DNA of 64,000 bases from positions 1 through 64,000 of the forward strand of contig CP012158.1 in the NCBI GenBank assembly GCA_001189275.1, read 5' to 3'. The position numbers and the translations under genes are program-made. The number at the start of each line of letters is the position of its first letter. Position 1 is the stretch's first letter. This stretch comes from Pyrobaculum sp. WP30 (GTDB taxonomy: Archaea; Thermoproteota; Thermoprotei; Thermoproteales; Thermoproteaceae). Under the pieces are notes generated by a model that saw nothing but the letters and a program-made list of their open reading frames with translations, had not been told where the DNA came from and did no database searches. This document shows positions 1 to 64,000 of the stretch, one piece after another.

Positions 1-34
1 TGAAAGTATTTATATCAGCTTTGTCCGTCTACAC

Positions 35-1204
35 ATGGCTATCATCATTGAGGAGGCCGTGTTTTCGCCCAGTTATGTGCCGCCTAGGCTTCCACATAGA
101 GAACAACAGCTGCAACAACTCGACATGATATTAAGTAGCTGGTTGCGGAACCCAGGACATCACTACCCGAGGGTAACCCTTCTCGGCAGGCCTGGCACCG
201 GCAAGACCGTAACGCTACGTAAGCTGTGGGAGTTGCGGCAGAACGAGTCCAAGGCCCGCTTTGTATACATAAACGGCTTTCTCTATAGAAACTTCACGGC
301 AATTATAGGGGAAATCGCCAGGTCGTTAAATATCCCGTTTCCAAAACGAGGCCTAAGCAGAGACGAGTTCCTAGCCCTCCTAGTTGAGCACCTACGCGAG
401 AGGGATCTCCACGTCTTTCTGGTTCTGGACGACGCGTTCAACTTCACGCCGGATATACTTTCCACCTTTATCAGACTAGGTCAGGAGACGGATAAGCTCG
501 GCGCGTTCAGAATGGCCCTAGCCATTGTGGGACACAGCGATACGGTTCTCAACAACCTAGACCCCTCCACGAGGGGGATAATGGGAAAATCCGTCGTGCG
601 GTTTACCCCCTACACCAAAGACCAAATATTCGACATACTTCTCGACAGGGCAAAGGCAGGTCTTGCGGAGGGTTCCCACAGCGAGGACGTGCTTCAGATG
701 ATCGCCGATATCACAGGCGCGCAAAACCCGCTGGACACGAGTAAAGGCGATGCTAGGCTTGCCATAGACATCCTCTACAGAGCGGCCTACGTGGCGCAAC
801 AAAACGGCAGGAGACAGATAACGCCGGAGGACGTTAGGAGGTCGTCAAAGGAGGTCCTATTTGGCGTTTCTGGAGAGGTGCTTACAGGTCTACCACTACA
901 TGAGAAACTGTTCCTGTTGGCCATCGTGAGGACTCTCAAGACTTCACGTACGTCGTACGTGACCTTTGGAGACGCCGAGGAAACTTACAAAATCACATGT
1001 GAAGAATATGGCGAAAAGCCGAGAGTACACAGCCAGCTATGGACGTATCTAAACGATTTAAGAGATAGAGGCATTATAGAGACCCGGCAAAACAAAAAAG
1101 GCGAAGGCGTTCGGGGACGCACCACATTAATATCCATAGGAACAGAACCTCTAGAGACACTTGAATTGCTCCTCACTAGGATGATTAAAGAGGAGCTTAG
1201 ATGA
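35..1204 (+). CDS. cdc6: Orc1/Cdc6 replication initiator
   Basis: Origin-recognition and helicase-loading AAA+ ATPase of archaeal replication, 389 aa. Walker A (GRPGTGKT) lies at residues 51-58 and Walker B (VFLVLDD) at about 127-133. The last 110 or so residues form the expected winged-helix DNA-binding domain. A TATA box (TTTATAT, 9-15) sits 23 bp before the ATG, which supports a leaderless start. The stop overlaps the start of the next gene, a wHTH regulator, so the two are probably cotranscribed. Archaeal origins often lie beside cdc6, but the upstream sequence is outside the window, so no origin can be called. Identification is secure. Confidence 0.96.
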   Translation: MAIIIEEAVFSPSYVPPRLPHREQQLQQLDMILSSWLRNPGHHYPRVTLLGRPGTGKTVTLRKLWELRQNESKARFVYINGFLYRNFTAIIGEIARSLNIPFPKRGLSRDEFLALLVEHLRERDLHVFLVLDDAFNFTPDILSTFIRLGQETDKLGAFRMALAIVGHSDTVLNNLDPSTRGIMGKSVVRFTPYTKDQIFDILLDRAKAGLAEGSHSEDVLQMIADITGAQNPLDTSKGDARLAIDILYRAAYVAQQNGRRQITPEDVRRSSKEVLFGVSGEVLTGLPLHEKLFLLAIVRTLKTSRTSYVTFGDAEETYKITCEEYGEKPRVHSQLWTYLNDLRDRGIIETRQNKKGEGVRGRTTLISIGTEPLETLELLLTRMIKEELR

Positions 1205-1491
1205 CTGTGGAGGAGGTGCTCGGCGCGCCGCTTCGGATACGCATAATACTGGCTCTGTGGAAGACCGGCGAGGTAAACGCCACAGAGCTCGCGAAGAGAC
1301 TGGAGACCAACTACAGCCAGCTCGTGGCCCATCTCAAGTTCCTCTCTAGATACGGAATAATAGAAGAGAGGCGTATAGGACGCGCTAGGCTGGTCAGGCT
1401 GCGGAATACGAACCTCGTCGAGGCGCTGGCAAAGGCGCTAGAAGAGATCAACGAAAAACTAAAAACCAGACACGCCTCCCCACAGGGCTGA
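1201..1491 (+). CDS. ArsR-family winged-helix regulator
   Basis: Small 96-aa DNA-binding protein. Residues 5-75 read as a winged helix: PLRIRIILALWKTGEVNATE, then a recognition helix (YSQLVAHLKFLSRYG) and a wing (EERRIGRARLVRL). This is typical of ArsR/Lrs14-like transcription factors. The C-terminal 25 residues are helical and could dimerise. Its ATG overlaps the cdc6 stop (ATGA), implying translational coupling with the replication initiator. No cysteines are present for metal sensing. The ligand and targets cannot be told from sequence; autoregulation or a role near the origin is only a guess. Confidence 0.85.
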   Translation: MTVEEVLGAPLRIRIILALWKTGEVNATELAKRLETNYSQLVAHLKFLSRYGIIEERRIGRARLVRLRNTNLVEALAKALEEINEKLKTRHASPQG

Positions 1492-1555
1492 CCCGGGGGC
1501 TAAGATGCGCTGAGCGATTTGCGTTAGAGTTAAAACACAACGCCCACAAAACCTC

Positions 1556-2149
1556 ATGGGTGCTCGGTTTGAGCGCTACATATTAGACTTGCTCCCAGCC
1601 CTTGGGCTGTTTCCGAAGGCGTCACGGCATCGGATATACCGAAACGGCGTGGAGGTGGGCGAAGTCGATATACTGGCCGTTGACGGAGACGGAAACACCT
1701 ACGCGGTTGAGGTCAAGGCAGGTAAAATCGACATCACAGGAATCAGGCAGGCCTATATCAACGCGAAGCTCACAGGGGCTAAGCCTCTTGTGATAGCCCG
1801 CGGGTACGCAGAAGAGGGCGCTAGAGAGTTGGCCAGAGAACTCGGCGTTGAGGTGGTGCTGTTGCCAGACTACGTATTTCTTTCAGTCGACGATTTGTAC
1901 ACAGCCTTCACAAACGCCTTCGTTAGGTCGCTCGCCGTCATAACCGCCATAGTAACCAACTTACAGGTGGACGAGGTAGAGGCTATTGAAAGCTGCCCAG
2001 ACGTAAGTTGCGTCTGCGAAAAGATAAACTGTGAAACCTTGTTTAACAAACTACCGCGAGAGGCGAGAAACTTCGACACTTTACTCCAAGCTGTAAAAAT
2101 CGCGAAACTGTTGCCAAAGCTCTGCGACAACCTGAAGAAACAGGCCTAG
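1556..2149 (+). CDS. PD-(D/E)XK nuclease-like protein
   Basis: 197-aa protein with a restriction-endonuclease-like core in residues 1-110. GEVDILAVDGDGNTYAVEVKAG contains the acidic residue and the E-x-K signature of PD-(D/E)XK nucleases. The fold is common to Holliday-junction resolvases, RecB-type nucleases and orphan archaeal nucleases. The C-terminal part is helical with four cysteines near 145-160 (CPDVSCVCEKINC) that could bind zinc or form disulfides. An AT-rich element at about 1528-1534 (GTTAAAA) fits a leaderless ATG. The substrate is unknown; a role in DNA repair next to cdc6 is plausible but unproven. Confidence 0.75.
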   Translation: MGARFERYILDLLPALGLFPKASRHRIYRNGVEVGEVDILAVDGDGNTYAVEVKAGKIDITGIRQAYINAKLTGAKPLVIARGYAEEGARELARELGVEVVLLPDYVFLSVDDLYTAFTNAFVRSLAVITAIVTNLQVDEVEAIESCPDVSCVCEKINCETLFNKLPREARNFDTLLQAVKIAKLLPKLCDNLKKQA

Positions 2150-2218
2150 AGACTTCTCACCGACACCGCCTATAGACCACCACGATAACATATTTACGGC
2201 ATTCAAAACTGTGCTAAC

Positions 2219-3316
2219 ATGGAGAAACTTGTGGAGGAGATAAGGCACCGATTCAAGCCAAAGATAAGGCCCATAGAGTGGAGGGGCGACAGACTTGTGT
2301 TACTTGACCAGAGAGTTCTGCCGTTTGAGACGAGATACGTAGAGGCAAAGACCGTGGCTGAGGTGGCGGAGGCCATACGCGACATGGTGGTTAGGGGCGC
2401 GCCCGCCATAGGCATTACAGCGGCATTCGGCATGGTGGTTGCGTTAAAGGAAAAGAAGCCGAAAACCGTAGAAGAGGCGCTACGCACATTGGCCTCCGCG
2501 AAGGAAGTGCTGGCGAAAACAAGGCCCACGGCGGTGAACCTCTTCTGGGCGCTTGAACGTATGTACAACAGAGCAGTTGAGCTCGCAGGTAAGACCGCCT
2601 CCGCGGCGGAGCTCACCGCCATGTTGGAAGAAGAGGCTAAGAAGATCTTTGAGGAGGAGCTGGATGCGGAGATCAGGATAGGTCTCTACGGCGCCGAGTT
2701 GTTAGAAGACGGCGATACCGTACTCACCATATGCAACGCCGGGGGTCTAGCCACGGGAACCGGCCTAGGCACCGCCACGGCGCCTGTATATGTGGCCGCA
2801 ATGTTGGGGAAACGCGTATCGGTGATCGCGCCGGAGACCAGACCTTGGCAACAAGGGGCTAGGCTCACGGTGTATGAACTCGTCCACAACGGGATCCCCA
2901 CGACCCTCATTGCAGACACCGCAGTAGGACTTGTGCTATATAGGCGGCTGGTAAACATCGTCATGGTGGGGGCGGACCGCATACTTCTCGATGGACATGT
3001 ATACAACAAAATAGGCACGCTTAACGAGGCGGTGCTTGCCCATGAATTTGGAGTACCTTTTTACGTGCTGGCGCCGACCAGCACCATAGACCCACGCGGC
3101 AGGGTGGAGGATGTAAAGATCGAGGAGAGGGATCCCGACGAGGTCCGCACCGCGAGGTCAGAACAGGGCAAGGTCTACGTTACGTCAAGAGACGTCCCGG
3201 TGTTTAACCCCGTATTTGACGTCACGCCGCCGAAATTCATAACCGGCATAATAACAGAGAGAGGCGTTGCAACGCAACCGCTTAACAAGAACCTACGTAA
3301 ATTGTTGAAATCTTAA
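2219..3316 (+). CDS. mtnA: Methylthioribose-1-phosphate isomerase family (aIF2B-like)
   Basis: 365-aa member of the MtnA/aIF2B family. It would isomerise 5-methylthioribose 1-phosphate to the ribulose form in methionine salvage; archaeal relatives can act on ribose 1,5-bisphosphate. Signatures include [15 protein letters not shown] near residue 60, the catalytic CNAG motif near 170 and GADRILLDG near 245 supplying the catalytic Asp. The end ([13 protein letters not shown]) is typical of the family. Length is normal. A TATA-like box at 2188-2196 lies about 26 bp before the ATG. Substrate assignment between MTR-1-P and ribose-1,5-bisphosphate is not certain from sequence. Confidence 0.9.
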
Positions 3317-3422
3317 CACGGCAAAACCAGGTCCCTAACGGTGTAACTATTTAAAAACGCTACCTTCGACAAAAATATACTAAGGTACGAAAAGTTTTAA
3401 ATATAGTAAAAGTCAGACGGCG

Positions 3423-3737
3423 ATGAAATTCGAAAATATCGAGAAAAGACTTATAGAAGCCCTAGTTGTCCTCTTGCTAAACGCAAAGGGCCGTGTGGTC
3501 AGCATCAAGGCGACATCCTTGGCAAAACTAGCAGGTCTAGGCTCAGACCACAGCGCCATATTAAAAGCAGCACGGCTCCTGCAGAAGCTTTCTAGGCACC
3601 AGTTCCTCACCACAGCCCCGGACTCCAAGAAAAACAAAACCTACCGCTATATTCTGAAATCTGAAGACGAGCTGTGGCAACTGGTGCGGAAAGACCCGGA
3701 ACTGGCAAAAGAACTTCTCGTCAAAATACTTAGATGA
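3423..3737 (+). CDS. Conserved hypothetical, winged-helix-like
   Basis: 104-aa basic protein. The pattern is helix, helix (KATSLAKLAGLGSDHSAILKAA), then a basic beta region (KKNKTYRYIL) and an acidic helical tail. This resembles a small winged-helix or HTH module, but no named family is recognised. A strong TATA box (TTTTAAATATAG, 3391-3402) sits 25 bp before the ATG. Its stop overlaps the ATG of the RNA methyltransferase that follows (ATGA), so the two form an operon. It may assist or regulate that enzyme; this is inference only. Confidence 0.75.
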   Translation: MKFENIEKRLIEALVVLLLNAKGRVVSIKATSLAKLAGLGSDHSAILKAARLLQKLSRHQFLTTAPDSKKNKTYRYILKSEDELWQLVRKDPELAKELLVKILR

Positions 3738-4861
3738 ATCTCTATGGCATCGAGATAGATGAAGAACTCTACAAACACCTCCTTGAATACTTATCCGACG
3801 CAGAGATAGACGCGTTGTTCCGCTCAATCACCACGCCTCCGCCGCGTTACTACATAAGAGTAAACACGTCAAAAACCACGCCACAAGAACTACTCAAGAG
3901 ACTGAACTCAAGAGGCGTCCCAGCCTACAGAGACGAGGTCTTCGACGATGCGTTGTGGATGCCCGTGGAGGGGCCCTTCAAGATACCAGAAGCAAAGAAA
4001 AAAGTAATCATAGATAAAAAGGCGGCTGAAAGCGTTATGTTAGGCGCCGACCTATACGCGCCGGGCGTGGTGAAAACCGACCGTATAAGAAAAGGCGACG
4101 AGGTCAACGTGGTTGCCGACAACGGAAAGATAGTCGCCTACGGCATAGCCGTGGCCGACAGCGACGAGGTCATGAAAACAAGAAAAGGGCCATACGTCAA
4201 AGTGGAGAAGTCTCTCTACAAGACACCTAAGATAAGGGATCTCCCCGAGTACAAAGACGGCTTGTTCTACAGCCAAAGCCTTCCCGCAATCGCCGTGGGT
4301 TATGTCGTGAGCAACCTCGGGGCCGTCACCGCGGTTGACCTCAACGCGGCGCCCGGCGGAAAAGCCACACACCTAGCCCAGATGGGGATTCGCGTCGTTG
4401 CTGTAGACCGATCGCATCCGAAGATCGCCAGGATGAAGGTCGAGGTGGCGCGGCTGGGGGTGGCGACCCACGTAGACACGCTCCTTCACGACAGCCGATA
4501 TCTCGACCGCGACTTCCCCCGATTAAAGGCAGAAGTCGCTCTTGTGGATCCCCCCTGTACAGACATAGGAGTCCGTCCAAAGATCTACCACAAGGTGACG
4601 CTAGACGCGGCAAAGACGCTGGCGAAATACCAGATACAGTTTTTAAAAACCGCCCTTAAACTCGCGCCCCGTGTTGTATATTCAACCTGCACCCTTACAT
4701 ATGTAGAAAATGAGGAAGTGATAAAGAGGGTCAAAGCCGAGCTTCTAGACCCTGGCCTGACTATCGGCGCGCCGGGGTGGGACTGCCCGGAATGCAGAAG
4801 ATTTCTGCCGCATATCCACAACACCCCAGGCTTCTTCCTCTCACTGCTAGAAAGGCGGTAG
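3734..4861 (+). CDS. RNA cytosine-C5 methyltransferase (NOL1/NOP2/Sun) with PUA domain
   Basis: 375-aa SAM-dependent RNA m5C methyltransferase acting on tRNA or rRNA. An N-terminal region is followed by a PUA RNA-binding domain at about 90-165 (KKVIIDKKAAESVMLGADL onward). The Rossmann domain carries the SAM motif AAPGGK (205-210). The two family cysteines are in DPPC (Cys275) and the STC motif (Cys319). The embedded PUA and overall length match archaeal Trm4/NSUN6-like enzymes. The start codon overlaps the previous stop, giving a two-gene operon. The target nucleotide cannot be assigned. Confidence 0.9.
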   Translation: MNLYGIEIDEELYKHLLEYLSDAEIDALFRSITTPPPRYYIRVNTSKTTPQELLKRLNSRGVPAYRDEVFDDALWMPVEGPFKIPEAKKKVIIDKKAAESVMLGADLYAPGVVKTDRIRKGDEVNVVADNGKIVAYGIAVADSDEVMKTRKGPYVKVEKSLYKTPKIRDLPEYKDGLFYSQSLPAIAVGYVVSNLGAVTAVDLNAAPGGKATHLAQMGIRVVAVDRSHPKIARMKVEVARLGVATHVDTLLHDSRYLDRDFPRLKAEVALVDPPCTDIGVRPKIYHKVTLDAAKTLAKYQIQFLKTALKLAPRVVYSTCTLTYVENEEVIKRVKAELLDPGLTIGAPGWDCPECRRFLPHIHNTPGFFLSLLERR

Positions 4862-4862
4862 G

Positions 4863-5090
4863 TCAACTCAGCGACTTTAAAGTCTTTGAGACATAGGCGT
4901 TGCACTGCTTCTTGTATGAGCAAAAGTTACATGCAAGAGGACTCTCACCGCGTAGTCTTCTTTCGACTAATTTACATATATTTTTTATATAGTATTGTGG
5001 AAAGCAGTCTCTACATACAAACGTATTCTCATTTATATACGCTATGTTTTTAAAATTCACCTCCTTACCGCAGACGGCACAAAGAGGCAT
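4863..5090 (-). CDS. Small zinc-finger protein
   Basis: 75-aa protein with two cysteine-pair clusters: CAVC and CRDC in the first 30 residues, then CNFC and a CSYKKQC group near the end. It should bind one or two zinc ions. The ATG at 5090 is preferred over an upstream in-frame TTG at 5105, because the palindromic TATA ATTAAT (5109-5114) lies about 22 bp upstream of it. It converges almost flush with the RNA methyltransferase gene and diverges from the AMMECR1 gene, sharing that TATA. Function unknown. Confidence 0.7.
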   Translation of the reverse strand: MPLCAVCGKEVNFKNIAYINENTFVCRDCFPQYYIKNICKLVERRLRGESPLACNFCSYKKQCNAYVSKTLKSLS

Positions 5091-5108
5091 ATACCTCCAT
5101 GGCAAGCA

Positions 5109-5114
5109 ATTAAT
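5109..5114. promoter_or_regulatory. Shared palindromic TATA box (ATTAAT)
   Basis: The palindrome is centred 21.5 bp from the minus-strand ATG (5090) and 24.5 bp from the plus-strand ATG (5136). No other TATA-like element lies in the 45 bp between the two genes, so one box probably drives both leaderless transcripts. Confidence 0.55.
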
Positions 5115-5135
5115 ATCTGTTTCACCTGAAGAGAC

Positions 5136-5786
5136 ATGTTTCGGCCATACTCCTCTGAAGAAGGCACATACCTTGTTAAGTCATCACGACGCGCAGTAGA
5201 GACGTACCTAAAAACGGGAAGAATCGAGGTTCCAGATAACCCACCTCCCAGGCTCCTCAGCGATAATTACGGCGTATTTACCACAATAGAAACCGCGAAA
5301 GGCGACAAATACGAACTCAGGGGGTGTATAGGCTACCCGGAGGGCTACAGAAACACGCTATACGCAACTATCTACAGCGCAATAGGTGCCTGTTGCCAAG
5401 ACCCACGGTTCCCAGCGCTACGCTCCGAAGAGCTCCCGCACGTAGTTTTTGAGGTGAGCGTATTAAGCCCGCTGAGCTTGCTTGCAGAGGACCCCAGAAA
5501 ATACCCTGAAATGGTGGAAGTGGGGCGCCACGGTTTAGTGATAAGAAGGGGGCCATACGCCGGGCTCCTCCTGCCGCAAGTGGCCGTGGAGGAGTGCTGG
5601 AGCCCCGAGGAGTTTCTGATAAACGTCTGCATAAAGGCTTGGCTTCCGGGCGACTGCTGGCTAGACCGGCGGGCCAAACTGTACATATACGAGGCGCAGA
5701 TATTCCGCGAAAAATCGCCAATAGGCGAAGTCCATGAACGCGACTTGGTTTCAGAAGCCGCTAGATGTAGTCCAAAAACTCGATGA
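5136..5786 (+). CDS. AMMECR1-domain protein
   Basis: 216-aa protein of the AMMECR1 family, conserved from archaea to human, with the signature LRGCIG at residues 61-66. The family is of uncertain biochemical role and is often fused or linked to MEMO and radical-SAM domains. Length is normal. Seven cysteines include CIG and the ACC pair near residue 88. Its last 26 bp overlap the 3' end of the convergent membrane-anchored gene. A MEMO-family gene occurs separately at 49.5 kb in this window. Confidence 0.92.
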   Translation: MFRPYSSEEGTYLVKSSRRAVETYLKTGRIEVPDNPPPRLLSDNYGVFTTIETAKGDKYELRGCIGYPEGYRNTLYATIYSAIGACCQDPRFPALRSEELPHVVFEVSVLSPLSLLAEDPRKYPEMVEVGRHGLVIRRGPYAGLLLPQVAVEECWSPEEFLINVCIKAWLPGDCWLDRRAKLYIYEAQIFREKSPIGEVHERDLVSEAARCSPKTR

Positions 5787-6225
5787 GAAAACGGGCGGTG
5801 AGGTAGTCAAGATACTGGTTCCCAACTGCCACGAACTTTTTCCCTCCCCTCCTCACCACGTAGACGTAGAGTTCCCCCAGCCTGGCCTGGAGAAAGTCGG
5901 CATCCAGCTCTTCAATTTTCTCCAGCCCCGAAGGCCTCTCCCCAAGCTCCCTCTCGCCGAGTTTGACATATGTAAATCCGAGTAGCTCCTTCAGCTCCTC
6001 TACACTGGAGGGTATGTAGCCCACCCTTCCGTATGGCGGTATCATTTTATCCACACGCTCTTTCATTTCACCCAGCTGTCTTAGGATTTCTTGTTCGCCA
6101 GGCGTGTACCTAGCCCCCACCTCCTGCGGCGGAGACGACCCCCTGCGGGACACTAGGAAGATTATCAGCGCCAAAACCGCCACCGCCGCGACTAACAACG
6201 ACAACTCCACAATTTGTAGATACAT
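5761..6225 (-). CDS. Membrane-anchored conserved hypothetical
   Basis: 154-aa protein with one N-terminal transmembrane helix (residues 5-25, LSLLVAAVAVLALIIFLVS), a short charged linker with a helical segment (EQEILRQLGEMKERVDKM), and a small mixed alpha/beta cytoplasmic domain ending FLIEFLDYI. A TATA box (ATTATAAA on the minus strand, about 6246-6253) is about 24 bp upstream. The 3' end overlaps AMMECR1 by 26 bp tail to tail. No family is recognised. A predicted C/D-box sRNA lies just upstream on the same strand. Confidence 0.75.
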   Translation of the reverse strand: MYLQIVELSLLVAAVAVLALIIFLVSRRGSSPPQEVGARYTPGEQEILRQLGEMKERVDKMIPPYGRVGYIPSSVEELKELLGFTYVKLGERELGERPSGLEKIEELDADFLQARLGELYVYVVRRGGKKFVAVGNQYLDYLTARFLIEFLDYI

Positions 6226-6276
6226 AGAGATAACTCTCCCTTTGGTTTATAATACTTACAATTATTTTGGCCCTAA

Positions 6277-6330
6277 TTCTCAGCAGGAGCTTCTCTTCAC
6301 AGCTCAGGAGACCCTTAGCTCATCAACGGC
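6277..6330 (-). ncRNA. C/D-box sRNA (candidate, strong)
   Basis: Read on the minus strand: box C TTGATGA (6326-6320), a 12-nt guide GCTAAGGGTCTC, box D' CTGA (6307-6304), a 3-nt spacer, box C' GTGAAGA (6300-6294), a 10-nt guide GAAGCTCCTG, and box D CTGA (6283-6280). Order and spacing are those of archaeal 2'-O-methylation guides. A TATA-like GTTAAAATA (6355-6346) lies about 24 bp upstream of box C. Target sites would be complementary to the two guides, with methylation opposite the fifth base upstream of D or D'. Confidence 0.75.
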
Positions 6331-6411
6331 CATATACATACATACGTATTTTAACTTACCCGCGTCTCTTTGTGAACACCGGACTTAATAAACCGGGCAA
6401 GGAAATGTGAC

Positions 6412-6585
6412 GTGTTCATCTACATGGCCGCCATATACGGTGCAGTGGTGCTGATCATGGGCGTCGTCGGAAACGAGCCGGAGCTCGTCCTACTAGGCCT
6501 AGCTATGATGCTTCTCGGCAACCTTCACAAGCTTGGGAGATTCTTGGTAAAGATGCAGAAGCGTACAATAGACGTAAAGACATAG
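6412..6585 (+). CDS. Small two-helix membrane protein
   Basis: 57-aa reading frame starting at GTG 6412, with an in-frame ATG at 6424. A TATA box TTAATA (6385-6390) is 24 bp before the GTG, favouring that leaderless start. Two hydrophobic stretches (GAVVLIMGVVG and LVLLGLAMMLLGNL) are separated by an acidic turn (NEPE), followed by a basic tail (KMQKRTIDVKT). This is a hairpin inner-membrane miniprotein. It converges with the nfeD gene. No homologue family is recognised; coding status rests on promoter spacing and protein-like composition. Confidence 0.55.
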   Translation: MFIYMAAIYGAVVLIMGVVGNEPELVLLGLAMMLLGNLHKLGRFLVKMQKRTIDVKT

Positions 6586-6641
6586 CTACCGTTAATTCAC
6601 TCAGTCTGCAGAAAGTCCAGCGCTGCTCAGGTAGTGCACAT

Positions 6642-7928
6642 CTAACACTGCGCCGGCTCCACCTTAAGCGTATCGCCTTGAACCTCGACAACGCGTACTC
6701 TACAGCCTTTCTTAATAGGGGTATCAGACACCGCCTTCCAGTACTCTCCAAATACCTTGACAAATCCCGACATGCCGGGCCCTATGTCGTCGATTGCCAC
6801 GCCCTCCATACCTCTGAGATTTGTTAAGAACTCCGATGGTGGTCTCTGTCTGTGAACCGTCACTATTTTATATATCATGAATCCGAGAAATCCTATGAGC
6901 AAAGCTATATTTATATATAAACCAAGCTGGATAAGCCACCAGTCTCTTATATATATAAGTTCACCGCTGAAGACATTCGCCGGGTAGATTGATAGGAAGC
7001 CCATAACCACCAAAACCACCCCCACGCCTGCAACTACCCCATGAGTAGCCATTCCCATCAGGACCTCTGCCATTATCAACACGGCGCCCAGTATTATGAG
7101 AGCGACGCCGAGCCACGCCGTAGGCATGAAGGTAAACATGGAAATCACTAGTATTATTATCGCGGCGACTACGGCGGCTGGGTGACCTGTCAGAAAGGCG
7201 GCAAGGAGCAGGATAAAAGCCAGAAGAGACAGAATACTTGACACCACCGGGTCGCTTAGCCACATCTGTAGAGTCTCGGTAATTGTCGGTTCCACCTTTC
7301 TTATCGCAACACCGGCGATTACCAGCTCCGTCTTCTGGTTTCTGAGCACCACGGAACTGCCGTTTATCTTCCTCAACAAGTCGTTTACGTCAACCGCCAC
7401 AACTTCGATCACTCTGTATCTCAAAGCCTCCTCGGCGCCTAGGTTGACGTTTTGAGTTATGCAAAGCCTCGCAAAGGTGCCGTTGCGTCCATACGACTTT
7501 GCAACAGTCTCGAGGTATCCTATCAAGGCGTTTAGCGTCTTAGACTCGTTTATAGGCGTCCCGCCTGCGATAGGCTGACAAGACCCAATTACTGTATGTG
7601 GAGCCATAGCCGCGATGTGCGTAGACATGAGTATGTAGGTCCCCGCAGACCAGGCGTAGCTGTAGTCCGGGTACACGTAGCCGACGACGGGCGCTTGCGA
7701 GTTACCAATCTCTTTCATGATTTGAAGCGTAGTGTCGGCCAGGCCGCCTGGCGTGTTGAGCAACAGAAGGACCAAGCCGCTGTTCTGCTCAGCTAACGCA
7801 ATCGCTCTCTGTATCTGCGACAGCGTGTAAGGCCCTATAACGCCGTTTATCTCAACTACATATACCGTGGTTACTACATAGGCGTTAGAAAAAAAGACTA
7901 GTAGAAGCAGGAGGAGGAATCTCCTCAT
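6642..7928 (-). CDS. nfeD: NfeD-family membrane serine protease
   Basis: 428-aa full-length NfeD (STOPP) protein. It has a signal peptide or TM at 1-20, a ClpP/SppA-like protease domain with Ser94 in AWSAGTYI and Lys130 in INESK as the likely Ser-Lys dyad, four or five TM helices between about 230 and 345, and a C-terminal soluble OB-fold NfeD domain. Archaeal homologues such as PH1510 cleave the C-terminus of the partner slipin. The start overlaps the slipin stop (ATGA), so the two are cotranscribed. Role: membrane protein quality control. Identification is secure. Confidence 0.93.
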   Translation of the reverse strand: MRRFLLLLLLVFFSNAYVVTTVYVVEINGVIGPYTLSQIQRAIALAEQNSGLVLLLLNTPGGLADTTLQIMKEIGNSQAPVVGYVYPDYSYAWSAGTYILMSTHIAAMAPHTVIGSCQPIAGGTPINESKTLNALIGYLETVAKSYGRNGTFARLCITQNVNLGAEEALRYRVIEVVAVDVNDLLRKINGSSVVLRNQKTELVIAGVAIRKVEPTITETLQMWLSDPVVSSILSLLAFILLLAAFLTGHPAAVVAAIIILVISMFTFMPTAWLGVALIILGAVLIMAEVLMGMATHGVVAGVGVVLVVMGFLSIYPANVFSGELIYIRDWWLIQLGLYINIALLIGFLGFMIYKIVTVHRQRPPSEFLTNLRGMEGVAIDDIGPGMSGFVKVFGEYWKAVSDTPIKKGCRVRVVEVQGDTLKVEPAQC

Positions 7929-8716
7929 TCCTTCTTCTCCCTCCTAGCCAAGGCCAAGGGCAATGCCACGTACTCCATCGTCGGCGGCGTGACTATTATG
8001 AGGTTGTGCTCCCGCGCGATCTCGATGAGCGCATCTATCATCCTGAGCTGCACCGCGGTGGGGTTCTGCGAATATCTCTCGGCTGCCTCCAGGTAGATCT
8101 TACTCGCCTCGTACTCCGCCGAGGCTAACGTGATTTTCGCGCGTCTCACCCTCTCCGCCTCGGCTTGACTCGCCATCGCGCGGAGCAGAACCTCAGGGAG
8201 CTTTATGTCCTTGATGGCGACGGCGGTCACCTTAACCCCCCACGGGGTCACGTGATCGTCCACGATAGACGCGATCTTTTTAGCGATATCGTCTCTATGC
8301 ATCAGTAAAGTATCTAGGTCAACCATGCCCACGACGTCGCGGAGCGTGGAGGCTGCGTAGATGGCGACGGCAGGTATGTGGTTCCTCACGGTCAGCGCCG
8401 TTTTTAGGGCGTCCACCACCCTCAGATAAATAGCGGCGTCTATCGTGACCTCCACGTTGTCTTTTGTCAACGCGCGTTGAGCCGGCACGTCCACAACCTC
8501 AACTCTGAGGTCGTATTTCATAATGGTGTCTATAATCGGTATGATGAACACAAGACCCGGCCCCACCACGCCTACCACCCGGCCTAGCCTAAACTTCACA
8601 GCCCTCTGGTACTCAGGAATTATGCGTATCGCAGAGGAGAGGATGGCGACGAGAATTACAACGGCGAAAAGAACCAATATGGCAAAGGCTACCTGCTCAA
8701 CCAGTTGAAGTATCAT
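7925..8716 (-). CDS. Slipin/stomatin (SPFH/Band 7) protein
   Basis: 263-aa stomatin-like membrane scaffold. An N-terminal TM hairpin region (residues 5-27) precedes the SPFH domain, which begins IIPEYQRAVKFRLGR, and an oligomerising helical region AMASQAEAERVRRAKI. It is the expected partner and substrate of the downstream NfeD protease. Two ATGs lie 6 bp apart, at 8722 and 8716. The TATA (TTATATAG on the minus strand, 8742-8735) is 23 bp before 8716, so that start is chosen. The stop overlaps the nfeD start by 4 bp. Confidence 0.93.
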   Translation of the reverse strand: MILQLVEQVAFAILVLFAVVILVAILSSAIRIIPEYQRAVKFRLGRVVGVVGPGLVFIIPIIDTIMKYDLRVEVVDVPAQRALTKDNVEVTIDAAIYLRVVDALKTALTVRNHIPAVAIYAASTLRDVVGMVDLDTLLMHRDDIAKKIASIVDDHVTPWGVKVTAVAIKDIKLPEVLLRAMASQAEAERVRRAKITLASAEYEASKIYLEAAERYSQNPTAVQLRMIDALIEIAREHNLIIVTPPTMEYVALPLALARREKKE

Positions 8717-8797
8717 GCACATTACAACAACTAACTATATAAGTTTGCGTCTAACCCACGCGGCTAAGAGATATATAGTGGCGGAGACAACCGCCTA

Positions 8798-8856
8798 GGT
8801 GAGGTGAAAACGGGGACGGTCTGAGGGAGTGATGTCAGTTCCGCGCTTCTGAAGCG
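8798..8856 (+). ncRNA. C/D-box sRNA (candidate)
   Basis: The plus strand has D' CTGA (8821-8824), a 4-nt spacer, C' GTGATGT (8829-8835), a 13-nt guide and D CTGA (8849-8852). Box C is weak (GTGAAAA, 8804-8810), followed by a 10-nt guide CGGGGACGGT. A TATA box GATATATAG (8770-8778) lies about 25 bp upstream of the predicted 5' end, and no ORF starts there. It overlaps the 3' end of the GTPase gene on the opposite strand by about 20 nt. The imperfect box C lowers confidence. Confidence 0.5.
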
Positions 8857-9635
8857 TCGTGGTTTTCCGGCGGCCGCGCCGCGTATTTCAGCTTCCCAGT
8901 TATCCAGTCTTTCAGAACCATGCGGGCGGTCTCGTCGATGTTTATCCTTCCGCCTTTTAGAAGTCTTCTCTTAGCCCTGCCGATTTCCTCCAAAGCGTGC
9001 TCCACGTCGCAGTCTATCCCATACGCCTCTCTGAGGGCGTCTGGGTTGTATGCAAGCACCCGTTTGAGCAGGGCGTAGGCGTATGGGACGGGGTCGTCCA
9101 CCGTACCTGGATCCACCAAGCCTCTTATGACGTCTAGCGCCAGGTCGCCTGTATATGCGGTCTTGACTATGCCAGGCGTGTCTAGCACCAGGAGCCAGCT
9201 TTTTGCCCGTACCAACTGTTCGCCCTTGGTCCACCCCGGCTTGGGGCTCGTGGGAGCGACGTAGCGGCCCTTGAGGTAGTTTATAATCGTAGACTTCCCG
9301 ACGTTGGGGTACCCCACCACGACGACGGTGGTAGGTATCCTAGGAGCCAACGACCTGATGGCCGTGATGAGCTTCCGCGTGCCGAGTCTATGCTTAGCGC
9401 TTATATACACAACGTCCCTGCCTAAATTGACGAAGTATGCCCGCCAGGCCTCCAAGATACCTCTCTCTACGAGATCCGCCTTGTTAAGCACCACCAACAG
9501 CCTCTTCCCCAGCCTGTCTACCGACTTCTCCACCTCTTCGTTTCTAGTGGCGAGGGGGTCCCTGGCGTCGAGAACCTCGAGCACAATTTCCCCATCTTCA
9601 ATCACTCTTCTTACGAGACGCCAATTCTCCCTCAC
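8835..9635 (-). CDS. Circularly permuted GTPase (YlqF/YawG family)
   Basis: 266-aa GTPase with permuted motif order: the NKAD G4 motif (LLVVLNKADLV, about residue 50) precedes the Walker A GYPNVGKS (about 105) and the DTPG G3 motif (about 150). Such proteins take part in ribosome assembly. GTG 9635 is chosen because TTTAAA (9655-9660) is 22.5 bp upstream, and a longer reading frame would run through the divergent ATPase D gene. A helical C-terminal domain follows the G domain. Shares its TATA box with atpD. Family assignment is secure; the ribosomal target is unknown. Confidence 0.88.
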   Translation of the reverse strand: MRENWRLVRRVIEDGEIVLEVLDARDPLATRNEEVEKSVDRLGKRLLVVLNKADLVERGILEAWRAYFVNLGRDVVYISAKHRLGTRKLITAIRSLAPRIPTTVVVVGYPNVGKSTIINYLKGRYVAPTSPKPGWTKGEQLVRAKSWLLVLDTPGIVKTAYTGDLALDVIRGLVDPGTVDDPVPYAYALLKRVLAYNPDALREAYGIDCDVEHALEEIGRAKRRLLKGGRINIDETARMVLKDWITGKLKYAARPPENHDASEARN

Positions 9636-9654
9636 GCCCAGGTCCGCGCAATAC

Positions 9655-9660
9655 TTTAAA
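9655..9660. promoter_or_regulatory. Shared palindromic TATA box (TTTAAA)
   Basis: Perfect palindrome centred 22.5 bp from the GTPase GTG (9635, minus) and 24.5 bp from the ATPase subunit D ATG (9682, plus). It is the only TATA-like element in the 46 bp between the start codons, so it should direct RNA polymerase in both directions. Confidence 0.65.
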
Positions 9661-9681
9661 AATGTGGCTGTGAAGCCATTT

Positions 9682-10281
9682 ATGTCGTTTAAGCCGCCTC
9701 CTTCGAGGCTGGAGCTGATTAGGCTGAGGAGGCAGCTTGCCCTCTTTTTGCGTATGAAGAAGACGCTTGAAGATGCCCGGAACTCTACTATCCAAAGGAT
9801 AAGAGCCTTGGTGGCCGACTTAGAGCGGCTGAGGCGCGAGATAGCTGACGGATTTGTAGAGGTGGCGGACAACTTCAAAATCGCCGTGGCTAAGTCCGGC
9901 ATAGACAAGATTGAAAACATAGCGGAGCTGACGCCGAAGACGGTGAGGGTGGGGCTTGTAAATAGGGGGACGCATATAGGTCTAGAGGTGAGCAACTACG
10001 TAACTTACCCTACTTACAGCATTGCGACCGAAGCCGCTGAGCTCGACGTCGCGCTGGTGAAAATGCGCGAGCTTCTCACAAAGCTTATAGAGTTCGCCGA
10101 GAAGGAGACGCTCTTCTACACGCTTCTCAACAGGGTGAGGGAGTATCAACGTATGATAAACGCCATAGACTACGTCGTCATCCCCCGCATAAGAGAAAAC
10201 ATGCAATATATCCGCCTTGCACTAGAGGAGGGCGAAAGAGAGGAGTTCATAAGGAGGAAGATAATAACCTCACATATTTAA
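9682..10281 (+). CDS. atpD: A-type ATP synthase subunit D
   Basis: 199-aa central-stalk subunit D of the archaeal A1A0 ATP synthase. The N-terminus PSRLELIRLRRQLALFLRMK, a long coiled coil, and a C-terminal IPRIRENMQYIRLALEEGER motif are characteristic. ATG 9682 is fixed by the shared TATA at 9655-9660. Neighbours are subunit K, subunit C and a peripheral-stalk protein, so this is part of a dispersed ATPase gene group; catalytic A/B and the a/I subunit are not in the window. A new promoter-like TATTTAAAAACC lies across its stop codon for the next gene. Confidence 0.9.
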   Translation: MSFKPPPSRLELIRLRRQLALFLRMKKTLEDARNSTIQRIRALVADLERLRREIADGFVEVADNFKIAVAKSGIDKIENIAELTPKTVRVGLVNRGTHIGLEVSNYVTYPTYSIATEAAELDVALVKMRELLTKLIEFAEKETLFYTLLNRVREYQRMINAIDYVVIPRIRENMQYIRLALEEGEREEFIRRKIITSHI

Positions 10282-10304
10282 AAACCGGGTCTTCCACTAC
10301 TTGT

Positions 10305-10454
10305 ATGTCTATGAAAGACCTTAATGTACTTATTAAAGAGCTTATCGATAAAGAAATCGAGAAGGCCATGAATAATGTAAAAGAAGAAATAAAAGGTTTA
10401 GTAACAACAATCGATAGAAAAATAGAGGAGTTACGTCAATATTTAAAAACCTAA
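10305..10454 (+). CDS. 49-aa coiled-coil protein in the ATPase cluster
   Basis: ATG 10305 (in-frame ATG also at 10311) to TAA 10454. The sequence is almost wholly helical and charged, with heptad-like hydrophobics (VLIKELIDKEIEKAMNNVKE). A TATA box ATATTTAAAAACC (10274-10286) is 26 bp upstream, and an almost identical box at its own 3' end serves the next gene. Its position between ATPase subunits D and K suggests a mini stalk or assembly subunit, but no such family is recognised. The low GC and AAA/GAA-rich codon use differ from the neighbours. Confidence 0.6.
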   Translation: MSMKDLNVLIKELIDKEIEKAMNNVKEEIKGLVTTIDRKIEELRQYLKT

Positions 10455-10468
10455 GAAGTTAGAGGCCC

Positions 10469-10738
10469 ATGAACACAAAAGCACTACTTACAATTGCGCT
10501 GGCTGCTATGTTAACAATGGCACAGGCGCCTACCGATAAATACCTTGGAGCAGGTCTCGCAGTAGGTCTGGCAGGCCTTGGGGCAGGTGTAGGAGTGGGG
10601 CTTGCAGGCGCAGCAGCTATGTCTGCATTAGTCGAGAAGCCGCAAGAGAGAATTTGGTATTTGATTTTCTTGGCGCTTGCCGAAGCTATCGCGATATATG
10701 GCCTGCTTGTAAGCTTCTTGATTCTATTCTCAGGTTAG
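10469..10738 (+). CDS. atpK: A-type ATP synthase proteolipid subunit K (c)
   Basis: 89-aa membrane rotor subunit. A leader-like hydrophobic N-terminus (residues 4-20) precedes a glycine-rich helix (GAGLAVGLAGLGAGVGVGLA) and a second helix carrying the ion-binding carboxylate Glu72 in LALAEAIAIYGLL. This is a single-hairpin c subunit with a probable cleavable leader. TATA TATTTAAAAACC (10440-10451) is about 24 bp upstream of the ATG. It converges with the subunit C gene 6 bp downstream. Confidence 0.93.
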   Translation: MNTKALLTIALAAMLTMAQAPTDKYLGAGLAVGLAGLGAGVGVGLAGAAAMSALVEKPQERIWYLIFLALAEAIAIYGLLVSFLILFSG

Positions 10739-10744
10739 TAGTTT

Positions 10745-11773
10745 TTAGCGGGTGAGCGGCTCGAAAACTTTTCTTCTTTTTTCAGCTGGTACACCTTCTG
10801 CAAGTAGAGAGGCAACTCTCATGAGCGTCATAACCTCCGCACGCATATATTCTAAATGCGCAGCCAGTGCGCCGAGCGAAAACTCCGAAAACCTGACTGT
10901 GTATATATCGGAGAGCTTTTTCACATAGGCTGGATATATATTATCCATCGCGATTGATATGTTCTCCAGCGTCGGCGCCTCAGCCACCAAGTCCAGCAGT
11001 ATCCTCCCCCAGGGGGTGCCTTCGGCGTTTTCTAGAAACTTCGCAGGCGGGTCCTTCACCGCAGATGCCACCAGCGGCGTAGGTTTATCTACAATAAGCT
11101 CGTTCAGTTCTTCGACAAGCCCCCATATCCTCGCCCTTATTGCTATCAGGATGTTAAAGTATTCCTTGAGCTCCGTTACGAAGTCGTGGAGCGACTTGTC
11201 TTTGCTAGTTGGGGCCGTTGTGGAGAAGTCGTGAATCCACTGCCTATCTAAGAAGACGCTTATCTTCTCATCTCCGTATTTCGAGGCAAGCTCGAAGGCT
11301 TTGTAGGCGGGGTGCCTGATCTGTTTCAGTCTCTCTCCTATATCCTCTATGCTCTTGGCGCCGAGGAGACTTGCTACTACGTGTCTCCGCCTAGTGAATT
11401 CGAGCGGTTCCCATATTATGAAATCCTCTGGGTTCCTGCCGGCTTTGACGGCGATAGTTAAGTTCCTAATGTTTTCGTACTCGAAATACTTAAGCGACGA
11501 CATAATAACCGCTTTTACGTCGCTACTAGCACCTAGGAAGATGGACTTTATACGCTCCAAGTAAGCCCTCACGAGACCCTTCCTTAGGTCCTCTAGGTTT
11601 TCGCGTGTAAGTTTGTCTATGGCTATGCTGTAGGGCGTCGTCTTCAAGATGTTTAGAAACTCGTCTAGCGTGTTGGCGTAGATCAACGAGATTAATTTAT
11701 CGCGTGGAAGCTCCTTTATCCGGAGCCCCCTTACCCTAGGACCGAGGGCTGGTCTCCTAAGTACCGAGCTCAT
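10745..11773 (-). CDS. atpC: A-type ATP synthase subunit C
   Basis: 342-aa helical protein of the V/A-ATPase C (AC39/d) family, which couples the central stalk to the membrane rotor. Recognised from its repeated helical layout, for example TLDEFLNILKTTPYSIAIDK near residue 35 and YFEYENIRNLTIAVKAGRNP near 95, and from its genomic context. The start overlaps the stop of the stalk gene (ATGA), forming a two-gene operon opposite in direction to subunits D and K. Length is typical. N-terminal residues 1-20 are basic. Confidence 0.85.
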   Translation of the reverse strand: MSSVLRRPALGPRVRGLRIKELPRDKLISLIYANTLDEFLNILKTTPYSIAIDKLTRENLEDLRKGLVRAYLERIKSIFLGASSDVKAVIMSSLKYFEYENIRNLTIAVKAGRNPEDFIIWEPLEFTRRRHVVASLLGAKSIEDIGERLKQIRHPAYKAFELASKYGDEKISVFLDRQWIHDFSTTAPTSKDKSLHDFVTELKEYFNILIAIRARIWGLVEELNELIVDKPTPLVASAVKDPPAKFLENAEGTPWGRILLDLVAEAPTLENISIAMDNIYPAYVKKLSDIYTVRFSEFSLGALAAHLEYMRAEVMTLMRVASLLAEGVPAEKRRKVFEPLTR

Positions 11774-12087
11774 AAATTGAGAAGAGACAGCGCCCTCTGG
11801 ACAAGCGCCGCCCGCCTCTCCTGGTACTTCGACAGTATCTTCTGCCGCTTCTCCTCGGTCTCTTTCGCGATTTTTTCAGCCTCCTTCTTCGCGTCCTCTA
11901 TGGCCTTAGCCCTATACTCAGCCACCGCGTTGTTGACGATCTCCTCAACTCTTTTCACCACTTGTTCCGAGTACTTTCTTGACGTCTGCTCCACTCCTGC
12001 TAAAACCTGCGCCTTGACCTCGTCGGCGCTCTTTACAACTTTATCGACCTCTTCAAGTCGCTTCAGAATCTCGTCTATCTTAAGCAT
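11770..12087 (-). CDS. A-type ATPase peripheral-stalk subunit (H/E-like coiled coil)
   Basis: 105-aa, nearly entirely charged coiled coil with an alanine/lysine/glutamate-rich centre (EDAKKEAEKIAKETEEK). It matches the length of archaeal subunit H (about 105 aa) better than subunit E (about 190 aa). It is translationally coupled to subunit C. The TATA is CTTTATAAG on the minus strand, around 12115-12107. A plus-strand TATA for a predicted sRNA overlaps its start codon. Assignment to H rather than a shortened E is uncertain. Confidence 0.75.
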   Translation of the reverse strand: MLKIDEILKRLEEVDKVVKSADEVKAQVLAGVEQTSRKYSEQVVKRVEEIVNNAVAEYRAKAIEDAKKEAEKIAKETEEKRQKILSKYQERRAALVQRALSLLNL

Positions 12088-12114
12088 ATAAAGACCAAAG
12101 AAGGGATCTTATAA

Positions 12115-12171
12115 AGTTGATGAGTCCAGGACTGTCGAGACATGTGACGATAACTTCTCGCCTCTGACCCT
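12115..12171 (+). ncRNA. C/D-box sRNA (candidate)
   Basis: Box C TTGATGA (12117-12123), an imperfect D' CTGT (12132-12135), C' GTGACGA (12144-12150), a 13-nt guide TAACTTCTCGCCT and D CTGA (12164-12167). TATA ATATAAAG (12086-12093) is about 25 bp upstream of the predicted 5' end at 12115, and no ORF starts there. The first guide is short (8 nt), so only the D guide may be functional. It lies between divergent genes. Confidence 0.5.
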
Positions 12172-12205
12172 CTGGAAACGTATTAATAGGCCCGTACTTA
12201 AGACC

Positions 12206-12679
12206 GTGGTTCTCACGTTGATAGCCCTTGTACTGACAGCGCTTATTCTCGCAGTGAGCCCATTTGCGACGCCGCTTTACGCCACTGCCCCCGTTGAGGT
12301 GAGGCAGTTCGAAATAGTGGCAAGCAACTTCGCCGAGAGGTTTCTACAGATACCTCAGCCGCTTGCAACCGCGGCCGTCCTGACGTTGCTGGCGGCTACG
12401 GTATATCTCGAGTTCTTCACGAAGATGCAGGCGGGGAAGTTGCCTAAGATAATTGCCGTCCTCGCGTTGCTTTATGGGGTCCCTCTGCCGTATGTATACG
12501 TGGTTGAGGGAGGCAACGTGGTGGTTGTGCTTAGCAACTTCGCGAAATTTGTCTCCATCCCCCTTTTCGGGGTAGCTCTTCTCGTGACCGCCACTGAAGC
12601 TATTTTAACCCCGCAGAAGAGGGCGAGGGTTATTGCAGATCTTTCAATAACTGAGGAAAAGACGGAGAAGGAGGCGTGA
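12206..12679 (+). CDS. Membrane protein, unknown
   Basis: 157-aa protein starting GTG 12206, with a TATA-like TATTAATAGG (12180-12189) about 22 bp upstream. Four hydrophobic segments are visible: residues 2-22, 49-66, 78-95 and 105-128. The C-terminal tail is charged and cytoplasmic (DLSITEEKTEKEA). An extracytoplasmic loop between TM1 and TM2 carries VRQFEIVASNFAERFLQIP. Its stop overlaps the GTG of the following zinc-binding protein, so the two are coupled. No family is recognised. Confidence 0.75.
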   Translation: MVLTLIALVLTALILAVSPFATPLYATAPVEVRQFEIVASNFAERFLQIPQPLATAAVLTLLAATVYLEFFTKMQAGKLPKIIAVLALLYGVPLPYVYVVEGGNVVVVLSNFAKFVSIPLFGVALLVTATEAILTPQKRARVIADLSITEEKTEKEA

Positions 12680-12936
12680 TATATTGTTTCTTCTGCGCAC
12701 GTCCACTTACTGTGTACAACGTTGTGAAACTACGCACAGAGCTTTCGCTGGACTTATATGTATACGCCTGCAATGAATGCTTATCTAAGTATAGCGACTT
12801 CATCCTTGAGGTCGTGAAAAGAGGTGAGAAGGTGCCCTATTTTCCAAGCAGGGATCACAGGTACTCCGCTATGAATAAACCCGGTGTCGGAGGAGGTTAT
12901 TACAAGCGGCGCCACAGAAGGGGCAAAAGCCAGTAG
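12676..12936 (+). CDS. Small zinc-binding protein
   Basis: 86-aa protein starting GTG 12676, overlapping the previous stop (GTGA). Two CxxC knuckles, CFFC at residues 4-7 and CNEC near 35, can hold one zinc. A helical segment and a strongly basic tail (YYKRRHRRGKSQ) suggest nucleic-acid or ribosome binding. The final 156 bp overlap, tail to tail, the PD-(D/E)XK gene on the other strand, and both frames look genuine. Function unknown. Confidence 0.65.
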   Translation: MIYCFFCARPLTVYNVVKLRTELSLDLYVYACNECLSKYSDFILEVVKRGEKVPYFPSRDHRYSAMNKPGVGGGYYKRRHRRGKSQ

Positions 12937-13338
12937 CTTGGAGAGACATCGAGAAACCTTCTTCAAATGACTGCTTGCGACCTCGGACCACCTCCCCCCG
13001 CCGCTCCTCCACTTCTTTGCCTCCACCACGAAAACCACCTCCCTGTTCCACGCAACGACGTCGAACTCGACCCCGCCATCGCAGTCAAGTCTCAGATTAG
13101 ACGCCACGTTGAAGCCGAACTCCGCAAACACGTGCCTGATAAATACCTCGAATTCCCTCCAATATAGCCGCTTTATGTAACCCGCCACGTTTATCCCTCC
13201 CTTAAGGGCCTTGTAGAGCACGTAGCCCCGGCTGGCCGGCTCACCTGACCCAATAAACCCCAGCCTCCTCAGGCAGTCCAGCGCAGATGCATCCCCAGAA
13301 AGATACTGCCTTACCGCCGCATCTACGCCTTCACACAC
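12781..13338 (-). CDS. PD-(D/E)XK nuclease family protein
   Basis: 185-aa protein. An N-terminal helical region (1-70) precedes a restriction-like nuclease core: REFEVFIRHVFAEFGFNV, then GVEFDVVAWNREVVFVVEAK with the acidic and E-x-K residues. The closing GVPVIPAWKIGHLL helix-strand is typical of archaeal Mrr/RecB-like nucleases. A TATA-like CTTAATACTT (minus strand, about 13364-13355) lies about 22 bp upstream. Its last 156 bp overlap the convergent zinc-protein gene. Substrate unknown. Confidence 0.75.
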   Translation of the reverse strand: MCEGVDAAVRQYLSGDASALDCLRRLGFIGSGEPASRGYVLYKALKGGINVAGYIKRLYWREFEVFIRHVFAEFGFNVASNLRLDCDGGVEFDVVAWNREVVFVVEAKKWRSGGGRWSEVASSHLKKVSRCLSKLLAFAPSVAPLVITSSDTGFIHSGVPVIPAWKIGHLLTSFHDLKDEVAILR

Positions 13339-13363
13339 ATTTAAAACATAACAGGAAGTATTA

Positions 13364-13417
13364 AGTGTGATGACTTCTGCACGTTGAGGGGTGATAGAGG
13401 TCCAAAGCGCTGAGCCC
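13364..13417 (+). ncRNA. C/D-box sRNA (candidate, strong)
   Basis: Box C GTGATGA (13367-13373), a 10-nt guide CTTCTGCACG, D' TTGA (13384-13387), a 3-nt spacer, C' GTGATAG (13391-13397), a 12-nt guide AGGTCCAAAGCG and D CTGA (13410-13413). Spacings match archaeal C/D guides. TATA ATTTAAAA (13339-13346) lies 24 bp before box C, and no ORF begins at that point. The D guide predicts a target containing CGCTTTGGACCT. It sits between the divergent nuclease and oxidoreductase genes. Confidence 0.75.
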
Positions 13418-13454
13418 AGCTATACAACTTTAATAGTGGAAACATGACGCCGCC

Positions 13455-14861
13455 GTGGGTTGCGTCTCGCCGATTTCCTGCGAGCTCCAGGCAAGCAGAG
13501 AGGCGGAGCTCCGCACAGACGTGTTGGTGGTGGGGGGCGGACTCGGCGGTCTCGTAGCCGCGCTGGAGCTGAGACGCTATGGCTACGAGGTTAAGATCGT
13601 CCACATGGGTCGTCTCGGCGGCCACCATGTCTTGGGGAGCGCGCCTAGGTTCGCAGAAGACATCGACGTGGAGTCCATCGCGGCCAAGGTCAAGGAGCTT
13701 GACGTCATGGAGGGGTTTTTCGACGGGCTGTTTGTTTACAGCGGTGGCACGAGATATAGCGTTCACTACAGACACCTCATACTCGCCACAGGCGGCGTCG
13801 ACGTGCCGATAACCTTCCCCAACAGCGCCAAGGCGCCGCAGAAGCCGGCGGAGGAGGCTCTGCAGAGCCCCCCTAGAGGTCTCAAAATAGCCGTGTGGGG
13901 CTCCACGGAGTGGGGATTACGGACGGCCTTAACGCTGAGGGGCTTGGGAAACGAGGTAATTCTACTAGACAACTCCGCGTATCTGCGCGACACTAAATAC
14001 TATGAAAAGATAAAGAGCAAAATAGACTTCCCTATAACTACCTCTGTAATAATTAAGAGGTTTGAAAAGGGCGTACTCACCTACGAAGTTGTGACGGGCA
14101 AGAAGCAGAACGAGACTAGGCAGGAAAAGGTGGATCTCATCGTGTCGGCGGTGAGGATGGTTAATCCCTACGTCCCCATGAAACTTGGATTCAAGGTCTT
14201 CTACAGCTTCGAGCTGAACTCGCTTATACCTAGGCGCACAAACGCGGGCGAGCTGTTGATGCTGGACAGCTCGGGAAGGGCCGTGGGCGGCGGCAACGTA
14301 TACGCCACTGGGCATCTCTACGGCGCCGTTAGGGAAAACCACGTGGCTCAGCAGGCTAAGCTACTCGCCAAATACATAGCGTCGAAGGACGGACACGAGA
14401 GTCCAGACGCCGTGAAGAACGAGCTGGACAAGTTCCTAGTCACCTTGACCGTGGAGGCGAACTGGCTGTACAACCTAGGTAACCGGCTTGAAAAGGGCAC
14501 AGACGGCACCGGCCGCTACGTCGAGCCAAACGTCATAGACGTGCCGCACTGGGCCTCCTTCTGGCCGCAACTAGAGGAGGTCGAGGACGTAGTGATCTGT
14601 CCCTGCGACGGCACCACAATAGACAAGGTGATGGCTGAGATAAAGAGACTAAACAGACTCAAGGAGGTGAAGATCAAGATCACACACGAGGAGACGGACT
14701 TGTTGCGTCAGCTAAAGCTTCCGCAACTAAACTTCGGGGGGCTGTGCGCCGAGAGCGTGTGCCTCCCATACGCCGCGATAATACTAGGCGCGGCGCTTGC
14801 CCAGAGGCCGTCCTACTTCCTCTACGGCAAGCCCCAGATGCTTTACGGCGAGATCAGCTGA
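13455..14861 (+). CDS. FAD/NAD(P)-dependent oxidoreductase with BFD-like domain
   Basis: 468-aa flavoprotein. The N-terminal dinucleotide-binding motif VLVVGGGLGGLVAALELRRY begins near residue 23. A second Rossmann segment (KIAVWGSTEWGLRTALTLRG) is near 144, and an FAD-associated strand (GGGNVYATGHLYGAV) is near 278. The last 80 residues contain a CPC motif and a LCAESVC motif, the four-cysteine pattern of BFD-like [2Fe-2S] domains. This layout resembles the HcnB/SoxA-type subunits of amine and opine dehydrogenases. Its substrate and any partner are unknown. GTG 13455 follows a TATA (CTTTAATAG, 13428-13436) by about 23 bp. Overlaps the phosphohexomutase 3' end by 19 bp. Confidence 0.75.
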   Translation: MGCVSPISCELQASREAELRTDVLVVGGGLGGLVAALELRRYGYEVKIVHMGRLGGHHVLGSAPRFAEDIDVESIAAKVKELDVMEGFFDGLFVYSGGTRYSVHYRHLILATGGVDVPITFPNSAKAPQKPAEEALQSPPRGLKIAVWGSTEWGLRTALTLRGLGNEVILLDNSAYLRDTKYYEKIKSKIDFPITTSVIIKRFEKGVLTYEVVTGKKQNETRQEKVDLIVSAVRMVNPYVPMKLGFKVFYSFELNSLIPRRTNAGELLMLDSSGRAVGGGNVYATGHLYGAVRENHVAQQAKLLAKYIASKDGHESPDAVKNELDKFLVTLTVEANWLYNLGNRLEKGTDGTGRYVEPNVIDVPHWASFWPQLEEVEDVVICPCDGTTIDKVMAEIKRLNRLKEVKIKITHEETDLLRQLKLPQLNFGGLCAESVCLPYAAIILGAALAQRPSYFLYGKPQMLYGEIS

Positions 14862-16132
14862 GCAAGTAGCTTCCTCAACGCCTCCAGCCCCTCTTTTGTG
14901 TAGGACTCCATCTTCACGCGGACCAGCGGCTCCGTGTTGCTCGGCCTTATGAGCAAGCGGCCGTCCCTCGACCTGACGTCTATGCCGTCTAGCTCGTGGA
15001 ACTCCAGCCCGGCGGCCCTTCTCTTGGCCTCCTCCACGGCCTTTCTGGGGTCCGCCGTCTTGAAGTCGAGGCGCTCCTCGTAGACCTTTGGAGCCTCGTC
15101 AAGTACCTTGTCTAGCGTGACCCTGGCTGACGTCAGCACAGAGAGTATCTTGAGCGCGGCGTATATTCCGTCGTCGAAGTAGTTGTGGTCTCTAAATCCT
15201 ATGTGTCCGCTGTATTCAGCCCAAAACAAGGCGTTGTGTTTGATCGCGGTCGGCTTCTGGAAGCTGTGGCCGACCCTCTGCCGCACGATCTTGACGCCTC
15301 TCTCCTCCGCAGCCTTTTCGAGATACAGCGGCATGGTGACGTCGAGCACCACCACGTCGCCCGGCTTTGCGTAATACGTCAGAAGTGAGTATACCGCCTT
15401 CTCCGGCCTGAACACCTCCCCCCTAGCCGTGACCAGCCCCAGCCTGTCGCAGTCGCCGTCTAGGGCAATGCCTACGTCGAGTTTGTTCTCCGCCACAAGT
15501 CTCTGGAGCTGGCGTAGGTTCTCCGGCTTCTCGGGGTCCGGCGGGTGCGCGGGGAAGCGGCCGTCTGGGTAGTCGTTTATGGCGATGACTCTCTTAAACG
15601 TCTTTTCCAGAAGCGGCTTCAGCACAACCCCCGAGGCGTTTGCCGGGTCGAAGCCCACGGATAAATCAAGCCTGCCGAACCTCTCAGCTATGTGCTCCAC
15701 GTAGCTAGACAAGACGTCTTTTACGTATACAACGCCGCGTCTCTCCGGCGGCGGTTGTTCCAACATGGAGGCTAGTTGTTGCAACTCGTGGCTCTCCAGG
15801 TCGAACCCCCCGCGTTTCATGATCTTCATCCCGTTGTACTCCGGAGGGTTGTGCGATGCCGTGATCATAACCGCGGGCTTCCTCAACACGTGGGAGGCGT
15901 AGTGAACAACCGGCGTGGTGACGGTCCCGATAAATAGCATGTTTCCGCCGGCTAAAAGGCCCCGGGAAAGCGCCTCCGCAATTCTGAAGGAGTGCAGACG
16001 CACGTCCATACCAACCACCACGTCGTCGCCCCCGAAGAACTTCGAAACGGCGAAGCCTATCCTCTCGACGAGATCCATCGTCAGCTCTCTATCCACGACC
16101 CCCCGAATGTCATAAGGCTTGAAAACACTCAT
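14843..16132 (-). CDS. Phosphomannomutase/phosphoglucomutase
   Basis: 429-aa alpha-D-phosphohexomutase interconverting hexose 1- and 6-phosphates for glycan, nucleotide-sugar and glycolytic supply. The phosphoserine loop is TASHNPPEYNG near residue 87, the metal loop DGDCDRL near 222, and the phosphate-binding RPSNTEPLVRV near the end. ATG 16132 (MSVFKPYDIRG) is preferred over an upstream in-frame ATG because the TATA at 16154-16159 is 24.5 bp upstream and the conserved N-terminus begins there. Divergent from a DUF763 fragment using the same TATA. Confidence 0.93.
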   Translation of the reverse strand: MSVFKPYDIRGVVDRELTMDLVERIGFAVSKFFGGDDVVVGMDVRLHSFRIAEALSRGLLAGGNMLFIGTVTTPVVHYASHVLRKPAVMITASHNPPEYNGMKIMKRGGFDLESHELQQLASMLEQPPPERRGVVYVKDVLSSYVEHIAERFGRLDLSVGFDPANASGVVLKPLLEKTFKRVIAINDYPDGRFPAHPPDPEKPENLRQLQRLVAENKLDVGIALDGDCDRLGLVTARGEVFRPEKAVYSLLTYYAKPGDVVVLDVTMPLYLEKAAEERGVKIVRQRVGHSFQKPTAIKHNALFWAEYSGHIGFRDHNYFDDGIYAALKILSVLTSARVTLDKVLDEAPKVYEERLDFKTADPRKAVEEAKRRAAGLEFHELDGIDVRSRDGRLLIRPSNTEPLVRVKMESYTKEGLEALRKLLAQLISP

Positions 16133-16153
16133 GTCATCTACTGTTGCAAGGTT

Positions 16154-16159
16154 ATATAT
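16154..16159. promoter_or_regulatory. Shared TATA box (ATATAT)
   Basis: Centre 24.5 bp from the phosphohexomutase ATG (16132, minus) and 23.5 bp from the GTG of the truncated DUF763 copy (16180, plus). This implies an ancestral divergent pair of phosphohexomutase and DUF763 with one bidirectional promoter. Confidence 0.6.
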
Positions 16160-16179
16160 CTTTAACAACAATAAAAAAC

Positions 16180-16303
16180 GTGAAACTGGCCGGCGTAGCA
16201 GATCTCCCGCTACATGAGGGGCACGTGCCTAGTTGGCTTCGTATGGAGGGGGGTGGCCTCCTGCTTGCTGTGTCTTATGTACGACTTGTACGGCGCCGAC
16301 GGC
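16180..16303 (+). pseudogene. 5' fragment of a second DUF763 gene
   Basis: Starting at GTG 16180, the first 20 codons encode VKLAGVADLPLHEGHVPSWL, closely matching the start of the intact DUF763 gene at 18703 (VRLSGVADLPLHDGHVPAWL). Further on, similarity continues in another frame (MYDLYGADG against MNDLYGPDG), so a frameshift occurred near the G-run at 16246-16252. The match stops where the paREP2b 3' end begins (about 16309). The two copies differ clearly at DNA level, so this is an old duplicate or a displaced original. It retains a correctly spaced TATA box. Confidence 0.8.
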
Positions 16304-18668
16304 GGCTTGTCTCCCCTAGCCACTTCTCTATGTCGTCTGCGAGCTCGGCGTAGTGCTTGAAGCCGTCTAGGTGCTTCTTGCTGCACTCTATAATTATCCT
16401 GCCGTCACCTGTGTGGTACACCTTCGGCTCCTCGCCCGTTAGGGCCTTAATCAGCGCTGAGAGTCTCTCGGCGTCTGCCTCTCTGCCGCCGGGTGTGTTG
16501 GCCCTGGCGGCGGTGTAGCTCACAGCCGCGTTGTTTCTGCCGCTCCTGGCGTAGGTAATTGTGTAGTCGCTCCTCACGCGGTCTACCTCCGCCGTTATCC
16601 TAATCCTCAGCAACTTCTTGCCGCCTTCGCTCTCCTTACGCTCGGCCTCTCCGTCTATTACCTTCACCACGTGCTCCTTGCCACCCAGCTCGACCTCCTT
16701 CTCGAAGCCCTTCAGCGTTAGAGAGCCTCTAGTCCTTCCCTCATCCACGATCTTTTTGACTTTTTCGTAGACGTCGTCGCTCGCCTCCTTTGACCTCTGG
16801 AGTATGTAATTTACGAACTCAGCTGCCAGCTTCCGCTGTTCTTCGGAGCCGTGAACCGATAGCCACGCGGCGTGCTCAAGGCCCTTCCTACGGATATTCA
16901 CGTAGCCTATCCCGCCGCCCTCCGGCATCTTCACAGTGAAATGGACGCCCTCTTCAAGCCCCATGGCTCTAAACCGTTGCCTCTCCCGCTCTATGCTGTC
17001 GGGGTTGATGGAACGATATCTGACCTCAAGCGCGCCGCTACGCGCATGCCCCATTTCGTACTTCTGCCAACCTTCCATCAGCGTGAGGCCGCTTTTCAGC
17101 TTCTCAAGCCAGCGTTTCGCCTTCTTCTCATCTACCCAGCCGTTGCTACGCGCCGTCTCGACGATCTTGACGAGGGCATCCCTAAGCTTCATGCGCCCAG
17201 CCGCAAGCATGTCGGTAGTGGCCCAGATGCGCCATACCTCTCTGTTGCTCATCTTCTTCTTAACCTCCGTGCTGATGCCCGCGAGCCTTAGAAGGTGGGC
17301 CGCGAGTTCCACGCTGTCTCGATCCGTCGATTGGAATTCGAGCATGATCTCTTTCCACAGGTATATACTGTACTTGACGGCGGCGCCGGCCTCCGATATG
17401 GTCAAATCAGCGGCGACGCCGCTTTTGGTCAGCCTTATGTCGCCGGGCCGCACCTCCACCTGGGTCTCCTTCACAAACTCGTTGAACTTTTCGCTTAAAT
17501 ACTCTCCGCCGGCGGAGGGCGCAGTGACGGCGAGGAGGCGCTTAAGCCTCGCGGCGTCTTCGCCGGTTGCGGTTATGCGGTAATATCTGCCCTCACCCAC
17601 GTATATACGCGCGTTGAACTTCAACTCGTTGGGCAGGAGCTGGTTGAGCAGATGCAACGCGGCTAGGCGCAGAAGCGCGGACCCTCCGCCAAGCTCCCCA
17701 CCTACGGCTAGCTCAACACTCCTCCGCCCCATGTGGCCGTCTCCCGCCAACGCAGTTGCATACATCTCGCAGAAGCGGAGCAACGCCTCCTCTCTGCTGA
17801 ACATTCCATTAAGCGCCTTGTCCAGCATTATTAGCTCTAGGGCTGGGGCTACGAACTTCCTGATAATCTTATCGTTGGCGCAGTCCTTAGCTAGGCAGTA
17901 CACATAGGGATCCTCGCCGCTGAGGACACGCTTAACGACGCCCCGCATTTCCTCCGTAGAGACGCCGACCTTTTCAGCTAGGCTTTCGATGAGGCCCTCT
18001 GCATATTTCTTATACCCCTCGGCGTAGTAGATAATCGCCCGGGCCAGCTCTTCGGCGTGATTGCCGGCTATCCTCCCGCCGCTCAACTCTTCCACCGCCA
18101 TGGCCAGCCTCTTAATCCGCTCTTCACGCCATCTGCCGTCGTCCATGCCTTTCCTGGCCTCGACGAAGTGGACGAAAAGCGCCAGCTCGCTAATTATCTT
18201 CCTCATGAGGCCCTCCCTCTCTGCATCGCTTGCCCTCTTGGGGCCGATCCAGGGCTTCAGCGTGTCGGCCATTTCCTCCACCCTCTTCAATACCCAGCTC
18301 CAGTCTATGGCGTCTATCAGCTCCCGCCAACTCTTGACGGCGCGGCCGAGGAGAGGCCCCAGCTCTTCTCCCTCCTCGGCGATGATGTCGTCTAAGCGCT
18401 CCCTACGCCAGCGCATTTTGACGTTGGGCTTCACGCCCTCTTCAGTGACGTTGGCTCCGCCCCTGGTCGACTCCGGCTTGCCGAAAAGACCGATGTACCA
18501 AGCCGCCTGCCGGGTATCGGCGGTGGCGGCCTCTACCCATTTTCCGGCGAACGACACGTCTGTGTTAAACCACTCCAGCGCCTGCTATATCTTCTTAATC
18601 CCCGAGAGGTCTGGCACCATCTTAATCGCCTCCTCCACAAAACGCCTCAGCACCTCCTCACTAGCCTC
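16275..18668 (-). pseudogene. paREP2b-family protein, nonsense-interrupted repeat element
   Basis: The longest open stretch is 760 codons (18557-16275). The protein is basic and helical, with the paREP2b layout. Its last part, KHLDGFKHYAELADDIEKWL, recurs in fragments at 23.5 and 49.4 kb. Coding continues upstream in the same frame beyond a TAG at 18585-18587 (SEEVLRRFVEEAIKMVP before, QALEWFNTD after) to about 18668, so the 5' end is interrupted by a nonsense codon. The final 11 or so codons (RRRRRTSRT) are the antisense of the DUF763 fragment, not the normal end. No transposase motif is recognised. It lies between partial and intact DUF763 copies. Confidence 0.75.
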
Positions 18669-18702
18669 GGAAAGTTATATATTTTGGCAACGCGTCCTAG
18701 AC

Positions 18703-19815
18703 GTGAGGCTGTCAGGCGTGGCCGATCTACCTCTACACGACGGGCATGTACCCGCCTGGCTGTTGACACGTATGAAGAAGCTGGCCTGGCTTATCCTGCG
18801 AATCATGAATGACCTCTACGGCCCCGACGGGATAGTGGAGAGGTTCGCGCACCCCGTCTTCTTCCAAGCCTTCAACAACATAATCGGCATGGATTGGGAC
18901 AGCTCGGGGAGCACCACCGTCACCACGGCAGTTGTTAAAGAGACGTTGCAGAGGTCAGACATCTCTGTAAGAGTCGCCGGAGGCAAGGGGAGGCATGCGC
19001 TAGACACGCCAAAAGAGCTGGGCGAAATAGCGAAGCTCTTTGACCTAGACGCGGAGGGTCTGGTAACCGCGTCGAGGCTTGTCGCCAAGGTGGATAACGC
19101 CTTGGTACAAGACGGATACGACATATACCACCACGCCTTTTTCGTGTCGGAGACGGGCAGATGGGGGGCTGTTCAACAGGGCATGAACCCCCAAGTCAAG
19201 ATGGCGCGGCGGTACCATTGGCTCCACGCAGAGGATTTCTTCAACAGCCCACACGCCGGCATAATAGGGGTTAGGCAAAACCAAGTCCTGAACCTCGCGT
19301 CGAGACACAGCAAGGGAAACAGAGACGTGGTGCTTGAGCTGGTGAACGAGGGGGCCGCCAAGGTGGCTAGGTACCTCCCGTTGCTACGAGGCCAAGCACC
19401 TCTCGTCGATACACCCTACTACCACCCATACGTCAAGCTGGACGTAGATCCAAAGACTGTGCTGAGGAATCTCCCCCCTCCTAAATCGGTAGCCGACTTC
19501 AGAGAGCTTCTGCTTAAGTATAGAGTGGGCCCAAAGACGCTACGCGCCCTCTCGCTTGTCGCCGAGCTTGTCTACAAGGCGCCGGCCGACTGGAACGACC
19601 CAGCCGTAGACCCCTTTAAATTCGCCTTCGCAGTAGGCGGCAAAGACGGGGTGCCGTATCCCGTTGACAGGAGGACATACGATGAACTCGTCGCATTACT
19701 AGACGCCGCGGTGGAAAAGACGCGCAACGACCCGGGGCTTCACCGGTACCTGGCGCATCTCGCCAAGAGGGCGGAGACGTGGCGGTTCCCCGCAGACAAG
19801 AAGAGGCCTACCTAA
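18703..19815 (+). CDS. DUF763 protein
   Basis: 370-aa conserved archaeal/bacterial protein of unknown function. Signatures are GVADLPLHDGHVPAWL at the N-terminus, RHALDTPKELG near 105, QQGMNPQVKMARRYHWL near 168 and NLASRHSKGNRDV near 205. Histidine-rich conserved motifs suggest an enzyme, perhaps acting on nucleic acid; this is inference. GTG 18703 lies 24 bp after TATA GTTATATATT (18674-18683). Its promoter abuts the paREP2b 5' end. The 3' end overlaps pyrF by 4 bp on the other strand. Confidence 0.85.
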   Translation: MRLSGVADLPLHDGHVPAWLLTRMKKLAWLILRIMNDLYGPDGIVERFAHPVFFQAFNNIIGMDWDSSGSTTVTTAVVKETLQRSDISVRVAGGKGRHALDTPKELGEIAKLFDLDAEGLVTASRLVAKVDNALVQDGYDIYHHAFFVSETGRWGAVQQGMNPQVKMARRYHWLHAEDFFNSPHAGIIGVRQNQVLNLASRHSKGNRDVVLELVNEGAAKVARYLPLLRGQAPLVDTPYYHPYVKLDVDPKTVLRNLPPPKSVADFRELLLKYRVGPKTLRALSLVAELVYKAPADWNDPAVDPFKFAFAVGGKDGVPYPVDRRTYDELVALLDAAVEKTRNDPGLHRYLAHLAKRAETWRFPADKKRPT

Positions 19816-20405
19816 GGCGTGTCGAAACAGGCAGGCTTCAACTGGGCCCACTGAGCCGCCCTAGAAGGGTCGTCAAGGACGTATCTTCCGACTATTTCGA
19901 AGTCGGCCCCGGCGTTTATGGCGTCTCCCGGCCGTCCGCCCTGGGCCCCTATGCCGGGCGTGATTATTCTGTATCTACAGCCGATGCGTCTACGTGCGTA
20001 GGCAACGACGTGGGGCTGGTTGCCCGGCAACACGATCCCACGCACCCCCTCGATTTTTTCAAGTAACCTGTCCCATACCTCATCGTATAGCGTCGGCGCT
20101 GTCATTTTGACCAAGACATATACATGCTCGCCCTTTGGGATGGAGGGGTGTAGAAAGCCGTGTACAATTACGCAACACGCGCCCCGGCTTACAACCTTCT
20201 CGATAATCCTTTCCACTATATGCGGCACATCTGCCAACTTGAGATCCACAATTACATTTCCGTATCTTGCTATTTCGCTAATGATGGAGGCGCCCCCCTC
20301 AAAAACCAGATCCCAGCCAACCTTGAACGTCAAGCCCTTAAGCAACTTCGCGACGTCTAGAGCCCGCAGGACGTTGGTGTCCAGGGCCACCACAAGCGGG
20401 GTCAC
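19812..20405 (-). CDS. pyrF: Orotidine 5'-phosphate decarboxylase
   Basis: 197-aa OMP decarboxylase forming UMP in pyrimidine synthesis. The catalytic DLKLADVP motif is near residue 53, with VALDTN at the N-terminus and ITPGIGAQGGRPGDAINAGA near the end. GTG 20405 is preferred over a TTG at 20414 because an AT-rich TTTATATT box (minus strand, about 20432-20425) lies about 24 bp upstream. It diverges from pyrB with overlapping promoters, so the two pyrimidine genes may be co-regulated. Confidence 0.93.
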   Translation of the reverse strand: MTPLVVALDTNVLRALDVAKLLKGLTFKVGWDLVFEGGASIISEIARYGNVIVDLKLADVPHIVERIIEKVVSRGACCVIVHGFLHPSIPKGEHVYVLVKMTAPTLYDEVWDRLLEKIEGVRGIVLPGNQPHVVAYARRRIGCRYRIITPGIGAQGGRPGDAINAGADFEIVGRYVLDDPSRAAQWAQLKPACFDTP

Positions 20406-20445
20406 GCCCCTCAATTTTTAATACAATATAAATGCTCTATTGAAC

Positions 20446-21357
20446 ATGTGGCGTAGCCGCGACGTGATCTCCGCCCGCGATTTCACCAGGGCGGATCTTG
20501 AGGAGCTTTTTGAAACTGCGAAGTATATGGAGAAGTACGCCAAAAGCCGCCTAGACGTGTTGAGGGGCAAGATTATGGCGGTTGCGTTTTTTGAGCCGTC
20601 TACCCGCACAAGGTTGAGCTTTGAGGTGGCTATGAAGAGGCTTGGGGGCGACGTGGTTGGGTTTTGGGGCGCCGAGGGCACAAGCGTTGAGAAGGGGGAG
20701 ACTTTGGCGGACACCATCAAGATGCTGGACGCCTATTCTAACATAATAGTCATCAGACACAGGTATGAAGGGGCTGCGAAGCTGGCCGCCGAGGTGGCGG
20801 AGAGCCCCGTCGTCAACGGCGGCGATGGGGCGTTTAACCACCCGACCCAGGCCATGCTGGACATCTACACCATGTGGAGGGAGTTCGGACGTGTAGATGG
20901 GCTAAATATAGGTCTGCTTGGCGATCTGCGCCATGCGCGCACCGTGAATAGCCTGCTGGAGGCGCTTGCGAATTTCAACGTAAGGGTCTACTTGATATCG
21001 CCGGAATACCTGCGTCCACGCGCTGAGACTATAGACTACGTCCGGTCAAGGGGTCTGAAGCTTAGTTTCCATACAAACGTGGAGGAGGTCATCGGCGAGC
21101 TTGACGTGATGTATGTGGTCAGGATTCAGAAAGAGCGGTTTATCGACCCACTTGAGTACGAGAAGGTGAAGGGGAGCTACAGAGTTGCCCCCGACATGTT
21201 GCGAAACGCCAAGAAGAGCCTTATCGTGCTCCACCCGCTACCGCGGGTAGACGAAATAGATCCAAGGGTGGACGCAACCCCTCATGCGAAGTATTTCAAA
21301 CAAGCGGCGTTGGGGGTGCCCCTCAGGATGGCGCTTATATACCTGATCTTGTCATAA
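20446..21357 (+). CDS. pyrB: Aspartate carbamoyltransferase catalytic chain
   Basis: 303-aa ATCase catalytic subunit, making carbamoyl-aspartate. The carbamoyl-phosphate loop [13 protein letters not shown] lies near residue 47, the [11 protein letters not shown] motif near 132, and the aspartate-binding [10 protein letters not shown] near 263. ATG 20446 is chosen over TTG 20440, with TTTTTAATA (20416-20424) 26 bp upstream. No regulatory chain gene (pyrI) is adjacent. Divergent from pyrF. Confidence 0.95.
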
Positions 21358-21362
21358 CGGCT

Positions 21363-21902
21363 ATGATCCTGGCTGTGAACGACGTCGTAATCGACGGCCC
21401 CCAGAGACTTATCGGTAAAGACGGAAAGACCGAGTTCGTGGTGCGGGAAGCCGCTATGAAAGACCTAAACGACGTGATCACGATAAATAGGAGGGTTCTG
21501 CCTGAAAACTACCCCAGCTGGTTCTTCGTGGAGCATCTCGAGCAGTATCCCAAGGCGTTTATTGTGGCGGAGGTCGGCGGAAGGGTGGTGGGGTACGTCA
21601 TGTCCCGAGTGGAGTACGGCTGGAGCAATTTTGTTAAGGGGAAGCCCGTGAGGAAGGGACATATAGTCTCCGTAGGCGTGCTTCCCGAGGCCAGGAGGCT
21701 CGGCATAGCCACCGTCATGATGCTGAGAGCCATGAAGGCGATGAAGGTGTATTACGGAGCCGCCGAGGTGTATCTGGAGGTGCGCGTGTCGAATACGCCT
21801 GCGATCTCTCTATACGAGAAGCTCGGCTACAGGTTGGTGGGCCGCATACCGAGATATTACAGCGACGGCGAAGACGCATACTTGATGGCTTGTCCGCTTT
21901 AG
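21363..21902 (+). CDS. GNAT N-acetyltransferase (RimI/Ard1-like)
   Basis: 179-aa acetyltransferase of the archaeal RimI/Ard1 type, which acetylates protein N-termini. The acetyl-CoA motif A reads VGVLPEARRLGIATVMM (Q/RxxGxG/A region), followed by VYLEVRVSNTPAISLYEKLGY. It starts 6 bp after pyrB and is likely cotranscribed. The last 28 bp of coding sequence (21865-21892) recur with one mismatch at 23605-23632, on the far side of the inserted repeat block. The duplicated end would also restore a C-terminus. Confidence 0.9.
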   Translation: MILAVNDVVIDGPQRLIGKDGKTEFVVREAAMKDLNDVITINRRVLPENYPSWFFVEHLEQYPKAFIVAEVGGRVVGYVMSRVEYGWSNFVKGKPVRKGHIVSVGVLPEARRLGIATVMMLRAMKAMKVYYGAAEVYLEVRVSNTPAISLYEKLGYRLVGRIPRYYSDGEDAYLMACPL

Positions 21903-21966
21903 ATACTTTTGACACAGTTTAAGACGCCGTTTTTTGACGTGGAAGTACAAGGGGGAGAGAAAGCGG

Positions 21967-22893
21967 TTAGAGTAGCTTCACGTATTCTCTGGCCGCCGTG
22001 GCGAATGCTAATAGCCCCTTGGGGCGGTATACCTCTCTAATCTTCTCCTCGTATGTCTCGTACCGGCTGAACTCCAGCTCCAGCTTGACCTCCCTTGCCG
22101 AGCCGTTTTGGGCGCAGAAAGCCTTGGGCGGGTTTAGGGAGAGACAAGCCTCAGAGCCATCCTTTGCCACATACACCTCCACTATGTAGGGGTGGAGGAT
22201 GCTCACGGGCCTCTGCCTCACCACATCAACCATCCACGGATATCTGCGCATAACTTTCGCGATTTCCACCAGCCTATCCCTAAGATCCAGCCACTTCCTA
22301 ACCCACTCCGTGCCAAACGCCCCCAGCTCCGGCCACTCCCGCAGAAGCTCCTCCGCCGGGTCGCTCCTAACGACCAAAGCCGGCTCAGGCGGCTCCCTCA
22401 TCCTCTCCACCTCCCGCCTGTAGTCTCTTAGCATCTCCTCAACACAGTCATCGACAGTGCGGCAGTAGGGCTGATCCAGCTTCACCCCGTCCACGACAAC
22501 ACCACAGAAGACATCAAACTGGTGCGACCACGTACCCACCCTTACATACTCATACCACACACCGACGTCGTACTTCTCAGACAACTCCCACAACGCGTCA
22601 GCCACCTGTTGCCTGATGCAGCCGCCCGCCTCCTCATCCCTCCTTCTTCTCCATTGCTCCTTCGCCTCCCACCGCCTCCTATCTCTCGAATGCACCCACA
22701 CCTTATACCTCACGCACACCCCTCTGCGACAGCCCTCGGCCGTCAGAACCCCCTCGTATAGGCATCCGTCGTTGGTACACCACTCCCGCCGAGGCGGCTC
22801 ATACTCCACATACTGAAGGATACCCAGCTTCTGCGGCAGTTCAAAAACGGCGGCAGTTGTCCTAATCCTTCTTGCGGCCTCCGTCATATCCAT
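21967..22893 (-). CDS. Pyrobaculum repeat-family protein (near-complete copy)
   Basis: 308-aa protein of a family with three copies in this window; the others are truncated at 41.9 and 43.0 kb. Cysteine pairs near 39-44 and 54-60 suggest a metal-binding N-terminus. A charged helical middle follows, then a conserved C-terminal part (SLNPPKAFCAQNG and YRPKGLLAFATAAREY). It probably belongs to one of the numbered paREP families, but which is not certain. The start overlaps the upstream winged-helix fragment; ATG 22887 (ATGA) is an alternative. Copy number, flanking remnants and unknown function point to a mobile or selfish origin. Confidence 0.7.
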   Translation of the reverse strand: MDMTEAARRIRTTAAVFELPQKLGILQYVEYEPPRREWCTNDGCLYEGVLTAEGCRRGVCVRYKVWVHSRDRRRWEAKEQWRRRRDEEAGGCIRQQVADALWELSEKYDVGVWYEYVRVGTWSHQFDVFCGVVVDGVKLDQPYCRTVDDCVEEMLRDYRREVERMREPPEPALVVRSDPAEELLREWPELGAFGTEWVRKWLDLRDRLVEIAKVMRRYPWMVDVVRQRPVSILHPYIVEVYVAKDGSEACLSLNPPKAFCAQNGSAREVKLELEFSRYETYEEKIREVYRPKGLLAFATAAREYVKLL

Positions 22894-23096
22894 TTTTTCA
22901 AGGCTGTTAAGACCTCCTCCGCGGCACCCCTCTCGATTAAGTAGACCCCCTTCTTGTGCCGCCTCGCCAGTCCCTTCTCAACAAGACTCATCATGAGGCT
23001 GTGCACAGCCATCCCACACCGCCTATCCACGCCGCATATATCCCGCGTTCGCACTGCAACCAAAAACCCCCTCCCACCCTCCAACCCGACGCTCAT
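22884..23096 (-). pseudogene. Winged-helix protein, 5' truncated, partner of the repeat-family gene
   Basis: About 70 codons encode a plausible winged helix: VDRRCGMAVHSLMMSLVEKG as helices, then RRHKKGVYLIERGAAEEVL. The upstream end merges at about 23097 with a paREP2b fragment in the opposite direction, so the natural start is lost. Its stop overlaps the start of the repeat-family gene, indicating that the two formed an operon-like module: a DNA-binding protein plus an effector or unknown protein. Confidence 0.55.
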
Positions 23097-23097
23097 C

Positions 23098-23602
23098 TGG
23101 AGGGCTTGGGAGGCTGGCAAAGAGGTTTACGAAAAAGTCAAAGAGATCATAGAGGGGGGGGGGGGGTCGAGGGGGCTTTCTGACGCAGAAGGGCTTTGAA
23201 AAGAGGGTTGAGGTGGGTGGCAGGGAGCACGTGGTGAAGGTAATAGACGGGAGTGCTGAGTTCGATGTGGGCAGAGGCGGTAAGATCCTGTTGAGGATTA
23301 AGATAACTGCTGAAGTGGACGGCGTGAGAAGCGAATACGAGATCACCTTCGGCAGATATGGGAGAATCAATGCAGCCTTGGGCTTCGCCTACGCCAGCGC
23401 CAATGCCCCCGGCGGTAGAGAGGCAGACGCCAAAAGGTTCTCGGCGCTTGTGAAGTCCCTTACGGGCGAGGAGCCGAGGGTGTACCGCATTAACAACAGC
23501 AGGATAATGATGGAGTGCGGCAGGAAGCACCTAGACGGCTTCAAGCGCTACGCCGAGCTTGCAGACACCATTGCGAAGTGGCTGGAGGAGACGGGTCGGT
23601 GA
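23098..23602 (+). pseudogene. paREP2b C-terminal fragment with frameshift
   Basis: It encodes the last 165 or so residues of a paREP2b protein: KEVYEKVKEI, then in a different frame GFEKRVEVGGREHVVKVIDG and KHLDGFKRYAELADTIAKWL. The frame changes at a run of 13 G (23154-23166); one G fewer or two more would restore it. The normal end (EETGR, stop 23600-23602) is intact and is followed directly by the duplicated 3' end of the acetyltransferase gene. 5' truncated at the winged-helix junction. Confidence 0.8.
23154..23166 (+). repeat. 13-nt poly-G tract at the frameshift
   Basis: Thirteen consecutive G within the paREP2b fragment. Reading upstream and downstream parts in one frame needs a length of 12 or 15. 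Such tracts are prone to slippage, so tract length may vary between cells or be misread in sequencing. Confidence 0.9.
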
Positions 23603-23604
23603 AC

Positions 23605-23642
23605 ACGGCGAAGACGCCTACTTGATGGCTTGCCAGCTCTAA
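23605..23642 (+). repeat. Duplicated 3' end of the GNAT gene
   Basis: Positions 23605-23632 match 21865-21892 in 27 of 28 bases, and the frame continues through a stop (YLMACQL against YLMACPL). It begins within 3 bp of the paREP2b stop codon. With the intact gene end it forms direct repeats flanking the 1.7-kb repeat-element block. Confidence 0.85.
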
Positions 23643-23718
23643 CACACGCTGACGAAACTCTATTTGCCACCTCGGAGGGCACAAAGTAAAATATTTAACA
23701 AGGACCCCAAGTGGGCTT

Positions 23719-25242
23719 GTGATTGCCCCCGTTGTGAAGTGGCAACTTAGAGGTATTGAGCGGACCGACCTAGACCCCCTTAGGTTTAGAAACACCGCGA
23801 GGTTGTTCAACTTGCTAGGTCTCGGAGTTTTGGCCGGCGGCGGCGTGTTGCTGGCTGTCGGCGCGTTTCCCCTGGGGCCCATGTTGCTCGGCGTTGGGGC
23901 CCTCCTGTTTTTCTTCCCGAAGCTTATGGTGTCTATCCGCGCCGGCTCGATACGCGAGTTGCTGTCTACGGAGATGGTGTTCTTCACGGCACTTGTGCAG
24001 ATGGCATTTGCGACTAAGGCTCATCTAAACCTGGTTATTGAACGCATGACGCGGTACAGGGAGCTCCCCGGCGTGAGGACGCTGGCAATTGCCGCATGGA
24101 ACAACGCCAAGATGATAGGCATGGAGCCCATGGACGCCATGAAGCGGGCTGTGGAGAAGCTGGCGCCGCAGAAGCTTGTCTACCGCTTCAACTCCCTCTA
24201 CACCTCGCTAAGGATCGGGGAAGACATCGTGGCTAAGCTGTCGCTATACATGGATATGGACATAGTGGAGTTCTCCGCTGGCATGCAGCGGAGGATGGAT
24301 AGGATGACCTCCCTCATATCATCGCTGGTGGTTGGGCTGGCGATGCTCTCCGTCACGGCGGTGGTGATAGGCCGCGGGAACCCGGGCATGCTCATTATAA
24401 TGGGCGGACTCCTGCCCGCCATACTAGGCGTTGTCATGGCGCTTTTTATAAACGTCCCCCTGATGAAGATGGACTTCAGAATCATCCCGCTGATCTTCGG
24501 CATAGTAGCAGCATTTTCCATGATCGTCGTGGGCTTTATGCCTATGTCTCCCTACGCGCCGCTTATAGCCTTCGGCGTGGCGCTCGCCGGCTGGGTAGTT
24601 ACACGCGAGAGAATAGACGCAAAGGCCTTTGAGAGGGGATTTATGGACTTCGTATACACAGTATTCGACGAGCTGAAGAGAGCGCCCTCGGTTTACCGCG
24701 CCGTGGAGAACGCCATAACCTTCGGCGACTACGGACCATTCAACAACAAGGCCGCCGCGTTGTTGCAAGTTATGAAGGTGGGAGATAGCAAGCTGGAGGA
24801 CGTGGCGTTGAGAGATATGCAACCCGTCATGTCTGTGATCTTGAGGATGTTGCTCGACATATACAGACTTGGGACTCTGCCTCGGGCGACTATAGACCAG
24901 TTGCAGAACTTCGTGGTCAAGCTCTTTGAGTACAGAACTGAGATAGGCAAGACTCTAAACATAACCCGCTTCCTTGCCCTCGCCGGCGCCGCCATGGTGG
25001 CCTTCGTCAACACGTCGATGATCCAGCTGACCGCGGCCATGTCTAAAATCTCCGGCGGAGCACAGCTGGGCGGCATAGGCATGAGCATGCTCTATGTTGC
25101 GCTGGGAATCATGTCAATAGGCTACTACTTCCTCTTCGCCAAAATCAGCTTCTCCACCAGAGGAGGCCTGCCGTATCTCGCCCTGCTGTTTCTGTCGATA
25201 TTCGCCGCCTCGTTTGCGGTAGGGATGTTCTTCAGGGCATAG
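23719..25242 (+). CDS. Type IV pilus/archaellum-like membrane platform protein (FlaJ/TadC family)
   Basis: 507-aa polytopic protein with two T2SF-type cytoplasmic domains, for example VFFTALVQMAFATKAHLNLV near 95 and FMDFVYTVFDELKRAPSVYR near 313, and about nine TM helices grouped near 33-73, 200-245, 255-295, 420-445 and 455-505. It is the core membrane component that works with the ATPase encoded 3 bp downstream. GTG 23719 follows TATA AAATATTTAAC (23688-23698) by 25 bp. No pilin or prepilin peptidase lies nearby, so pilus, archaellum or secretion cannot be told apart. Confidence 0.88.
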   Translation: MIAPVVKWQLRGIERTDLDPLRFRNTARLFNLLGLGVLAGGGVLLAVGAFPLGPMLLGVGALLFFFPKLMVSIRAGSIRELLSTEMVFFTALVQMAFATKAHLNLVIERMTRYRELPGVRTLAIAAWNNAKMIGMEPMDAMKRAVEKLAPQKLVYRFNSLYTSLRIGEDIVAKLSLYMDMDIVEFSAGMQRRMDRMTSLISSLVVGLAMLSVTAVVIGRGNPGMLIIMGGLLPAILGVVMALFINVPLMKMDFRIIPLIFGIVAAFSMIVVGFMPMSPYAPLIAFGVALAGWVVTRERIDAKAFERGFMDFVYTVFDELKRAPSVYRAVENAITFGDYGPFNNKAAALLQVMKVGDSKLEDVALRDMQPVMSVILRMLLDIYRLGTLPRATIDQLQNFVVKLFEYRTEIGKTLNITRFLALAGAAMVAFVNTSMIQLTAAMSKISGGAQLGGIGMSMLYVALGIMSIGYYFLFAKISFSTRGGLPYLALLFLSIFAASFAVGMFFRA

Positions 25243-25245
25243 CCT

Positions 25246-26730
25246 ATGCTGGACTTCAGACTCGACTCCTGCCGGGGCGCCACCGTCGAGGAGTACGCGT
25301 CAGAGGGCGCGCGTATCCAGATATATAAGTCTGAGGACGGGTACTGCTACAACGTCGCTTACGCATTCCCCTACTCAGATAAGGTCGGGGAGTACGCCTA
25401 CAAGGTCGTGGAGTATCTCACCGCCAACCAGATAATTAAACCAAACATAACGAGGGAGGAGCTGGGCAAGTTGATTGAGATGTCCATGGCGGATATAGGC
25501 GTGCCTAAGCAGTTGCGCGCCGCGGTTAGGTACTACGTCCAGCTGGAGGCAGCCGACTACTCCTACTTGACTCCTATACTCTACGACACGCGCCTCGAGA
25601 ACGTGAACATCAACGGGACCGACAACCCCATATTTGTGGACCACCGCGACTACGGCTACAACGTCAGGACAAACGTCATACCTACCAACAAGGAGACCCT
25701 GATCAAGATAGTCGGCAGGGTATACGCCGAGACGGGGCGGCCCCTCAACGAGCAGTACCCGATACAAGACACCTATATACGGCTGAGAAACGGTGCGTTG
25801 CTGCGCTTCGCGACGGCCATGTCTGGACGCGTCGGCAGAAACCCGCCCTACGTCTCGGTGCGTATCCAGCCGCCCTTCCCCATAACGCCCACCGAGCTGA
25901 TAAAGAAGCGCACGATTTCGGCCTTGGCGATGGCGTATTTGTGGTACCTCTTCGAGCACCACAAATCCGTGATGGTGGTGGGAGGCACGGGCACAGGCAA
26001 AACCACGTTGCTGAACGCCCTGCTCGTCCTCCTGCCGCATAAGCGCCTCGCCATAGCGGAGGAGACGCCCGAGATACGCATGCCGCCGAGCTACCAAAAC
26101 GTGGTGATGCTATTCACGTCACCCATGTACGACTACATGAAGAACCTACCTGGCTCGGAGTCTGCCATCTACCTCATAGACCTGGTCAAGTACCTGCTCC
26201 GCGCTAGACCCGACATAATAGTCATAGGCGAGAGCCGCGGCAGGGAGATACACGAGCTTATACAAGGCGTGTTGACAGGCCACGGCGGTGCCACCACATT
26301 CCACGCGGAGGACATAATGGAGGTGTTTATGCGCATGACCGGCGAGGCCATGGGCGTGTCTGCGGAGCACCTATCCGCCTTCCACGTGTTGGCCACCATT
26401 AGACGTTTTGAATACGGCAGACGCGTTGCGTCCCTCACAGAGGTGGTGTGGCTTAGAGCCTACCCATACGCGGCTCCGGGCAAGATAAAGATCAAGGAGG
26501 AGGAATTCGGCTTGATTAACGTGGGGTGGTACGACCCCCGCACGGACACTGTGGAGGTGGACCTTAGAAGATCCTATTGGTTGCAGAAGCTTGGGGGCTA
26601 CGACGAAATCATGGAACGCGCCAGGTTCCTCACCGCGCTGGTCGAGAAGGGCGTATTCGACGCCGAAAAGGTGGGACAAGCGATAATGGAGTACTACAGA
26701 CAGAAACACGCTTTGATGCGTAAAGCTTAA
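25246..26730 (+). CDS. Type II/IV secretion ATPase (FlaI/TadA/GspE family)
   Basis: 494-aa hexameric motor ATPase. Walker A GGTGTGKTT is at residues 246-254, the Walker B region RPDIIVIGESRG near 325, and His-box-like TGHGGATTFHAED near 345. The N-terminal domain (1-200) includes YSYLTPILYDTRLENVNING, conserved in archaeal homologues. It starts 3 bp after the platform gene. It powers assembly of a type IV pilus-like filament or secretion; the substrate is unknown. Confidence 0.93.
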   Translation: MLDFRLDSCRGATVEEYASEGARIQIYKSEDGYCYNVAYAFPYSDKVGEYAYKVVEYLTANQIIKPNITREELGKLIEMSMADIGVPKQLRAAVRYYVQLEAADYSYLTPILYDTRLENVNINGTDNPIFVDHRDYGYNVRTNVIPTNKETLIKIVGRVYAETGRPLNEQYPIQDTYIRLRNGALLRFATAMSGRVGRNPPYVSVRIQPPFPITPTELIKKRTISALAMAYLWYLFEHHKSVMVVGGTGTGKTTLLNALLVLLPHKRLAIAEETPEIRMPPSYQNVVMLFTSPMYDYMKNLPGSESAIYLIDLVKYLLRARPDIIVIGESRGREIHELIQGVLTGHGGATTFHAEDIMEVFMRMTGEAMGVSAEHLSAFHVLATIRRFEYGRRVASLTEVVWLRAYPYAAPGKIKIKEEEFGLINVGWYDPRTDTVEVDLRRSYWLQKLGGYDEIMERARFLTALVEKGVFDAEKVGQAIMEYYRQKHALMRKA

Positions 26731-26807
26731 AGGCCATGTCGCTAACTCTAGAGCGTTGACAATGAGCAGGTGGTTGGTGGAGAAAATATAAAACTCGGAC
26801 AAGCCAA

Positions 26808-27029
26808 GTGCCCGTGCTGTATTATGGCCGGCCAGAGGACGTGGCTAAGGCGATAAAAAACGAGATTGAGTTGCTAACCGCCCTGCTCAACAGAGACGAG
26901 AGCCTCGACGCGTTCATCAAGAAGAAGATCGAGCTGTTGAACAAGTGCCTAGCGCAGGTGGGGAAGTTGCCGCCTGGGGAGTACCAGGTCGTGGCGGTGA
27001 ATACCTGCGAGGTCATCCCGTTACTATGA
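26808..27029 (+). CDS. Small helical protein of the pilus-like cluster
   Basis: 73-aa protein starting GTG 26808, with a TATA (AAAATATAAAAC, 26783-26794) about 20-25 bp upstream. It is mostly helical and charged (DVAKAIKNEIELLTALLNRD), with two cysteines (KCLAQ, NTCEV). Its stop overlaps the ATG of the next membrane protein (ATGA), so the two form a unit just after the secretion ATPase. No family is recognised. Confidence 0.65.
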   Translation: MPVLYYGRPEDVAKAIKNEIELLTALLNRDESLDAFIKKKIELLNKCLAQVGKLPPGEYQVVAVNTCEVIPLL

Positions 27030-27538
27030 TAGATCTGCTCATAGCGGGTGTTGTGGGGATCCTCGCCGCGCTAGGCGGTCTTTTTATAAAGGACCTGAAG
27101 GCGCTGGCGATATTTACAGTTCTCATATCGCTTGCCGCGTTTCTGCTCTCTTTCCTTATGAAGATGCCCGCGGTTTCCCTAGGCCTGCTAGGTCTTTCCG
27201 TGGCCGCCGTGAAAATCGGTAGTGCGGGTAAGCGCGCAGTGGAGAGGAGGATACGCACATACAGGTCGCGGAGAAGACTCACAAAGCTTGAAGAAGCTGT
27301 GCGGACCCTCCCTGAGAATATTATCGACGTGATCCCCGCAGGTGCTGTAAGGGCTGTGCATCCAAAAATTGTGGGGCTCGTCTCTTTGATGAACGATGCG
27401 TACTCCAAAGGCTATACAGTCGACGAGCCGAGCTGGTTTAGAACCGTGCGGCAGTACCTAGCGGCGGTGGGCCCGCAGTACACCGCAGACAGGACTAAGG
27501 TGGTGTCTGAATACGAGATCGCGGAACTTGAGTTTTAA
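27026..27538 (+). CDS. Membrane protein of the pilus-like cluster
   Basis: 170-aa protein. Two or three TM helices fill residues 3-65, followed by a very basic segment (RRIRTYRSRRRL) and a soluble helical C-terminal domain ending in AELEF. ATG 27026 overlaps the previous stop. Its position after the ATPase and platform genes suggests an accessory role in the same machine, but nothing in the sequence proves it. Followed 20 bp later by the archaeosine transglycosylase gene. Confidence 0.7.
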   Translation: MIDLLIAGVVGILAALGGLFIKDLKALAIFTVLISLAAFLLSFLMKMPAVSLGLLGLSVAAVKIGSAGKRAVERRIRTYRSRRRLTKLEEAVRTLPENIIDVIPAGAVRAVHPKIVGLVSLMNDAYSKGYTVDEPSWFRTVRQYLAAVGPQYTADRTKVVSEYEIAELEF

Positions 27539-27559
27539 TTTTGGCATTTGCACGGGCCC

Positions 27560-29050
27560 GTGTCTTTCGAGGTCATAGCAAAGGACCTGGCGGGCAGGAT
27601 AGGACGTCTGTATACTAAGAGCGGCGCGGTGGAGACCCCGGCCCTATTCCCCGTGGTGGACCCCCGAAAACAGGAAATACCCGTGGATGTCATAAGGCGG
27701 TACTTCGGGCAGGTAATAACGAATTCGTACTTCGTCTACAGACTTGCCGGCGGGAAGCCGGTGCAAGTGAAGAGACTACTCGGCTGGGACGGCGTGGTCA
27801 TGACGGACTCAGGCGCGTATCAGATACTGAGGTACGGAACTGTAGATGTGGACCCAGACGAGATCCTGTTCTACCAGTCGCAGATCGGGAGCGACGTCGG
27901 AGTTATTTTAGACCTGCCATTTGACTACGAGGAGCCTTACGACAGCGCCGTGCTTAAGGTAGAGGAAACACTGAGGCGGGCAAAGAGGGCGGCCACGCTT
28001 CTAGACAGTATGAACATGCTGGTGGTGGCGCCAATTCAAGGCGCCCTCTACACCGACCTGCTAGTAAGGTCGACCCGGGAGTTAACTAAGCTGGGATTCC
28101 ACATATTTGCAATAGGTAGCCCCACCACACTGCTTGAGGAGTATAAATTCGACTTGGTCTTAAACATAGTCGCGGAGGTAAAGCTACACATGGCTCGGGA
28201 GGCGCCGCTCCACCTCTTCGGCGCGGGGCACCCGCTCATATTACCCTTTGCCGTGTCCCTAGGCGTCGACCTCTTCGACAGCGCGTCTTACGTGCTATAT
28301 GCACGCGACGACCGCGTAATCTTAAGAGACCGAACCATCAGGCTAGACGACGTGAAGACGGACTACCTCCCCTGCAACACCAAGCTCTGCAACATATCAG
28401 TTAAAGAACTAAAGGAGATGCCGCAACAGGAACGCGCGGTTTTAATAGCAGAACACAACCTAGCCATATTGAAAGAAGAGCTTCTAGAGATTAAGCAGAG
28501 GATATATGAAGGCACCCTGTGGGAGTATCTAGAGGCGAAGGCCAGAGCCCACCCAGCGCTCTACAGATTCTTGAAGAGCTTACACCGACACCGCCGCCTC
28601 CTCGAGAACTTCGACCCGGAGACTCATCCAGAGCCCCACGGCCTCTTCTTTTTCGACGACACCGCATCGTCCAGGCCTGAGCCGGTGAGACATCAAGCGA
28701 GGCTCATGGAGGTTGAGCCGGCGGCCAAAAAGGCCGTTGTGCTTAAGGTGAGTGAAAAGCCGTACAACAGAAGCTGGCAGTACAGACTGATAAAAAACAT
28801 CGCTGGAAACGACGTTCATGTGCTCTTCTTCGACCCGGTGTTCGGCGTCGTGCCGGAGGAGGTGGCCGAGGTCTACCCCCTGTCTCAAAACGAAGCTGAG
28901 GGCGAGAGTGAGGAGGCACGCGCCTATTTATACGCGTGGCTGGAGAAATACGACGTAGTATTCACGTACAACGTCGACATTCCACTCATCTCCAAGAAGG
29001 TGATACCTCTGAGGTCTCTCGACGACCTAGCCCAGTATTCATATGTATAG
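27560..29050 (+). CDS. tgtA: Archaeosine tRNA-guanine transglycosylase (ArcTGT), PUA-less
   Basis: 496-aa enzyme exchanging guanine-15 of tRNA for preQ0 on the way to archaeosine. Landmarks: VVMTDSGAYQILRYG with the catalytic Asp near residue 90, and APIQGALYTDLLVRS near 160. The usual zinc motif CxCxxC...H appears as CNTKLC with EHNL downstream, so the second cysteine is Thr. The C-terminal PUA domain present in euryarchaeal enzymes of about 580 aa is absent; a stand-alone PUA gene lies at 31991. GTG 27560 fits the TTTTAATTTT box (27532-27541) better than TTG 27548. Overlaps the convergent PAC2 gene by 12 bp. Confidence 0.92.
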   Translation: MSFEVIAKDLAGRIGRLYTKSGAVETPALFPVVDPRKQEIPVDVIRRYFGQVITNSYFVYRLAGGKPVQVKRLLGWDGVVMTDSGAYQILRYGTVDVDPDEILFYQSQIGSDVGVILDLPFDYEEPYDSAVLKVEETLRRAKRAATLLDSMNMLVVAPIQGALYTDLLVRSTRELTKLGFHIFAIGSPTTLLEEYKFDLVLNIVAEVKLHMAREAPLHLFGAGHPLILPFAVSLGVDLFDSASYVLYARDDRVILRDRTIRLDDVKTDYLPCNTKLCNISVKELKEMPQQERAVLIAEHNLAILKEELLEIKQRIYEGTLWEYLEAKARAHPALYRFLKSLHRHRRLLENFDPETHPEPHGLFFFDDTASSRPEPVRHQARLMEVEPAAKKAVVLKVSEKPYNRSWQYRLIKNIAGNDVHVLFFDPVFGVVPEEVAEVYPLSQNEAEGESEEARAYLYAWLEKYDVVFTYNVDIPLISKKVIPLRSLDDLAQYSYV

Positions 29051-29755
29051 CCTGGATGTCTCCTCTTTCTTGGCCTGCTCCTCAAGCCGCCTACGCACCT
29101 CGGCAATCTCCTTCTCAAGCTCCTCGGCCAGCTGCCTTAAACCGCTAGTGTCCACCGGGAAGTTAAAAAGCCTTGAGAAGAACTCCACGGCGACGCTTGC
29201 GGCGTAGGGGTCGGCGGGCCTAGACACGTCTGCATACGGCAACACCACCAACGCAGGGACGTCCAGCTCCTCTAAAAAAGACGTAAGGTGAGCCAGCGGA
29301 CCGACTATCTGCAACCCCTGCTCTAACACTTTGGCGCCGCCGGTGGGCATCCCGCTCCTCCTGTATGCAGAGGTGTAGACTATACGCAACAGATCCTCGT
29401 CTCTCTTCAACCTGCCGTCGAGCCCGCCGAAGAGAACCGCGGTCTTGAACTCGTTAGCGGCTATCCACGACGCGAGCGCCTTCGTATAGTCGTAAACAGC
29501 CGCCTCGTGTATCCCGTAGTTATTCACCACGCCCACAACTCTACCACACGAAAAGATCTCGTTTTGCAACAGCAACCTTTCGCCTTCTATTGAGATTATG
29601 GGCGGCTCCCCCCTATACCTAACAACCCCCACGACTTCGCAACCCCTGCTCATATACTTCGTGGCGAGGTGCCCAACTATGCCGATTCCGGCGAAGCCGG
29701 TGATGAAAATCTCGTAGTCCTCCACCGGCTCGAATATCTTGAATTCTATCTTCAT
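29039..29755 (-). CDS. pbaB: PAC2-family proteasome assembly chaperone
   Basis: 238-aa protein of the PAC2 superfamily (archaeal PbaA/PbaB). Landmarks: FITGFAGIGIVGHLATKYM near residue 17 and a GMPTGGAKVLEQGLQIVGPL segment near 145. A C-terminal coiled coil (ELEKEIAEVRRRLEEQAKKE) ends in LYI, a hydrophobic-Tyr-X motif like those that dock on the proteasome alpha ring. Start coupled to the TFE stop (ATGA). Naming PbaB rather than a paralogue is tentative. Confidence 0.82.
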   Translation of the reverse strand: MKIEFKIFEPVEDYEIFITGFAGIGIVGHLATKYMSRGCEVVGVVRYRGEPPIISIEGERLLLQNEIFSCGRVVGVVNNYGIHEAAVYDYTKALASWIAANEFKTAVLFGGLDGRLKRDEDLLRIVYTSAYRRSGMPTGGAKVLEQGLQIVGPLAHLTSFLEELDVPALVVLPYADVSRPADPYAASVAVEFFSRLFNFPVDTSGLRQLAEELEKEIAEVRRRLEEQAKKEETSRLYI

Positions 29756-30273
29756 ATCTTATCTAGTTTTTCATATACTTTTGTAAGTTTGTTTATCTCC
29801 TCCACGTTTTCTACGTACTCCAGTTGCGAGCCACATACCGGACATACGCCGCCTCTGTTGACTGCCTCGTCTAGGGTGTACCTCATGAAGCAGTTGGGAC
29901 ATACGTAGAAGGTGCCTTCTGTTAGAGACCGTATAAGCGACGAAATCTTCTCCCTAGCCACCCTAGACCGGTTCTTAATAGCTTGACGTATGACGTCGTT
30001 ATCCACATACCACGTGTATTCTATCCTGTAGTCCTCGGTAGTCCTCTTCTTGACTCCCACCAAGTTGTGTTTCATGAGGTACTGCAGTATCCTCCTGGTC
30101 TCCGCCGTGGATATATTCAGGAGAATCGCAACCCGGTCGTCTGTGAGGTCTTCACCTCTTTCAAGAAGCATCTCCACGATTTTACGCGCCAACCTGCCGT
30201 ACTCAGGACTGTCGAACTCTATGGAGACAGCCTTCTCCACAATGTACATATATGCGTCCCTCACGCCACCCAC
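29752..30273 (-). CDS. tfe: Transcription factor E alpha (TFE)
   Basis: 173-aa general transcription factor, homologue of TFIIE-alpha. It aids promoter opening with TBP, TFB and RNA polymerase. An N-terminal winged helix (residues 20-105, LTDDRVAILLNISTAETRRI) is followed by a helical linker and a C-terminal zinc ribbon (CPNC and CPVC). Length is normal. Followed by and coupled to the PAC2 gene. TATA-like CTTATAAAG (minus strand, about 30292-30284) lies close upstream; 30273 ATG or a nearby downstream ATG could be used. Confidence 0.93.
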   Translation of the reverse strand: MGGVRDAYMYIVEKAVSIEFDSPEYGRLARKIVEMLLERGEDLTDDRVAILLNISTAETRRILQYLMKHNLVGVKKRTTEDYRIEYTWYVDNDVIRQAIKNRSRVAREKISSLIRSLTEGTFYVCPNCFMRYTLDEAVNRGGVCPVCGSQLEYVENVEEINKLTKVYEKLDKI

Positions 30274-30307
30274 ACGCCACGCCTTTATAAGTATATTGCC
30301 CCGATCC

Positions 30308-31468
30308 CTAACCCCTATTGCTTCTGCTCGGCATTGGGATAAACGTGACGTTGCCCACTCGTAACCCTCTCGCGCCGTCTTCTCCCGTGGACCTAATGAT
30401 GGAGTAGCCGGGCACCTTGAAGAAGAGAACCGCCTTGAGGGCCTCTATGCCAAAGCCCGTGGCCGCCGAGACAGGTACAAACCAGGCAAAGTACCGCGTG
30501 AACAAGTCACGTAGGTACCTCACGTCCCCTAGCCGGACCTTGTCGACCTTGTTCACCACAAGTATTATCCTACCTCTGTCTACGCCGACTTCCCCCAGCG
30601 TCTCCACAGAGGTCTCCAGCTTCCTAGTTATCTCCTCCTGAGGCTCGGAGCCGTCTACAACCAGTAGGATCGTATCTGCGTCTATAACCTCTTGCAACGT
30701 GGAGTGGAACGACTCGATGAGCACCGGCGGCAGGTCGTCGATAAACCCTATGGTGTCTGTCAACACGACTCTCTTGCCCCAGAGGTTCAACGCCCTGCTG
30801 TATGTCTCCAAGGTTGCGAATGGCTTCCCGTCTACAAGCTTGTTCTCGCCGACGAGCCTGTTGAAAAGCGTGGTCTTGCCTGCGCTGGTGTATCCGGTGA
30901 TGACCACCTCCGGCACCCCCACCTCCTTCCTCTTGGCTATGTGGGTTACCCTGCTCCTCCGCACCTCCTCCAGCTTCCGCCTAATTGTGGAGATCCTCTT
31001 CACCATGTGGCGATAGTAGGCATCGATGATGTACTCGCCGGCACCCATGAAGCCCAGCTGCTCTCCCACCTTGGCTCGTCTTAAGTACTCCTTTACCTTA
31101 GGAAGCTCGTACCTCAACCTAGCAAGCTCGATTTGCAACTTGGATTCCGTGCTCCCCGCCCTCTTCTCAAATATTGATAGTATCACCAACACCCTGTCGA
31201 TGACCCTACGCCTAAAAAGCCGCTCCAAGTTGAAGACTTGAAGCGGCGACAGGCTGTGATACGCTATAAAAACGTCGAAATCCCTCTTCGCAACCTCCCT
31301 GGCCCTCCCAGAACCCAGATAGAACCTGGTATCAGCCCTGCCGAACTGAGTCATTAAATCGACGACGTCAAACCCGGCGACCTCGACGAGAGAGACGAAC
31401 TCGTCCAGCCTGTAGCTTAAATTCAGCGTCTTGGGACCGACGTAGGCCAGAAGAGCCCTACTCCTCAC
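30308..31468 (-). CDS. hflX: HflX-family GTPase
   Basis: 386-aa ribosome-associated GTPase. An N-terminal nucleotide-binding domain (YVGPKTLNLSYRLDEF) and the conserved GSGRAREVAK segment are followed by a coiled coil (RRKLEEVRRSRVTHIAKRK) and a G domain: GYTSAGKTTLFN Walker A, DTIGFIDDLP and NKVDKV. GTG 31468 is chosen, giving an 11-bp overlap with the MBF1 stop; longer forms would intrude into MBF1. Likely role: ribosome splitting or rescue under stress. Confidence 0.9.
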   Translation of the reverse strand: MRSRALLAYVGPKTLNLSYRLDEFVSLVEVAGFDVVDLMTQFGRADTRFYLGSGRAREVAKRDFDVFIAYHSLSPLQVFNLERLFRRRVIDRVLVILSIFEKRAGSTESKLQIELARLRYELPKVKEYLRRAKVGEQLGFMGAGEYIIDAYYRHMVKRISTIRRKLEEVRRSRVTHIAKRKEVGVPEVVITGYTSAGKTTLFNRLVGENKLVDGKPFATLETYSRALNLWGKRVVLTDTIGFIDDLPPVLIESFHSTLQEVIDADTILLVVDGSEPQEEITRKLETSVETLGEVGVDRGRIILVVNKVDKVRLGDVRYLRDLFTRYFAWFVPVSAATGFGIEALKAVLFFKVPGYSIIRSTGEDGARGLRVGNVTFIPMPSRSNRG

Positions 31469-31946
31469 CCTCGTCCCTGATCTCTGCGACCTCGCCCAGT
31501 GTAAGGCCCCTCTCGACCTTGCCGCCGCTTTTGGCAACGCCCTCCTCGGCGGCCTCCACCAAGAGCCTCACCCCAAGAGCCTTCTCCAGCCTCTTGGCCA
31601 GCGCTAGGTCAGGTTGCAGTTGCCCCGCCTCTATTCTCCTCAAGATCGTCTCCTTAACCCCCAGCATTGCCGCCAGCGCCTCTCTAGAAAGGCCCAGGTT
31701 CTCCCTAGCCCGCCGTATGACCGCGCCGAAGTTCTCAACGAGCTCAACCTCCAGAGGCGGCGGACGCGGCGCGGCGGGTTTAGGTCTGGGCGCCGGCTTT
31801 CTCTGCGCAACGGACTGAGGCTGATGCTGGGTTGTCCTCTTGCCGTACTGCGCCGCGCAACTTCTACACACATACAAAACAGCCTTGTCAACTTCTACGG
31901 GTATCGGCTCGCCTTCTATCGGTCTGCCGCAGATTTCACAATACAC
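31458..31946 (-). CDS. mbf1: Multiprotein bridging factor 1 (MBF1)
   Basis: 162-aa archaeal MBF1. An N-terminal zinc ribbon (CEIC...CRSC) is followed by a proline-rich linker (RPKPAAPRPPP) and a Cro-like HTH (IRRARENLGLSREALAAMLG and LRRIEAGQLQPD). Archaeal MBF1 associates with ribosomes and translation. It shares a palindromic TTTAAA TATA (31966-31971), 22.5 bp from its ATG, with the divergent PUA gene. Its stop overlaps hflX. Confidence 0.93.
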   Translation of the reverse strand: MYCEICGRPIEGEPIPVEVDKAVLYVCRSCAAQYGKRTTQHQPQSVAQRKPAPRPKPAAPRPPPLEVELVENFGAVIRRARENLGLSREALAAMLGVKETILRRIEAGQLQPDLALAKRLEKALGVRLLVEAAEEGVAKSGGKVERGLTLGEVAEIRDEGEE

Positions 31947-31965
31947 GCCACCAACCTCTAAGCTA

Positions 31966-31971
31966 TTTAAA
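31966..31971. promoter_or_regulatory. Shared palindromic TATA box (TTTAAA)
   Basis: Centre exactly 22.5 bp from both the MBF1 ATG (31946, minus) and the PUA-protein GTG (31991, plus). This is the most symmetric of the bidirectional promoters in the window. Confidence 0.65.
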
Positions 31972-31990
31972 AAGCTTAATCACCCGTCGT

Positions 31991-32449
31991 GTGGCTTCCG
32001 CGGTCATAAACATAATCGCGTACCTCTACGGACGGCCCGTGGCGGAGAAGCTCCGCAGACGTCAGATCGACGTTGAGTACAACAAGGCCGGCAGGGTCAG
32101 ACGCGTGTATGTAGACGGAAAACTAGCCTTTGTGCTGAGAAACAACGATGGATACCTCCTCCCCACGCTATATGGCGCTACCTTTTTAGAAAGACGCCTT
32201 GTCCTAGATCCGGAGACCGTGGAGTATGTAAAAGAGGGGCGCAACGTCCCTGCCAAGTATATAGTACAAGCGCCCCATGAGGCGAGGCCCTACGGAGAAG
32301 TCGCGGTGATAGACCCCCACGGCTCGGTGATAGCCGTAGGGAGGCTTATGTACAGCGCTAGGGAGCTCACGCTGAAGAGGGGATACGCCGTGAGGGTCAG
32401 GGAATCTCTGAAAAAAGCTACCGAATCACAGAAAGAGCCTCGTCAATAG
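31991..32449 (+). CDS. Stand-alone PUA-domain protein (probable ArcTGT C-terminal partner)
   Basis: 152-aa protein. The C-terminal half is a PUA RNA-binding domain: GEVAVIDPHGSVIAVGRLMY followed by RGYAVRVRESL. The N-terminal 70 residues form a separate small domain (RRVYVDGKLAFVLRNNDGYL). In euryarchaea this type of domain is fused to the end of archaeosine transglycosylase, and the enzyme at 27560 lacks it, so a split enzyme is likely. GTG 31991 is fixed by the shared TATA. Overlaps the next convergent gene by 32 bp. Confidence 0.75.
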   Translation: MASAVINIIAYLYGRPVAEKLRRRQIDVEYNKAGRVRRVYVDGKLAFVLRNNDGYLLPTLYGATFLERRLVLDPETVEYVKEGRNVPAKYIVQAPHEARPYGEVAVIDPHGSVIAVGRLMYSARELTLKRGYAVRVRESLKKATESQKEPRQ

Positions 32450-32696
32450 ACCCGTATTCGCCAAGAAGCTCCGAGCCTCTGTAGACCTCCACCTTTTTCA
32501 GCACGCACTGCTGAAGTATGTTCTGCGGCGTGACGCCGGGAAACACGCGGGACCACGGGGCAGGCCTGCCCTCTTCGTCCAGGGCCTTGATCTCTCTGTC
32601 CACGCCGACTTTGCCGCGGCACTTCACGAAATGCAACACGAAGCGTACCCCCCGGCTTCTCGAGGCCTCAATTAGTCGTTCAAACAGCTTCAGCAT
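32418..32696 (-). CDS. Conserved hypothetical
   Basis: 92-aa protein with an alternating alpha/beta look (FERLIEASRSRGVRFVLHFV, then VYRGSELLGEYGSIDEAL). No recognised motif. It overlaps the preceding gene on the same strand by 17 bp, suggesting one transcript, and overlaps the PUA gene by 32 bp tail to tail. Family unknown. Confidence 0.6.
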   Translation of the reverse strand: MLKLFERLIEASRSRGVRFVLHFVKCRGKVGVDREIKALDEEGRPAPWSRVFPGVTPQNILQQCVLKKVEVYRGSELLGEYGSIDEALSVIR

Positions 32697-33024
32697 AGAC
32701 GTTGCGCGGTAGCCTGATCTTCCTCACGAAGTAATACGTCACCGTGCCGTCGTTGCTCACCAGCGCCAACACCGCAGGCATTGAGAGAGTCTCGCCCATG
32801 TTTATGACACTTAACAGAGTGTGAACCGTAACCTCCACGCCCTCCACCATGACGTAGAAGAGATACTCGTCCTTTTTCTCCGCCACGAACATCCTATCCC
32901 CTAGCCTCTCCAGGAACTTAAATCCGCGGGCCTGAAGGTCTTTGAAGACTTGCTCGACAAGTACGTCTTCCACGTGACTAAGGCCTGGCGACTTTTTAAA
33001 TCTGCCCCCTGTGCGATATACCAT
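32680..33024 (-). CDS. Conserved hypothetical
   Basis: 114-aa protein starting at ATG 33024. It has a basic N-terminus, a helix (VEDVLVEQVFKDLQARGFKF) and a beta-rich domain (VEVTVHTLLSVINMG, TVTYYFVRKIRLP). It is coupled to the downstream 92-aa gene. No clear TATA is seen at the expected distance. The 190-bp region upstream to the SmAP promoter is GC-rich with no convincing gene. Confidence 0.6.
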   Translation of the reverse strand: MVYRTGGRFKKSPGLSHVEDVLVEQVFKDLQARGFKFLERLGDRMFVAEKKDEYLFYVMVEGVEVTVHTLLSVINMGETLSMPAVLALVSNDGTVTYYFVRKIRLPRNVYAEAV

Positions 33025-33215
33025 CAATACGACAGCGCCTCAGCGTCTGGTTACTACGCCGCAGGTACGCAACACAACGTACTACAACCCATCGAAGAGC
33101 CCCCTAAAAGACGGAAAAGAAGCGCGCCAACCCCCGTTATCCCAACCCACGAAAACCCGAAGCCGCCCGCGCCCAGAACGCCAAAATGCTTATATACAGC
33201 TCCCAGTAGTGGGCT

Positions 33216-33458
33216 ATGGCTTCCGATGTCAGCAAATGCTTCGCCACACTCGGCGCCACGTTGCAGGACTCAATTGGTAGGCAAGTGCTTGTCAAACTTA
33301 GAGACAGCCACGAGATCAGGGGCGTCCTCCGCGCATTTGATCAACACGTCAACCTGCTACTTGACGACGCCGAGGAGATCATCGACGGCAATGTGTATAA
33401 ACGCGGGACCATAGTTGTGAGGGGAGAGAACGTGCTCTTCATCTCGCCGGTGCCATGA
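33216..33458 (+). CDS. Sm-like archaeal protein (SmAP/LSm)
   Basis: 80-aa RNA-binding ring protein. Sm motif 1 is [20 protein letters not shown] with [11 protein letters not shown], and Sm motif 2 is [11 protein letters not shown]. These form heptameric rings binding U-rich RNA. TATA GCTTATATAC (33190-33199) lies 23 bp before the ATG. Its stop overlaps the L37e start (ATGA), the widely conserved archaeal LSm-L37e pair. Confidence 0.95.
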
Positions 33459-33613
33459 AGGGCACGCCGTCGATGGGCAAACACAACAAGGGAAAGACCC
33501 ACATCAGATGCCCGCGTTGCGGACGGCACTCCTACAACGTCACTAAGAAATACTGCGCATCCTGCGGCTGGGGCAGGACTAAACGCTGGAGGAAATACAG
33601 CTGGGCCAAATAA
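33455..33613 (+). CDS. rpl37e: 50S ribosomal protein L37e
   Basis: 52-aa ribosomal protein: [20 protein letters not shown], then [10 protein letters not shown], with a CxxC pair on each side for zinc and a basic end ([11 protein letters not shown]). The ATG overlaps the SmAP stop; an in-frame ATG seven codons in is an alternative start. Length and zinc ribbon are exactly those of L37e. Confidence 0.94.
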
Positions 33614-33636
33614 ATTTAACACCTCAATATTACACG

Positions 33637-33690
33637 GTGGAGACGGCCCGTCATCGCTGAGCTGGGTGATGTATAATCTGGGTTCTGACC
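33637..33690 (+). ncRNA. Possible C/D-box sRNA (weak)
   Basis: D' CTGA (33657-33660), C' GTGATGT (33666-33672), a 12-nt guide ATAATCTGGGTT and D CTGA (33685-33688). Box C is poor (GTGGAGA, 33637-33643). An AT-rich AATAAATTT (33609-33617) is 24 bp upstream. It would overlap the marC start. Kept as a low-confidence candidate. Confidence 0.25.
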
Positions 33691-34280
33691 TCTTGAATCT
33701 GCTGGCGTCAACAGTTGCGCTTTATATTATAGTGGACCCCATCGGCAACATCCCGCTGTTTACCGCAGTCACCGCGAGACTGGATCCCGGGCGTAGGCGC
33801 AGAGTCCTAGGACTCTCCGTCGCTGTCGCCGCTCTTATCCTGATACTCTTCGCGGCATTCGGCGTTGAGTTCTTCGGCTACTTTGGAGTCACTCTCGGCG
33901 ACTTCATGGTGGCGAGCGGAATTATACTTGTGGCGTTTTCTTTGCTTTACCTCACCCGGCCGTATGAACAAGGCATCGCCGCAGAGGGGGTAGAGGTGGC
34001 TGTGGTTCCGCTTGCCGTGCCCTTCCTAGCGGGGCCGGCATCTATCTCCTACGTCCTCCTCCTCTCCAGAGAGACAGGGCTCCTCCACGCCCTCTTGGTG
34101 ATTATCGTCGTCTCGCTCCTCACGCTTGCCACGCTACTCGCCTCAGAAGTGTTGACCAAGATCTTAGGCATCCTCGGCATCCGCGTCGTGGAAAAAATCA
34201 TGCTAATACTAAGCGTTGCCATCGGGATCTCCCTAATCCGTAGGGGGCTGTCCCAGTGGTTTGCCGGACCACCTCAGTAG
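33669..34280 (+). CDS. MarC-family membrane protein
   Basis: 203-aa six-TM protein of the MarC/YhgN family. The helix LALYIIVDPIGNIPLF-type motif is present (VALYIIVDPIGNIPLFTAVT near residue 18), with PLAVPFLAGPASISYVL near 115 and an RRGLSQWF end. The transport or other function of the family is not settled. ATG 33669 is used; GTG 33666 directly precedes it. Followed by mrp with its own TATA. Confidence 0.88.
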   Translation: MYNLGSDLLNLLASTVALYIIVDPIGNIPLFTAVTARLDPGRRRRVLGLSVAVAALILILFAAFGVEFFGYFGVTLGDFMVASGIILVAFSLLYLTRPYEQGIAAEGVEVAVVPLAVPFLAGPASISYVLLLSRETGLLHALLVIIVVSLLTLATLLASEVLTKILGILGIRVVEKIMLILSVAIGISLIRRGLSQWFAGPPQ

Positions 34281-34310
34281 ATATATATACTCCTAACACC
34301 ATAAGAGACC

Positions 34311-35234
34311 ATGTCTGTCAGGGTCAATATTCGCGGCCAGGCGGCGGCGCCCGGCTCTCTCGCAGATGCCCTCAAGGACGTCAAGCTCAAATTAGTAACG
34401 ATATCGGGCAAGGGCGGCGTGGGGAAGTCTCTTGTGTCCACCTCCATAGCCGTGGGCTTCGCCATGAGGGGGTACAAGGTCGGCGTGCTAGACGGCGACG
34501 TCTACGGGCCTACGGTCCCCAAGATGCTTGGCCTTTCAGACATGACGCTTTATGTGGAGCAGAAAACGGGCAAAATCGTTCCGGTAACGGGGCCGCTTGG
34601 CATAAAGGTTGTCTCTATTGAATTCGCCTTGCCCAGCGACGACACTGCAGTCATATGGAGAGCCCCTCTGGTGAATCAGGCACTCAGGGACTTTGTGGCG
34701 CAGGTGGACTGGGGCCCGCTCGACGTCTTGGTTGTAGACCTGCCGCCGGGCACTGGCGACGCCCCCCTGACGATAGCGCAGAGCCTGCAGGGGGGGCTAG
34801 ACGGGAGCGTCGTGGTGACCATACCGACCGAGATCTCGCGTAGGATAGTGTTGAAGTCAATAGACTTCTCCAGGAAACTTAACATCAGAGTTGCCGGTGT
34901 GGTTGAGAATATGTGTTGTTTCATGTGTCCCGGCGACGGGAAGGTGTACTACATCTTCGGCAGAGACGCTGGTAAAAGAATCGCGGAGGCGGCGGGGGTG
35001 CCGTTCCTAGGGGGCATACCTATGGACCCCGAGTTCTCTCAGTACCTAGACGCGGGGAGGCTCCACGAGTTCCTCGCGAAAGACAACGAGACTGCGAAGG
35101 CTGTTTTGTCTATCGTCGACAAGCTGGCGGAGATGTATAGGGACAAGCTGACGCAACAGGTCCAGCCGGGGCGGGAAAAGCCTAGGAGAATCTCGTTGTT
35201 GAAGCTCCCCGGCGAGGAGGAGGGGGAGAGCTAA
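34311..35234 (+). CDS. Mrp/NBP35-family Fe-S carrier ATPase
   Basis: 307-aa P-loop protein that assembles and delivers iron-sulfur clusters. The deviant Walker A SGKGGVGKS is near residue 28, LVVDLPPGTGD near 141 and a CXXXC-type motif ENMCCFMCPG near 205 that binds the bridging cluster. TATA GATATATAT (34281-34289) is about 25 bp upstream of the ATG. Overlaps cdd by 4 bp tail to tail. Confidence 0.93.
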   Translation: MSVRVNIRGQAAAPGSLADALKDVKLKLVTISGKGGVGKSLVSTSIAVGFAMRGYKVGVLDGDVYGPTVPKMLGLSDMTLYVEQKTGKIVPVTGPLGIKVVSIEFALPSDDTAVIWRAPLVNQALRDFVAQVDWGPLDVLVVDLPPGTGDAPLTIAQSLQGGLDGSVVVTIPTEISRRIVLKSIDFSRKLNIRVAGVVENMCCFMCPGDGKVYYIFGRDAGKRIAEAAGVPFLGGIPMDPEFSQYLDAGRLHEFLAKDNETAKAVLSIVDKLAEMYRDKLTQQVQPGREKPRRISLLKLPGEEEGES

Positions 35235-35617
35235 CTTCTCAGGCTTCTGCCGGTGAAGGCGTGCGGCAGTAGCTCGCTTAGCTTTGCCGTGACGACCTTC
35301 TTTCTGCTGGCCATCACTATGAGTGCTTCTGGGTTGAATTCGGCGATGACTTGTCTGCAGGCGCCGCAGGGCGGCGTCGCCTCCTCCGTGTCTGTGTAGA
35401 CCACCACCGCCTCGATGTCTCTATCCCCCTCCGACACGGCCTTAAACACGGCCACCCGCTCGGCGCACATGGTCAGGCCGTAGGAGGCGTTCTCCACGTT
35501 GACACCGGTGTACACCTTACCGCTTTTTGTCTTTACCACCGCGGCGACTTTGAACTTGGAGTAGGGGGCGTACGCGTTGTCTATCGCCGCCTTGGCCTTT
35601 TCGATCAGGTCTTCCAT
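35231..35617 (-). CDS. cdd: Cytidine deaminase
   Basis: 128-aa tetrameric-type cytidine deaminase for pyrimidine salvage. The zinc and catalytic residues are in MCAERVAVFKA and PPCGACRQVI. Length is normal. A minus-strand TTAAAT (about 35643-35638) lies 24 bp upstream of the ATG, crossing the promoter and start region of the divergent gene at 35646. Confidence 0.95.
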   Translation of the reverse strand: MEDLIEKAKAAIDNAYAPYSKFKVAAVVKTKSGKVYTGVNVENASYGLTMCAERVAVFKAVSEGDRDIEAVVVYTDTEEATPPCGACRQVIAEFNPEALIVMASRKKVVTAKLSELLPHAFTGRSLRS

Positions 35618-35645
35618 GTGTCTTAATTTATATATGGATTTAAGG

Positions 35646-36587
35646 ATGCAGCACGTGGCGACCGCCGAAGAGGTGAGAAAGAAGATAGTGGAGCACGGGG
35701 CATCTATACGTGATAGGGTTATTGAAAATCTTCCGCATAACTACGCCTTGCTGGTGGAGCAGGTCAAGTCCATTTCGCGGACCTACAAGACCGACTTTGA
35801 CACGTTCGTGGCCAGCCTCTCCAACGTGAGGGGGCTTGATCTTTTGATAACATACACAGCGCTTGTGGCGTTGCTGAGCAAACATAGGCCGCTCAGCGAT
35901 GCGGAGCTTAAGAGCTTAGCCGCCGCGTATGAGAAACACGTCTACGACGTGTTCTCCGCCTCGAGAATACGGAGGGCCCTCGAGGAGGTGGGCGTCGAGA
36001 AAGACGTCGCAAACCAGGTCATCACAGACGTTTTGAGGGCTTCCAGCGTCATAAACAACAAATACAAGTCCCTACACCTCTGGATAGCTAAGCAGAGAAA
36101 AATCGCAGATTTCGAAAACAGCATTAGGGAAGTAGTTTTCAGAGGGGAAGGCGGCAACCGAGTCGGCAGAGGCGTGAAGCTCTTCCTCCGCCTCTTTATA
36201 CACGAGACGAACATCCCGCTGGCTACCAAGATAGCCTACGGCCAAGAACACAAGAAGTACATACTGCACGGAGACATGTACACGGCGCTTGTGACTTTGA
36301 GATCAGGGGCGTTTGAAGACGTGCCAACTCTCACAGCCGAGAGGGTTAAGGCACGAGTCGCGAAAAGGCTACTCTGCGAAGCCAAAGAAGGCAAATGCCG
36401 CGACGTGGTGCTGAGGCTCGAAAGCATCCGCGGCCTCGTGAGACACGTGGGCAAAATAAGCGGAGATCCCGTGCTCTTTGAACGAGGCGCCTACGATATA
36501 GGCTCCAGATACTGCAAAGACTTGAGATGCGAAGAGTGCCCACTTAAAGACATCTGCAGAAAACACACCTTTATCAAAGTGAAATAA
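35646..36587 (+). CDS. Helical protein with C-terminal Fe-S-type cysteine cluster
   Basis: 313-aa (ATG 35646; ATG 35634 gives 4 more residues) mostly helical protein. The last 30 residues contain C-x4-C-x2-C-x5-C (YCKDLRCEECPLKDIC), close to the [4Fe-4S] loop of endonuclease III/MutY glycosylases (C-x6-C-x2-C-x5-C). Residues 160-240 (VKLFLRLFIHETNIPLATKI) could be helix-hairpin-helix-like, but the HhH-GPD catalytic pattern is not evident. A DNA-repair or nucleic-acid role is plausible. TTAATT (35623-35628) is about 21 bp upstream. Confidence 0.7.
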   Translation: MQHVATAEEVRKKIVEHGASIRDRVIENLPHNYALLVEQVKSISRTYKTDFDTFVASLSNVRGLDLLITYTALVALLSKHRPLSDAELKSLAAAYEKHVYDVFSASRIRRALEEVGVEKDVANQVITDVLRASSVINNKYKSLHLWIAKQRKIADFENSIREVVFRGEGGNRVGRGVKLFLRLFIHETNIPLATKIAYGQEHKKYILHGDMYTALVTLRSGAFEDVPTLTAERVKARVAKRLLCEAKEGKCRDVVLRLESIRGLVRHVGKISGDPVLFERGAYDIGSRYCKDLRCEECPLKDICRKHTFIKVK

Positions 36588-36612
36588 TAAAAACAGGTGA
36601 ATCGAGCGGGTT

Positions 36613-37392
36613 ATGCTGAAGGGGAAAGTTTCTATAGTAACTGCGGCGAGCCGGGGCATAGGAGCCGGCGTGGCTTCTGTCTTGGCGAGGGAGGGGTCAG
36701 ACCTAGTCATAGCGTCAAGAGACTCGGCGAGACTTGAGAAGCTCGCGAGGGAGCTTGAGACTAAATACGGCGTCTCAGTGGTGCCCGTCCAGGCTGATTT
36801 AACCAAGAGGGAGGACGTGAGGCGGATAGCGGAGGCCGCTATCCGCCACTTCGGCAAAGTGGACGTGTTGGCCTACAATACAGGCCCGCCTAAGCCTGGC
36901 GCGTTTATGGAGCTCTCCGAGGAGGATTGGGAATACGGGGTGAGGCTTCTCCTCATGAGCGCCGTCTGGATAACCAGAGACGTGTTGCCCCACATGGTGG
37001 AGAGGAGGCAGGGCCGTCTGATATACATAACCTCATCCACGCTGAAGCAACCCATCCCAACGCTTACGCTTTCCAACGTCATTAGAATTTCCCTGGCAGG
37101 CCTGGTGAAGACTCTGGCATATCAGCTGGGGCCGTACAACATCTTGGTTAACGGGATCATGCAGGGGTACGTTGACACTGAACGCGTCAGGGAGGTGGCG
37201 GCCGCCAGGGCGCAGAGGGAGGAGCGCAGAGTTGAAGACGTCATAAAAGAGATAGAGAGGGAGGTTCCCCTAGGCAGGCTGGCTAAGCCGGAGGAGATCG
37301 GCGAGCTGGTGGCCTTCCTGGCGTCAGACAAGGCCAGCTACATCACTGGGTCGCTGATACTTATCGACGGGGGGAGGACCCTATGTATATAG
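36613..37392 (+). CDS. Short-chain dehydrogenase/reductase (SDR), atypical active site
   Basis: 259-aa Rossmann protein. The cofactor motif [16 protein letters not shown] is at residues 9-24, YNTGPP sits in place of NNAG near 91, and the C-terminal signature [11 protein letters not shown] is intact. The catalytic Tyr-x3-Lys is missing: the aligned segment [18 protein letters not shown] has Ser and Arg at those places. This fits a known atypical SDR subgroup, so activity may differ or rely on other residues. TATA AATAATAAAAA (36584-36594) is about 24 bp upstream. Ends overlapping glyA by 12 bp. Confidence 0.85.
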
Positions 37393-38673
37393 GTTCAACG
37401 AGGCAAACAGCTTGTCTACGATTTCTCTATTTATCTTGAAGCCGTATTTAATCTCTAGATACGCCTTTCTGAAGGTCGCCACGTCGCGTCTAACCGAGGC
37501 CGGGTCCTCGCCTCTCAGCACACGCGCTATGAATCTAGCGATTTCTCGCATCTCGTCTCTCCCCATGCCGAACCGCGTCATCTCCTGGACGCCTATTCTA
37601 ATTCCGCTGGGCTTCAACACGCTTTTGTCCCAAGGCAGGGCGTTTTTGTTGACTATTACGTTCGCCTCCTCAAGCAACGCCGCAACCTTGTCGCCGCCGC
37701 CGAATCTAGAGACGTCCACCGCCACCTGGTGCGTCTTCGTGAACCCCTGCCTTTCTGCAACCGGCGTGATTTCCTCCGCAGAAAGCGCCTCGGCCAGCGC
37801 CTTGGCGTTCTCCACTACCTTGGCCGCGTATTCTCCTCCAAACACCTCCATCTCGACCAGAGTCACGTAGGTGGCGGCGTAGCGGTGCAGGTGGTAGTTG
37901 GAGGTGAAGGTGGGGAACACAGCCCTTTGTATCTGCACATTTACCTCATCCCCCAACACAGTGGCTATAAGCCCGCCTTGAGGCCCTGGAAAAGTCTTGT
38001 GGGTAGACGTGGTGGTTACGTGGGCGCCCTCTTTTAACGGGTTTGGAAAAACGCCGCCGACTATTAAGCCGAAGACGTGTGCCGAGTCGTGGAGCACATA
38101 GGCGCCCACAGTCTTCGCGATTTCTGCTATCTCCTTGACAGGGTGCGGAAATAGATAAAGCGACGCTCCGAGAATTACGAGGTTCGGCCTCTTCTCCTCT
38201 ATAACCTTACGCGCGGCGTCTACGTCTATGTTGAAGTTATCCATGTCCCACGGCAACTCCACAGACCTGAGTCTGAGCGCCTTCAGCCCGCCGACTGTGT
38301 TGTGGCTTATGTGCCCCCCGAACTTCACAGGCAGAGAGGCGACGAGGCCTCCCTCGGGGGCCAGGGCGAAATACGTGGCTAAGTTAGCCACTGTGCCGGA
38401 GATCGGCCTCACGTCGACGAACGTCGCGCCGAGGGCCCTGGCAAATCGCTTGGATAGGGAGTCCTCCAACGCGTCTACATATTTCGTCCCCTGGTAGTAC
38501 CGCTGGCCCACCGTGCCCTCTGCATATCTACCAGCTAAGTCATTCACGTAGAGGAGCTCCGCAAGAGGCGACATTACGTTTTCGCTGGCGATGAGGTTTA
38601 TAGTCTCGCCCCTCCTCCAGGCGTTGTGTCTTAATACGGTGTCTATGACATCCATAACCTCTTGGGGAAACAT
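37381..38673 (-). CDS. glyA: Serine hydroxymethyltransferase
   Basis: 430-aa PLP enzyme converting serine and a tetrahydropterin to glycine and a methylene derivative. The PLP lysine is in [12 protein letters not shown] near residue 225, with [10 protein letters not shown] near 28 and the [13 protein letters not shown] cofactor segment near 90. ATG 38673 ([11 protein letters not shown]) is preferred because a TTAATT box (minus strand, about 38702-38697) is 25 bp upstream; ATG 38682 is also in frame. Overlaps the SDR gene tail to tail. Confidence 0.94.
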
Positions 38674-38704
38674 ATAGCCCATAAATTTCGCCAGAATTAA
38701 TTGT

Positions 38705-39442
38705 TTAGCCCCGCTCTAGCGATATTATCCGAACCTTGGTATGTGGGTACTGACCCTCCTCATCTTTCTCCCACTTCTTCAACATGTCCCAAATGGTTAG
38801 GAACGCGACGCCCACGGCGAAAAGCGCCTCCGGGGCCGGGGGGAGGTCTCTGGCCTTGATTGTGACGTGGGCTCTCAGCGCGTCTGCTACGTCTACGTCT
38901 ATTTTGAGGTGCTGAACGGCGGGGCAGGGGCCCCCCACGAGTTCGCAGAGCCTCTTGACGTTGAGGGCAACGGCCGTCTGCGCCGCATGGAGCGGGTGGC
39001 CCTTCTCCACCGGCTTATTGACCAGCTCTAGGTTCCTCATCTCCATCTCGCCGTATGCAGACGCCAGGAGGTCGCCCTCTCTCGTAAGAGCAGTCTCTAC
39101 GGGTTGCGGCGGCGTGACTGGCTGTGCGACGCCTTTACGCTTCACGTCTACTGAGAGGTTCTTCAAGGCAGTGGAGCCGGAGGCCACGGCTCCAGTCAAC
39201 GCCCCGAAGAGGACGTCCATCTCGACGCCGGTTTGCCACTCGGCGAAGCCCTCGACGTAGAGCTTGCCGTCTCTGCAGTGTGCAGAGGCTGAGAGAGGTA
39301 GCGGGTGCAGAAACGGGAGGTAGCGGTATGCGTTCGCCGCGGCGCGTATGGCAGACGCCGTGTTGCAAACGTCGACAGAGATCTCGACTGAGGCCTTTGC
39401 GTATCTAGAGACGTCGGGTTTCCTAGAGACGTCGACTATCAT
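38705..39442 (-). CDS. MoaC-like protein, apparently two fused MoaC-type halves
   Basis: 245-aa protein. The N-terminal half shows MoaC hallmarks: [19 protein letters not shown] at the start, LHPLPL (CHPL in MoaC) near residue 47 and [16 protein letters not shown] near 75. The C-terminal half has [15 protein letters not shown], like KGDVLATARIAGI, and ends [17 protein letters not shown], the MoaC TIYDMxK motif. Ordinary MoaC is about 150-160 aa and has these once. Role by family: cyclisation step to cyclic pyranopterin in molybdenum cofactor synthesis with MoaA. ATG 39442 overlaps the previous stop (ATGA). Confidence 0.75.
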
Positions 39443-39768
39443 TGAAAGCACCTCTCCGCGTCTTCGTGCAACCTCCTAAGCTCCAACTGCGTCAGCCTGC
39501 GTCTCTCGGCCCTCTGAAGCAGGATCTTGGCCGCTAGCAACCTGGCGTTTCTCTCGTCTAACTCCTTCATCAAATGGCTTAACAACTCGTGGCAGTTCTC
39601 CACAGGCGCGTCGACGTACTTCTCAAAGAGCTTCGCCTTCTTTATCTCCACCTCGACCCAGGAGTGGTCTACCTGCGGCATGGGCCATCTGTGGCCGCAA
39701 CGTTTACACACAAACTCGTTACTCGGGAGGAGCATTAAGTCCCTTGAACCACACAGGGGGCAAGACAC
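39439..39768 (-). CDS. Zinc-ribbon protein, helical tail
   Basis: 109-aa protein. A TFIIB/TFIIS-like zinc ribbon fills residues 1-30 (CPLCGS and CKRCGHRW), followed by a long helical segment ([20 protein letters not shown]) rich in Arg and Leu. Coupled to the MoaC-like gene. No family name is recognised; it may bind nucleic acid or RNA polymerase. Confidence 0.7.
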
Positions 39769-39798
39769 GAGCTGTTAGATAGTTGGGTTAAAATGCTT

Positions 39799-40851
39799 TC
39801 AGCAGTGAAGCCTCCGCTGTTCTATCCAATTCCGAAGCCTTGGCCCGTAGACCCGTGGCGCCGACGCGAGGTCTTGCACGGTGCGGGACCCCGTGAGGAA
39901 CATGGCGACCTTGACCTCTGTAGCTACCGTCTCTATCTCCTCTCTTAACCTGCCCTCCAGCACCGCCTTTAGAAACGGCTGGGACATGGTGAAGAAGTTG
40001 GCGCCGAGGGCGATCGCCCTCGCCCCGTCGAGGCCGCCTCTGATGCCGCCCGACGCTATGACGAAGCCGGTATATGCGGACTTAACCTCGCAGATGGAGG
40101 CCGCGGTGGGTATGCCCCACGTCTTGAAGGTCTCGGCGGCTCTTTGATGCAGGCCGGAGGCCCTGGCGCCCTCTATGGCCACGAAGGAGGTGCCTCCGAA
40201 GCCGCCGACATCTACGGCGTCTGCGAGGCCCGTGAGTCGGGCGGCTACCTCTTTTGAAATGCCGTTGCCCACCTCCTTGACGATAAGGGGCTTGCCGGCG
40301 GCTTTTTTGACAATTTTTATTTTTTCCAGCACGCCTCTGAAGCGGGGCTCTCCCTCGGGCTGCACCGCCTCCTGTGCTGGGTTTAAGTGTATTGCAACGG
40401 CGTAGGCATCGATCATGTCGACCGCCTGGGCCACCCACTCGGCCAGCTTCTCCTCAGACAGCTCAGCTAACTGAGGCGCGCCTAGGTTGGCCACCTTGGG
40501 TACAGATGGGGCGTTCTGTTTAACCACCTCAAACGTCCACCTCACCTCTGGCTTCATCAACGCGATTCTCTGAGAGCCGACGTATATGGGTATGCCGAAC
40601 TCCTCGGCCGCCTTGGCCAACTCGGCGTTTATCTTACCGGCGAGCTCCGTCCCGCCCGTCATGGCGCCTATGCCAAATGGGGCATTTACCTTAACTCCCA
40701 AAAAACGCGTGGAGAAGTCCACATCAGAGAGGTCTATCTCAGGAAGCGCGTTGTGTATGAGAAAAACCTCCTCAAGCCAAGAGGTGCCCACCTGCGAAAT
40801 TTCCGACGCGGCTAGGTAGATGTGGTCGTTCTTCCGCTTATCTATCGCCAT
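39799..40851 (-). CDS. idi2: Isopentenyl-diphosphate delta-isomerase, type 2
   Basis: 350-aa FMN-dependent IPP/DMAPP isomerase for isoprenoid lipid synthesis. Landmarks: RKNDHIYLA at the N-terminus, [12 protein letters not shown] near residue 55, [14 protein letters not shown] near 155, [12 protein letters not shown] near 195 and [19 protein letters not shown] near 275. Length is normal. Its ATG overlaps the rpl2 stop by one base, so both are probably in one transcript. Confidence 0.95.
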
Positions 40852-41591
40852 TACTGTTTCTGTTGCGCCCTAGCCCTCACACATCCGCGGCCGGTACAAC
40901 GCGAGCCGACGAAGCCGACCTTCTGGCCTGGAGACGCCGTCTTAGGCACAGGGGTGCCGCCCTTCTGGTGCGAGCCGCCGCCGTGTGGATGCGCATACGG
41001 CGACATGGCCTTGCCTCTGACGAGCGGGTACTTCCACGCCTTTGCCTTGGCTCTGTAATACTTTTTACCGGCTTTCAACAGAGGCTTCTCGATCCTCCCG
41101 CCGCCTGCCACTATGCCGACGGTAGCCCTCCCCCTTGAATCAACCTCAACAGTCCTTCCGCTGGGCAACCTCACTATGGTCTTGTTTTCTTCAAGTTTCT
41201 GGCCGATCACCACGGCGTATGTGCCGCCGGACCTGGCGAATTTGCCCCCGTCCCCCGGCCTCTTCTCCACGTTGAAAATCATAGTGCCCTCGGGGATCTT
41301 GCCCAGCGTCATGACGTTACCTGTCTTTGGAGACGCCGCCTCGCCCACCTCCACCACCTGGCCCACGTAGAGGCCCTCCGCGGCGTAGTTGAAGAATTCA
41401 ACGCCGTTTTCCAGCCTGATCCTAGCCACCGGCGCGTTGAGGCCCGGCTCGTGGAGGATATCAACCACGTAGCCTCTCCCCGAAGCCGCCGCAAGCGGCG
41501 GATACCTCACAGGCCCATCTCTCTTCCAGCTAGGCGACCGGAACTGTGAACCGCCTCTCCCCCTCCTCTGCACAAGGATCCTCTTGCCCAT
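40851..41591 (-). CDS. rpl2: 50S ribosomal protein L2
   Basis: 246-aa large-subunit protein at the peptidyl-transferase centre. Landmarks: [20 protein letters not shown] at the N-terminus and [17 protein letters not shown] near the C-terminus, including the conserved histidines. The palindromic TATA GTTTATAAAC (41611-41620) lies 24.5 bp upstream and also faces a predicted sRNA. It is followed by idi2 rather than other ribosomal genes. Confidence 0.96.
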
Positions 41592-41610
41592 CGCGCACCA
41601 AGAGAGAACA

Positions 41611-41620
41611 GTTTATAAAC
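41611..41620. promoter_or_regulatory. Palindromic TATA box (GTTTATAAAC)
   Basis: A perfect 10-bp palindrome centred 24.5 bp from the rpl2 ATG. The same distance on the plus strand falls at 41640, where no ORF begins but a C/D-box-like RNA does. Probably a bidirectional promoter. Confidence 0.6.
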
Positions 41621-41636
41621 ATTATGCGGAGGAGGA

Positions 41637-41696
41637 GGCGATGAAGTGATGCATCTCGTCTGACCCGTGACGACCACACGGCACGCGGATCTGTGG
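41637..41696 (+). ncRNA. C/D-box-like sRNA (candidate)
   Basis: Box C GCGATGA (41638-41644), D' CTGA (41660-41663), C' GTGACGA (41667-41673), and a possible D CTGT (41691-41694). Both guide intervals are long (15-17 nt) and D is imperfect. Support comes from the palindromic TATA 24 bp upstream with no ORF at the start site: ATG at 41641 meets a stop after one codon. Confidence 0.4.
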
Positions 41697-41914
41697 AAAT
41701 GTGGGGATGCCGCCGTTTGCACGTATCCTCAACAGTGTTTCCACCACTTCTCTGGGGATACTTGATCCACCTCCGTATCAAACAAGTCGACCCGGCCGCC
41801 TCAGCCAGCCTAGCCAAAAACCCCAGCTGTAAAACAGAAATGTAGTTTAAGACGGCGGGGGAGGGGGTTGGCGAAAAGGTTAGTTTAGAGGCGGCAGTAT
41901 TTCGTCTGTCTCGC
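41697..41914. other. Gene-free stretch with a possible decayed coding remnant
   Basis: No intact gene. On the minus strand, two frames joined by a one-base shift read LGFLARLAEAAG then RVDLFDTEVDQVSPEKWWKH before a stop, which looks protein-like. On the plus strand there is a 40-codon frame from 41707. Neither matches a family I recognise. The stretch ends at a truncated repeat-family copy. Confidence 0.3.
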
Positions 41915-42026
41915 CTAGAGTATCCTCACGTATTCCTTCGCAGCCGCGGCGAATGCCAGCAGTCCCTTGGGGCGGTACACCTCTCTCATCTTGTCTTCGT
42001 ATACCTAGTACCGGCTGAACTCCAGC
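41915..42026 (-). pseudogene. Remnant of the repeat-family gene (internally deleted copy)
   Basis: The minus strand encodes LEFSRY, then an in-frame TAG, then VYEDKMREVYRPKGLLAF and KEYVRIL, matching the C-terminus of the 308-aa protein at 21967. The stop replaces the Glu codon of RYETYE. Upstream homology stops at the sequence CTCCAG and jumps to CCTATCCCCCTCA (42027-42039), the same end seen in the 43-kb copy. It lies just before the rps17e TATA. Confidence 0.8.
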
Positions 42027-42070
42027 CTATCCCCCTCAAAATTTAAATACATCTCACAGGTTCCGACGCC

Positions 42071-42286
42071 ATGGGTCGCGTCAGGCCTAGATACATCAAG
42101 TCGCTCGGAGAGAAGCTCCTCGAAATGTATCCAGACAGATTTACTGACAACTTCGACGAGAACAAAAAAGCCGTCGCGGAGCTTGCAGATATCCCCAGCA
42201 AAACTGTGAGAAACAGAGTGGCGGGGTACATAACTAGGCTTGTAAAGAGGCGCAAGGCCCAAGAAAAGGCTGAATCCACGGCGTGA
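42071..42286 (+). CDS. rps17e: 30S ribosomal protein S17e
   Basis: 71-aa archaeal/eukaryotic small-subunit protein: [20 protein letters not shown] at the N-terminus, followed by [20 protein letters not shown]. Length fits archaeal S17e. TATA AAATTTAAAT (42037-42047) is about 27 bp before the ATG and abuts the repeat remnant. Followed 1 bp later by the FKBP gene. Confidence 0.95.
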
Positions 42287-42287
42287 T

Positions 42288-42977
42288 ATGCCCCTTGCGA
42301 AAGGCGACTACATACTTCTCGACTACACCGTAGTGGAGAAGGACGAGAACAAAGTCGTAGAGACCACGCAGGAGGTCGTCGCCAAAGAAGCTGGCATCTA
42401 CAGACCGGAGGAGGTGTACGGCCCACGCCTCGTAATCCTCGGCGAGACGCCTCTCTGGGAGCCCGTGGAAAACGCGCTACTGAACACCGACGAGGGGCAG
42501 GACTTCGAGGTTGAGGTGCCGCCTGAGAGGGCATACGGCGTGAGAGACCCCGGCAAGGTGAAGATAGTATCCATTAGGGAATTCCACCGCCACGGCGTGG
42601 TTCCAAGCGTCGGCGATGTGGTGGATTTCGAAGGTCAACGCGCCAGGGTGGTCTCCATATCTGGCGGACGCGTCGTGCTGGATTTCAACCACCCGCTCGC
42701 CGGCAAGACCTTCGTGGTAAGAGGCAAAGTCGTCAAGAGGCTCGCAACCACTGAGGAGAAGGCAGTGGCGCTTCTTAAGCTGTACCTGCCCCGGGTGTCT
42801 GAGGACAAACTAAAGGCCGCGCTTGAAGCCGACGTCTTGACTGTGACGCTACCGGCCGAGGTGTTGCTGTATGAGCGCATCGGCGGCCTGCTCCTACAGT
42901 ACGCCTCAGAGGTTTCCACGAAATTCGAGGGGGTGAAGAGGATCAGATTTATCCAGGAGGTGGAGTTGAAGAGCTGA
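42288..42977 (+). CDS. FKBP-type (SlyD-like) peptidyl-prolyl isomerase
   Basis: 229-aa prolyl isomerase and chaperone. The FKBP core is split by an insert-in-flap domain: GDYILLDYTVVEKDENKVVE, then EVPPERAYGVRDPGKVKIVS, VGDVVDFEGQRARVV and FNHPLAGKTFVVRGKV. An extra C-terminal domain of about 75 residues follows, as in long archaeal FKBPs. Cotranscribed with rps17e. Helps nascent or stressed proteins fold. Confidence 0.92.
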   Translation: MPLAKGDYILLDYTVVEKDENKVVETTQEVVAKEAGIYRPEEVYGPRLVILGETPLWEPVENALLNTDEGQDFEVEVPPERAYGVRDPGKVKIVSIREFHRHGVVPSVGDVVDFEGQRARVVSISGGRVVLDFNHPLAGKTFVVRGKVVKRLATTEEKAVALLKLYLPRVSEDKLKAALEADVLTVTLPAEVLLYERIGGLLLQYASEVSTKFEGVKRIRFIQEVELKS

Positions 42978-43026
42978 CCAAGCCTAACTTTTAACCAGCA
43001 CGTGAAAATAAATTGGAGAAAAACGG

Positions 43027-43341
43027 TTAGAGTAGTCTCATGTATTCTCTCGCCGCCGTGGTGAATGCCAGTAGCCCCTTTGGTCTGTATACCTCTCTCA
43101 TCTTGTCTTCGTATGTCTCGTATCGCTTAAATTCCAGTTCTAACCTGACCTCCTTCACCGAGCCGTTTTGGGCGCAGTACGCCTTTGGCGGGTTTAGTGA
43201 GAGGCACGCCTCAGAGCCGTCTCTTGCAACATACACCTCTACCATATACGGGTGGAGGATGCCCACATGTCTCTGTCTCACCACCTCCACCATCCACGGG
43301 AATTTACGCATAACCTTCGCTATTTCGACCAACCTATCCCC
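43027..43341 (-). pseudogene. Truncated repeat-family copy (C-terminal 103 codons)
   Basis: Encodes DRLVEIAKVMRKFPWMVEVV to the end (KGLLAFTTAAREYMRLL), closely matching the 21967 protein, with no stop within. Homology ends at CCTATCCC; the following CCTCA is shared with the 41.9-kb copy, then host sequence begins. Homology at the 3' side extends beyond the stop to about 42997. The frame runs on 34 codons into the psmB 5' region, so any product would be chimeric. The 410-bp gap between FKBP and psmB holds nothing else. Confidence 0.8.
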
Positions 43342-43387
43342 CTCACGAGGCGCCCAACATTTATAAGGCATTTTCAACATCTCCTCA

Positions 43388-43993
43388 ATGACCACTACCG
43401 TTGGAATAGCTGTGAAAGACGGCGTCGTCCTCGCCACAGACAAGAGGGTGACGGCGGGTTACTACATCGCCCATAAACGCGGGGAGAAGATCTGGAAGAT
43501 CGACGACCACGTGGCCGCCACCATGTCCGGCGGCGTCGCCGACCTCCAGTCGGTGCTGTCTTTCCTAACGCTACGTGCGCGGGAGTACAAGATGGAGTAC
43601 AAAAAGCCGATACCTATTCGCGCCTTGGTGAACTACGTGTCTCTTATCTTATTCTACTCCCGCCCCTACATATACCTAGTCCATTCGATAATAGGAGGGG
43701 TGGACGAGGAGGAGGGGGCCGTCCTATATATGACTGACTGGCTGGGCACCGTCACAAAGGAGAAGTACGTGGCGACGGGTAGCGGCTCGCCTTACGCCAT
43801 GGGCGCGCTTGAGGTCGGGTATCGGGAGGATTTAACCCTCGAGGACGCGGTCAACCTCGCCATAAAGGCTGTGAAAGCCGCCATCAGGAATGACCCAGGC
43901 TCCGGCGAGGGCATCGACGTAATCACCATTACAAAGAAGGAAGGCTTCAGGCGCGTCTTTACGGCTCAGCAGAAGGTTATCCTCCCGGAGTAG
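43388..43993 (+). CDS. psmB: Proteasome beta subunit
   Basis: 201-aa 20S proteasome beta subunit. MTTTVGIAVKDGVVLATDKR contains the N-terminal nucleophile threonine with practically no propeptide, the Asp and Lys (Lys of DKR) of the active site, and SGGVADLQ and GSGSPYAMG later. TATA ATTTATAAGG (43361-43370) is about 22 bp before the ATG and lies 20 bp from the end of the repeat remnant. Partner alpha genes are not in the window; a PAC2 chaperone gene is. Confidence 0.95.
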   Translation: MTTTVGIAVKDGVVLATDKRVTAGYYIAHKRGEKIWKIDDHVAATMSGGVADLQSVLSFLTLRAREYKMEYKKPIPIRALVNYVSLILFYSRPYIYLVHSIIGGVDEEEGAVLYMTDWLGTVTKEKYVATGSGSPYAMGALEVGYREDLTLEDAVNLAIKAVKAAIRNDPGSGEGIDVITITKKEGFRRVFTAQQKVILPE

Positions 43994-44033
43994 GCGCTGG
44001 GGAAAGATAAAAACCTATCACATCTCGTGATAT

Positions 44034-45299
44034 ATGCAGATCGAGGACTTGTGGATACGGAAAACCTTTACCGGCCGCGGAGACGTCACAGTCGAGGTGG
44101 AGCTGACGGCGGAGGATCCGTCGAGCGGCGAGGTTTTGGTTTCCAGAGCCGCGGCTCCCGCGGGCGCGTCTAGGGGCGCCAACGAGGTTGCTTACTTCCC
44201 CGAGGGCGGCGTAGACGCCGCCTTGGCCGCGTTTGAGAAGCTCGTGGCGCCGGAGGTTGTGGGGCTCGACGTCACTGAGGCGTATGCGGTAGACGGCAAG
44301 CTTGAGGAGGTCGACGGCACCCCCCGGTTTGAGCGCATCGGGGGCGCGGTTGCTATAGCGACTTCTCTCGCCGCGGCTGAGGCCGGCGCGGCGGCGTTGG
44401 GCATCCCGCTTTTCAGGTTTCTCGGCGGTGCATATGCGAGGAAGTTGCCTCTGCCCCTCGGCAACGTCATAGGCGGCGGCAAACACAGCAGGGGGCTGGG
44501 CCCCGACATACAGGAATTCCTCGTCATCCCGCTCAACCCGCCGGATATCTTCACGGCAGTTTACGCCAACGTGGAGGTTCATAAAAAGACGTTGAAACAC
44601 ATCCTGAAGGTAGACAGCTCCTTTACAGGCGGCAAGAACGACGAGGGGGCTTGGACCCCGCGCATTTCCTCACGTACGGCCCTGAAGATCCTGAAGGAGG
44701 TTGCCTCTGAGGTCGGCGGAGAGCTGGGCATCGAGATGGGGCTCGGCGTTGACGTCGCCGCGTCGAGCCTCTGGAATGGGGAGAGGTACATCTACAGGAA
44801 CGAGGGGGCCGAGAGGGGGCCCCGGGAACAACTGGAGCTTGTGGGGAAGCTGATCGAGGAGTTTGACTTAGTATATGTGGAGGATCCCTTTCACGAGGAG
44901 GACTTTCAAGCATTTGCCGAGTTGACCGACAAGTATAGAGACAGGCTGATTGTAGGCGACGACCTCTTCGTGACGAACCCGAAGCGTATAGAAGAGGGCG
45001 GAAAGCTCAAGGCCGCCACTGGGGTCATAATTAAGCCTGACCAGATAGGGACCCTCCTCCGGGCTTACCAAGCGGTGGCCGTTGCGAGAGAATACGGCAT
45101 AAGACCCGTGGTCTCGCACCGCTCGGGAGACACCGAATACAGAACGCTTGCACACATAGCGGTGGGGTTCGGGGCTGAGGTGATAAAAACCGGCATCATG
45201 GGCGGCGAGAGGACGGCCAAGCTGAACGAGCTCATCAGGATAGGCGACTACCTGGGGAAGTGGGCTGTCCTTTCCCAAATCAGCTCCGGTCGGCGGTAA
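44034..45299 (+). CDS. eno: Enolase
   Basis: 421-aa 2-phosphoglycerate dehydratase of glycolysis and gluconeogenesis. Landmarks: RAAAPAGASRGANEV near residue 42, GNVIGGGKHS near 145, YVEDPFHEEDF near 280, the catalytic-lysine segment IIKPDQIGTL near 340 and VVSHRSGDTEY near 363. TATA GATAAAAACC (44006-44015) is 24 bp before the ATG. Length is normal. Confidence 0.96.
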   Translation: MQIEDLWIRKTFTGRGDVTVEVELTAEDPSSGEVLVSRAAAPAGASRGANEVAYFPEGGVDAALAAFEKLVAPEVVGLDVTEAYAVDGKLEEVDGTPRFERIGGAVAIATSLAAAEAGAAALGIPLFRFLGGAYARKLPLPLGNVIGGGKHSRGLGPDIQEFLVIPLNPPDIFTAVYANVEVHKKTLKHILKVDSSFTGGKNDEGAWTPRISSRTALKILKEVASEVGGELGIEMGLGVDVAASSLWNGERYIYRNEGAERGPREQLELVGKLIEEFDLVYVEDPFHEEDFQAFAELTDKYRDRLIVGDDLFVTNPKRIEEGGKLKAATGVIIKPDQIGTLLRAYQAVAVAREYGIRPVVSHRSGDTEYRTLAHIAVGFGAEVIKTGIMGGERTAKLNELIRIGDYLGKWAVLSQISSGRR

Positions 45300-45332
45300 A
45301 CAACGTATTTTAATACAAGCCAACGGGGTTGT

Positions 45333-45749
45333 GTGGGGGTTCGCGTAAAGACGCGTATTTGGGTTGATAAGGAAGGTCACGAGCTCATGGGCCCCGGCAT
45401 TTACAACATTTTGAAGGCGCTGGAGGAGACGGGGTCTATAGCATCAGCCGCAAGGAGACTTGGCTACTCCTATAAATTCATCTGGACATATATCAAGAAG
45501 CTTGAGGACGTGCTGGGCGTCCCGCTCGTGGAGTCGCGCCGCGGAGGCAAGGAGCGGGGCGTGACGGAGCTCACAGAGATCGGCAAGCTTCTGCTGAACT
45601 ACTACGAGTCGATGAGCAGAGAGGTGGAACAGGTGGCTAAGACGTGGGAGGCAAAGTTCTCGGAGTTGCTGTCCGCCCTGGAGCAGTACAAGTCCGAGCA
45701 GGCGCAGGGGGAGGGCGAGGAGGAGATTCCCTACTACGAGGAGGAGTAG
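45333..45749 (+). CDS. ModE-like winged-helix regulator
   Basis: 138-aa protein. Residues 1-100 match the N-terminal DNA-binding domain of ModE: MGPGIYNILKALEETGSIAS, ARRLGYSYKFIWTYIKKLED and RRGGKERGVTELTEIG. The molybdate-binding (TOBE) domains of full-length ModE are absent; the tail is acidic (EGEEEIPYYEEE). It converges with moaA (16-bp overlap), supporting a link to molybdenum or tungsten metabolism. GTG 45333 follows TATA TATTTTAATAC (45306-45316) by about 22 bp. Confidence 0.85.
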   Translation: MGVRVKTRIWVDKEGHELMGPGIYNILKALEETGSIASAARRLGYSYKFIWTYIKKLEDVLGVPLVESRRGGKERGVTELTEIGKLLLNYYESMSREVEQVAKTWEAKFSELLSALEQYKSEQAQGEGEEEIPYYEEE

Positions 45750-46666
45750 AGCTTGAACCGCGGCTCCCGCTGGGCTAATGCGCTTCTAACGGCGTACAGC
45801 AACCCCTCGACGTCTCTGTTCCTGATGTGCGGCAACAGGTCCACGGCGGGCTCTGCGTAGATACACGTCTTGAGCTTCCCGTCGCTTGTGAGCCTCATGG
45901 TGGAGCAACCGTTGCAGAAGGTCGGGTTGCGGTAGTTTTTAATAAGTTCTATGGAGACGCCGCCTAGAATAAACACAGGTCTGTTGTGGAGCTCTTTCCT
46001 GAGCCCAACAGGCCTCCCCCCCAACTCTGCGATGGTTTTTGCGACGGTTTCCACCGGCTCGTAGAACTGGTTGAACACATCTGCGCCTTGTCCGCTGGGC
46101 ATGAGCTCTATGAACTGCAGAGATGCCCCCAGCAATGAGGCGAGCTTGACGAGTTCCTTAACGCTTTTCCTGTCTGTGTTAAGTTCTCTCAGCACAACAG
46201 CGTTGAGCTTTATCGATATGCCGAGCTCCCTGCTTTTGAAGAGGCCGCGTAGAACCTCGTTGAGGAAGCCGGGCTGGGCTCCTGTGATTTTTGAGTACTT
46301 ATCGGGCTCCACGGTGTGTACCGACACGTTTACTCTACGCAGTCCGGCGGCGCTCAGCCTCTCCGCCCACCTCCTCAGCAAGTAGCCGTTGGTAGTCAAC
46401 GTGACTGGGGCTCCGGCCTTCGCTATATTCGCCACCACTAGGTCTATATCGCGTCTCAGAAGCGGCTCGCCCCCCGTTATTTTGAAGTCGGCAACGCCGA
46501 AAGAGGCAAAAACCGACGAGACGAATCCGTAGTCCTCCGCGGTTAGGTAAGCCCCTTGTCGCCTAAATTGACCCTCGAAGTGGCAAAAGACGCAGTTGTA
46601 GTTGCACTCGTCGTTGACCACGTACCGAACTTTCAGGAACGGCCTCCCGTATCTGTCAAACAACAC
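45734..46666 (-). CDS. moaA: GTP 3',8-cyclase MoaA
   Basis: 310-aa radical-SAM enzyme starting molybdenum cofactor synthesis from GTP. The SAM cluster CNYNCVFC is near residue 17, GGEPLLRRD near 61, and the second cluster's cysteines are in CNGCSTMRLTSDGKLKTC near 250. The expected C-terminal RR/GG tail is replaced by FKLYSSS. GTG 46666 follows TATTTAAT (minus strand, 46693-46686) by 24 bp. An inverted repeat (46702-46720) lies just upstream. Confidence 0.92.
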   Translation of the reverse strand: MLFDRYGRPFLKVRYVVNDECNYNCVFCHFEGQFRRQGAYLTAEDYGFVSSVFASFGVADFKITGGEPLLRRDIDLVVANIAKAGAPVTLTTNGYLLRRWAERLSAAGLRRVNVSVHTVEPDKYSKITGAQPGFLNEVLRGLFKSRELGISIKLNAVVLRELNTDRKSVKELVKLASLLGASLQFIELMPSGQGADVFNQFYEPVETVAKTIAELGGRPVGLRKELHNRPVFILGGVSIELIKNYRNPTFCNGCSTMRLTSDGKLKTCIYAEPAVDLLPHIRNRDVEGLLYAVRSALAQREPRFKLYSSS

Positions 46667-46701
46667 CGACTCCTCTCGAATAGCAGATTAAATACATTAA
46701 C

Positions 46702-46720
46702 CGTTTACGTCTACTAAACG
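46702..46720. promoter_or_regulatory. Inverted repeat between moaA and kinase promoters
   Basis: CGTTTA-N7-TAAACG lies directly upstream of both the moaA TATA (minus) and the kinase TATA (plus, about 46724-46732). The shape is like a ModE half-site pair, and a ModE-like gene is nearby, but six-base arms can arise by chance. Confidence 0.3.
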
Positions 46721-46752
46721 TATACTTATATCTCTGCGTTTCTCAGTTACCG

Positions 46753-48207
46753 GTGTGGGACACGTTGACAGCGGCGCCGGCACTTCTAGCCGCGGTGTTC
46801 GGCTGGCGGCTCTATAGACACTACGTAGCCTTGTTGTGGGCCGTGTTCGCCGCGTCCCTGTTAATTCTTTCTGTGGACCACGTGGCGGTTTTTGCGAATT
46901 CTTTGTTGGTGGCGCTGGTTTCTTCCAGAGCGCTGTTTGATAGATATAAAAACATTATAATGATCATGTTTGTTATTGCAGTTATAGTCAAGATTTTCTT
47001 ATTTACAGAGTACTACTTGGATGAAAGGTTTATATATATATACTATATTGTAGATGGCGTGTTTACAGGTTTGTCCATGTTTTTAATGTACCTATATACC
47101 TTTAAGCCGCCTAGACTAGATCGTGCATATTGGTTGCTGGTGCCGGCGGCCGTCCTATCGTCGACGCCTTCCATATCGGTGTCTATAGTTGCAGGTAGCG
47201 TGTTGGCCCTAGTGGATGCATCGCCTTTGTTTGCGGCGTCTGTGGTTGCGCTTAATGCGGCGTATTTACTAGCGGCTGGAGACCCCCTGGGGCTTGTTGC
47301 CACTGCCGCGTTTGTCCTGACCTACGTACTGACATATAAAAGGGTGCTGTACCTCTCGCCTATAGCCCCCGTGGGGTGGCTCTATTCCTGGCTGGGCGGC
47401 AGATATAAGGTAATCAAGCTCCTGGGGGTTGGCGGGTTTAGCTACGTCATAGCGGTGAGGCAGAGGAGGGCCGTCTACGCGGCGAAGATACTACGCTACG
47501 TGGACGACTACGGCTCTCCGCTGGCCGGCGATGAGGGTATACTGCGCATATTTGGCCAAGAGATGAATAGATACCTGGAGATAGAGTCGGACTACGTGGT
47601 GAAGGCCTACGAGGTCTATCTGCCCGCGGTTGGGTACAGAGACGTTGCTCAGTATCTAAAAAACCCGCCGTATATTCTGCTGGAGTACATGGAGGGGGGC
47701 ACGCTTAGAGATCTGCTGAGAACCGCCAGGTGGTTGCCGGCGGGGCAGGTGGTGGAGCTGTTTAGACAGCTGGCCCAAGGCCTCTACGACATCCACAGGC
47801 ATAACGTGGTTCACCTAGATATCAAACCTGAAAACATCATGTTTACCAGGGACAGGGGGACGGCGAAAATAGGCGATATGGGCATCGCGAAGGTGGTGAG
47901 CGGGGGATACGTGCGCAGTAGCTACATGTCGCCTGCCTACGCGGCGCCGGAGGTGAAGAGGGGGATGGCGACTTTTGCGTCTGATATATACTCGCTCGGC
48001 TGCGTAATATACGAAGCCGCCACAGGCATAAACCCTAACGTCTTTGTGGAAAACGGATACCAAATTCCGCCGCCGAGCGCCTACAACGCCGAGGTGCCCC
48101 CGTGGCTTGACGAAATACTGCTCAAGATGTTGCGCCTAGACTCGGCAGAAAGGCCCACAGCCGCCGAGCTAGTTACGTTTTTAAGGAAGACGGTTGGCGG
48201 GGGGTGA
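46753..48207 (+). CDS. Membrane Ser/Thr protein kinase
   Basis: 484-aa Hanks-type kinase. Residues 1-200 contain about seven TM helices; the kinase domain fills 215-480. The glycine loop is LGVGGFSYVIAV, the ATP lysine is in VYAAKILRY, the catalytic loop is HLDIKPEN (HLD for HRD), and the metal loop is DMG instead of DFG. SPAYAAPEV is the activation end. GTG 46753 follows a TATA by about 23 bp. The start of the FHA gene overlaps its stop, so kinase and phosphothreonine reader are coupled. Confidence 0.92.
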   Translation: MWDTLTAAPALLAAVFGWRLYRHYVALLWAVFAASLLILSVDHVAVFANSLLVALVSSRALFDRYKNIIMIMFVIAVIVKIFLFTEYYLDERFIYIYYIVDGVFTGLSMFLMYLYTFKPPRLDRAYWLLVPAAVLSSTPSISVSIVAGSVLALVDASPLFAASVVALNAAYLLAAGDPLGLVATAAFVLTYVLTYKRVLYLSPIAPVGWLYSWLGGRYKVIKLLGVGGFSYVIAVRQRRAVYAAKILRYVDDYGSPLAGDEGILRIFGQEMNRYLEIESDYVVKAYEVYLPAVGYRDVAQYLKNPPYILLEYMEGGTLRDLLRTARWLPAGQVVELFRQLAQGLYDIHRHNVVHLDIKPENIMFTRDRGTAKIGDMGIAKVVSGGYVRSSYMSPAYAAPEVKRGMATFASDIYSLGCVIYEAATGINPNVFVENGYQIPPPSAYNAEVPPWLDEILLKMLRLDSAERPTAAELVTFLRKTVGGG

Positions 48208-48662
48208 TGCCTTGGAGATGCCCTGTATGCGGCACAGAGAACCGCGACGATGTTTTGACGTGCAAGGTCTGCGGCGCCTACAAGCCTGAAGCCACCACGA
48301 GGAAGACGGCGCAGATAAAAGAATCCATCTCTGCTTCTTTGGTCGTTGAGGTTCTTGAAAGCCCAGTCGAATCCCTTGTGGGTAGGCGTTTCGAGTTCAA
48401 GGTAGGCACGCCGGGAGCCGTAATCTCGGTGGGCAGAGCCGTGGAGAACCAGGTAATTGTGCCGGACCCCGCCGTGTCGAGAAGGCACCTGCGCCTCATC
48501 GTTACTTCAAACGGCGTCGTCGTGGAGGACTTGGGCAGTAGCAACGGGACGTATCTTGTGGAAGGGGGAGGGGAGCGTCTGGTAAAGGTGGAGAACGTAG
48601 GTAGGCAAGCCGTCGTGAGGGTGGGAGGCACCAAGCTGAGGATAGCCCTCCTCCCTTCTTGA
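48204..48662 (+). CDS. FHA-domain protein with zinc ribbon
   Basis: 152-aa protein. An N-terminal zinc ribbon (CPVCGT and CKVCGA, residues 6-25) and a linker precede a FHA domain: VISVGRAVENQVIVPDPAVS, RRHLRLIV and GSSNGTYLV, the complete phosphothreonine-binding signature. GTG 48204 or ATG 48207 starts it, overlapping the kinase stop. It is the likely substrate or reader of the adjacent kinase. Confidence 0.92.
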   Translation: MMPWRCPVCGTENRDDVLTCKVCGAYKPEATTRKTAQIKESISASLVVEVLESPVESLVGRRFEFKVGTPGAVISVGRAVENQVIVPDPAVSRRHLRLIVTSNGVVVEDLGSSNGTYLVEGGGERLVKVENVGRQAVVRVGGTKLRIALLPS

Positions 48663-48697
48663 AAAAACTTATTAACCCTACTATTGGCGCAGTTCGT

Positions 48698-49324
48698 ATG
48701 TCAGAGGAGATGCAGTATGAGTATTTAGTGCCGCTGGAGAAGTACCTAAGCGCCGGCGTGAGGCTGGGGACCCGCCTTTCTAATAAATACCTGGAGGACA
48801 GAGGCTTTATATTTGCCGTGAGACCTGACGGGCTCAGGATTTTTGACATAAAGAAGATCGACGAGCGTCTAAAAATCGCGGCCAAGTTAATCGCGAGGTA
48901 TCAGCCTGACCGGATACTGGTGCACACCACAAGACCTTACGGCTTCAAGCCTGTACAGATGTTCTGCAAATTCGTGGGGTGCAAGTCCTTGACTGGACGC
49001 TTCATTCCGGGCACGTTGACAAACCCCAATCTTCCGCATTACCAAGAGGCCGATCTCCTCTTTGTGGTGGACCCGAGACTAGACGCGCAGGCGGTTGCTG
49101 AGGCCGCCAAGATGGGCATCCCAGTCGTCGCGCTGGTCGACACAGACACGCCGCATCAGTACATAGACTTCATGATCCCCTGCAACAACAAAGGCAGGAA
49201 GAGCCTCGCGCTGATCTTCTGGATACTAGCCCGGCAGGTGTTGAGAGAAAGAGGCGAGCTGAAGCCTGACCAAGACCTCCCAGTGCCGCCGGAGGAGTTC
49301 GAAACGCGGCTGGTGCAGACCTAG
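48698..49324 (+). CDS. rps2: 30S ribosomal protein S2
   Basis: 208-aa small-subunit protein. Landmarks: YLVPLEKYLSAGVRLGTRLS at the N-terminus, RFIPGTLTNP near 108, PDLL-type ADLLFVVDPRLDAQAVAEA near 121 and ALVDTDTPHQYIDFMIPCNN near 150. ATG 48698 (MSEEMQYEY) is chosen over an upstream in-frame TTG, with a TATA-like ACTTATTAA (48666-48674) about 28 bp upstream. An internal 25-bp stretch (49017-49041) is repeated exactly downstream at 49428. Confidence 0.95.
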   Translation: MSEEMQYEYLVPLEKYLSAGVRLGTRLSNKYLEDRGFIFAVRPDGLRIFDIKKIDERLKIAAKLIARYQPDRILVHTTRPYGFKPVQMFCKFVGCKSLTGRFIPGTLTNPNLPHYQEADLLFVVDPRLDAQAVAEAAKMGIPVVALVDTDTPHQYIDFMIPCNNKGRKSLALIFWILARQVLRERGELKPDQDLPVPPEEFETRLVQT

Positions 49325-49361
49325 TCTTTCTTATCGCGGTCTTCTCGCCTAAAGCGTAGTA

Positions 49362-49421
49362 GCCCGCTTCGCCGAGCTTGCAGACGCCATAGAGAAGTGG
49401 CTAGAGGAGACGGGCCGATGA
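49362..49421 (+). pseudogene. paREP2b 3'-terminal fragment
   Basis: Sixty bp encode RFAELADAIEKWLEETGR and a stop, the normal end of paREP2b proteins seen at 23.6 kb. The upstream part of the element is gone. It is followed within 6 bp by a duplicated piece of rps2. Confidence 0.85.
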
Positions 49422-49427
49422 ACGCGC

Positions 49428-49452
49428 TGACAAACCCCAATCTTCCGCATTA
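49428..49452 (+). repeat. Exact 25-bp duplication of internal rps2 sequence
   Basis: Identical to 49017-49041 inside rps2 (begins TGACAAACCCC, ends TTCCGCATTA). It sits between the paREP2b tail and the TATA box of the MEMO gene, and its last bases run into that promoter. Confidence 0.95.
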
Positions 49453-49485
49453 TAAGACTTATAACTACGTAGACGTATTTACGTG

Positions 49486-50331
49486 ATGCGGGTAAGAAAG
49501 CCGGCTGTTGCTGGGTATTTTTACGAGTCCGACAGAGAGGAGCTTCTACAACAGCTGGACTGGGCTATGAAGCACGAGTTAGGCGCCAAGGCTTTGCAAC
49601 TCCCAAAGCTTGGAGCCGACGTGTTGGGGGGCGTGGCGCCTCACGCCGGGTATATGTACTCCGGGCCCGTGGCTACGTGGATATATTCGGCGTTGGCGGG
49701 GTTCGGGAAGCCTGACGTCTTTGTGGTGGTGGGCCCTAACCACTACGGAATCGGGGCGCCGGTCGCTGTAATGAAGTCTGGCGTGTGGGAGACCCCGCTG
49801 GGACGCGTGGAAATAGACGAAGAGCTTGCCGAGAGGATAATGTCCCGCTACAAAGAGATCGAGGATGATGCCCACGCCTTTTCTAAGGAACATTCTGTGG
49901 AGGTCCAGATACCGTTTATACAGTACTACTTCGGAGACGTAAAGATCGTGCCTATAGTGATGTGGAGGCAGACGCTGTCGATGTCTCGAGAGCTCGGAAG
50001 AGCCATCGCCGCGGCTATTAAGGAGTACGGGAAGAAGGTGTATGTAGTAGCCAGTAGCGACTTCAACCACTACGAGCCGCACGACGTCACCGTGAGGAAG
50101 GACGACATAGCGATCAGCAAGATACTGAAGCTGGACGAGGCGGGGCTGTTCGAGGCGGCGTCTAAATTCGACATCTCCATATGCGGAATAGGGCCCATAG
50201 CATCTCTTATAACGGCCGCCAAGGAGCTTGGATACAACAACGTGGCTTTGTTGAAACACGCAACATCAGGCGACACCAGCGGCTACAGAGATGAGACAGT
50301 TGGATACGCCAGCATAATCTTTTACAGCTAA
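49486..50331 (+). CDS. MEMO1-family protein
   Basis: 281-aa protein of the MEMO family, related to class III extradiol dioxygenases. Landmarks: [17 protein letters not shown] at the N-terminus, [15 protein letters not shown] near residue 46, VVGPNHYG near 78, [10 protein letters not shown] near 136, SSDFNHYEP near 188 and [11 protein letters not shown] near 258. These carry the metal-site histidines. TATA CTTATAAC (49459-49466) is about 23 bp before ATG 49486; GTG 49483 directly precedes it. AMMECR1, its frequent partner, is at 5.1 kb. Confidence 0.93.
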
Positions 50332-51674
50332 AACTTAACCTTCACAAGGTGGACCCCGCCTCTAATGCCGTAAGTCGCCACGAAAGGCCCAGTTTGTCTG
50401 GTTGCAATCAGCTTCTCCAAGCCGTCTTCGTACCCCTCGGCCGGTATGTGCATTGGCTGTAGAGCCCATACCAGAGACAAGACGCGGGCCGTCTTCATGC
50501 TAGGGGTGCCCACGTAGACCGCCCGCAACGGCCTAAACTTGGCTATTCTCCTCGCCAAAGTGCCCGTCATGCTGTATACCAGAATATCTGCGCCTAGGTC
50601 GTTTGCCAGCTCCACAAGCCCCTTCGCGAATCGGTCTCGGGTGTTTTGAGGAGGCGGGAGCTGGGCTACGTTGTACTCCACTCTATCTAAGATCTTAGAC
50701 AGCCATTTAGCGGTCTCGAGCGGGTATTTGCCGCTTGCCGTTTCGTTGGTGAGCCACAGACTGTCCACCCCGGCAGAGGCGGTGGCGAATACGTCGTGTA
50801 CCTCCGCCCTGGTTGGGGTGGGCGAGTTCTGCATGGAGTCCAGCAACTGGGTGGCCACGGCGACCGGCTTGCCGTATTTCAGAGAGGTTGATATGATCCT
50901 CCTCTGCGCCAGAGGCAACCCGTCTAGGCCGTGGTGCAGGCCCAAGTCGCCTCTAGCCACCACGATGTAATCTCCGCATTGGGCCAGCTCCTCTATGTTG
51001 TCCACCGCCCCCCGAGTCTCTATCTTAACGGTGACTTGAGCGTCGAACCCCAGCTCGCCCAGCACGGTCTTAACGCTGTCAACATCTTTACAGCTCCTGG
51101 CGAGGCTTACGGAGACGTAGTCCACTTCTTGGCTCATCTGCGAAATGTTTCTCAAAGCCGCAACATCTTCGTCAGCGGGGAGAGACACATCGTAGTCCTT
51201 CCCCTCCACAACCACGGCCTTCCCGCTGGTCACAGTCCCGCTCGACTCCGCCGCTGCAACTACCGCATCTACCCCGGCCTCCTCCACCTTAAGCCTCAGC
51301 TTCCCGTCCAACATCAAAACGACGTCTCCACGCTCTACGACTTGGAAAAAAGCCCTCGCTGGTATAGGTATATAGCTTCCGTCGGCTTCCTCTCCCAGCC
51401 TAAACACCACCCTGTCTCCGGGTTCCACCGCAACTGGAGGCGTCTTTCCCACCCGTATGCTTGGGCCCTTCAGGTCTACGAGGACGGCTACGACGCGCCC
51501 CCTAGCTCTTTCGTAGGTCCTCACGGCGTGTATCCGCGCCCTAACCTCCTCTGGGCTTGCATGAGCCAAGTTGATGCGTACGCCGTCGACTAGGTCGAGT
51601 AGTCGCGTCAACTCGTCAAGCGGCAAGGAGTCGGTGGAAGGGCCCAGGGTGGCGACCCGCTTCGTGAGAGTCAC
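50328..51674 (-). CDS. pyk: Pyruvate kinase
   Basis: 448-aa glycolytic enzyme, PEP to pyruvate with ATP formation. Landmarks: [12 protein letters not shown] with the N-terminal substrate site, [12 protein letters not shown] near 33, [13 protein letters not shown] near 64, [15 protein letters not shown] with the catalytic Lys near 215, [10 protein letters not shown] near 242 and [14 protein letters not shown] near 310. Its ATG overlaps the FttA stop (ATGA), and its stop overlaps the MEMO gene by 4 bp tail to tail. Confidence 0.95.
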
Positions 51675-53575
51675 AATGCCCTAATTCTCTCGCCAACCTT
51701 CGGGATGACCGTGGTTATCTTATACTTCAGCTCTATGGAGGTGGCGAGGCTCACGATTTTGGAGGGCTCCCCGTGTATCAGCACAATTTTCTTAGGCTTA
51801 GGCTCTATATGCTCCACATACTTCATCAACTCTCTTCTGTCGCTGTGGCCGGAGAAGCCTGGTATAGACACTGCCTCCATGCGCATCCCGATCTTCGTCT
51901 CGCCGCCCACCAAGCTCCTCACCACGAACTCCCGCTCCCCGTTTAGGACCCTCCTGCCCAGAGTACCCTCAGCTTGATAAGATACAAAGACAAGCTTGTT
52001 TCTCTCGTCGGGGGCCAGCTGGGCGAAGTAATCCACAACAGGCCCGCCGTTTAACATGCCGTGCGGCGCTATGATGATCGCCGGCTCCTCGCTCTGTGTT
52101 ATCTTGGCTATCTGGTTTATCCTGTCTTCCACACGCTTGGCGCGGTCTACGATAACAACGCTCCCGGAGGTGGCGAAGGGGTTGACCCCTCCGTAGACCT
52201 CCTCCGCGACCTCTGGGTTGAGGTAGTGGGGATACATGAGGTAGACGTTTAGCGTCTCCACGATCATGCCGTCTACATAGATGGGAACCCTCGGGATGAG
52301 TCCTCCCTCGATCATCTTGTTAAGTATGTAGAGTATTTCCTGCCCCCTCCCCGTGCTAAACGCCGGTATCAACACCTTGCCCCCTCTAGACACGGCGTCA
52401 GACACGTGCTTGGCTAAGGCGTTTTCCGCCTCCACCCTGGGCGGCTGCACGTCGTCTCTGCCGCCGTATGTGGACTCCATGATCAACATCTCCACGCGTT
52501 TGAACTTGGAGACGGCGCGGTTCAGAAGCCTCGTCTTTCCGTATTTGAAGTCGCCGGTGTATAGTATGTTGTACCTCCCGTTGCCTATGTGCAGGTGGGC
52601 CATGGCGGAGCCGATCTCGTGGCCGGCGTCGTAGAAGGTGAGCTTTATGTCTGGGGCTATGTCCGTCACCTCTTCGTAGTCGAGCGTTATGGTGTGGTAT
52701 ATCACGGCCTCCACGTCGGCCTTCGAAAAGCTCGGCTGAAGCCCCTCCCGCTCCTTCAGCTCCACGTAGTCTGTAAGGAGTATGTAGGTCTGGTACTTGG
52801 TGGGGTCCGTCATATACACCGGGCCTCTATAGCCGTACTTAAACAGGAGGGGGAGACAACCAACGTGGTCCATATGTGCATGGGTCAAAACAACTGCGTC
52901 TAGCCTGTCTAGATCCACGGCGTCTAGCAGGGGGAAATCCTCATCGTACTGGCCAGGCTTAAGGCCGCAGTCTAGCAGGACGTTGCTCTCGGTGGTGCTC
53001 ACAAGTATCGCGCTTCTGCCCACCTCCATGGCAGCCCCGAGAAAAGCCACGGTAATAGGTCCCTCCTTAACCACAGGCTCCTGATGTATATACCGGGCCA
53101 GCGACTCCATAAGCTCCTTCCTCTGCGCGTAGGCGCCGTGGAATATCCGGCGAACCCCCACAACCTCATGCGTCGGCAACTTCACCTTATCCCGCGGCAC
53201 CCCGCTCTCTATGACGGCCCTCCACCCAGTCCTTACAAACACCTCCCTAGCCGCCGCCCGGAGCTCCCTCTCCCGCGCGGGCTTCGCCAAGTAGATATAC
53301 ACATCGCCTCCCTCCTCAAAAACCACATCTTCGACGTCGCTCACCAGCTCTCTAATTATCTGCTCCGCCTTCTTCTCCTGCATCCTGTTGCCGGTGTCGA
53401 CCCTCAACACAACCCGCTTCTTTAACGTCTTGGCAACCTCGCCAACCATATCGAGTAGAGCCTCGGAGGGTTTCTTTACGTAGATACAGAGGTTAGGTCC
53501 CTCAAAGCTCACCCTAGTGATCTCGGCGCCGGAGAGGAGAGATCTCACTTTATTCTCAACCTCAGAAAAAGCCAC
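51671..53575 (-). CDS. fttA: aCPSF1/FttA transcription-termination ribonuclease
   Basis: 634-aa metallo-beta-lactamase/beta-CASP nuclease that ends archaeal transcription. Two KH domains fill residues 1-140. The metal site THAHMDHVGCLP is near 215, with later DAGHEIGS, ESTYGGRD, HGMLNGGPVVDYF, and FSGHSDRRE. GTG 53575 (VAFSEVENKVRSLL) is preferred over longer forms because TATA TATATA (53595-53600) lies about 22 bp upstream. Coupled to pyk. Length matches archaeal orthologues. Confidence 0.95.
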   Translation of the reverse strand: MAFSEVENKVRSLLSGAEITRVSFEGPNLCIYVKKPSEALLDMVGEVAKTLKKRVVLRVDTGNRMQEKKAEQIIRELVSDVEDVVFEEGGDVYIYLAKPARERELRAAAREVFVRTGWRAVIESGVPRDKVKLPTHEVVGVRRIFHGAYAQRKELMESLARYIHQEPVVKEGPITVAFLGAAMEVGRSAILVSTTESNVLLDCGLKPGQYDEDFPLLDAVDLDRLDAVVLTHAHMDHVGCLPLLFKYGYRGPVYMTDPTKYQTYILLTDYVELKEREGLQPSFSKADVEAVIYHTITLDYEEVTDIAPDIKLTFYDAGHEIGSAMAHLHIGNGRYNILYTGDFKYGKTRLLNRAVSKFKRVEMLIMESTYGGRDDVQPPRVEAENALAKHVSDAVSRGGKVLIPAFSTGRGQEILYILNKMIEGGLIPRVPIYVDGMIVETLNVYLMYPHYLNPEVAEEVYGGVNPFATSGSVVIVDRAKRVEDRINQIAKITQSEEPAIIIAPHGMLNGGPVVDYFAQLAPDERNKLVFVSYQAEGTLGRRVLNGEREFVVRSLVGGETKIGMRMEAVSIPGFSGHSDRRELMKYVEHIEPKPKKIVLIHGEPSKIVSLATSIELKYKITTVIPKVGERIRAL

Positions 53576-53733
53576 GCCCCCAAGATGACACAGATATATA
53601 AACATTACAAACGTCGCCGCGATCTGCGTACGAGACCCCGCGGCTCTCCTTATTCTTGTGTCGTCGCCAGCCAGGCTCCTCGCCGGCTCAAGACCGATGC
53701 GCACTATTTTTAACACTGAGGTTTCGCATCGAT

Positions 53734-55161
53734 GTGAAGATCTTCAACACGGCGACGAGGCAGGTGGAGGACTTCGTCACGTACACGCCGGGCTTAGCCA
53801 AGGGTTACGTCTGTGGGATCACCCCCTACGATCACGTACACGTGGGCCACGGCAGAGTCTACGTCTTCTTCGACATGTTTAGGCGCTACTTAGAGGCGAG
53901 GGGGTACGAGGTGAGGCTGGTGATAAACTTCACAGACATAGACGATAAGATAATAAACAAAGCCAGGGAGGAGTTCGGCCACGAGGTGTACAAGAGGTGG
54001 AGGGAGGTGCCTGAGCGCTACATAGCCGAGTTCTTCGAGCTGAACAAGAAGCTGTTTATCAAGCCCGCATATGCCTACCCGAGGGTCACCGAAAACGTGG
54101 AGGAGATGGTCAGCTGGATCTCCGCCCTGGTGGAGAAGGGCTTCGCCTACGCCGCCCCCGATGGCTCGGTCTACTTCGAGGTGTCGAAGGTGCCGGGCTA
54201 CGGCGTCTTGTCGAGGCAGAAGATCGAGGAGCTCGTTGCTGGCGCCAGGGTGGAGCCCGAGCCGGGGAAGAAGAACCCGCTGGACTTCGCTCTTTGGAAG
54301 AGTTGGAGCCCCGGCGAGCCTTGGTGGAGCTCTCCGTGGTGTCCCGGCAGACCCGGCTGGCATCTGGAATGCGTCGTCATGTCCACGAAGCACCTAGGCG
54401 CCCCCTTCGACTTCCACGGCGGCGGGGCAGACCTGATATTTCCCCACCACGAGAACGAAATCGCCATAGCCAAGGCCTACTTCGGCGTAGACAACTTCGC
54501 CAGGTATTGGATACATGTGGGGTACCTCACGGTGCGGGGCGAGAAGATGTCTAAGTCTCTCGGCAACGTCATAACGCTTAACGAGGTCCTCTCTAAATAC
54601 AGCGGAGAGGTGCTGAGGCTGGCCTACGCCATGGGCCACTACAGAAAGCCCATGGAGTTCAGCTTCGAGCTGTTGAACCAAGCCGAGGACATGGTCAAGA
54701 CCTTGTATACGGCCTACGACGAGCTGAGCCAAGCCGTCGCCGACGCGGGGGAGGAGGACAGAGAGAGGCTGGAGGTGGATAGATACGCAGAGGCCTTCTA
54801 CGCCGCGTTGGAAGACGACTTCTCAACGCCGGAGGCGGCGCAACAGCTCTACGGACTGGCGCGGTACATAATCTCCACCGTGTTGCACAAGGTGGACAAG
54901 ATATCCCGCGAGACGGCCCTGGCGACGCTTAGGAGATACACAGAGATGGCCGACGTATTGGGCGTGTTGGAGAGACGTCAAGTCCCCAAGGAGCTTGAGG
55001 AGGCGGTCAAGTCGCTGGTGGAGGCCAGAGCGAGGTTGCGCCAGGAGAAGCAGTACGCGCTGGCCGACTACATAAGGCAGAGGCTCGCCCAAATTGGCGT
55101 GGAGCTCCACGACTTCGGGCCCAGGACGTACTACACCTACAGGCGGCGTCAAGGTTTTTAA
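53734..55161 (+). CDS. cysS: Cysteinyl-tRNA synthetase
   Basis: 475-aa class I synthetase. HVGHGR (HIGH motif) is at residues 36-41, the zinc ligands are Cys27 and those in WHLECVVMS and PHHENE, and KMSKSLGN is near 271. GTG 53734 (VKIFNTATRQ) is favoured: TATA TATTTTTAAC (53705-53714) is about 25 bp upstream, and a longer frame crosses the FttA promoter. The 158-bp gap to fttA holds the two promoters and nothing else recognised. Confidence 0.95.
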   Translation: MKIFNTATRQVEDFVTYTPGLAKGYVCGITPYDHVHVGHGRVYVFFDMFRRYLEARGYEVRLVINFTDIDDKIINKAREEFGHEVYKRWREVPERYIAEFFELNKKLFIKPAYAYPRVTENVEEMVSWISALVEKGFAYAAPDGSVYFEVSKVPGYGVLSRQKIEELVAGARVEPEPGKKNPLDFALWKSWSPGEPWWSSPWCPGRPGWHLECVVMSTKHLGAPFDFHGGGADLIFPHHENEIAIAKAYFGVDNFARYWIHVGYLTVRGEKMSKSLGNVITLNEVLSKYSGEVLRLAYAMGHYRKPMEFSFELLNQAEDMVKTLYTAYDELSQAVADAGEEDRERLEVDRYAEAFYAALEDDFSTPEAAQQLYGLARYIISTVLHKVDKISRETALATLRRYTEMADVLGVLERRQVPKELEEAVKSLVEARARLRQEKQYALADYIRQRLAQIGVELHDFGPRTYYTYRRRQGF

Positions 55162-55180
55162 GGCGGAGGGCGGATAATAC

Positions 55181-55717
55181 GTGGCACTGACGCCGGAGGA
55201 GAAGAGGCGCTTTCTCAAAGCGCTGGAGGAAGACAAGGAGTTCAAAATGGCGGTAGCCGGCGCGATAGGCCTAGGCGAAATACTGGAGGAGCTGAAGAGA
55301 CTCCGAGAGGACTTCGAGAAATGGATTAAGATGGAAGAGGAAAGATGGAAGGCCGCAGATAAGAGGTTTGCCCGCATCGAGACATCCTTGGGGGCTATTG
55401 CTGAGGCTCAGTTCAGCCGGTACGTCTGGGAGGAGCTGAGGGAGGAGATAAGAGGGCGGGGGGAGGCCGTGCTTAGACGGGAGAGGAACGTGGACCTAGA
55501 CGGGGTCGACCTGCTGGTGGAGACCGACAGGCATGTATACGTGGTAGAGGTGAAGACGAGGCCGAAGATAGCCGACGTGGGGGCTCTCCTCGTGAAATGC
55601 GATGTGGCACAACAGAAGCTGGGCAAGCCGGCGATCCCCGTACTCACCGGCGTCATGATAGGCAGAGAGGTGGAAACCTACGCCAGAGGCAAGGGGGTGA
55701 GGATAGTGAAGTTCTAA
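55181..55717 (+). CDS. Coiled-coil PD-(D/E)XK nuclease-like protein
   Basis: 178-aa protein starting GTG 55181, 19 bp after cysS. An N-terminal helical and coiled-coil region (residues 1-80, EELKRLREDFEKWIKMEEER) precedes a nuclease-like core with DGVDLLVETDRHVYVVEVKT, containing the acidic and E-x-K residues. This architecture is common in hyperthermophilic archaea (DUF3782-like). Function unknown. Followed at once by a broken paREP1-like remnant. Confidence 0.8.
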   Translation: MALTPEEKRRFLKALEEDKEFKMAVAGAIGLGEILEELKRLREDFEKWIKMEEERWKAADKRFARIETSLGAIAEAQFSRYVWEELREEIRGRGEAVLRRERNVDLDGVDLLVETDRHVYVVEVKTRPKIADVGALLVKCDVAQQKLGKPAIPVLTGVMIGREVETYARGKGVRIVKF

Positions 55718-55866
55718 CGCTGAAGAAGCTGGATGTAGAGAAGTTGCCGAGAGACTCGGGGGCTATAGAGGAGCTGGAAACAGCCGAGGCATTCTTGGCT
55801 GAGGGGCTGGTTAGAAGCGCGGCTGGAAGGTCTTCCAGGCGCTGAAGGCGTTTAAATGCCTCTTCT
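55718..55866 (+). pseudogene. paREP1-like N-terminal fragment with frameshift
   Basis: It encodes LDVEKLPRDSGAIEELETAE then AFLAEGLVRSAAG; after a one-base shift, KVFQALKAF. Joined, they give the AAGKxFQAxKA motif of paREP1/HEPN-type proteins. One missing A in GGAAGG would explain the shift. The downstream rest of the gene is absent, replaced by the 3' end of the surface-protease gene. Confidence 0.65.
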
Positions 55867-58800
55867 GAGGACTGCTAGGAAGAGGCCTCCGAGGGCGCCG
55901 AGAACTACGGGCTCCACGCGGCGGAGCGCCTCGGCGGCGTCTACGTTCGGCTCCTTGCCGGTTGCGAGGGCTCTCTCCACCAGGAACCGCGCCGCAAGCG
56001 TAAACGGGGTGGGGAACTCCGAGTAGAGCCTAGAGATTTTATCCACGAGGGCCCAGTCGCCAGTCGCCACGGCCCGCTCCACTAGGTAGCGGAAGTACGG
56101 CCTGGCGTCGGCTGGGAGCACGTCCACCGTCTTGTTGGCCGCCGCGTAGCTCTCCGGCGGCACGGCGAAGCCCACAAACGAGGTCTTGTTCACGACACCC
56201 ATGTACTCCACGTATATGGTGAAGTTCACCAGGCCAAGCCTGTCGAAGTCGCCTACGACACGCACCCGCCCATCCACGGGGGAGCCGCCCAGAAGGACAC
56301 GCCCGGAGACGCCACGTAGGGGGAATATCGGCAACCCCCTCAGCCTGCCCAGCTCGACGTATCTCACCTCAGCCGTCAAAGAAGCCCACGCCACCTCGGC
56401 CACGGCCTCGGTCACGTTGGTGTGGGCGCGTAGCTTAAGGACGCAAGGCCTCTCGGATGTGAACACCAACGAGCTGTTAAGCCTCACGAAGGTCTTGTTG
56501 GCGGCACAGCCAGCCGCGTCAACCACGACGCCTATGCCCAGGGGAGGCTCCACGCGTCCCTCCACACCTACCACGACGGGGAGACCCACGGGCACCTTCG
56601 GCGGAGCGCGTATCGTGAGGTTGACGACGCGGTAAGCCACCGCCCATGTGTAGTTCACATACGGTCCAAGAACAATAGACAAGTTGTAAATCCCCGGCTC
56701 GGCAAACCTCGGCAGATCCATGCGGATCCTGGCGCCGCCCGGCTCCACATACACAGACCTAGAGAAGGGCCCCACCTGCAACGTGGAGTTCACGTATAGG
56801 CCGGGGGGCGCCGCGATCTCCACCTCTAGAGACGTCGGGACCCCCACCTCCACGACGGCTGGCTTAGCCCAAAGAATCAACTTCGGCCTCTCCACTTTGA
56901 CGTAGCCGAACCCGTAATCAACCACAGCAACGCCGCCTCTTGCCTCCACTGCAACGTCGAAGGAGGCCTCCCCCACGACTCCGCGCCCCAACACGACGTA
57001 GGTGTAGTTAGGCGGGGCCGTCACCGTAAGCGTCACCTCAGCCGCCTCGCGGCCCCCATGCACGAGCCACCGCTTAAGCCGGGCCTCTGCCCGCGGCGGG
57101 GGGACGCTGAGAGGCAACGTCAACCTTCCAAACAATGTATCTACGGCGAAATTAAGCGTGGGGCTGAAGGGAGACCTCCACTCGACCGAGGTGCTGTTAG
57201 ATGCGCACCTCCCCCTCTTTACGTTAAGAGTGACGGCTCTAGGACCTACATCAACAACGTAGCGGGCATCCGTAGAAGGCCCACAAACCTTCAGCGTTAC
57301 GTTGAATAGTCCGTAAAACTCGCTAGGCGAAACCACACCCTTGATGAGCGTTACCGATATCTCAGGCCGCGGCAGTGAGACCGTCAGAGTGTAACGCTCC
57401 CCAAGTGAAACATATCTAATGGTGTATGTGTCGTTGTAGCGATACGACAACACCACGAGGTTTGGTTGCAGGAGGGCTACGTTTATATTTTCAAACCTCA
57501 TCTCCACGTTGCCCGCAACCTCCACGTTATGACGTATCTCGGCTAATAGAGAAACCACGCCGTCTTTAACCACGGCGCTGACGGGCATCACATCTGTCCT
57601 TACAGACGGCGCGTTGATAACAACGGCGGTAAGAAGCCTGCCCACAGACACCTCAACACGACGAGATTCACCTGGCCGCAAAGCCACGGTTTTGTTAAAC
57701 ACACCGCCGCCGTACTCCCCAACTCTATCTCCATCCACCCTCACAGTTCCACGAAGCCGAGCCCACGTGGGCCCAACTACGGAGATAGAGAGCGTGTAAA
57801 CAAGCGCGGCCCCCTCAAGTCGCGGATTTGAAACCGTCACGTTAAGGGTTGGCCTTGGTATAGACACCACGCCCGCGACGTATCCGTTGTAATACAGGGA
57901 GACGTTGGCGGGGAGGTCCTTCACCGTGTAGTTGCGGATGTCTTGACCGAATCTTGCAGTTAATGCGCCGCTCCAGCTGTCGAGGTCGAAGTAGAGGGAG
58001 TACGACGGTTTGCGTATATCAACATCGGCGGACAGCAGGCCGCAGAACACCCTGGCCCCCTCCGGCGGCTGACCATCTGCTTGAAACTCCAGCCTGAAGG
58101 TGGCGTTGCCCCTTGGCAGAAACACGTCCACCGGCCTAAACCTGAGCCCGGAGCCGTTTAAGACGCAGCGGAGGGCCAGCGGGTTTTGGTTGTAAATGGT
58201 GACGTTGAGCGCGCCGCGGCCGCCTCTGTCTAGGTAGAGCGCGGGGGGCGCCACGGCCATGGCTGGGCGGGATAGGTTTAGGTATACGTAGGCCCACGAG
58301 CCGCCGTATTCAAGCGCCAGGACGTACCGCTTGAAGGTGCCTGTGAAGTTGTACACGCCGTAGCCGTCTACAAACTGCACCGAAGTGCCGTTGACCTTGA
58401 CGACGCCGTTTACCCATGCGAAGTTGTACTCCGCGTACAGCCTGACGGAGATTTTGCCCCCTCCCTCAAACACGCCGTCTACCACCCTGGCCTGGAGAGA
58501 GCTGAAGTAGAAGACGAGGGTGGGCTGGAGGGTCTGGCTGGAGTTGTTGACAACGGCCACAAGGAGGGTGCTGTTGGTCACCACCACGTCTCTGTCCAGC
58601 GCTATGTTAGACGCCAAGCGCCACGTGCCCGCCCCCTCCGCGGAGATCCTCAACACGCCGACCTGCGGCACAGACACGTTGTAGTAAACAGCCGTGTAGC
58701 CGGGCAGATCTGGGTACTTACGGACGGCGCCTGGCGCCACCTCCACAGCCTCCCTCTCCGGCTCGTACCTCGTCTGGCCCAGCGTTACGCCTCTGTTGAG

Positions 58801-59391
58801 CTCCAGAAGAAACCTAACATAGAGAGAGGCGGCGGTCTGTTGCGTTGAAAACGCCGTCAACACATCAGCCCAGTTGCCAGCTCTCTCAAGATACCAAGCC
58901 ACCGGGGCGCTGTATTTATACCAGTCGTACAGCCTGTCGGCCCCCAAAGCGAAGGGGTTAACCCTATACAGTCTCTCTTGGAAATACATCTGGGGGAAGT
59001 AGTAAACCCCGGTGGCTACCGACGCCATGGCCTCAGGCACAGCCTCGTCGACCCACAGGTCCTGCAGATAGTGTCTATAGTATTCAAAAAAGACGTGGCC
59101 CACCTCGTGGTACACGAGCCTGGGCGTGTACTGCGGCTTAAACACGATCCTCACTATGCATCTGTCGCCTATCTCGGTGTCTCCGGCATAGGCGTTGGAG
59201 GAGTCTATCAATACTTGGTACTTAGCCCCCTGGCAGGGAGGGGCGGGCTTGAGGCCCTTGCCTACGTAGAAGCTGTAGGCCTCCTCCAGGTACTTAGCCA
59301 GGTTCTGGTCGTCGGGCGTCACGACGAAGTGCTCAGTCTCCAAGGCGTAGACGGCCACCGCCAAGAGCACCAGCACCAAAACCCAACGCAC
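55852..59391 (-). CDS. Large exported protein with N-terminal zinc-metalloprotease motif
   Basis: 1179-aa protein starting GTG 59391. A signal peptide (residues 2-17) precedes a gluzincin-like domain: HEVGH at 95-99 and a probable third ligand Glu116 in WVDEAVPE. Residues 200-1120 are beta-rich modules with many N-x-S/T sequons, and a hydrophobic segment (VVLGALGGLFLAVL) near the C-terminus is a membrane anchor. A TATA at 59412-59421 is 25 bp upstream; a longer frame would run through the divergent gene. Likely a cell-surface protease or S-layer-associated stalk. No exact family recognised. Confidence 0.82.
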   Translation of the reverse strand: MRWVLVLVLLAVAVYALETEHFVVTPDDQNLAKYLEEAYSFYVGKGLKPAPPCQGAKYQVLIDSSNAYAGDTEIGDRCIVRIVFKPQYTPRLVYHEVGHVFFEYYRHYLQDLWVDEAVPEAMASVATGVYYFPQMYFQERLYRVNPFALGADRLYDWYKYSAPVAWYLERAGNWADVLTAFSTQQTAASLYVRFLLELNRGVTLGQTRYEPEREAVEVAPGAVRKYPDLPGYTAVYYNVSVPQVGVLRISAEGAGTWRLASNIALDRDVVVTNSTLLVAVVNNSSQTLQPTLVFYFSSLQARVVDGVFEGGGKISVRLYAEYNFAWVNGVVKVNGTSVQFVDGYGVYNFTGTFKRYVLALEYGGSWAYVYLNLSRPAMAVAPPALYLDRGGRGALNVTIYNQNPLALRCVLNGSGLRFRPVDVFLPRGNATFRLEFQADGQPPEGARVFCGLLSADVDIRKPSYSLYFDLDSWSGALTARFGQDIRNYTVKDLPANVSLYYNGYVAGVVSIPRPTLNVTVSNPRLEGAALVYTLSISVVGPTWARLRGTVRVDGDRVGEYGGGVFNKTVALRPGESRRVEVSVGRLLTAVVINAPSVRTDVMPVSAVVKDGVVSLLAEIRHNVEVAGNVEMRFENINVALLQPNLVVLSYRYNDTYTIRYVSLGERYTLTVSLPRPEISVTLIKGVVSPSEFYGLFNVTLKVCGPSTDARYVVDVGPRAVTLNVKRGRCASNSTSVEWRSPFSPTLNFAVDTLFGRLTLPLSVPPPRAEARLKRWLVHGGREAAEVTLTVTAPPNYTYVVLGRGVVGEASFDVAVEARGGVAVVDYGFGYVKVERPKLILWAKPAVVEVGVPTSLEVEIAAPPGLYVNSTLQVGPFSRSVYVEPGGARIRMDLPRFAEPGIYNLSIVLGPYVNYTWAVAYRVVNLTIRAPPKVPVGLPVVVGVEGRVEPPLGIGVVVDAAGCAANKTFVRLNSSLVFTSERPCVLKLRAHTNVTEAVAEVAWASLTAEVRYVELGRLRGLPIFPLRGVSGRVLLGGSPVDGRVRVVGDFDRLGLVNFTIYVEYMGVVNKTSFVGFAVPPESYAAANKTVDVLPADARPYFRYLVERAVATGDWALVDKISRLYSEFPTPFTLAARFLVERALATGKEPNVDAAEALRRVEPVVLGALGGLFLAVLRRGI

Positions 59392-59411
59392 GTTCCTCAA
59401 AGGCTCGGGAA

Positions 59412-59421
59412 ATATAAATAT
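59412..59421. promoter_or_regulatory. Shared TATA region (ATATAAATAT)
   Basis: Centre 25 bp from the surface-protease GTG (59391, minus) and 24 bp from the ATG of the divergent surface protein (59440, plus). Near-palindromic, so one element likely drives both exported-protein genes. Confidence 0.6.
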
Positions 59422-59439
59422 GAGCCGCAAAACACCGCC

Positions 59440-61356
59440 ATGAACAAGACGGCAATTGGGTTGATAGCCCTGGGCTTCGCCCTTATAGTCGCCTACCTGG
59501 CTCTGCAACAGCCGCCGGCGCCCCCCGGCGGCGCCGCGACCACTCACGCTACCACTCCTACGACCACCAAGGCCACCGCCACCTCCCAGCCGCAGACCAC
59601 CACCGCGGAGAAGCCAGAGACAAAGACGCAGACCGCGACGCCTACCTCCACGGCTCAGCCGCCGCGCGTGGTGTACGCCCCCTCCATAGAGGTGGCGGTT
59701 GAGGCGCCCGGAGTGATAAACACGACGAGGCTCCCCATCTACATAAATTATACTATCGTCGTTAAAAACTCGGGCAACGGCACCGGCGTGGCCGTGGTGG
59801 GGGGCGTTCCGTATGAGGTCGCCCCCGGGCAGGTGGTGAGGATAGCCGCGAACAAGACAGTTTGGTGGGCCGGCGAACATTCGGTGGAGGCGGTGGTCAA
59901 CGGGACTAGGCACGTGAAGGCGGTTAGGGTGTACTACTACGCGCCCCGCCTCCAGGCGGAGCCCGTGTATATAAACGCGACGAAGCTCCCGGCAAACCTC
60001 ACCGTGACGGTGAGGGTCAGCAACCTGGGCAACTTAACGGCGTGGGTGGGTGGGGTGACCGTGGCGCCGGGTGAGACCAAGGCCATAAACACGACAATTA
60101 CAGTGGAGGCGGCAGGCTCCTACGTCGTGGAGATAGGCGGCGTGGAAGTGCCAGTTACCGTACGCTACTACGCGGCGGCGTTCGACTGGAAGGTGGGAGG
60201 CCCCTCTGAGGTGGAGGCGCTACCCGGCGAGACCTACGCCGCGTGGCTCTGGATAAAAAACACGGGGAACGCCACAGCCAGCCTATCCATAGACGGCAGA
60301 GCCTTCGCGCTGGCCCCCGGCGAGGCGCTCAACACCACCAAGGCTATCACGGTAGGCGCCGCGGGCACGTATAACGTGGAGTTCAGAGTCACGGGGAGCC
60401 TCAACGCCACTCTGCGCCACGTCATACGGGTGAAGGTGGTGGCGCCGAAGGTTGAGATCGTGCTGTGGAGCCCCGAGGTTAGGCGGGGCTGGCCGCCTCC
60501 CAACGGGACAGATTCCACATCGCTCTCGGCGGTGAACAAGACGATGGCTTTGACGTGGGGCTACATGATCACTACAAACGCCACTAGGAGGACCGTGGCG
60601 CTCGCCGTCGAGGGCCCAGGCGGCGTTGACTACTACAAGCTGGCGCCGGGCGGCGCCGCCTCCAAGAACTACACAGAGACCGTGCAGGTCCCGGGGGAGA
60701 AGACGTTGGAGGTAAGAGTCAACTCAACCACATACAAGCTGAAGGTCTCCCTAACGTTGACGCCGCCCAAAATAACGGTAAAAGACATCTCTAGAATCGA
60801 GTTTATAGACAGCAGAAGTCTACTAGGCCTGAAGCTAAGGTGCGGGGTAGAGGGCCCCACCCTCGACATATTGAGGGTGACAGGCACCCTTACCTACACC
60901 CCTACGGGCAGAGCCGTGTCGGGACAGATAACGGTGAGGTCGGTGCTCGGCACAAACACAGGCGACTACAGCGGAAAAATCGAAGGCGGGAGCGGCTCGC
61001 TGTCTCTCAACGTGGCAGGCCACAACATATACGTGGAGTTCACCACCTCGCCGCTGAAGGTAACAAGGGTGCTTGTGGACGGCACAGCGTATAGTTGCGA
61101 CGTCCCCACAGAGCTCGCGCCGCCTATATTCTACAGAGAGAAGCCGACAGCCACAGACGAGCCAGCTACGCAGTACGTCTTCCGCCTCCTAACTGCCTTC
61201 GCCAGAGGAGACAGCGACAAGCCCCAGTCCATCACTTGGAACGGGGAATACGTCGAGGCCGTCGACAAAGGGGGAAACACCCTCAGGGTATATCTCGGGG
61301 GAGGGGAGATAAGGATCGAGGGGCTCCTAACCGCCACCATCGTTATATCTCAATAG
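59440..61356 (+). CDS. Membrane-anchored Thr-rich surface protein with Ig-like repeats
   Basis: 638-aa protein. An N-terminal TM or anchor (residues 4-22) is followed by a Thr/Pro-rich linker (25-70) likely to be O-glycosylated. Three or more beta-sandwich repeats of about 90 residues (CARDB-like) then follow; each has YAPxL/I near its start, N-G-N-x-T turns (NSGNGT, NLGNLT, NTGNAT) and APGE/Q loops. Many N-x-S/T sites are present. The C-terminal domain carries a Cys pair. Divergent from and promoter-sharing with the surface protease. A role as adhesive or stalk protein is inference. Confidence 0.8.
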   Translation: MNKTAIGLIALGFALIVAYLALQQPPAPPGGAATTHATTPTTTKATATSQPQTTTAEKPETKTQTATPTSTAQPPRVVYAPSIEVAVEAPGVINTTRLPIYINYTIVVKNSGNGTGVAVVGGVPYEVAPGQVVRIAANKTVWWAGEHSVEAVVNGTRHVKAVRVYYYAPRLQAEPVYINATKLPANLTVTVRVSNLGNLTAWVGGVTVAPGETKAINTTITVEAAGSYVVEIGGVEVPVTVRYYAAAFDWKVGGPSEVEALPGETYAAWLWIKNTGNATASLSIDGRAFALAPGEALNTTKAITVGAAGTYNVEFRVTGSLNATLRHVIRVKVVAPKVEIVLWSPEVRRGWPPPNGTDSTSLSAVNKTMALTWGYMITTNATRRTVALAVEGPGGVDYYKLAPGGAASKNYTETVQVPGEKTLEVRVNSTTYKLKVSLTLTPPKITVKDISRIEFIDSRSLLGLKLRCGVEGPTLDILRVTGTLTYTPTGRAVSGQITVRSVLGTNTGDYSGKIEGGSGSLSLNVAGHNIYVEFTTSPLKVTRVLVDGTAYSCDVPTELAPPIFYREKPTATDEPATQYVFRLLTAFARGDSDKPQSITWNGEYVEAVDKGGNTLRVYLGGGEIRIEGLLTATIVISQ

Positions 61357-61365
61357 AAGAGAAAA

Positions 61366-61376
61366 CTTTTTAAACG
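61366..61376 (+). promoter_or_regulatory. Strong TATA box (CTTTTTAAACG) of the S-layer-like gene
   Basis: Centred about 23 bp upstream of the ATG at 61395 in an A/T-rich patch, giving a leaderless transcript. Confidence 0.6.
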
Positions 61377-61394
61377 ACCAGCATCCGATGAGTT

Positions 61395-64000
61395 ATGCAC
61401 AACCAAACAAAGACAATCCTAGCACTCCTAGTACTAACCGTCCTAGCGGCGGTGGCCTATGCCCAATATGGGCCTGGGCAGGCCCTGCCCTCCGCCTTCG
61501 ACGTGATAATGCAGATAAACGACGCAAGGGCGGCGGCTGGCTTTGGGTCTCAGTATGCCCTATGTACGCCATGGGAGAAGAGCTTGGTAAACTTCCCGCC
61601 GTATAAATTCGCCGCAGGCAAGAACTTCACGTTGATTATCCGCGAGATAGCGTCTAGCCCCAAGTACCCGTCCGTGTTCCAAGACTATAGGGTCTCTGCT
61701 GTGGCCAACGCCACAGGCTTCGTCACCTTCAACATAAACGTCCCAGCTGGCGTGGACGTAACTAAGCAGACCGACTGGTACGTGGCCATTGTGGTTGAGT
61801 GGCCAAGACCAGGCTACTACTTCCTCATCTACAACAAGACCTTCACAGGAGCCAGGTTTATTGACGTCATCGGCAACCTCAGCGGCAGGCCGGAGCTCAC
61901 TGGCACTAACATCTACACAGGTCCCTGGGGCGTGATACGGGTCAAAAACGGCGCCGGCAGATTCGGCAACCTGTCTTCCAGCGTGATCCACACCTTCTAC
62001 GTGGGCGTAAACACGCTGGGCAAGCTCTTTGACCTAACCTTCACAAGAACTGTCACAATCAAAGGAACCACCATAACCCTCGACGACAACGTTGGCCCGG
62101 CCACAGGCCCCACGAACTACGTGAAGGGGTTTGACCCCATGGTAACAAGCGTGTTCGGGCCCTTCACATACCTCGCCACATATGTATCCTCCTTCGGCAC
62201 AGCTGGCAAGGCCGACCTTAAGGTTGACCCATCACAAGTTTACTACAACCACTACGTCTACATTTCAATTGAGGGTTCCAGAGGCGTGGTTATTCAGAGC
62301 AAAAACGACCAGTTTAGCGCCTTTGGCGGGTTGAGGCAGGTCGCGATTACGCTTAACAAGACGGCTGGCCCAGGCACGGGCGTCAAGGCGCCGATGTCTT
62401 GCGGCTTGGTGATATGGAACATGACGATGTACACGGTGACCATCACAGGCTTGCTCGACCTCAAGGGCAACCCCATCTTCAACCCTGAGAACTTCAGGTT
62501 CAAGATCCAGATGAAACTGGGCGACAACTGGGTCACCCTCCCCGACAGGTCGCAGGGAAGTTGGAAGCTAAGCGCCGGGGGCGTTGCGGGCGCGGCAATA
62601 GACGCCTGGAGCGTTCTGAAGGCGGTATGTAATATTAATTCTTTCTCCAACTTAGTGAACACCCCCACCCTCTTATTGGACTGCATCAGAAGAATGAGCG
62701 CGTCAGATTCCAACGTGATGTCAGCTTTCAGGCGGGAGGTGTTAAAATTGTACGATACAGTTACGTTGGCAAGACTCGGAGGACAGCTCCAGCTGACCAA
62801 CAACGACGCAAAGGTGTCTATGGCCGACATAACAACGAAGCTTGTGGTTGAGTACTCCTACACCGCTGGGCAAGACAGCGTGAAAGCGATTGTGCTTGAG
62901 GTCGCTCTGGCGGAGCCGAGTGACTTCAAGGGCGTTTTGAACGTATCGGTGTTGCCCGTTCAGATCAGGCTTTGGAGGTGGAGCAACTACTCTCTGCCGC
63001 CCGCCGTGACCAATCCACGGGAGTACTTCTACACAGATCCACTTGACTTGGCCTCGTTGAGGTTCGTAGTGGAGGGCGACACTATGTATGTAAATAGAAT
63101 GGCCTACGACGGCGCCATCTCCTACGACCCCTGGCTGGGCCAGGTGGTTTGGACTCTGCCGCCATACCAGCCGGTGCCAGGCTTGGTAGGCAACGTCAAG
63201 GCCTCCTTCTTGACGCTGTTTAACGCCAGCGGCTATCTGCCGATGCCGACTCTCGTCGGCAACCTCACGAGGGGCGGCAAGATCCAGTACTTCAACTACA
63301 CCGATGTCGCCGCTAATGCTGACTTCTTCAAACAGTTTATGATTGGGCTCGTCGGTAGCTACTCCTACAAGTTCAGAATATACAGCGTTGTGCAGAACAA
63401 CGACACGCTGGTTGGCACCGCTAATATAGTAGCGTATTACCCGGTGATAAACTCCAGCGGGTTGCTGTACCACAGCAAGGCTGGCGACGCGTTGCAAGCC
63501 GAATACGACGATAACAAAAACACTGACATGTATGCGGTTAAAATCGTTGAGCCGGTTATTAGGATCTTTAATGGGCAAGTTAGGTTCTACGATAGAGAGC
63601 ATGTGATCCACATCGCAATTGCTAGGGTGTTCCAGAACATCCTGATGAAGGACGCCTGTGGGAAACCGATAGTGGGCGTCAGCGCTGGGTTTGCTGGCGC
63701 CAGTATTTCGCTTGTGATGAACATCGGCGGCAGGAACGTTACAGTCGCCAAGTTGCCTGTAGGTAGCGAGATCCCCGTGGACATAATGGTGCCCATCGAC
63801 GAGTGGGGCAACAAGCAACTTGATCTAAAGGGCGATTCCATAAGCGCGTACGCAGTACTTAACTACTTCGGCTATACGCTCTACCCGGTAGACAACTTGA
63901 CAAATATACCGGCCTCCTCGCCGGTGCAGTTCAAGATACCGGTTAAGTTCGGCGTGGTGCGCAAGCCGGTGCTGTATCTGCCCATTGCGCCGCTGAACTT
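61395..64000 (+). CDS. Very large exported protein, probable S-layer-type (partial)
   Basis: Open from ATG 61395 to the window end, 868 codons without a stop. A classic signal peptide (TKTILALLVLTVLAAVAYA, likely cut before QYGPG) is followed by a beta-rich, Asn/Gly/Thr/Tyr-rich, lysine-poor-to-moderate extracellular sequence with many sequons (for example NAT, NKT, NMT, NLT). The codon use and strong promoter suit a highly expressed S-layer or surface-sheath protein. Placed after two other exported-protein genes. The C-terminus and any membrane anchor lie outside the window. Confidence 0.8.
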   Translation, partial: MHNQTKTILALLVLTVLAAVAYAQYGPGQALPSAFDVIMQINDARAAAGFGSQYALCTPWEKSLVNFPPYKFAAGKNFTLIIREIASSPKYPSVFQDYRVSAVANATGFVTFNINVPAGVDVTKQTDWYVAIVVEWPRPGYYFLIYNKTFTGARFIDVIGNLSGRPELTGTNIYTGPWGVIRVKNGAGRFGNLSSSVIHTFYVGVNTLGKLFDLTFTRTVTIKGTTITLDDNVGPATGPTNYVKGFDPMVTSVFGPFTYLATYVSSFGTAGKADLKVDPSQVYYNHYVYISIEGSRGVVIQSKNDQFSAFGGLRQVAITLNKTAGPGTGVKAPMSCGLVIWNMTMYTVTITGLLDLKGNPIFNPENFRFKIQMKLGDNWVTLPDRSQGSWKLSAGGVAGAAIDAWSVLKAVCNINSFSNLVNTPTLLLDCIRRMSASDSNVMSAFRREVLKLYDTVTLARLGGQLQLTNNDAKVSMADITTKLVVEYSYTAGQDSVKAIVLEVALAEPSDFKGVLNVSVLPVQIRLWRWSNYSLPPAVTNPREYFYTDPLDLASLRFVVEGDTMYVNRMAYDGAISYDPWLGQVVWTLPPYQPVPGLVGNVKASFLTLFNASGYLPMPTLVGNLTRGGKIQYFNYTDVAANADFFKQFMIGLVGSYSYKFRIYSVVQNNDTLVGTANIVAYYPVINSSGLLYHSKAGDALQAEYDDNKNTDMYAVKIVEPVIRIFNGQVRFYDREHVIHIAIARVFQNILMKDACGKPIVGVSAGFAGASISLVMNIGGRNVTVAKLPVGSEIPVDIMVPIDEWGNKQLDLKGDSISAYAVLNYFGYTLYPVDNLTNIPASSPVQFKIPVKFGVVRKPVLYLPIAPLN

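What the first reader, a model, noticed from the sequence alone, without database searches (positions are those of the whole stretch)
6277..13417. Cluster of C/D-box guide RNA candidates with their own TATA boxes in gene gaps
Within about 7 kb lie four C/D-like candidates (6277-6330 minus, 8798-8856, 12115-12171 and 13364-13417 plus). Two have near-perfect box order and spacing. All have an AT box about 24-25 bp upstream of the predicted 5' end, where no ORF starts. Several overlap neighbouring gene ends or starts, so they may also act as antisense RNAs.
Basis: partly seen in the sequence, partly recalled or inferred. Interest (0 to 1): 0.55.

Follow-up and report, generated by a model that had tools for sequence, protein, structure and literature searches.

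The report
Four conserved box C/D guide RNAs
Four small gaps between genes in a heat-loving archaeon hold ordinary methylation-guide RNA genes, conserved across its relatives, two of which probably act on transfer RNAs rather than on the ribosome.

Summary
All four candidates are box C/D sRNA genes of a Pyrobaculum genome (G000, 1,993,257 bp). A blind scan of the whole 64 kb finds three of them and nothing else; shuffled sequence gives 0.1 hits on average. The fourth has a degenerate C box and is recovered by comparison. They recur at the same places in relatives: A in 16 of 16 loci, B 16 of 16, C 15 of 16, D 13 of 16. An AT box peaks 23-28 nt upstream of the C box. Predicted targets (box +5 rule): C has two 11-bp guides to 23S rRNA U2160 and G2181. 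D's second guide pairs 10 bp with the tRNA-Gln(UUG) anticodon loop (U34). B's D' guide pairs 10-11 bp with tRNA-Ser (U44, the yeast Trm44 site), with 23S U1575 as rival; B's other guide also fits tRNA-Ser, strongly only in this genome. A's D' guide (CTAAGGGTC) is invariant, but I found no target. The antisense idea is weak: only B overlaps an ORF, because an inversion split a B/C tail-to-tail pair. This is a known class, catalogued for Pyrobaculum; the genes are new members.

The parts
6280..6326 (-). sRNA A, box C to box D; D' guide GCTAAGGGTCTC (invariant core CTAAGGGTC, no target found), D guide GAAGCTCCTG (variable)
   Evidence: sub-threshold Rfam CD-box hits at 6278-6330
6347..6354 (-). 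AT box TTAAAATA, 21-28 nt upstream of A's C box
   Evidence: sequence; 15 of 16 A homologues have an AT-rich stretch there
8770..8778 (+). AT box GATATATAG upstream of B
   Evidence: sequence; 12 of 14 B homologues
8799..8852 (+). sRNA B, box C (GTGAGGT, degenerate) to box D; D' guide ACGGGGACGGT, D guide CAGTTCCGCGCTT
   Evidence: targets
8835..9680 (-). GTPase-like ORF (name from its motifs, not searched in a family library) whose 3' end overlaps B by 18 nt; part of the block inverted relative to most relatives
11770..12087 (-). ORF beside the A-type ATPase-like ORF; its start codon lies under C's AT box (divergent overlapping promoters)
12085..12093 (+). AT box CATATAAAG of C, overlapping the start codon of ORF 11770-12087
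12109..12116 (.). second AT box TTATAAAG directly upstream of C's C box, read as the TATA box of the divergent ORF (inference)
   Evidence: sequence; AT peak at -8 in family C
12117..12167 (+). sRNA C, box C to box D; double guide to 23S rRNA U2160 (D') and G2181 (D) of the spliced G000 23S
13340..13347 (+). AT box TTTAAAAC of D, next to the start codon of the divergent ORF 12781-13338
   Evidence: 11 of 13
13367..13413 (+). sRNA D, box C to box D; D guide GGTCCAAAGC pairs 10 bp with tRNA-Gln(UUG), D' guide variable

Best explanation
Each candidate is an independently transcribed box C/D sRNA gene. Transcription starts about 25 nt below an AT box, roughly at box C. The roughly 50-nt RNA folds its C/D and C'/D' boxes into kink-turns that bind L7Ae, Nop5 and fibrillarin, and each guide upstream of D or D' pairs with an RNA so that the nucleotide opposite guide position 5 is 2'-O-methylated (established mechanism of the class; not shown here). 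C directs methylation of U2160 and G2181 of 23S rRNA, 21 nt apart. D directs methylation of U34 in tRNA-Gln(UUG). B directs methylation of U44 in tRNA-Ser and perhaps G26 in the same tRNA. A carries a deeply conserved D' guide whose target I could not find. Shown: boxes, conservation, promoter-like AT peak, complementarity. Inferred: transcription, RNP assembly and methylation.
For: Blind motif scans. Guide cores conserved in synteny across Pyrobaculum and a second genus while surrounding sequence drifts: A 16 of 16, B 16 of 16 (14 by the stricter pattern), C 15 of 16, D 13 of 16. AT-box peak at -28..-23. Target matches against 30 RNAs, 7,733 nt (shuffled guides at least as good): C.D' 10.25, 4 of 150; C.D 10.25, 12 of 150; D.D 10, 4 of 150; B.D' 11, 1 of 150; B.D 11.5, 2 of 150. 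C's two 23S target segments are identical in all 8 LSUs compared. D's guide keeps 10-11 WC bp to the G000 tRNA-Gln in 9 of 13 genomes, 8-9 bp in 2 and 11 bp with G-U pairs in 1; G007 fails. B.D' on tRNA-Ser: in G009 the rival 23S site has changed, with C at the +5 nucleotide, yet the guide is unchanged.
Against: No RNA-seq is available here, so expression is not shown. No Rfam family reaches its gathering score. A.D', A.D and D.D' match the tested RNAs no better, or hardly better, than shuffled guides (87, 88 and 34 of 150 at least as good), and C.D's match is only moderately rare (12 of 150). In G001 and G002 (C.D') and G016 (C.D) another place in the LSU locus scores higher than the proposed site. 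B.D pairs well with tRNA-Ser in G000 only; 12 of 13 other guides score 7.25-7.5 with a standing G-U and a mismatch. The 23S U1575 match (9-10 bp) remains a rival for B.D'. tRNA-Ser and tRNA-Gln were read in G000 only, and the tRNA set is incomplete.
Confidence: 0.9

Rival explanations
1. The candidates act mainly as cis-antisense RNAs on the neighbouring genes.
For: B overlaps the last 18 nt of ORF 8835-9680 on the opposite strand; AT boxes of C and D share sequence with divergent gene starts.
Against: A, C and D overlap no credible ORF. B's neighbour differs: in most relatives B faces C, not the GTPase-like ORF. The conserved parts are the guides, not the overlap.
Confidence: 0.05
2. B's D' guide acts on 23S rRNA U1575 rather than on tRNA-Ser.
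For: 9 WC pairs in G000 and 10 in G004 and G005 at CCCGTCCCCG; site identical in 7 of 8 LSUs.
Against: tRNA-Ser gives 10-12 pairs with most Pyrobaculum guides; in G009 the 23S site has lost the +5 U while the guide stays intact; the second guide's best match is also tRNA-Ser.
Confidence: 0.3
3. The box patterns are chance matches in AT-rich gaps.
For: B is not found by the generic scan; no Rfam hit at gathering score.
Against: 0.1 hits expected against 3 seen; guide cores conserved in 13-16 of 16 loci.
Confidence: 0.02

Closest known systems
Pyrobaculum box C/D sRNA families (Lui et al. 2018, 110 families in six species; paper not held; known through PMC7994747 passages)
   Same: Genus, box order, guides to rRNA and tRNA, synteny, orphan guides
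   Different: Family numbers could not be matched; as reported in PMC7994747, tRNA-targeting sRNAs use one guide only, whereas B's two guides may both fit tRNA-Ser
Box C/D sRNAs of P. calidifontis (88) and T. tenax (52) from RNA-Seq (Dennis et al. 2015, PMC4644070; counts from PMC7994747)
   Different: Their sRNA lists are in supplements that I could not open
Archaeal pre-tRNA-Trp intron box C/D guide (Cm34, Um39; PMC6313347 passages)
   Same: Box C/D-guided methylation of an anticodon wobble position
   Different: D acts in trans, on tRNA-Gln U34
Yeast Trm44, the protein enzyme for Um44 of tRNA-Ser (PMC9957541 passage)
   Same: Same predicted nucleotide in tRNA-Ser
   Different: Protein enzyme there, RNA guide here

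Membership tests
Archaeal box C/D sRNA | Boxes C (RUGAUGA), D', C', D (CUGA) in order with guides of about 10-13 nt | tested here: met
   A, C, D by blind scan; B with a degenerate C box
Archaeal box C/D sRNA (B, C, D) | At least one guide complementary to rRNA or tRNA with a paired +5 nucleotide | tested here: met
Archaeal box C/D sRNA (A) | Guide complementarity to rRNA or tRNA | tested here: inconclusive
   No match above shuffles in an incomplete tRNA set; no clear ncRNA site in the genome pattern search
Archaeal box C/D sRNA | Conservation of boxes and guides in related genomes | tested here: met
   13-16 of 16 loci
Archaeal box C/D sRNA | Stable 45-60-nt RNA bound by L7Ae, Nop5 and fibrillarin | not testable with these tools
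   No expression or protein-binding data
Rfam CD-box families (sR3, sR1 and others) | Score at or above the gathering threshold | tested here: not met
   0 hits; best 22.2 bits against 41 for sR3
cis-antisense RNA | Conserved overlap with the opposite strand of a gene | tested here: not met
   Only B overlaps an ORF, and its neighbour differs in most relatives

The most novel reading that the evidence does not exclude
B is a double guide for a single tRNA: both guides act on tRNA-Ser, placing Um44 (made by the protein Trm44 in yeast) and a methyl at G26. Nearby, A keeps an invariant guide in 16 genomes of two genera for an RNA that is neither rRNA nor a tRNA tested here.
Probability: 0.3. Interest if true: 0.5.

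Novelty: new member of a known kind. Interest (0 to 1): 0.3.

Why it matters
It adds four guide genes with predicted targets to a genome, and offers two testable points: RNA-guided methylation of tRNA-Ser U44, a site served by a protein enzyme in yeast, and a guide kept invariant in 16 genomes without a target found here. It also shows how an inversion between two tail-to-tail sRNA genes creates an apparent antisense overlap.

Tried and rejected
Antisense role: rejected as above. A.D' as a tRNA position-39 guide with an intron at 37/38: the pattern search over 10 genomes gave one hit, in G006 only, which I did not read further. A.D' on tRNA-Lys C32: 10 pairs with 3 G-U in the unspliced gene, and worse when I spliced the tRNA by eye (no call). 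A.D' genome-wide with one mismatch: 15 places including itself, against 6 for the reversed control; ARAGORN on 5 of these 15 loci found no tRNA. A looser A.D' pattern with G-U pairs in the G000 loci then held: no site in the sense strand of a tRNA that I could recognise. D.D target first sought as a 12-mer with one mismatch and as a tRNA with a short intron: missed, because the tRNA-Gln match is 10 bp and the gene has an intron in its T arm; found. first gave 23S U1575 for B.D'; one search scanned tRNA loci in genome orientation only, an error mended. A 10-bp match of B.D at genome 725187 lies in what looks like a 16S intron and was dropped. Rows dropped: G017 and G018 had the marker gene but were not fetched; G013 had no match. 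B homologues of G014 and G015 (C box not fitting the pattern) are but not in the counts.

Full report
Setting. The window is C1:1-64000 of a single-contig genome of 1,993,257 bp. Its nearest named relatives are Pyrobaculum. A marker ORF (10745-11773 minus) has matches in 18 of 19 genomes of the family, the window's own included. I fetched stretches around it from 15 of the 17 other genomes with a match; with the window this gives 16 loci. Rfam and ARAGORN find nothing in the window at standard thresholds; at E up to 10, A draws sub-threshold hits to several CD-box families (best 22.2 bits) and C one (16.4 bits).

Is it there? Yes. A blind C-D'-C'-D scan at penalty <=3 finds A and D alone in 64 kb, both strands, and nothing in 20 first-order Markov shuffles. 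At penalty <=4 it finds A, C and D alone, against a mean of 0.1 in 20 shuffles. B has a C box of GTGAGGT and is missed, but its guides recur in 16 of 16 loci.

Conservation. The D' guide core CTAAGGGTC of A is unchanged in 16 of 16 loci, including five of a second genus. B's D' core GGGGACGG is unchanged in 15 of 16 (G014 reads GGAGACGG); its D core is TTCCGCGC in the Pyrobaculum loci and varies at its first bases in the other genus. C is in 15 of 16 (none seen in G010), D in 13 of 16. A's D guide and D's D' guide vary freely.

Promoters. Over 58 homologues (A 16, B 14, C 15, D 13) the AT content peaks at -28..-23 relative to box C (0.87 against 0.55 upstream), and 51 of 58 have an AT-rich heptamer in -40..-22 against a mean of 41% in four upstream windows. 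C and D show a second AT peak at about -8. I read it as the TATA box of the divergent gene, so each gene's AT box lies at the other's start (inference). A review reports TATA-like motifs for only 20% of archaeal C/D genes (PMC7994747, section 9), so these four are of the minority type.

Targets. I removed introns from G000 16S and 23S by alignment to relatives and collected tRNA loci by Rfam and by pattern. The tRNA set is incomplete. With the +5 rule: C.D' pairs 11 bp (1 G-U) with 23S U2160 and C.D 11 bp (1 G-U) with G2181, which align to E. coli 2035 and 2056. D.D pairs 10 WC bp with GCTTTGGACC, the anticodon loop of tRNA-Gln(UUG), placing U34 at +5. The tRNA gene at 1,149 kb has an apparent D-loop intron and a T-arm intron (my reading). 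B.D' pairs 11 bp with tRNA-Ser(GCU) and 10 with tRNA-Ser(GGA), placing U44; B.D pairs 13 bp (2 G-U) with tRNA-Ser(GGA), placing G26 (tRNA numbering by hand). Against 150 shuffled guides each, the numbers at least as good are: B.D' 1, B.D 2, C.D' 4, D.D 4, C.D 12, D.D' 34, A.D' 87, A.D 88.

Cross-checks. C's 23S segments are kept in all 8 LSUs compared; its guides hit the same sites in most, though in G001 and G002 (D') and G016 (D) another place in the locus scores higher. In G009 the 23S site that rivals tRNA-Ser for B.D' has changed, its +5 U being C, while B's guide is intact and pairs 12 bp with the G000 tRNA-Ser(GCU). That favours tRNA-Ser, but it is one genome, and G009's own tRNA-Ser was not read. 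B.D is weaker elsewhere: 7.25-7.5 in 12 of the 13 other guides tested, 9.75 in G011, so the G26 site is tentative.

Neighbourhood. In most relatives B and C stand tail to tail between the stomatin-like ORF and the ATPase-like ORFs; in G002 and G004 their D boxes touch as CTGATCAG. In G000 and its nearest relative G008 the block from the GTPase-like ORF to ORF 11770-12087 is inverted, so B now faces the GTPase-like ORF and C faces ORF 12206. G015, of the other genus, also has B and C apart, with the ATPase ORFs between them, while its relatives G014, G016 and G012 do not, so the break between B and C appears to have happened twice. Names of these ORFs come from their sequence, not from a family search.

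Known or new? Box C/D sRNAs of Pyrobaculum are well catalogued: 526 in 110 families of six species (Lui 2018, as cited in PMC7994747), 88 in P. calidifontis (same), and 83 predicted in P. oguniense (PMC3558965, passages). Homologues of A-D occur in genomes that look like those species by size (G006 has the 2,436,033 bp of P. oguniense; other sizes recalled) and are very likely among those families; I could not open the lists. PMC7994747 says that tRNA-targeting sRNAs in the genus use one guide, which D fits and B may not. A search for Um44 in archaea (24 papers hold the words, 15 listed; passages of one read; no occurrence in the review PMC6313347) showed me no archaeal case, but this is no proof that none is in print. 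Papers seen: PMC7994747 passages and section 9; PMC4644070 abstract and sections 7 and 9; PMC6313347, PMC9957541 and PMC3558965 passages; the rest as listings.

Noticed in passing
window 8799-8852 and 12117-12167; L030, L031, L025, L034: B and C form a convergent pair in most relatives; their junction was broken by inversion in G000/G008 and apparently independently in G015.
   Followed up: partly
L001, L059 (G000 rRNA): 16S and 23S rRNA genes of G000 carry large insertions that look like introns: 748 and 663 nt in 16S, 663 and 614 nt in 23S.
   Followed up: no
L094 1440-1620 (minus), L051, L056: tRNA-Gln(UUG) and other tRNA genes of G000 have introns in the D or T arm, which tRNA finders miss.
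   Followed up: no
window 12085-12116 and 13336-13366: The AT boxes of sRNAs C and D overlap or abut the start codons of divergent genes, and a second AT box lies at the sRNA start, suggesting overlapping face-to-face promoters.
   Followed up: partly
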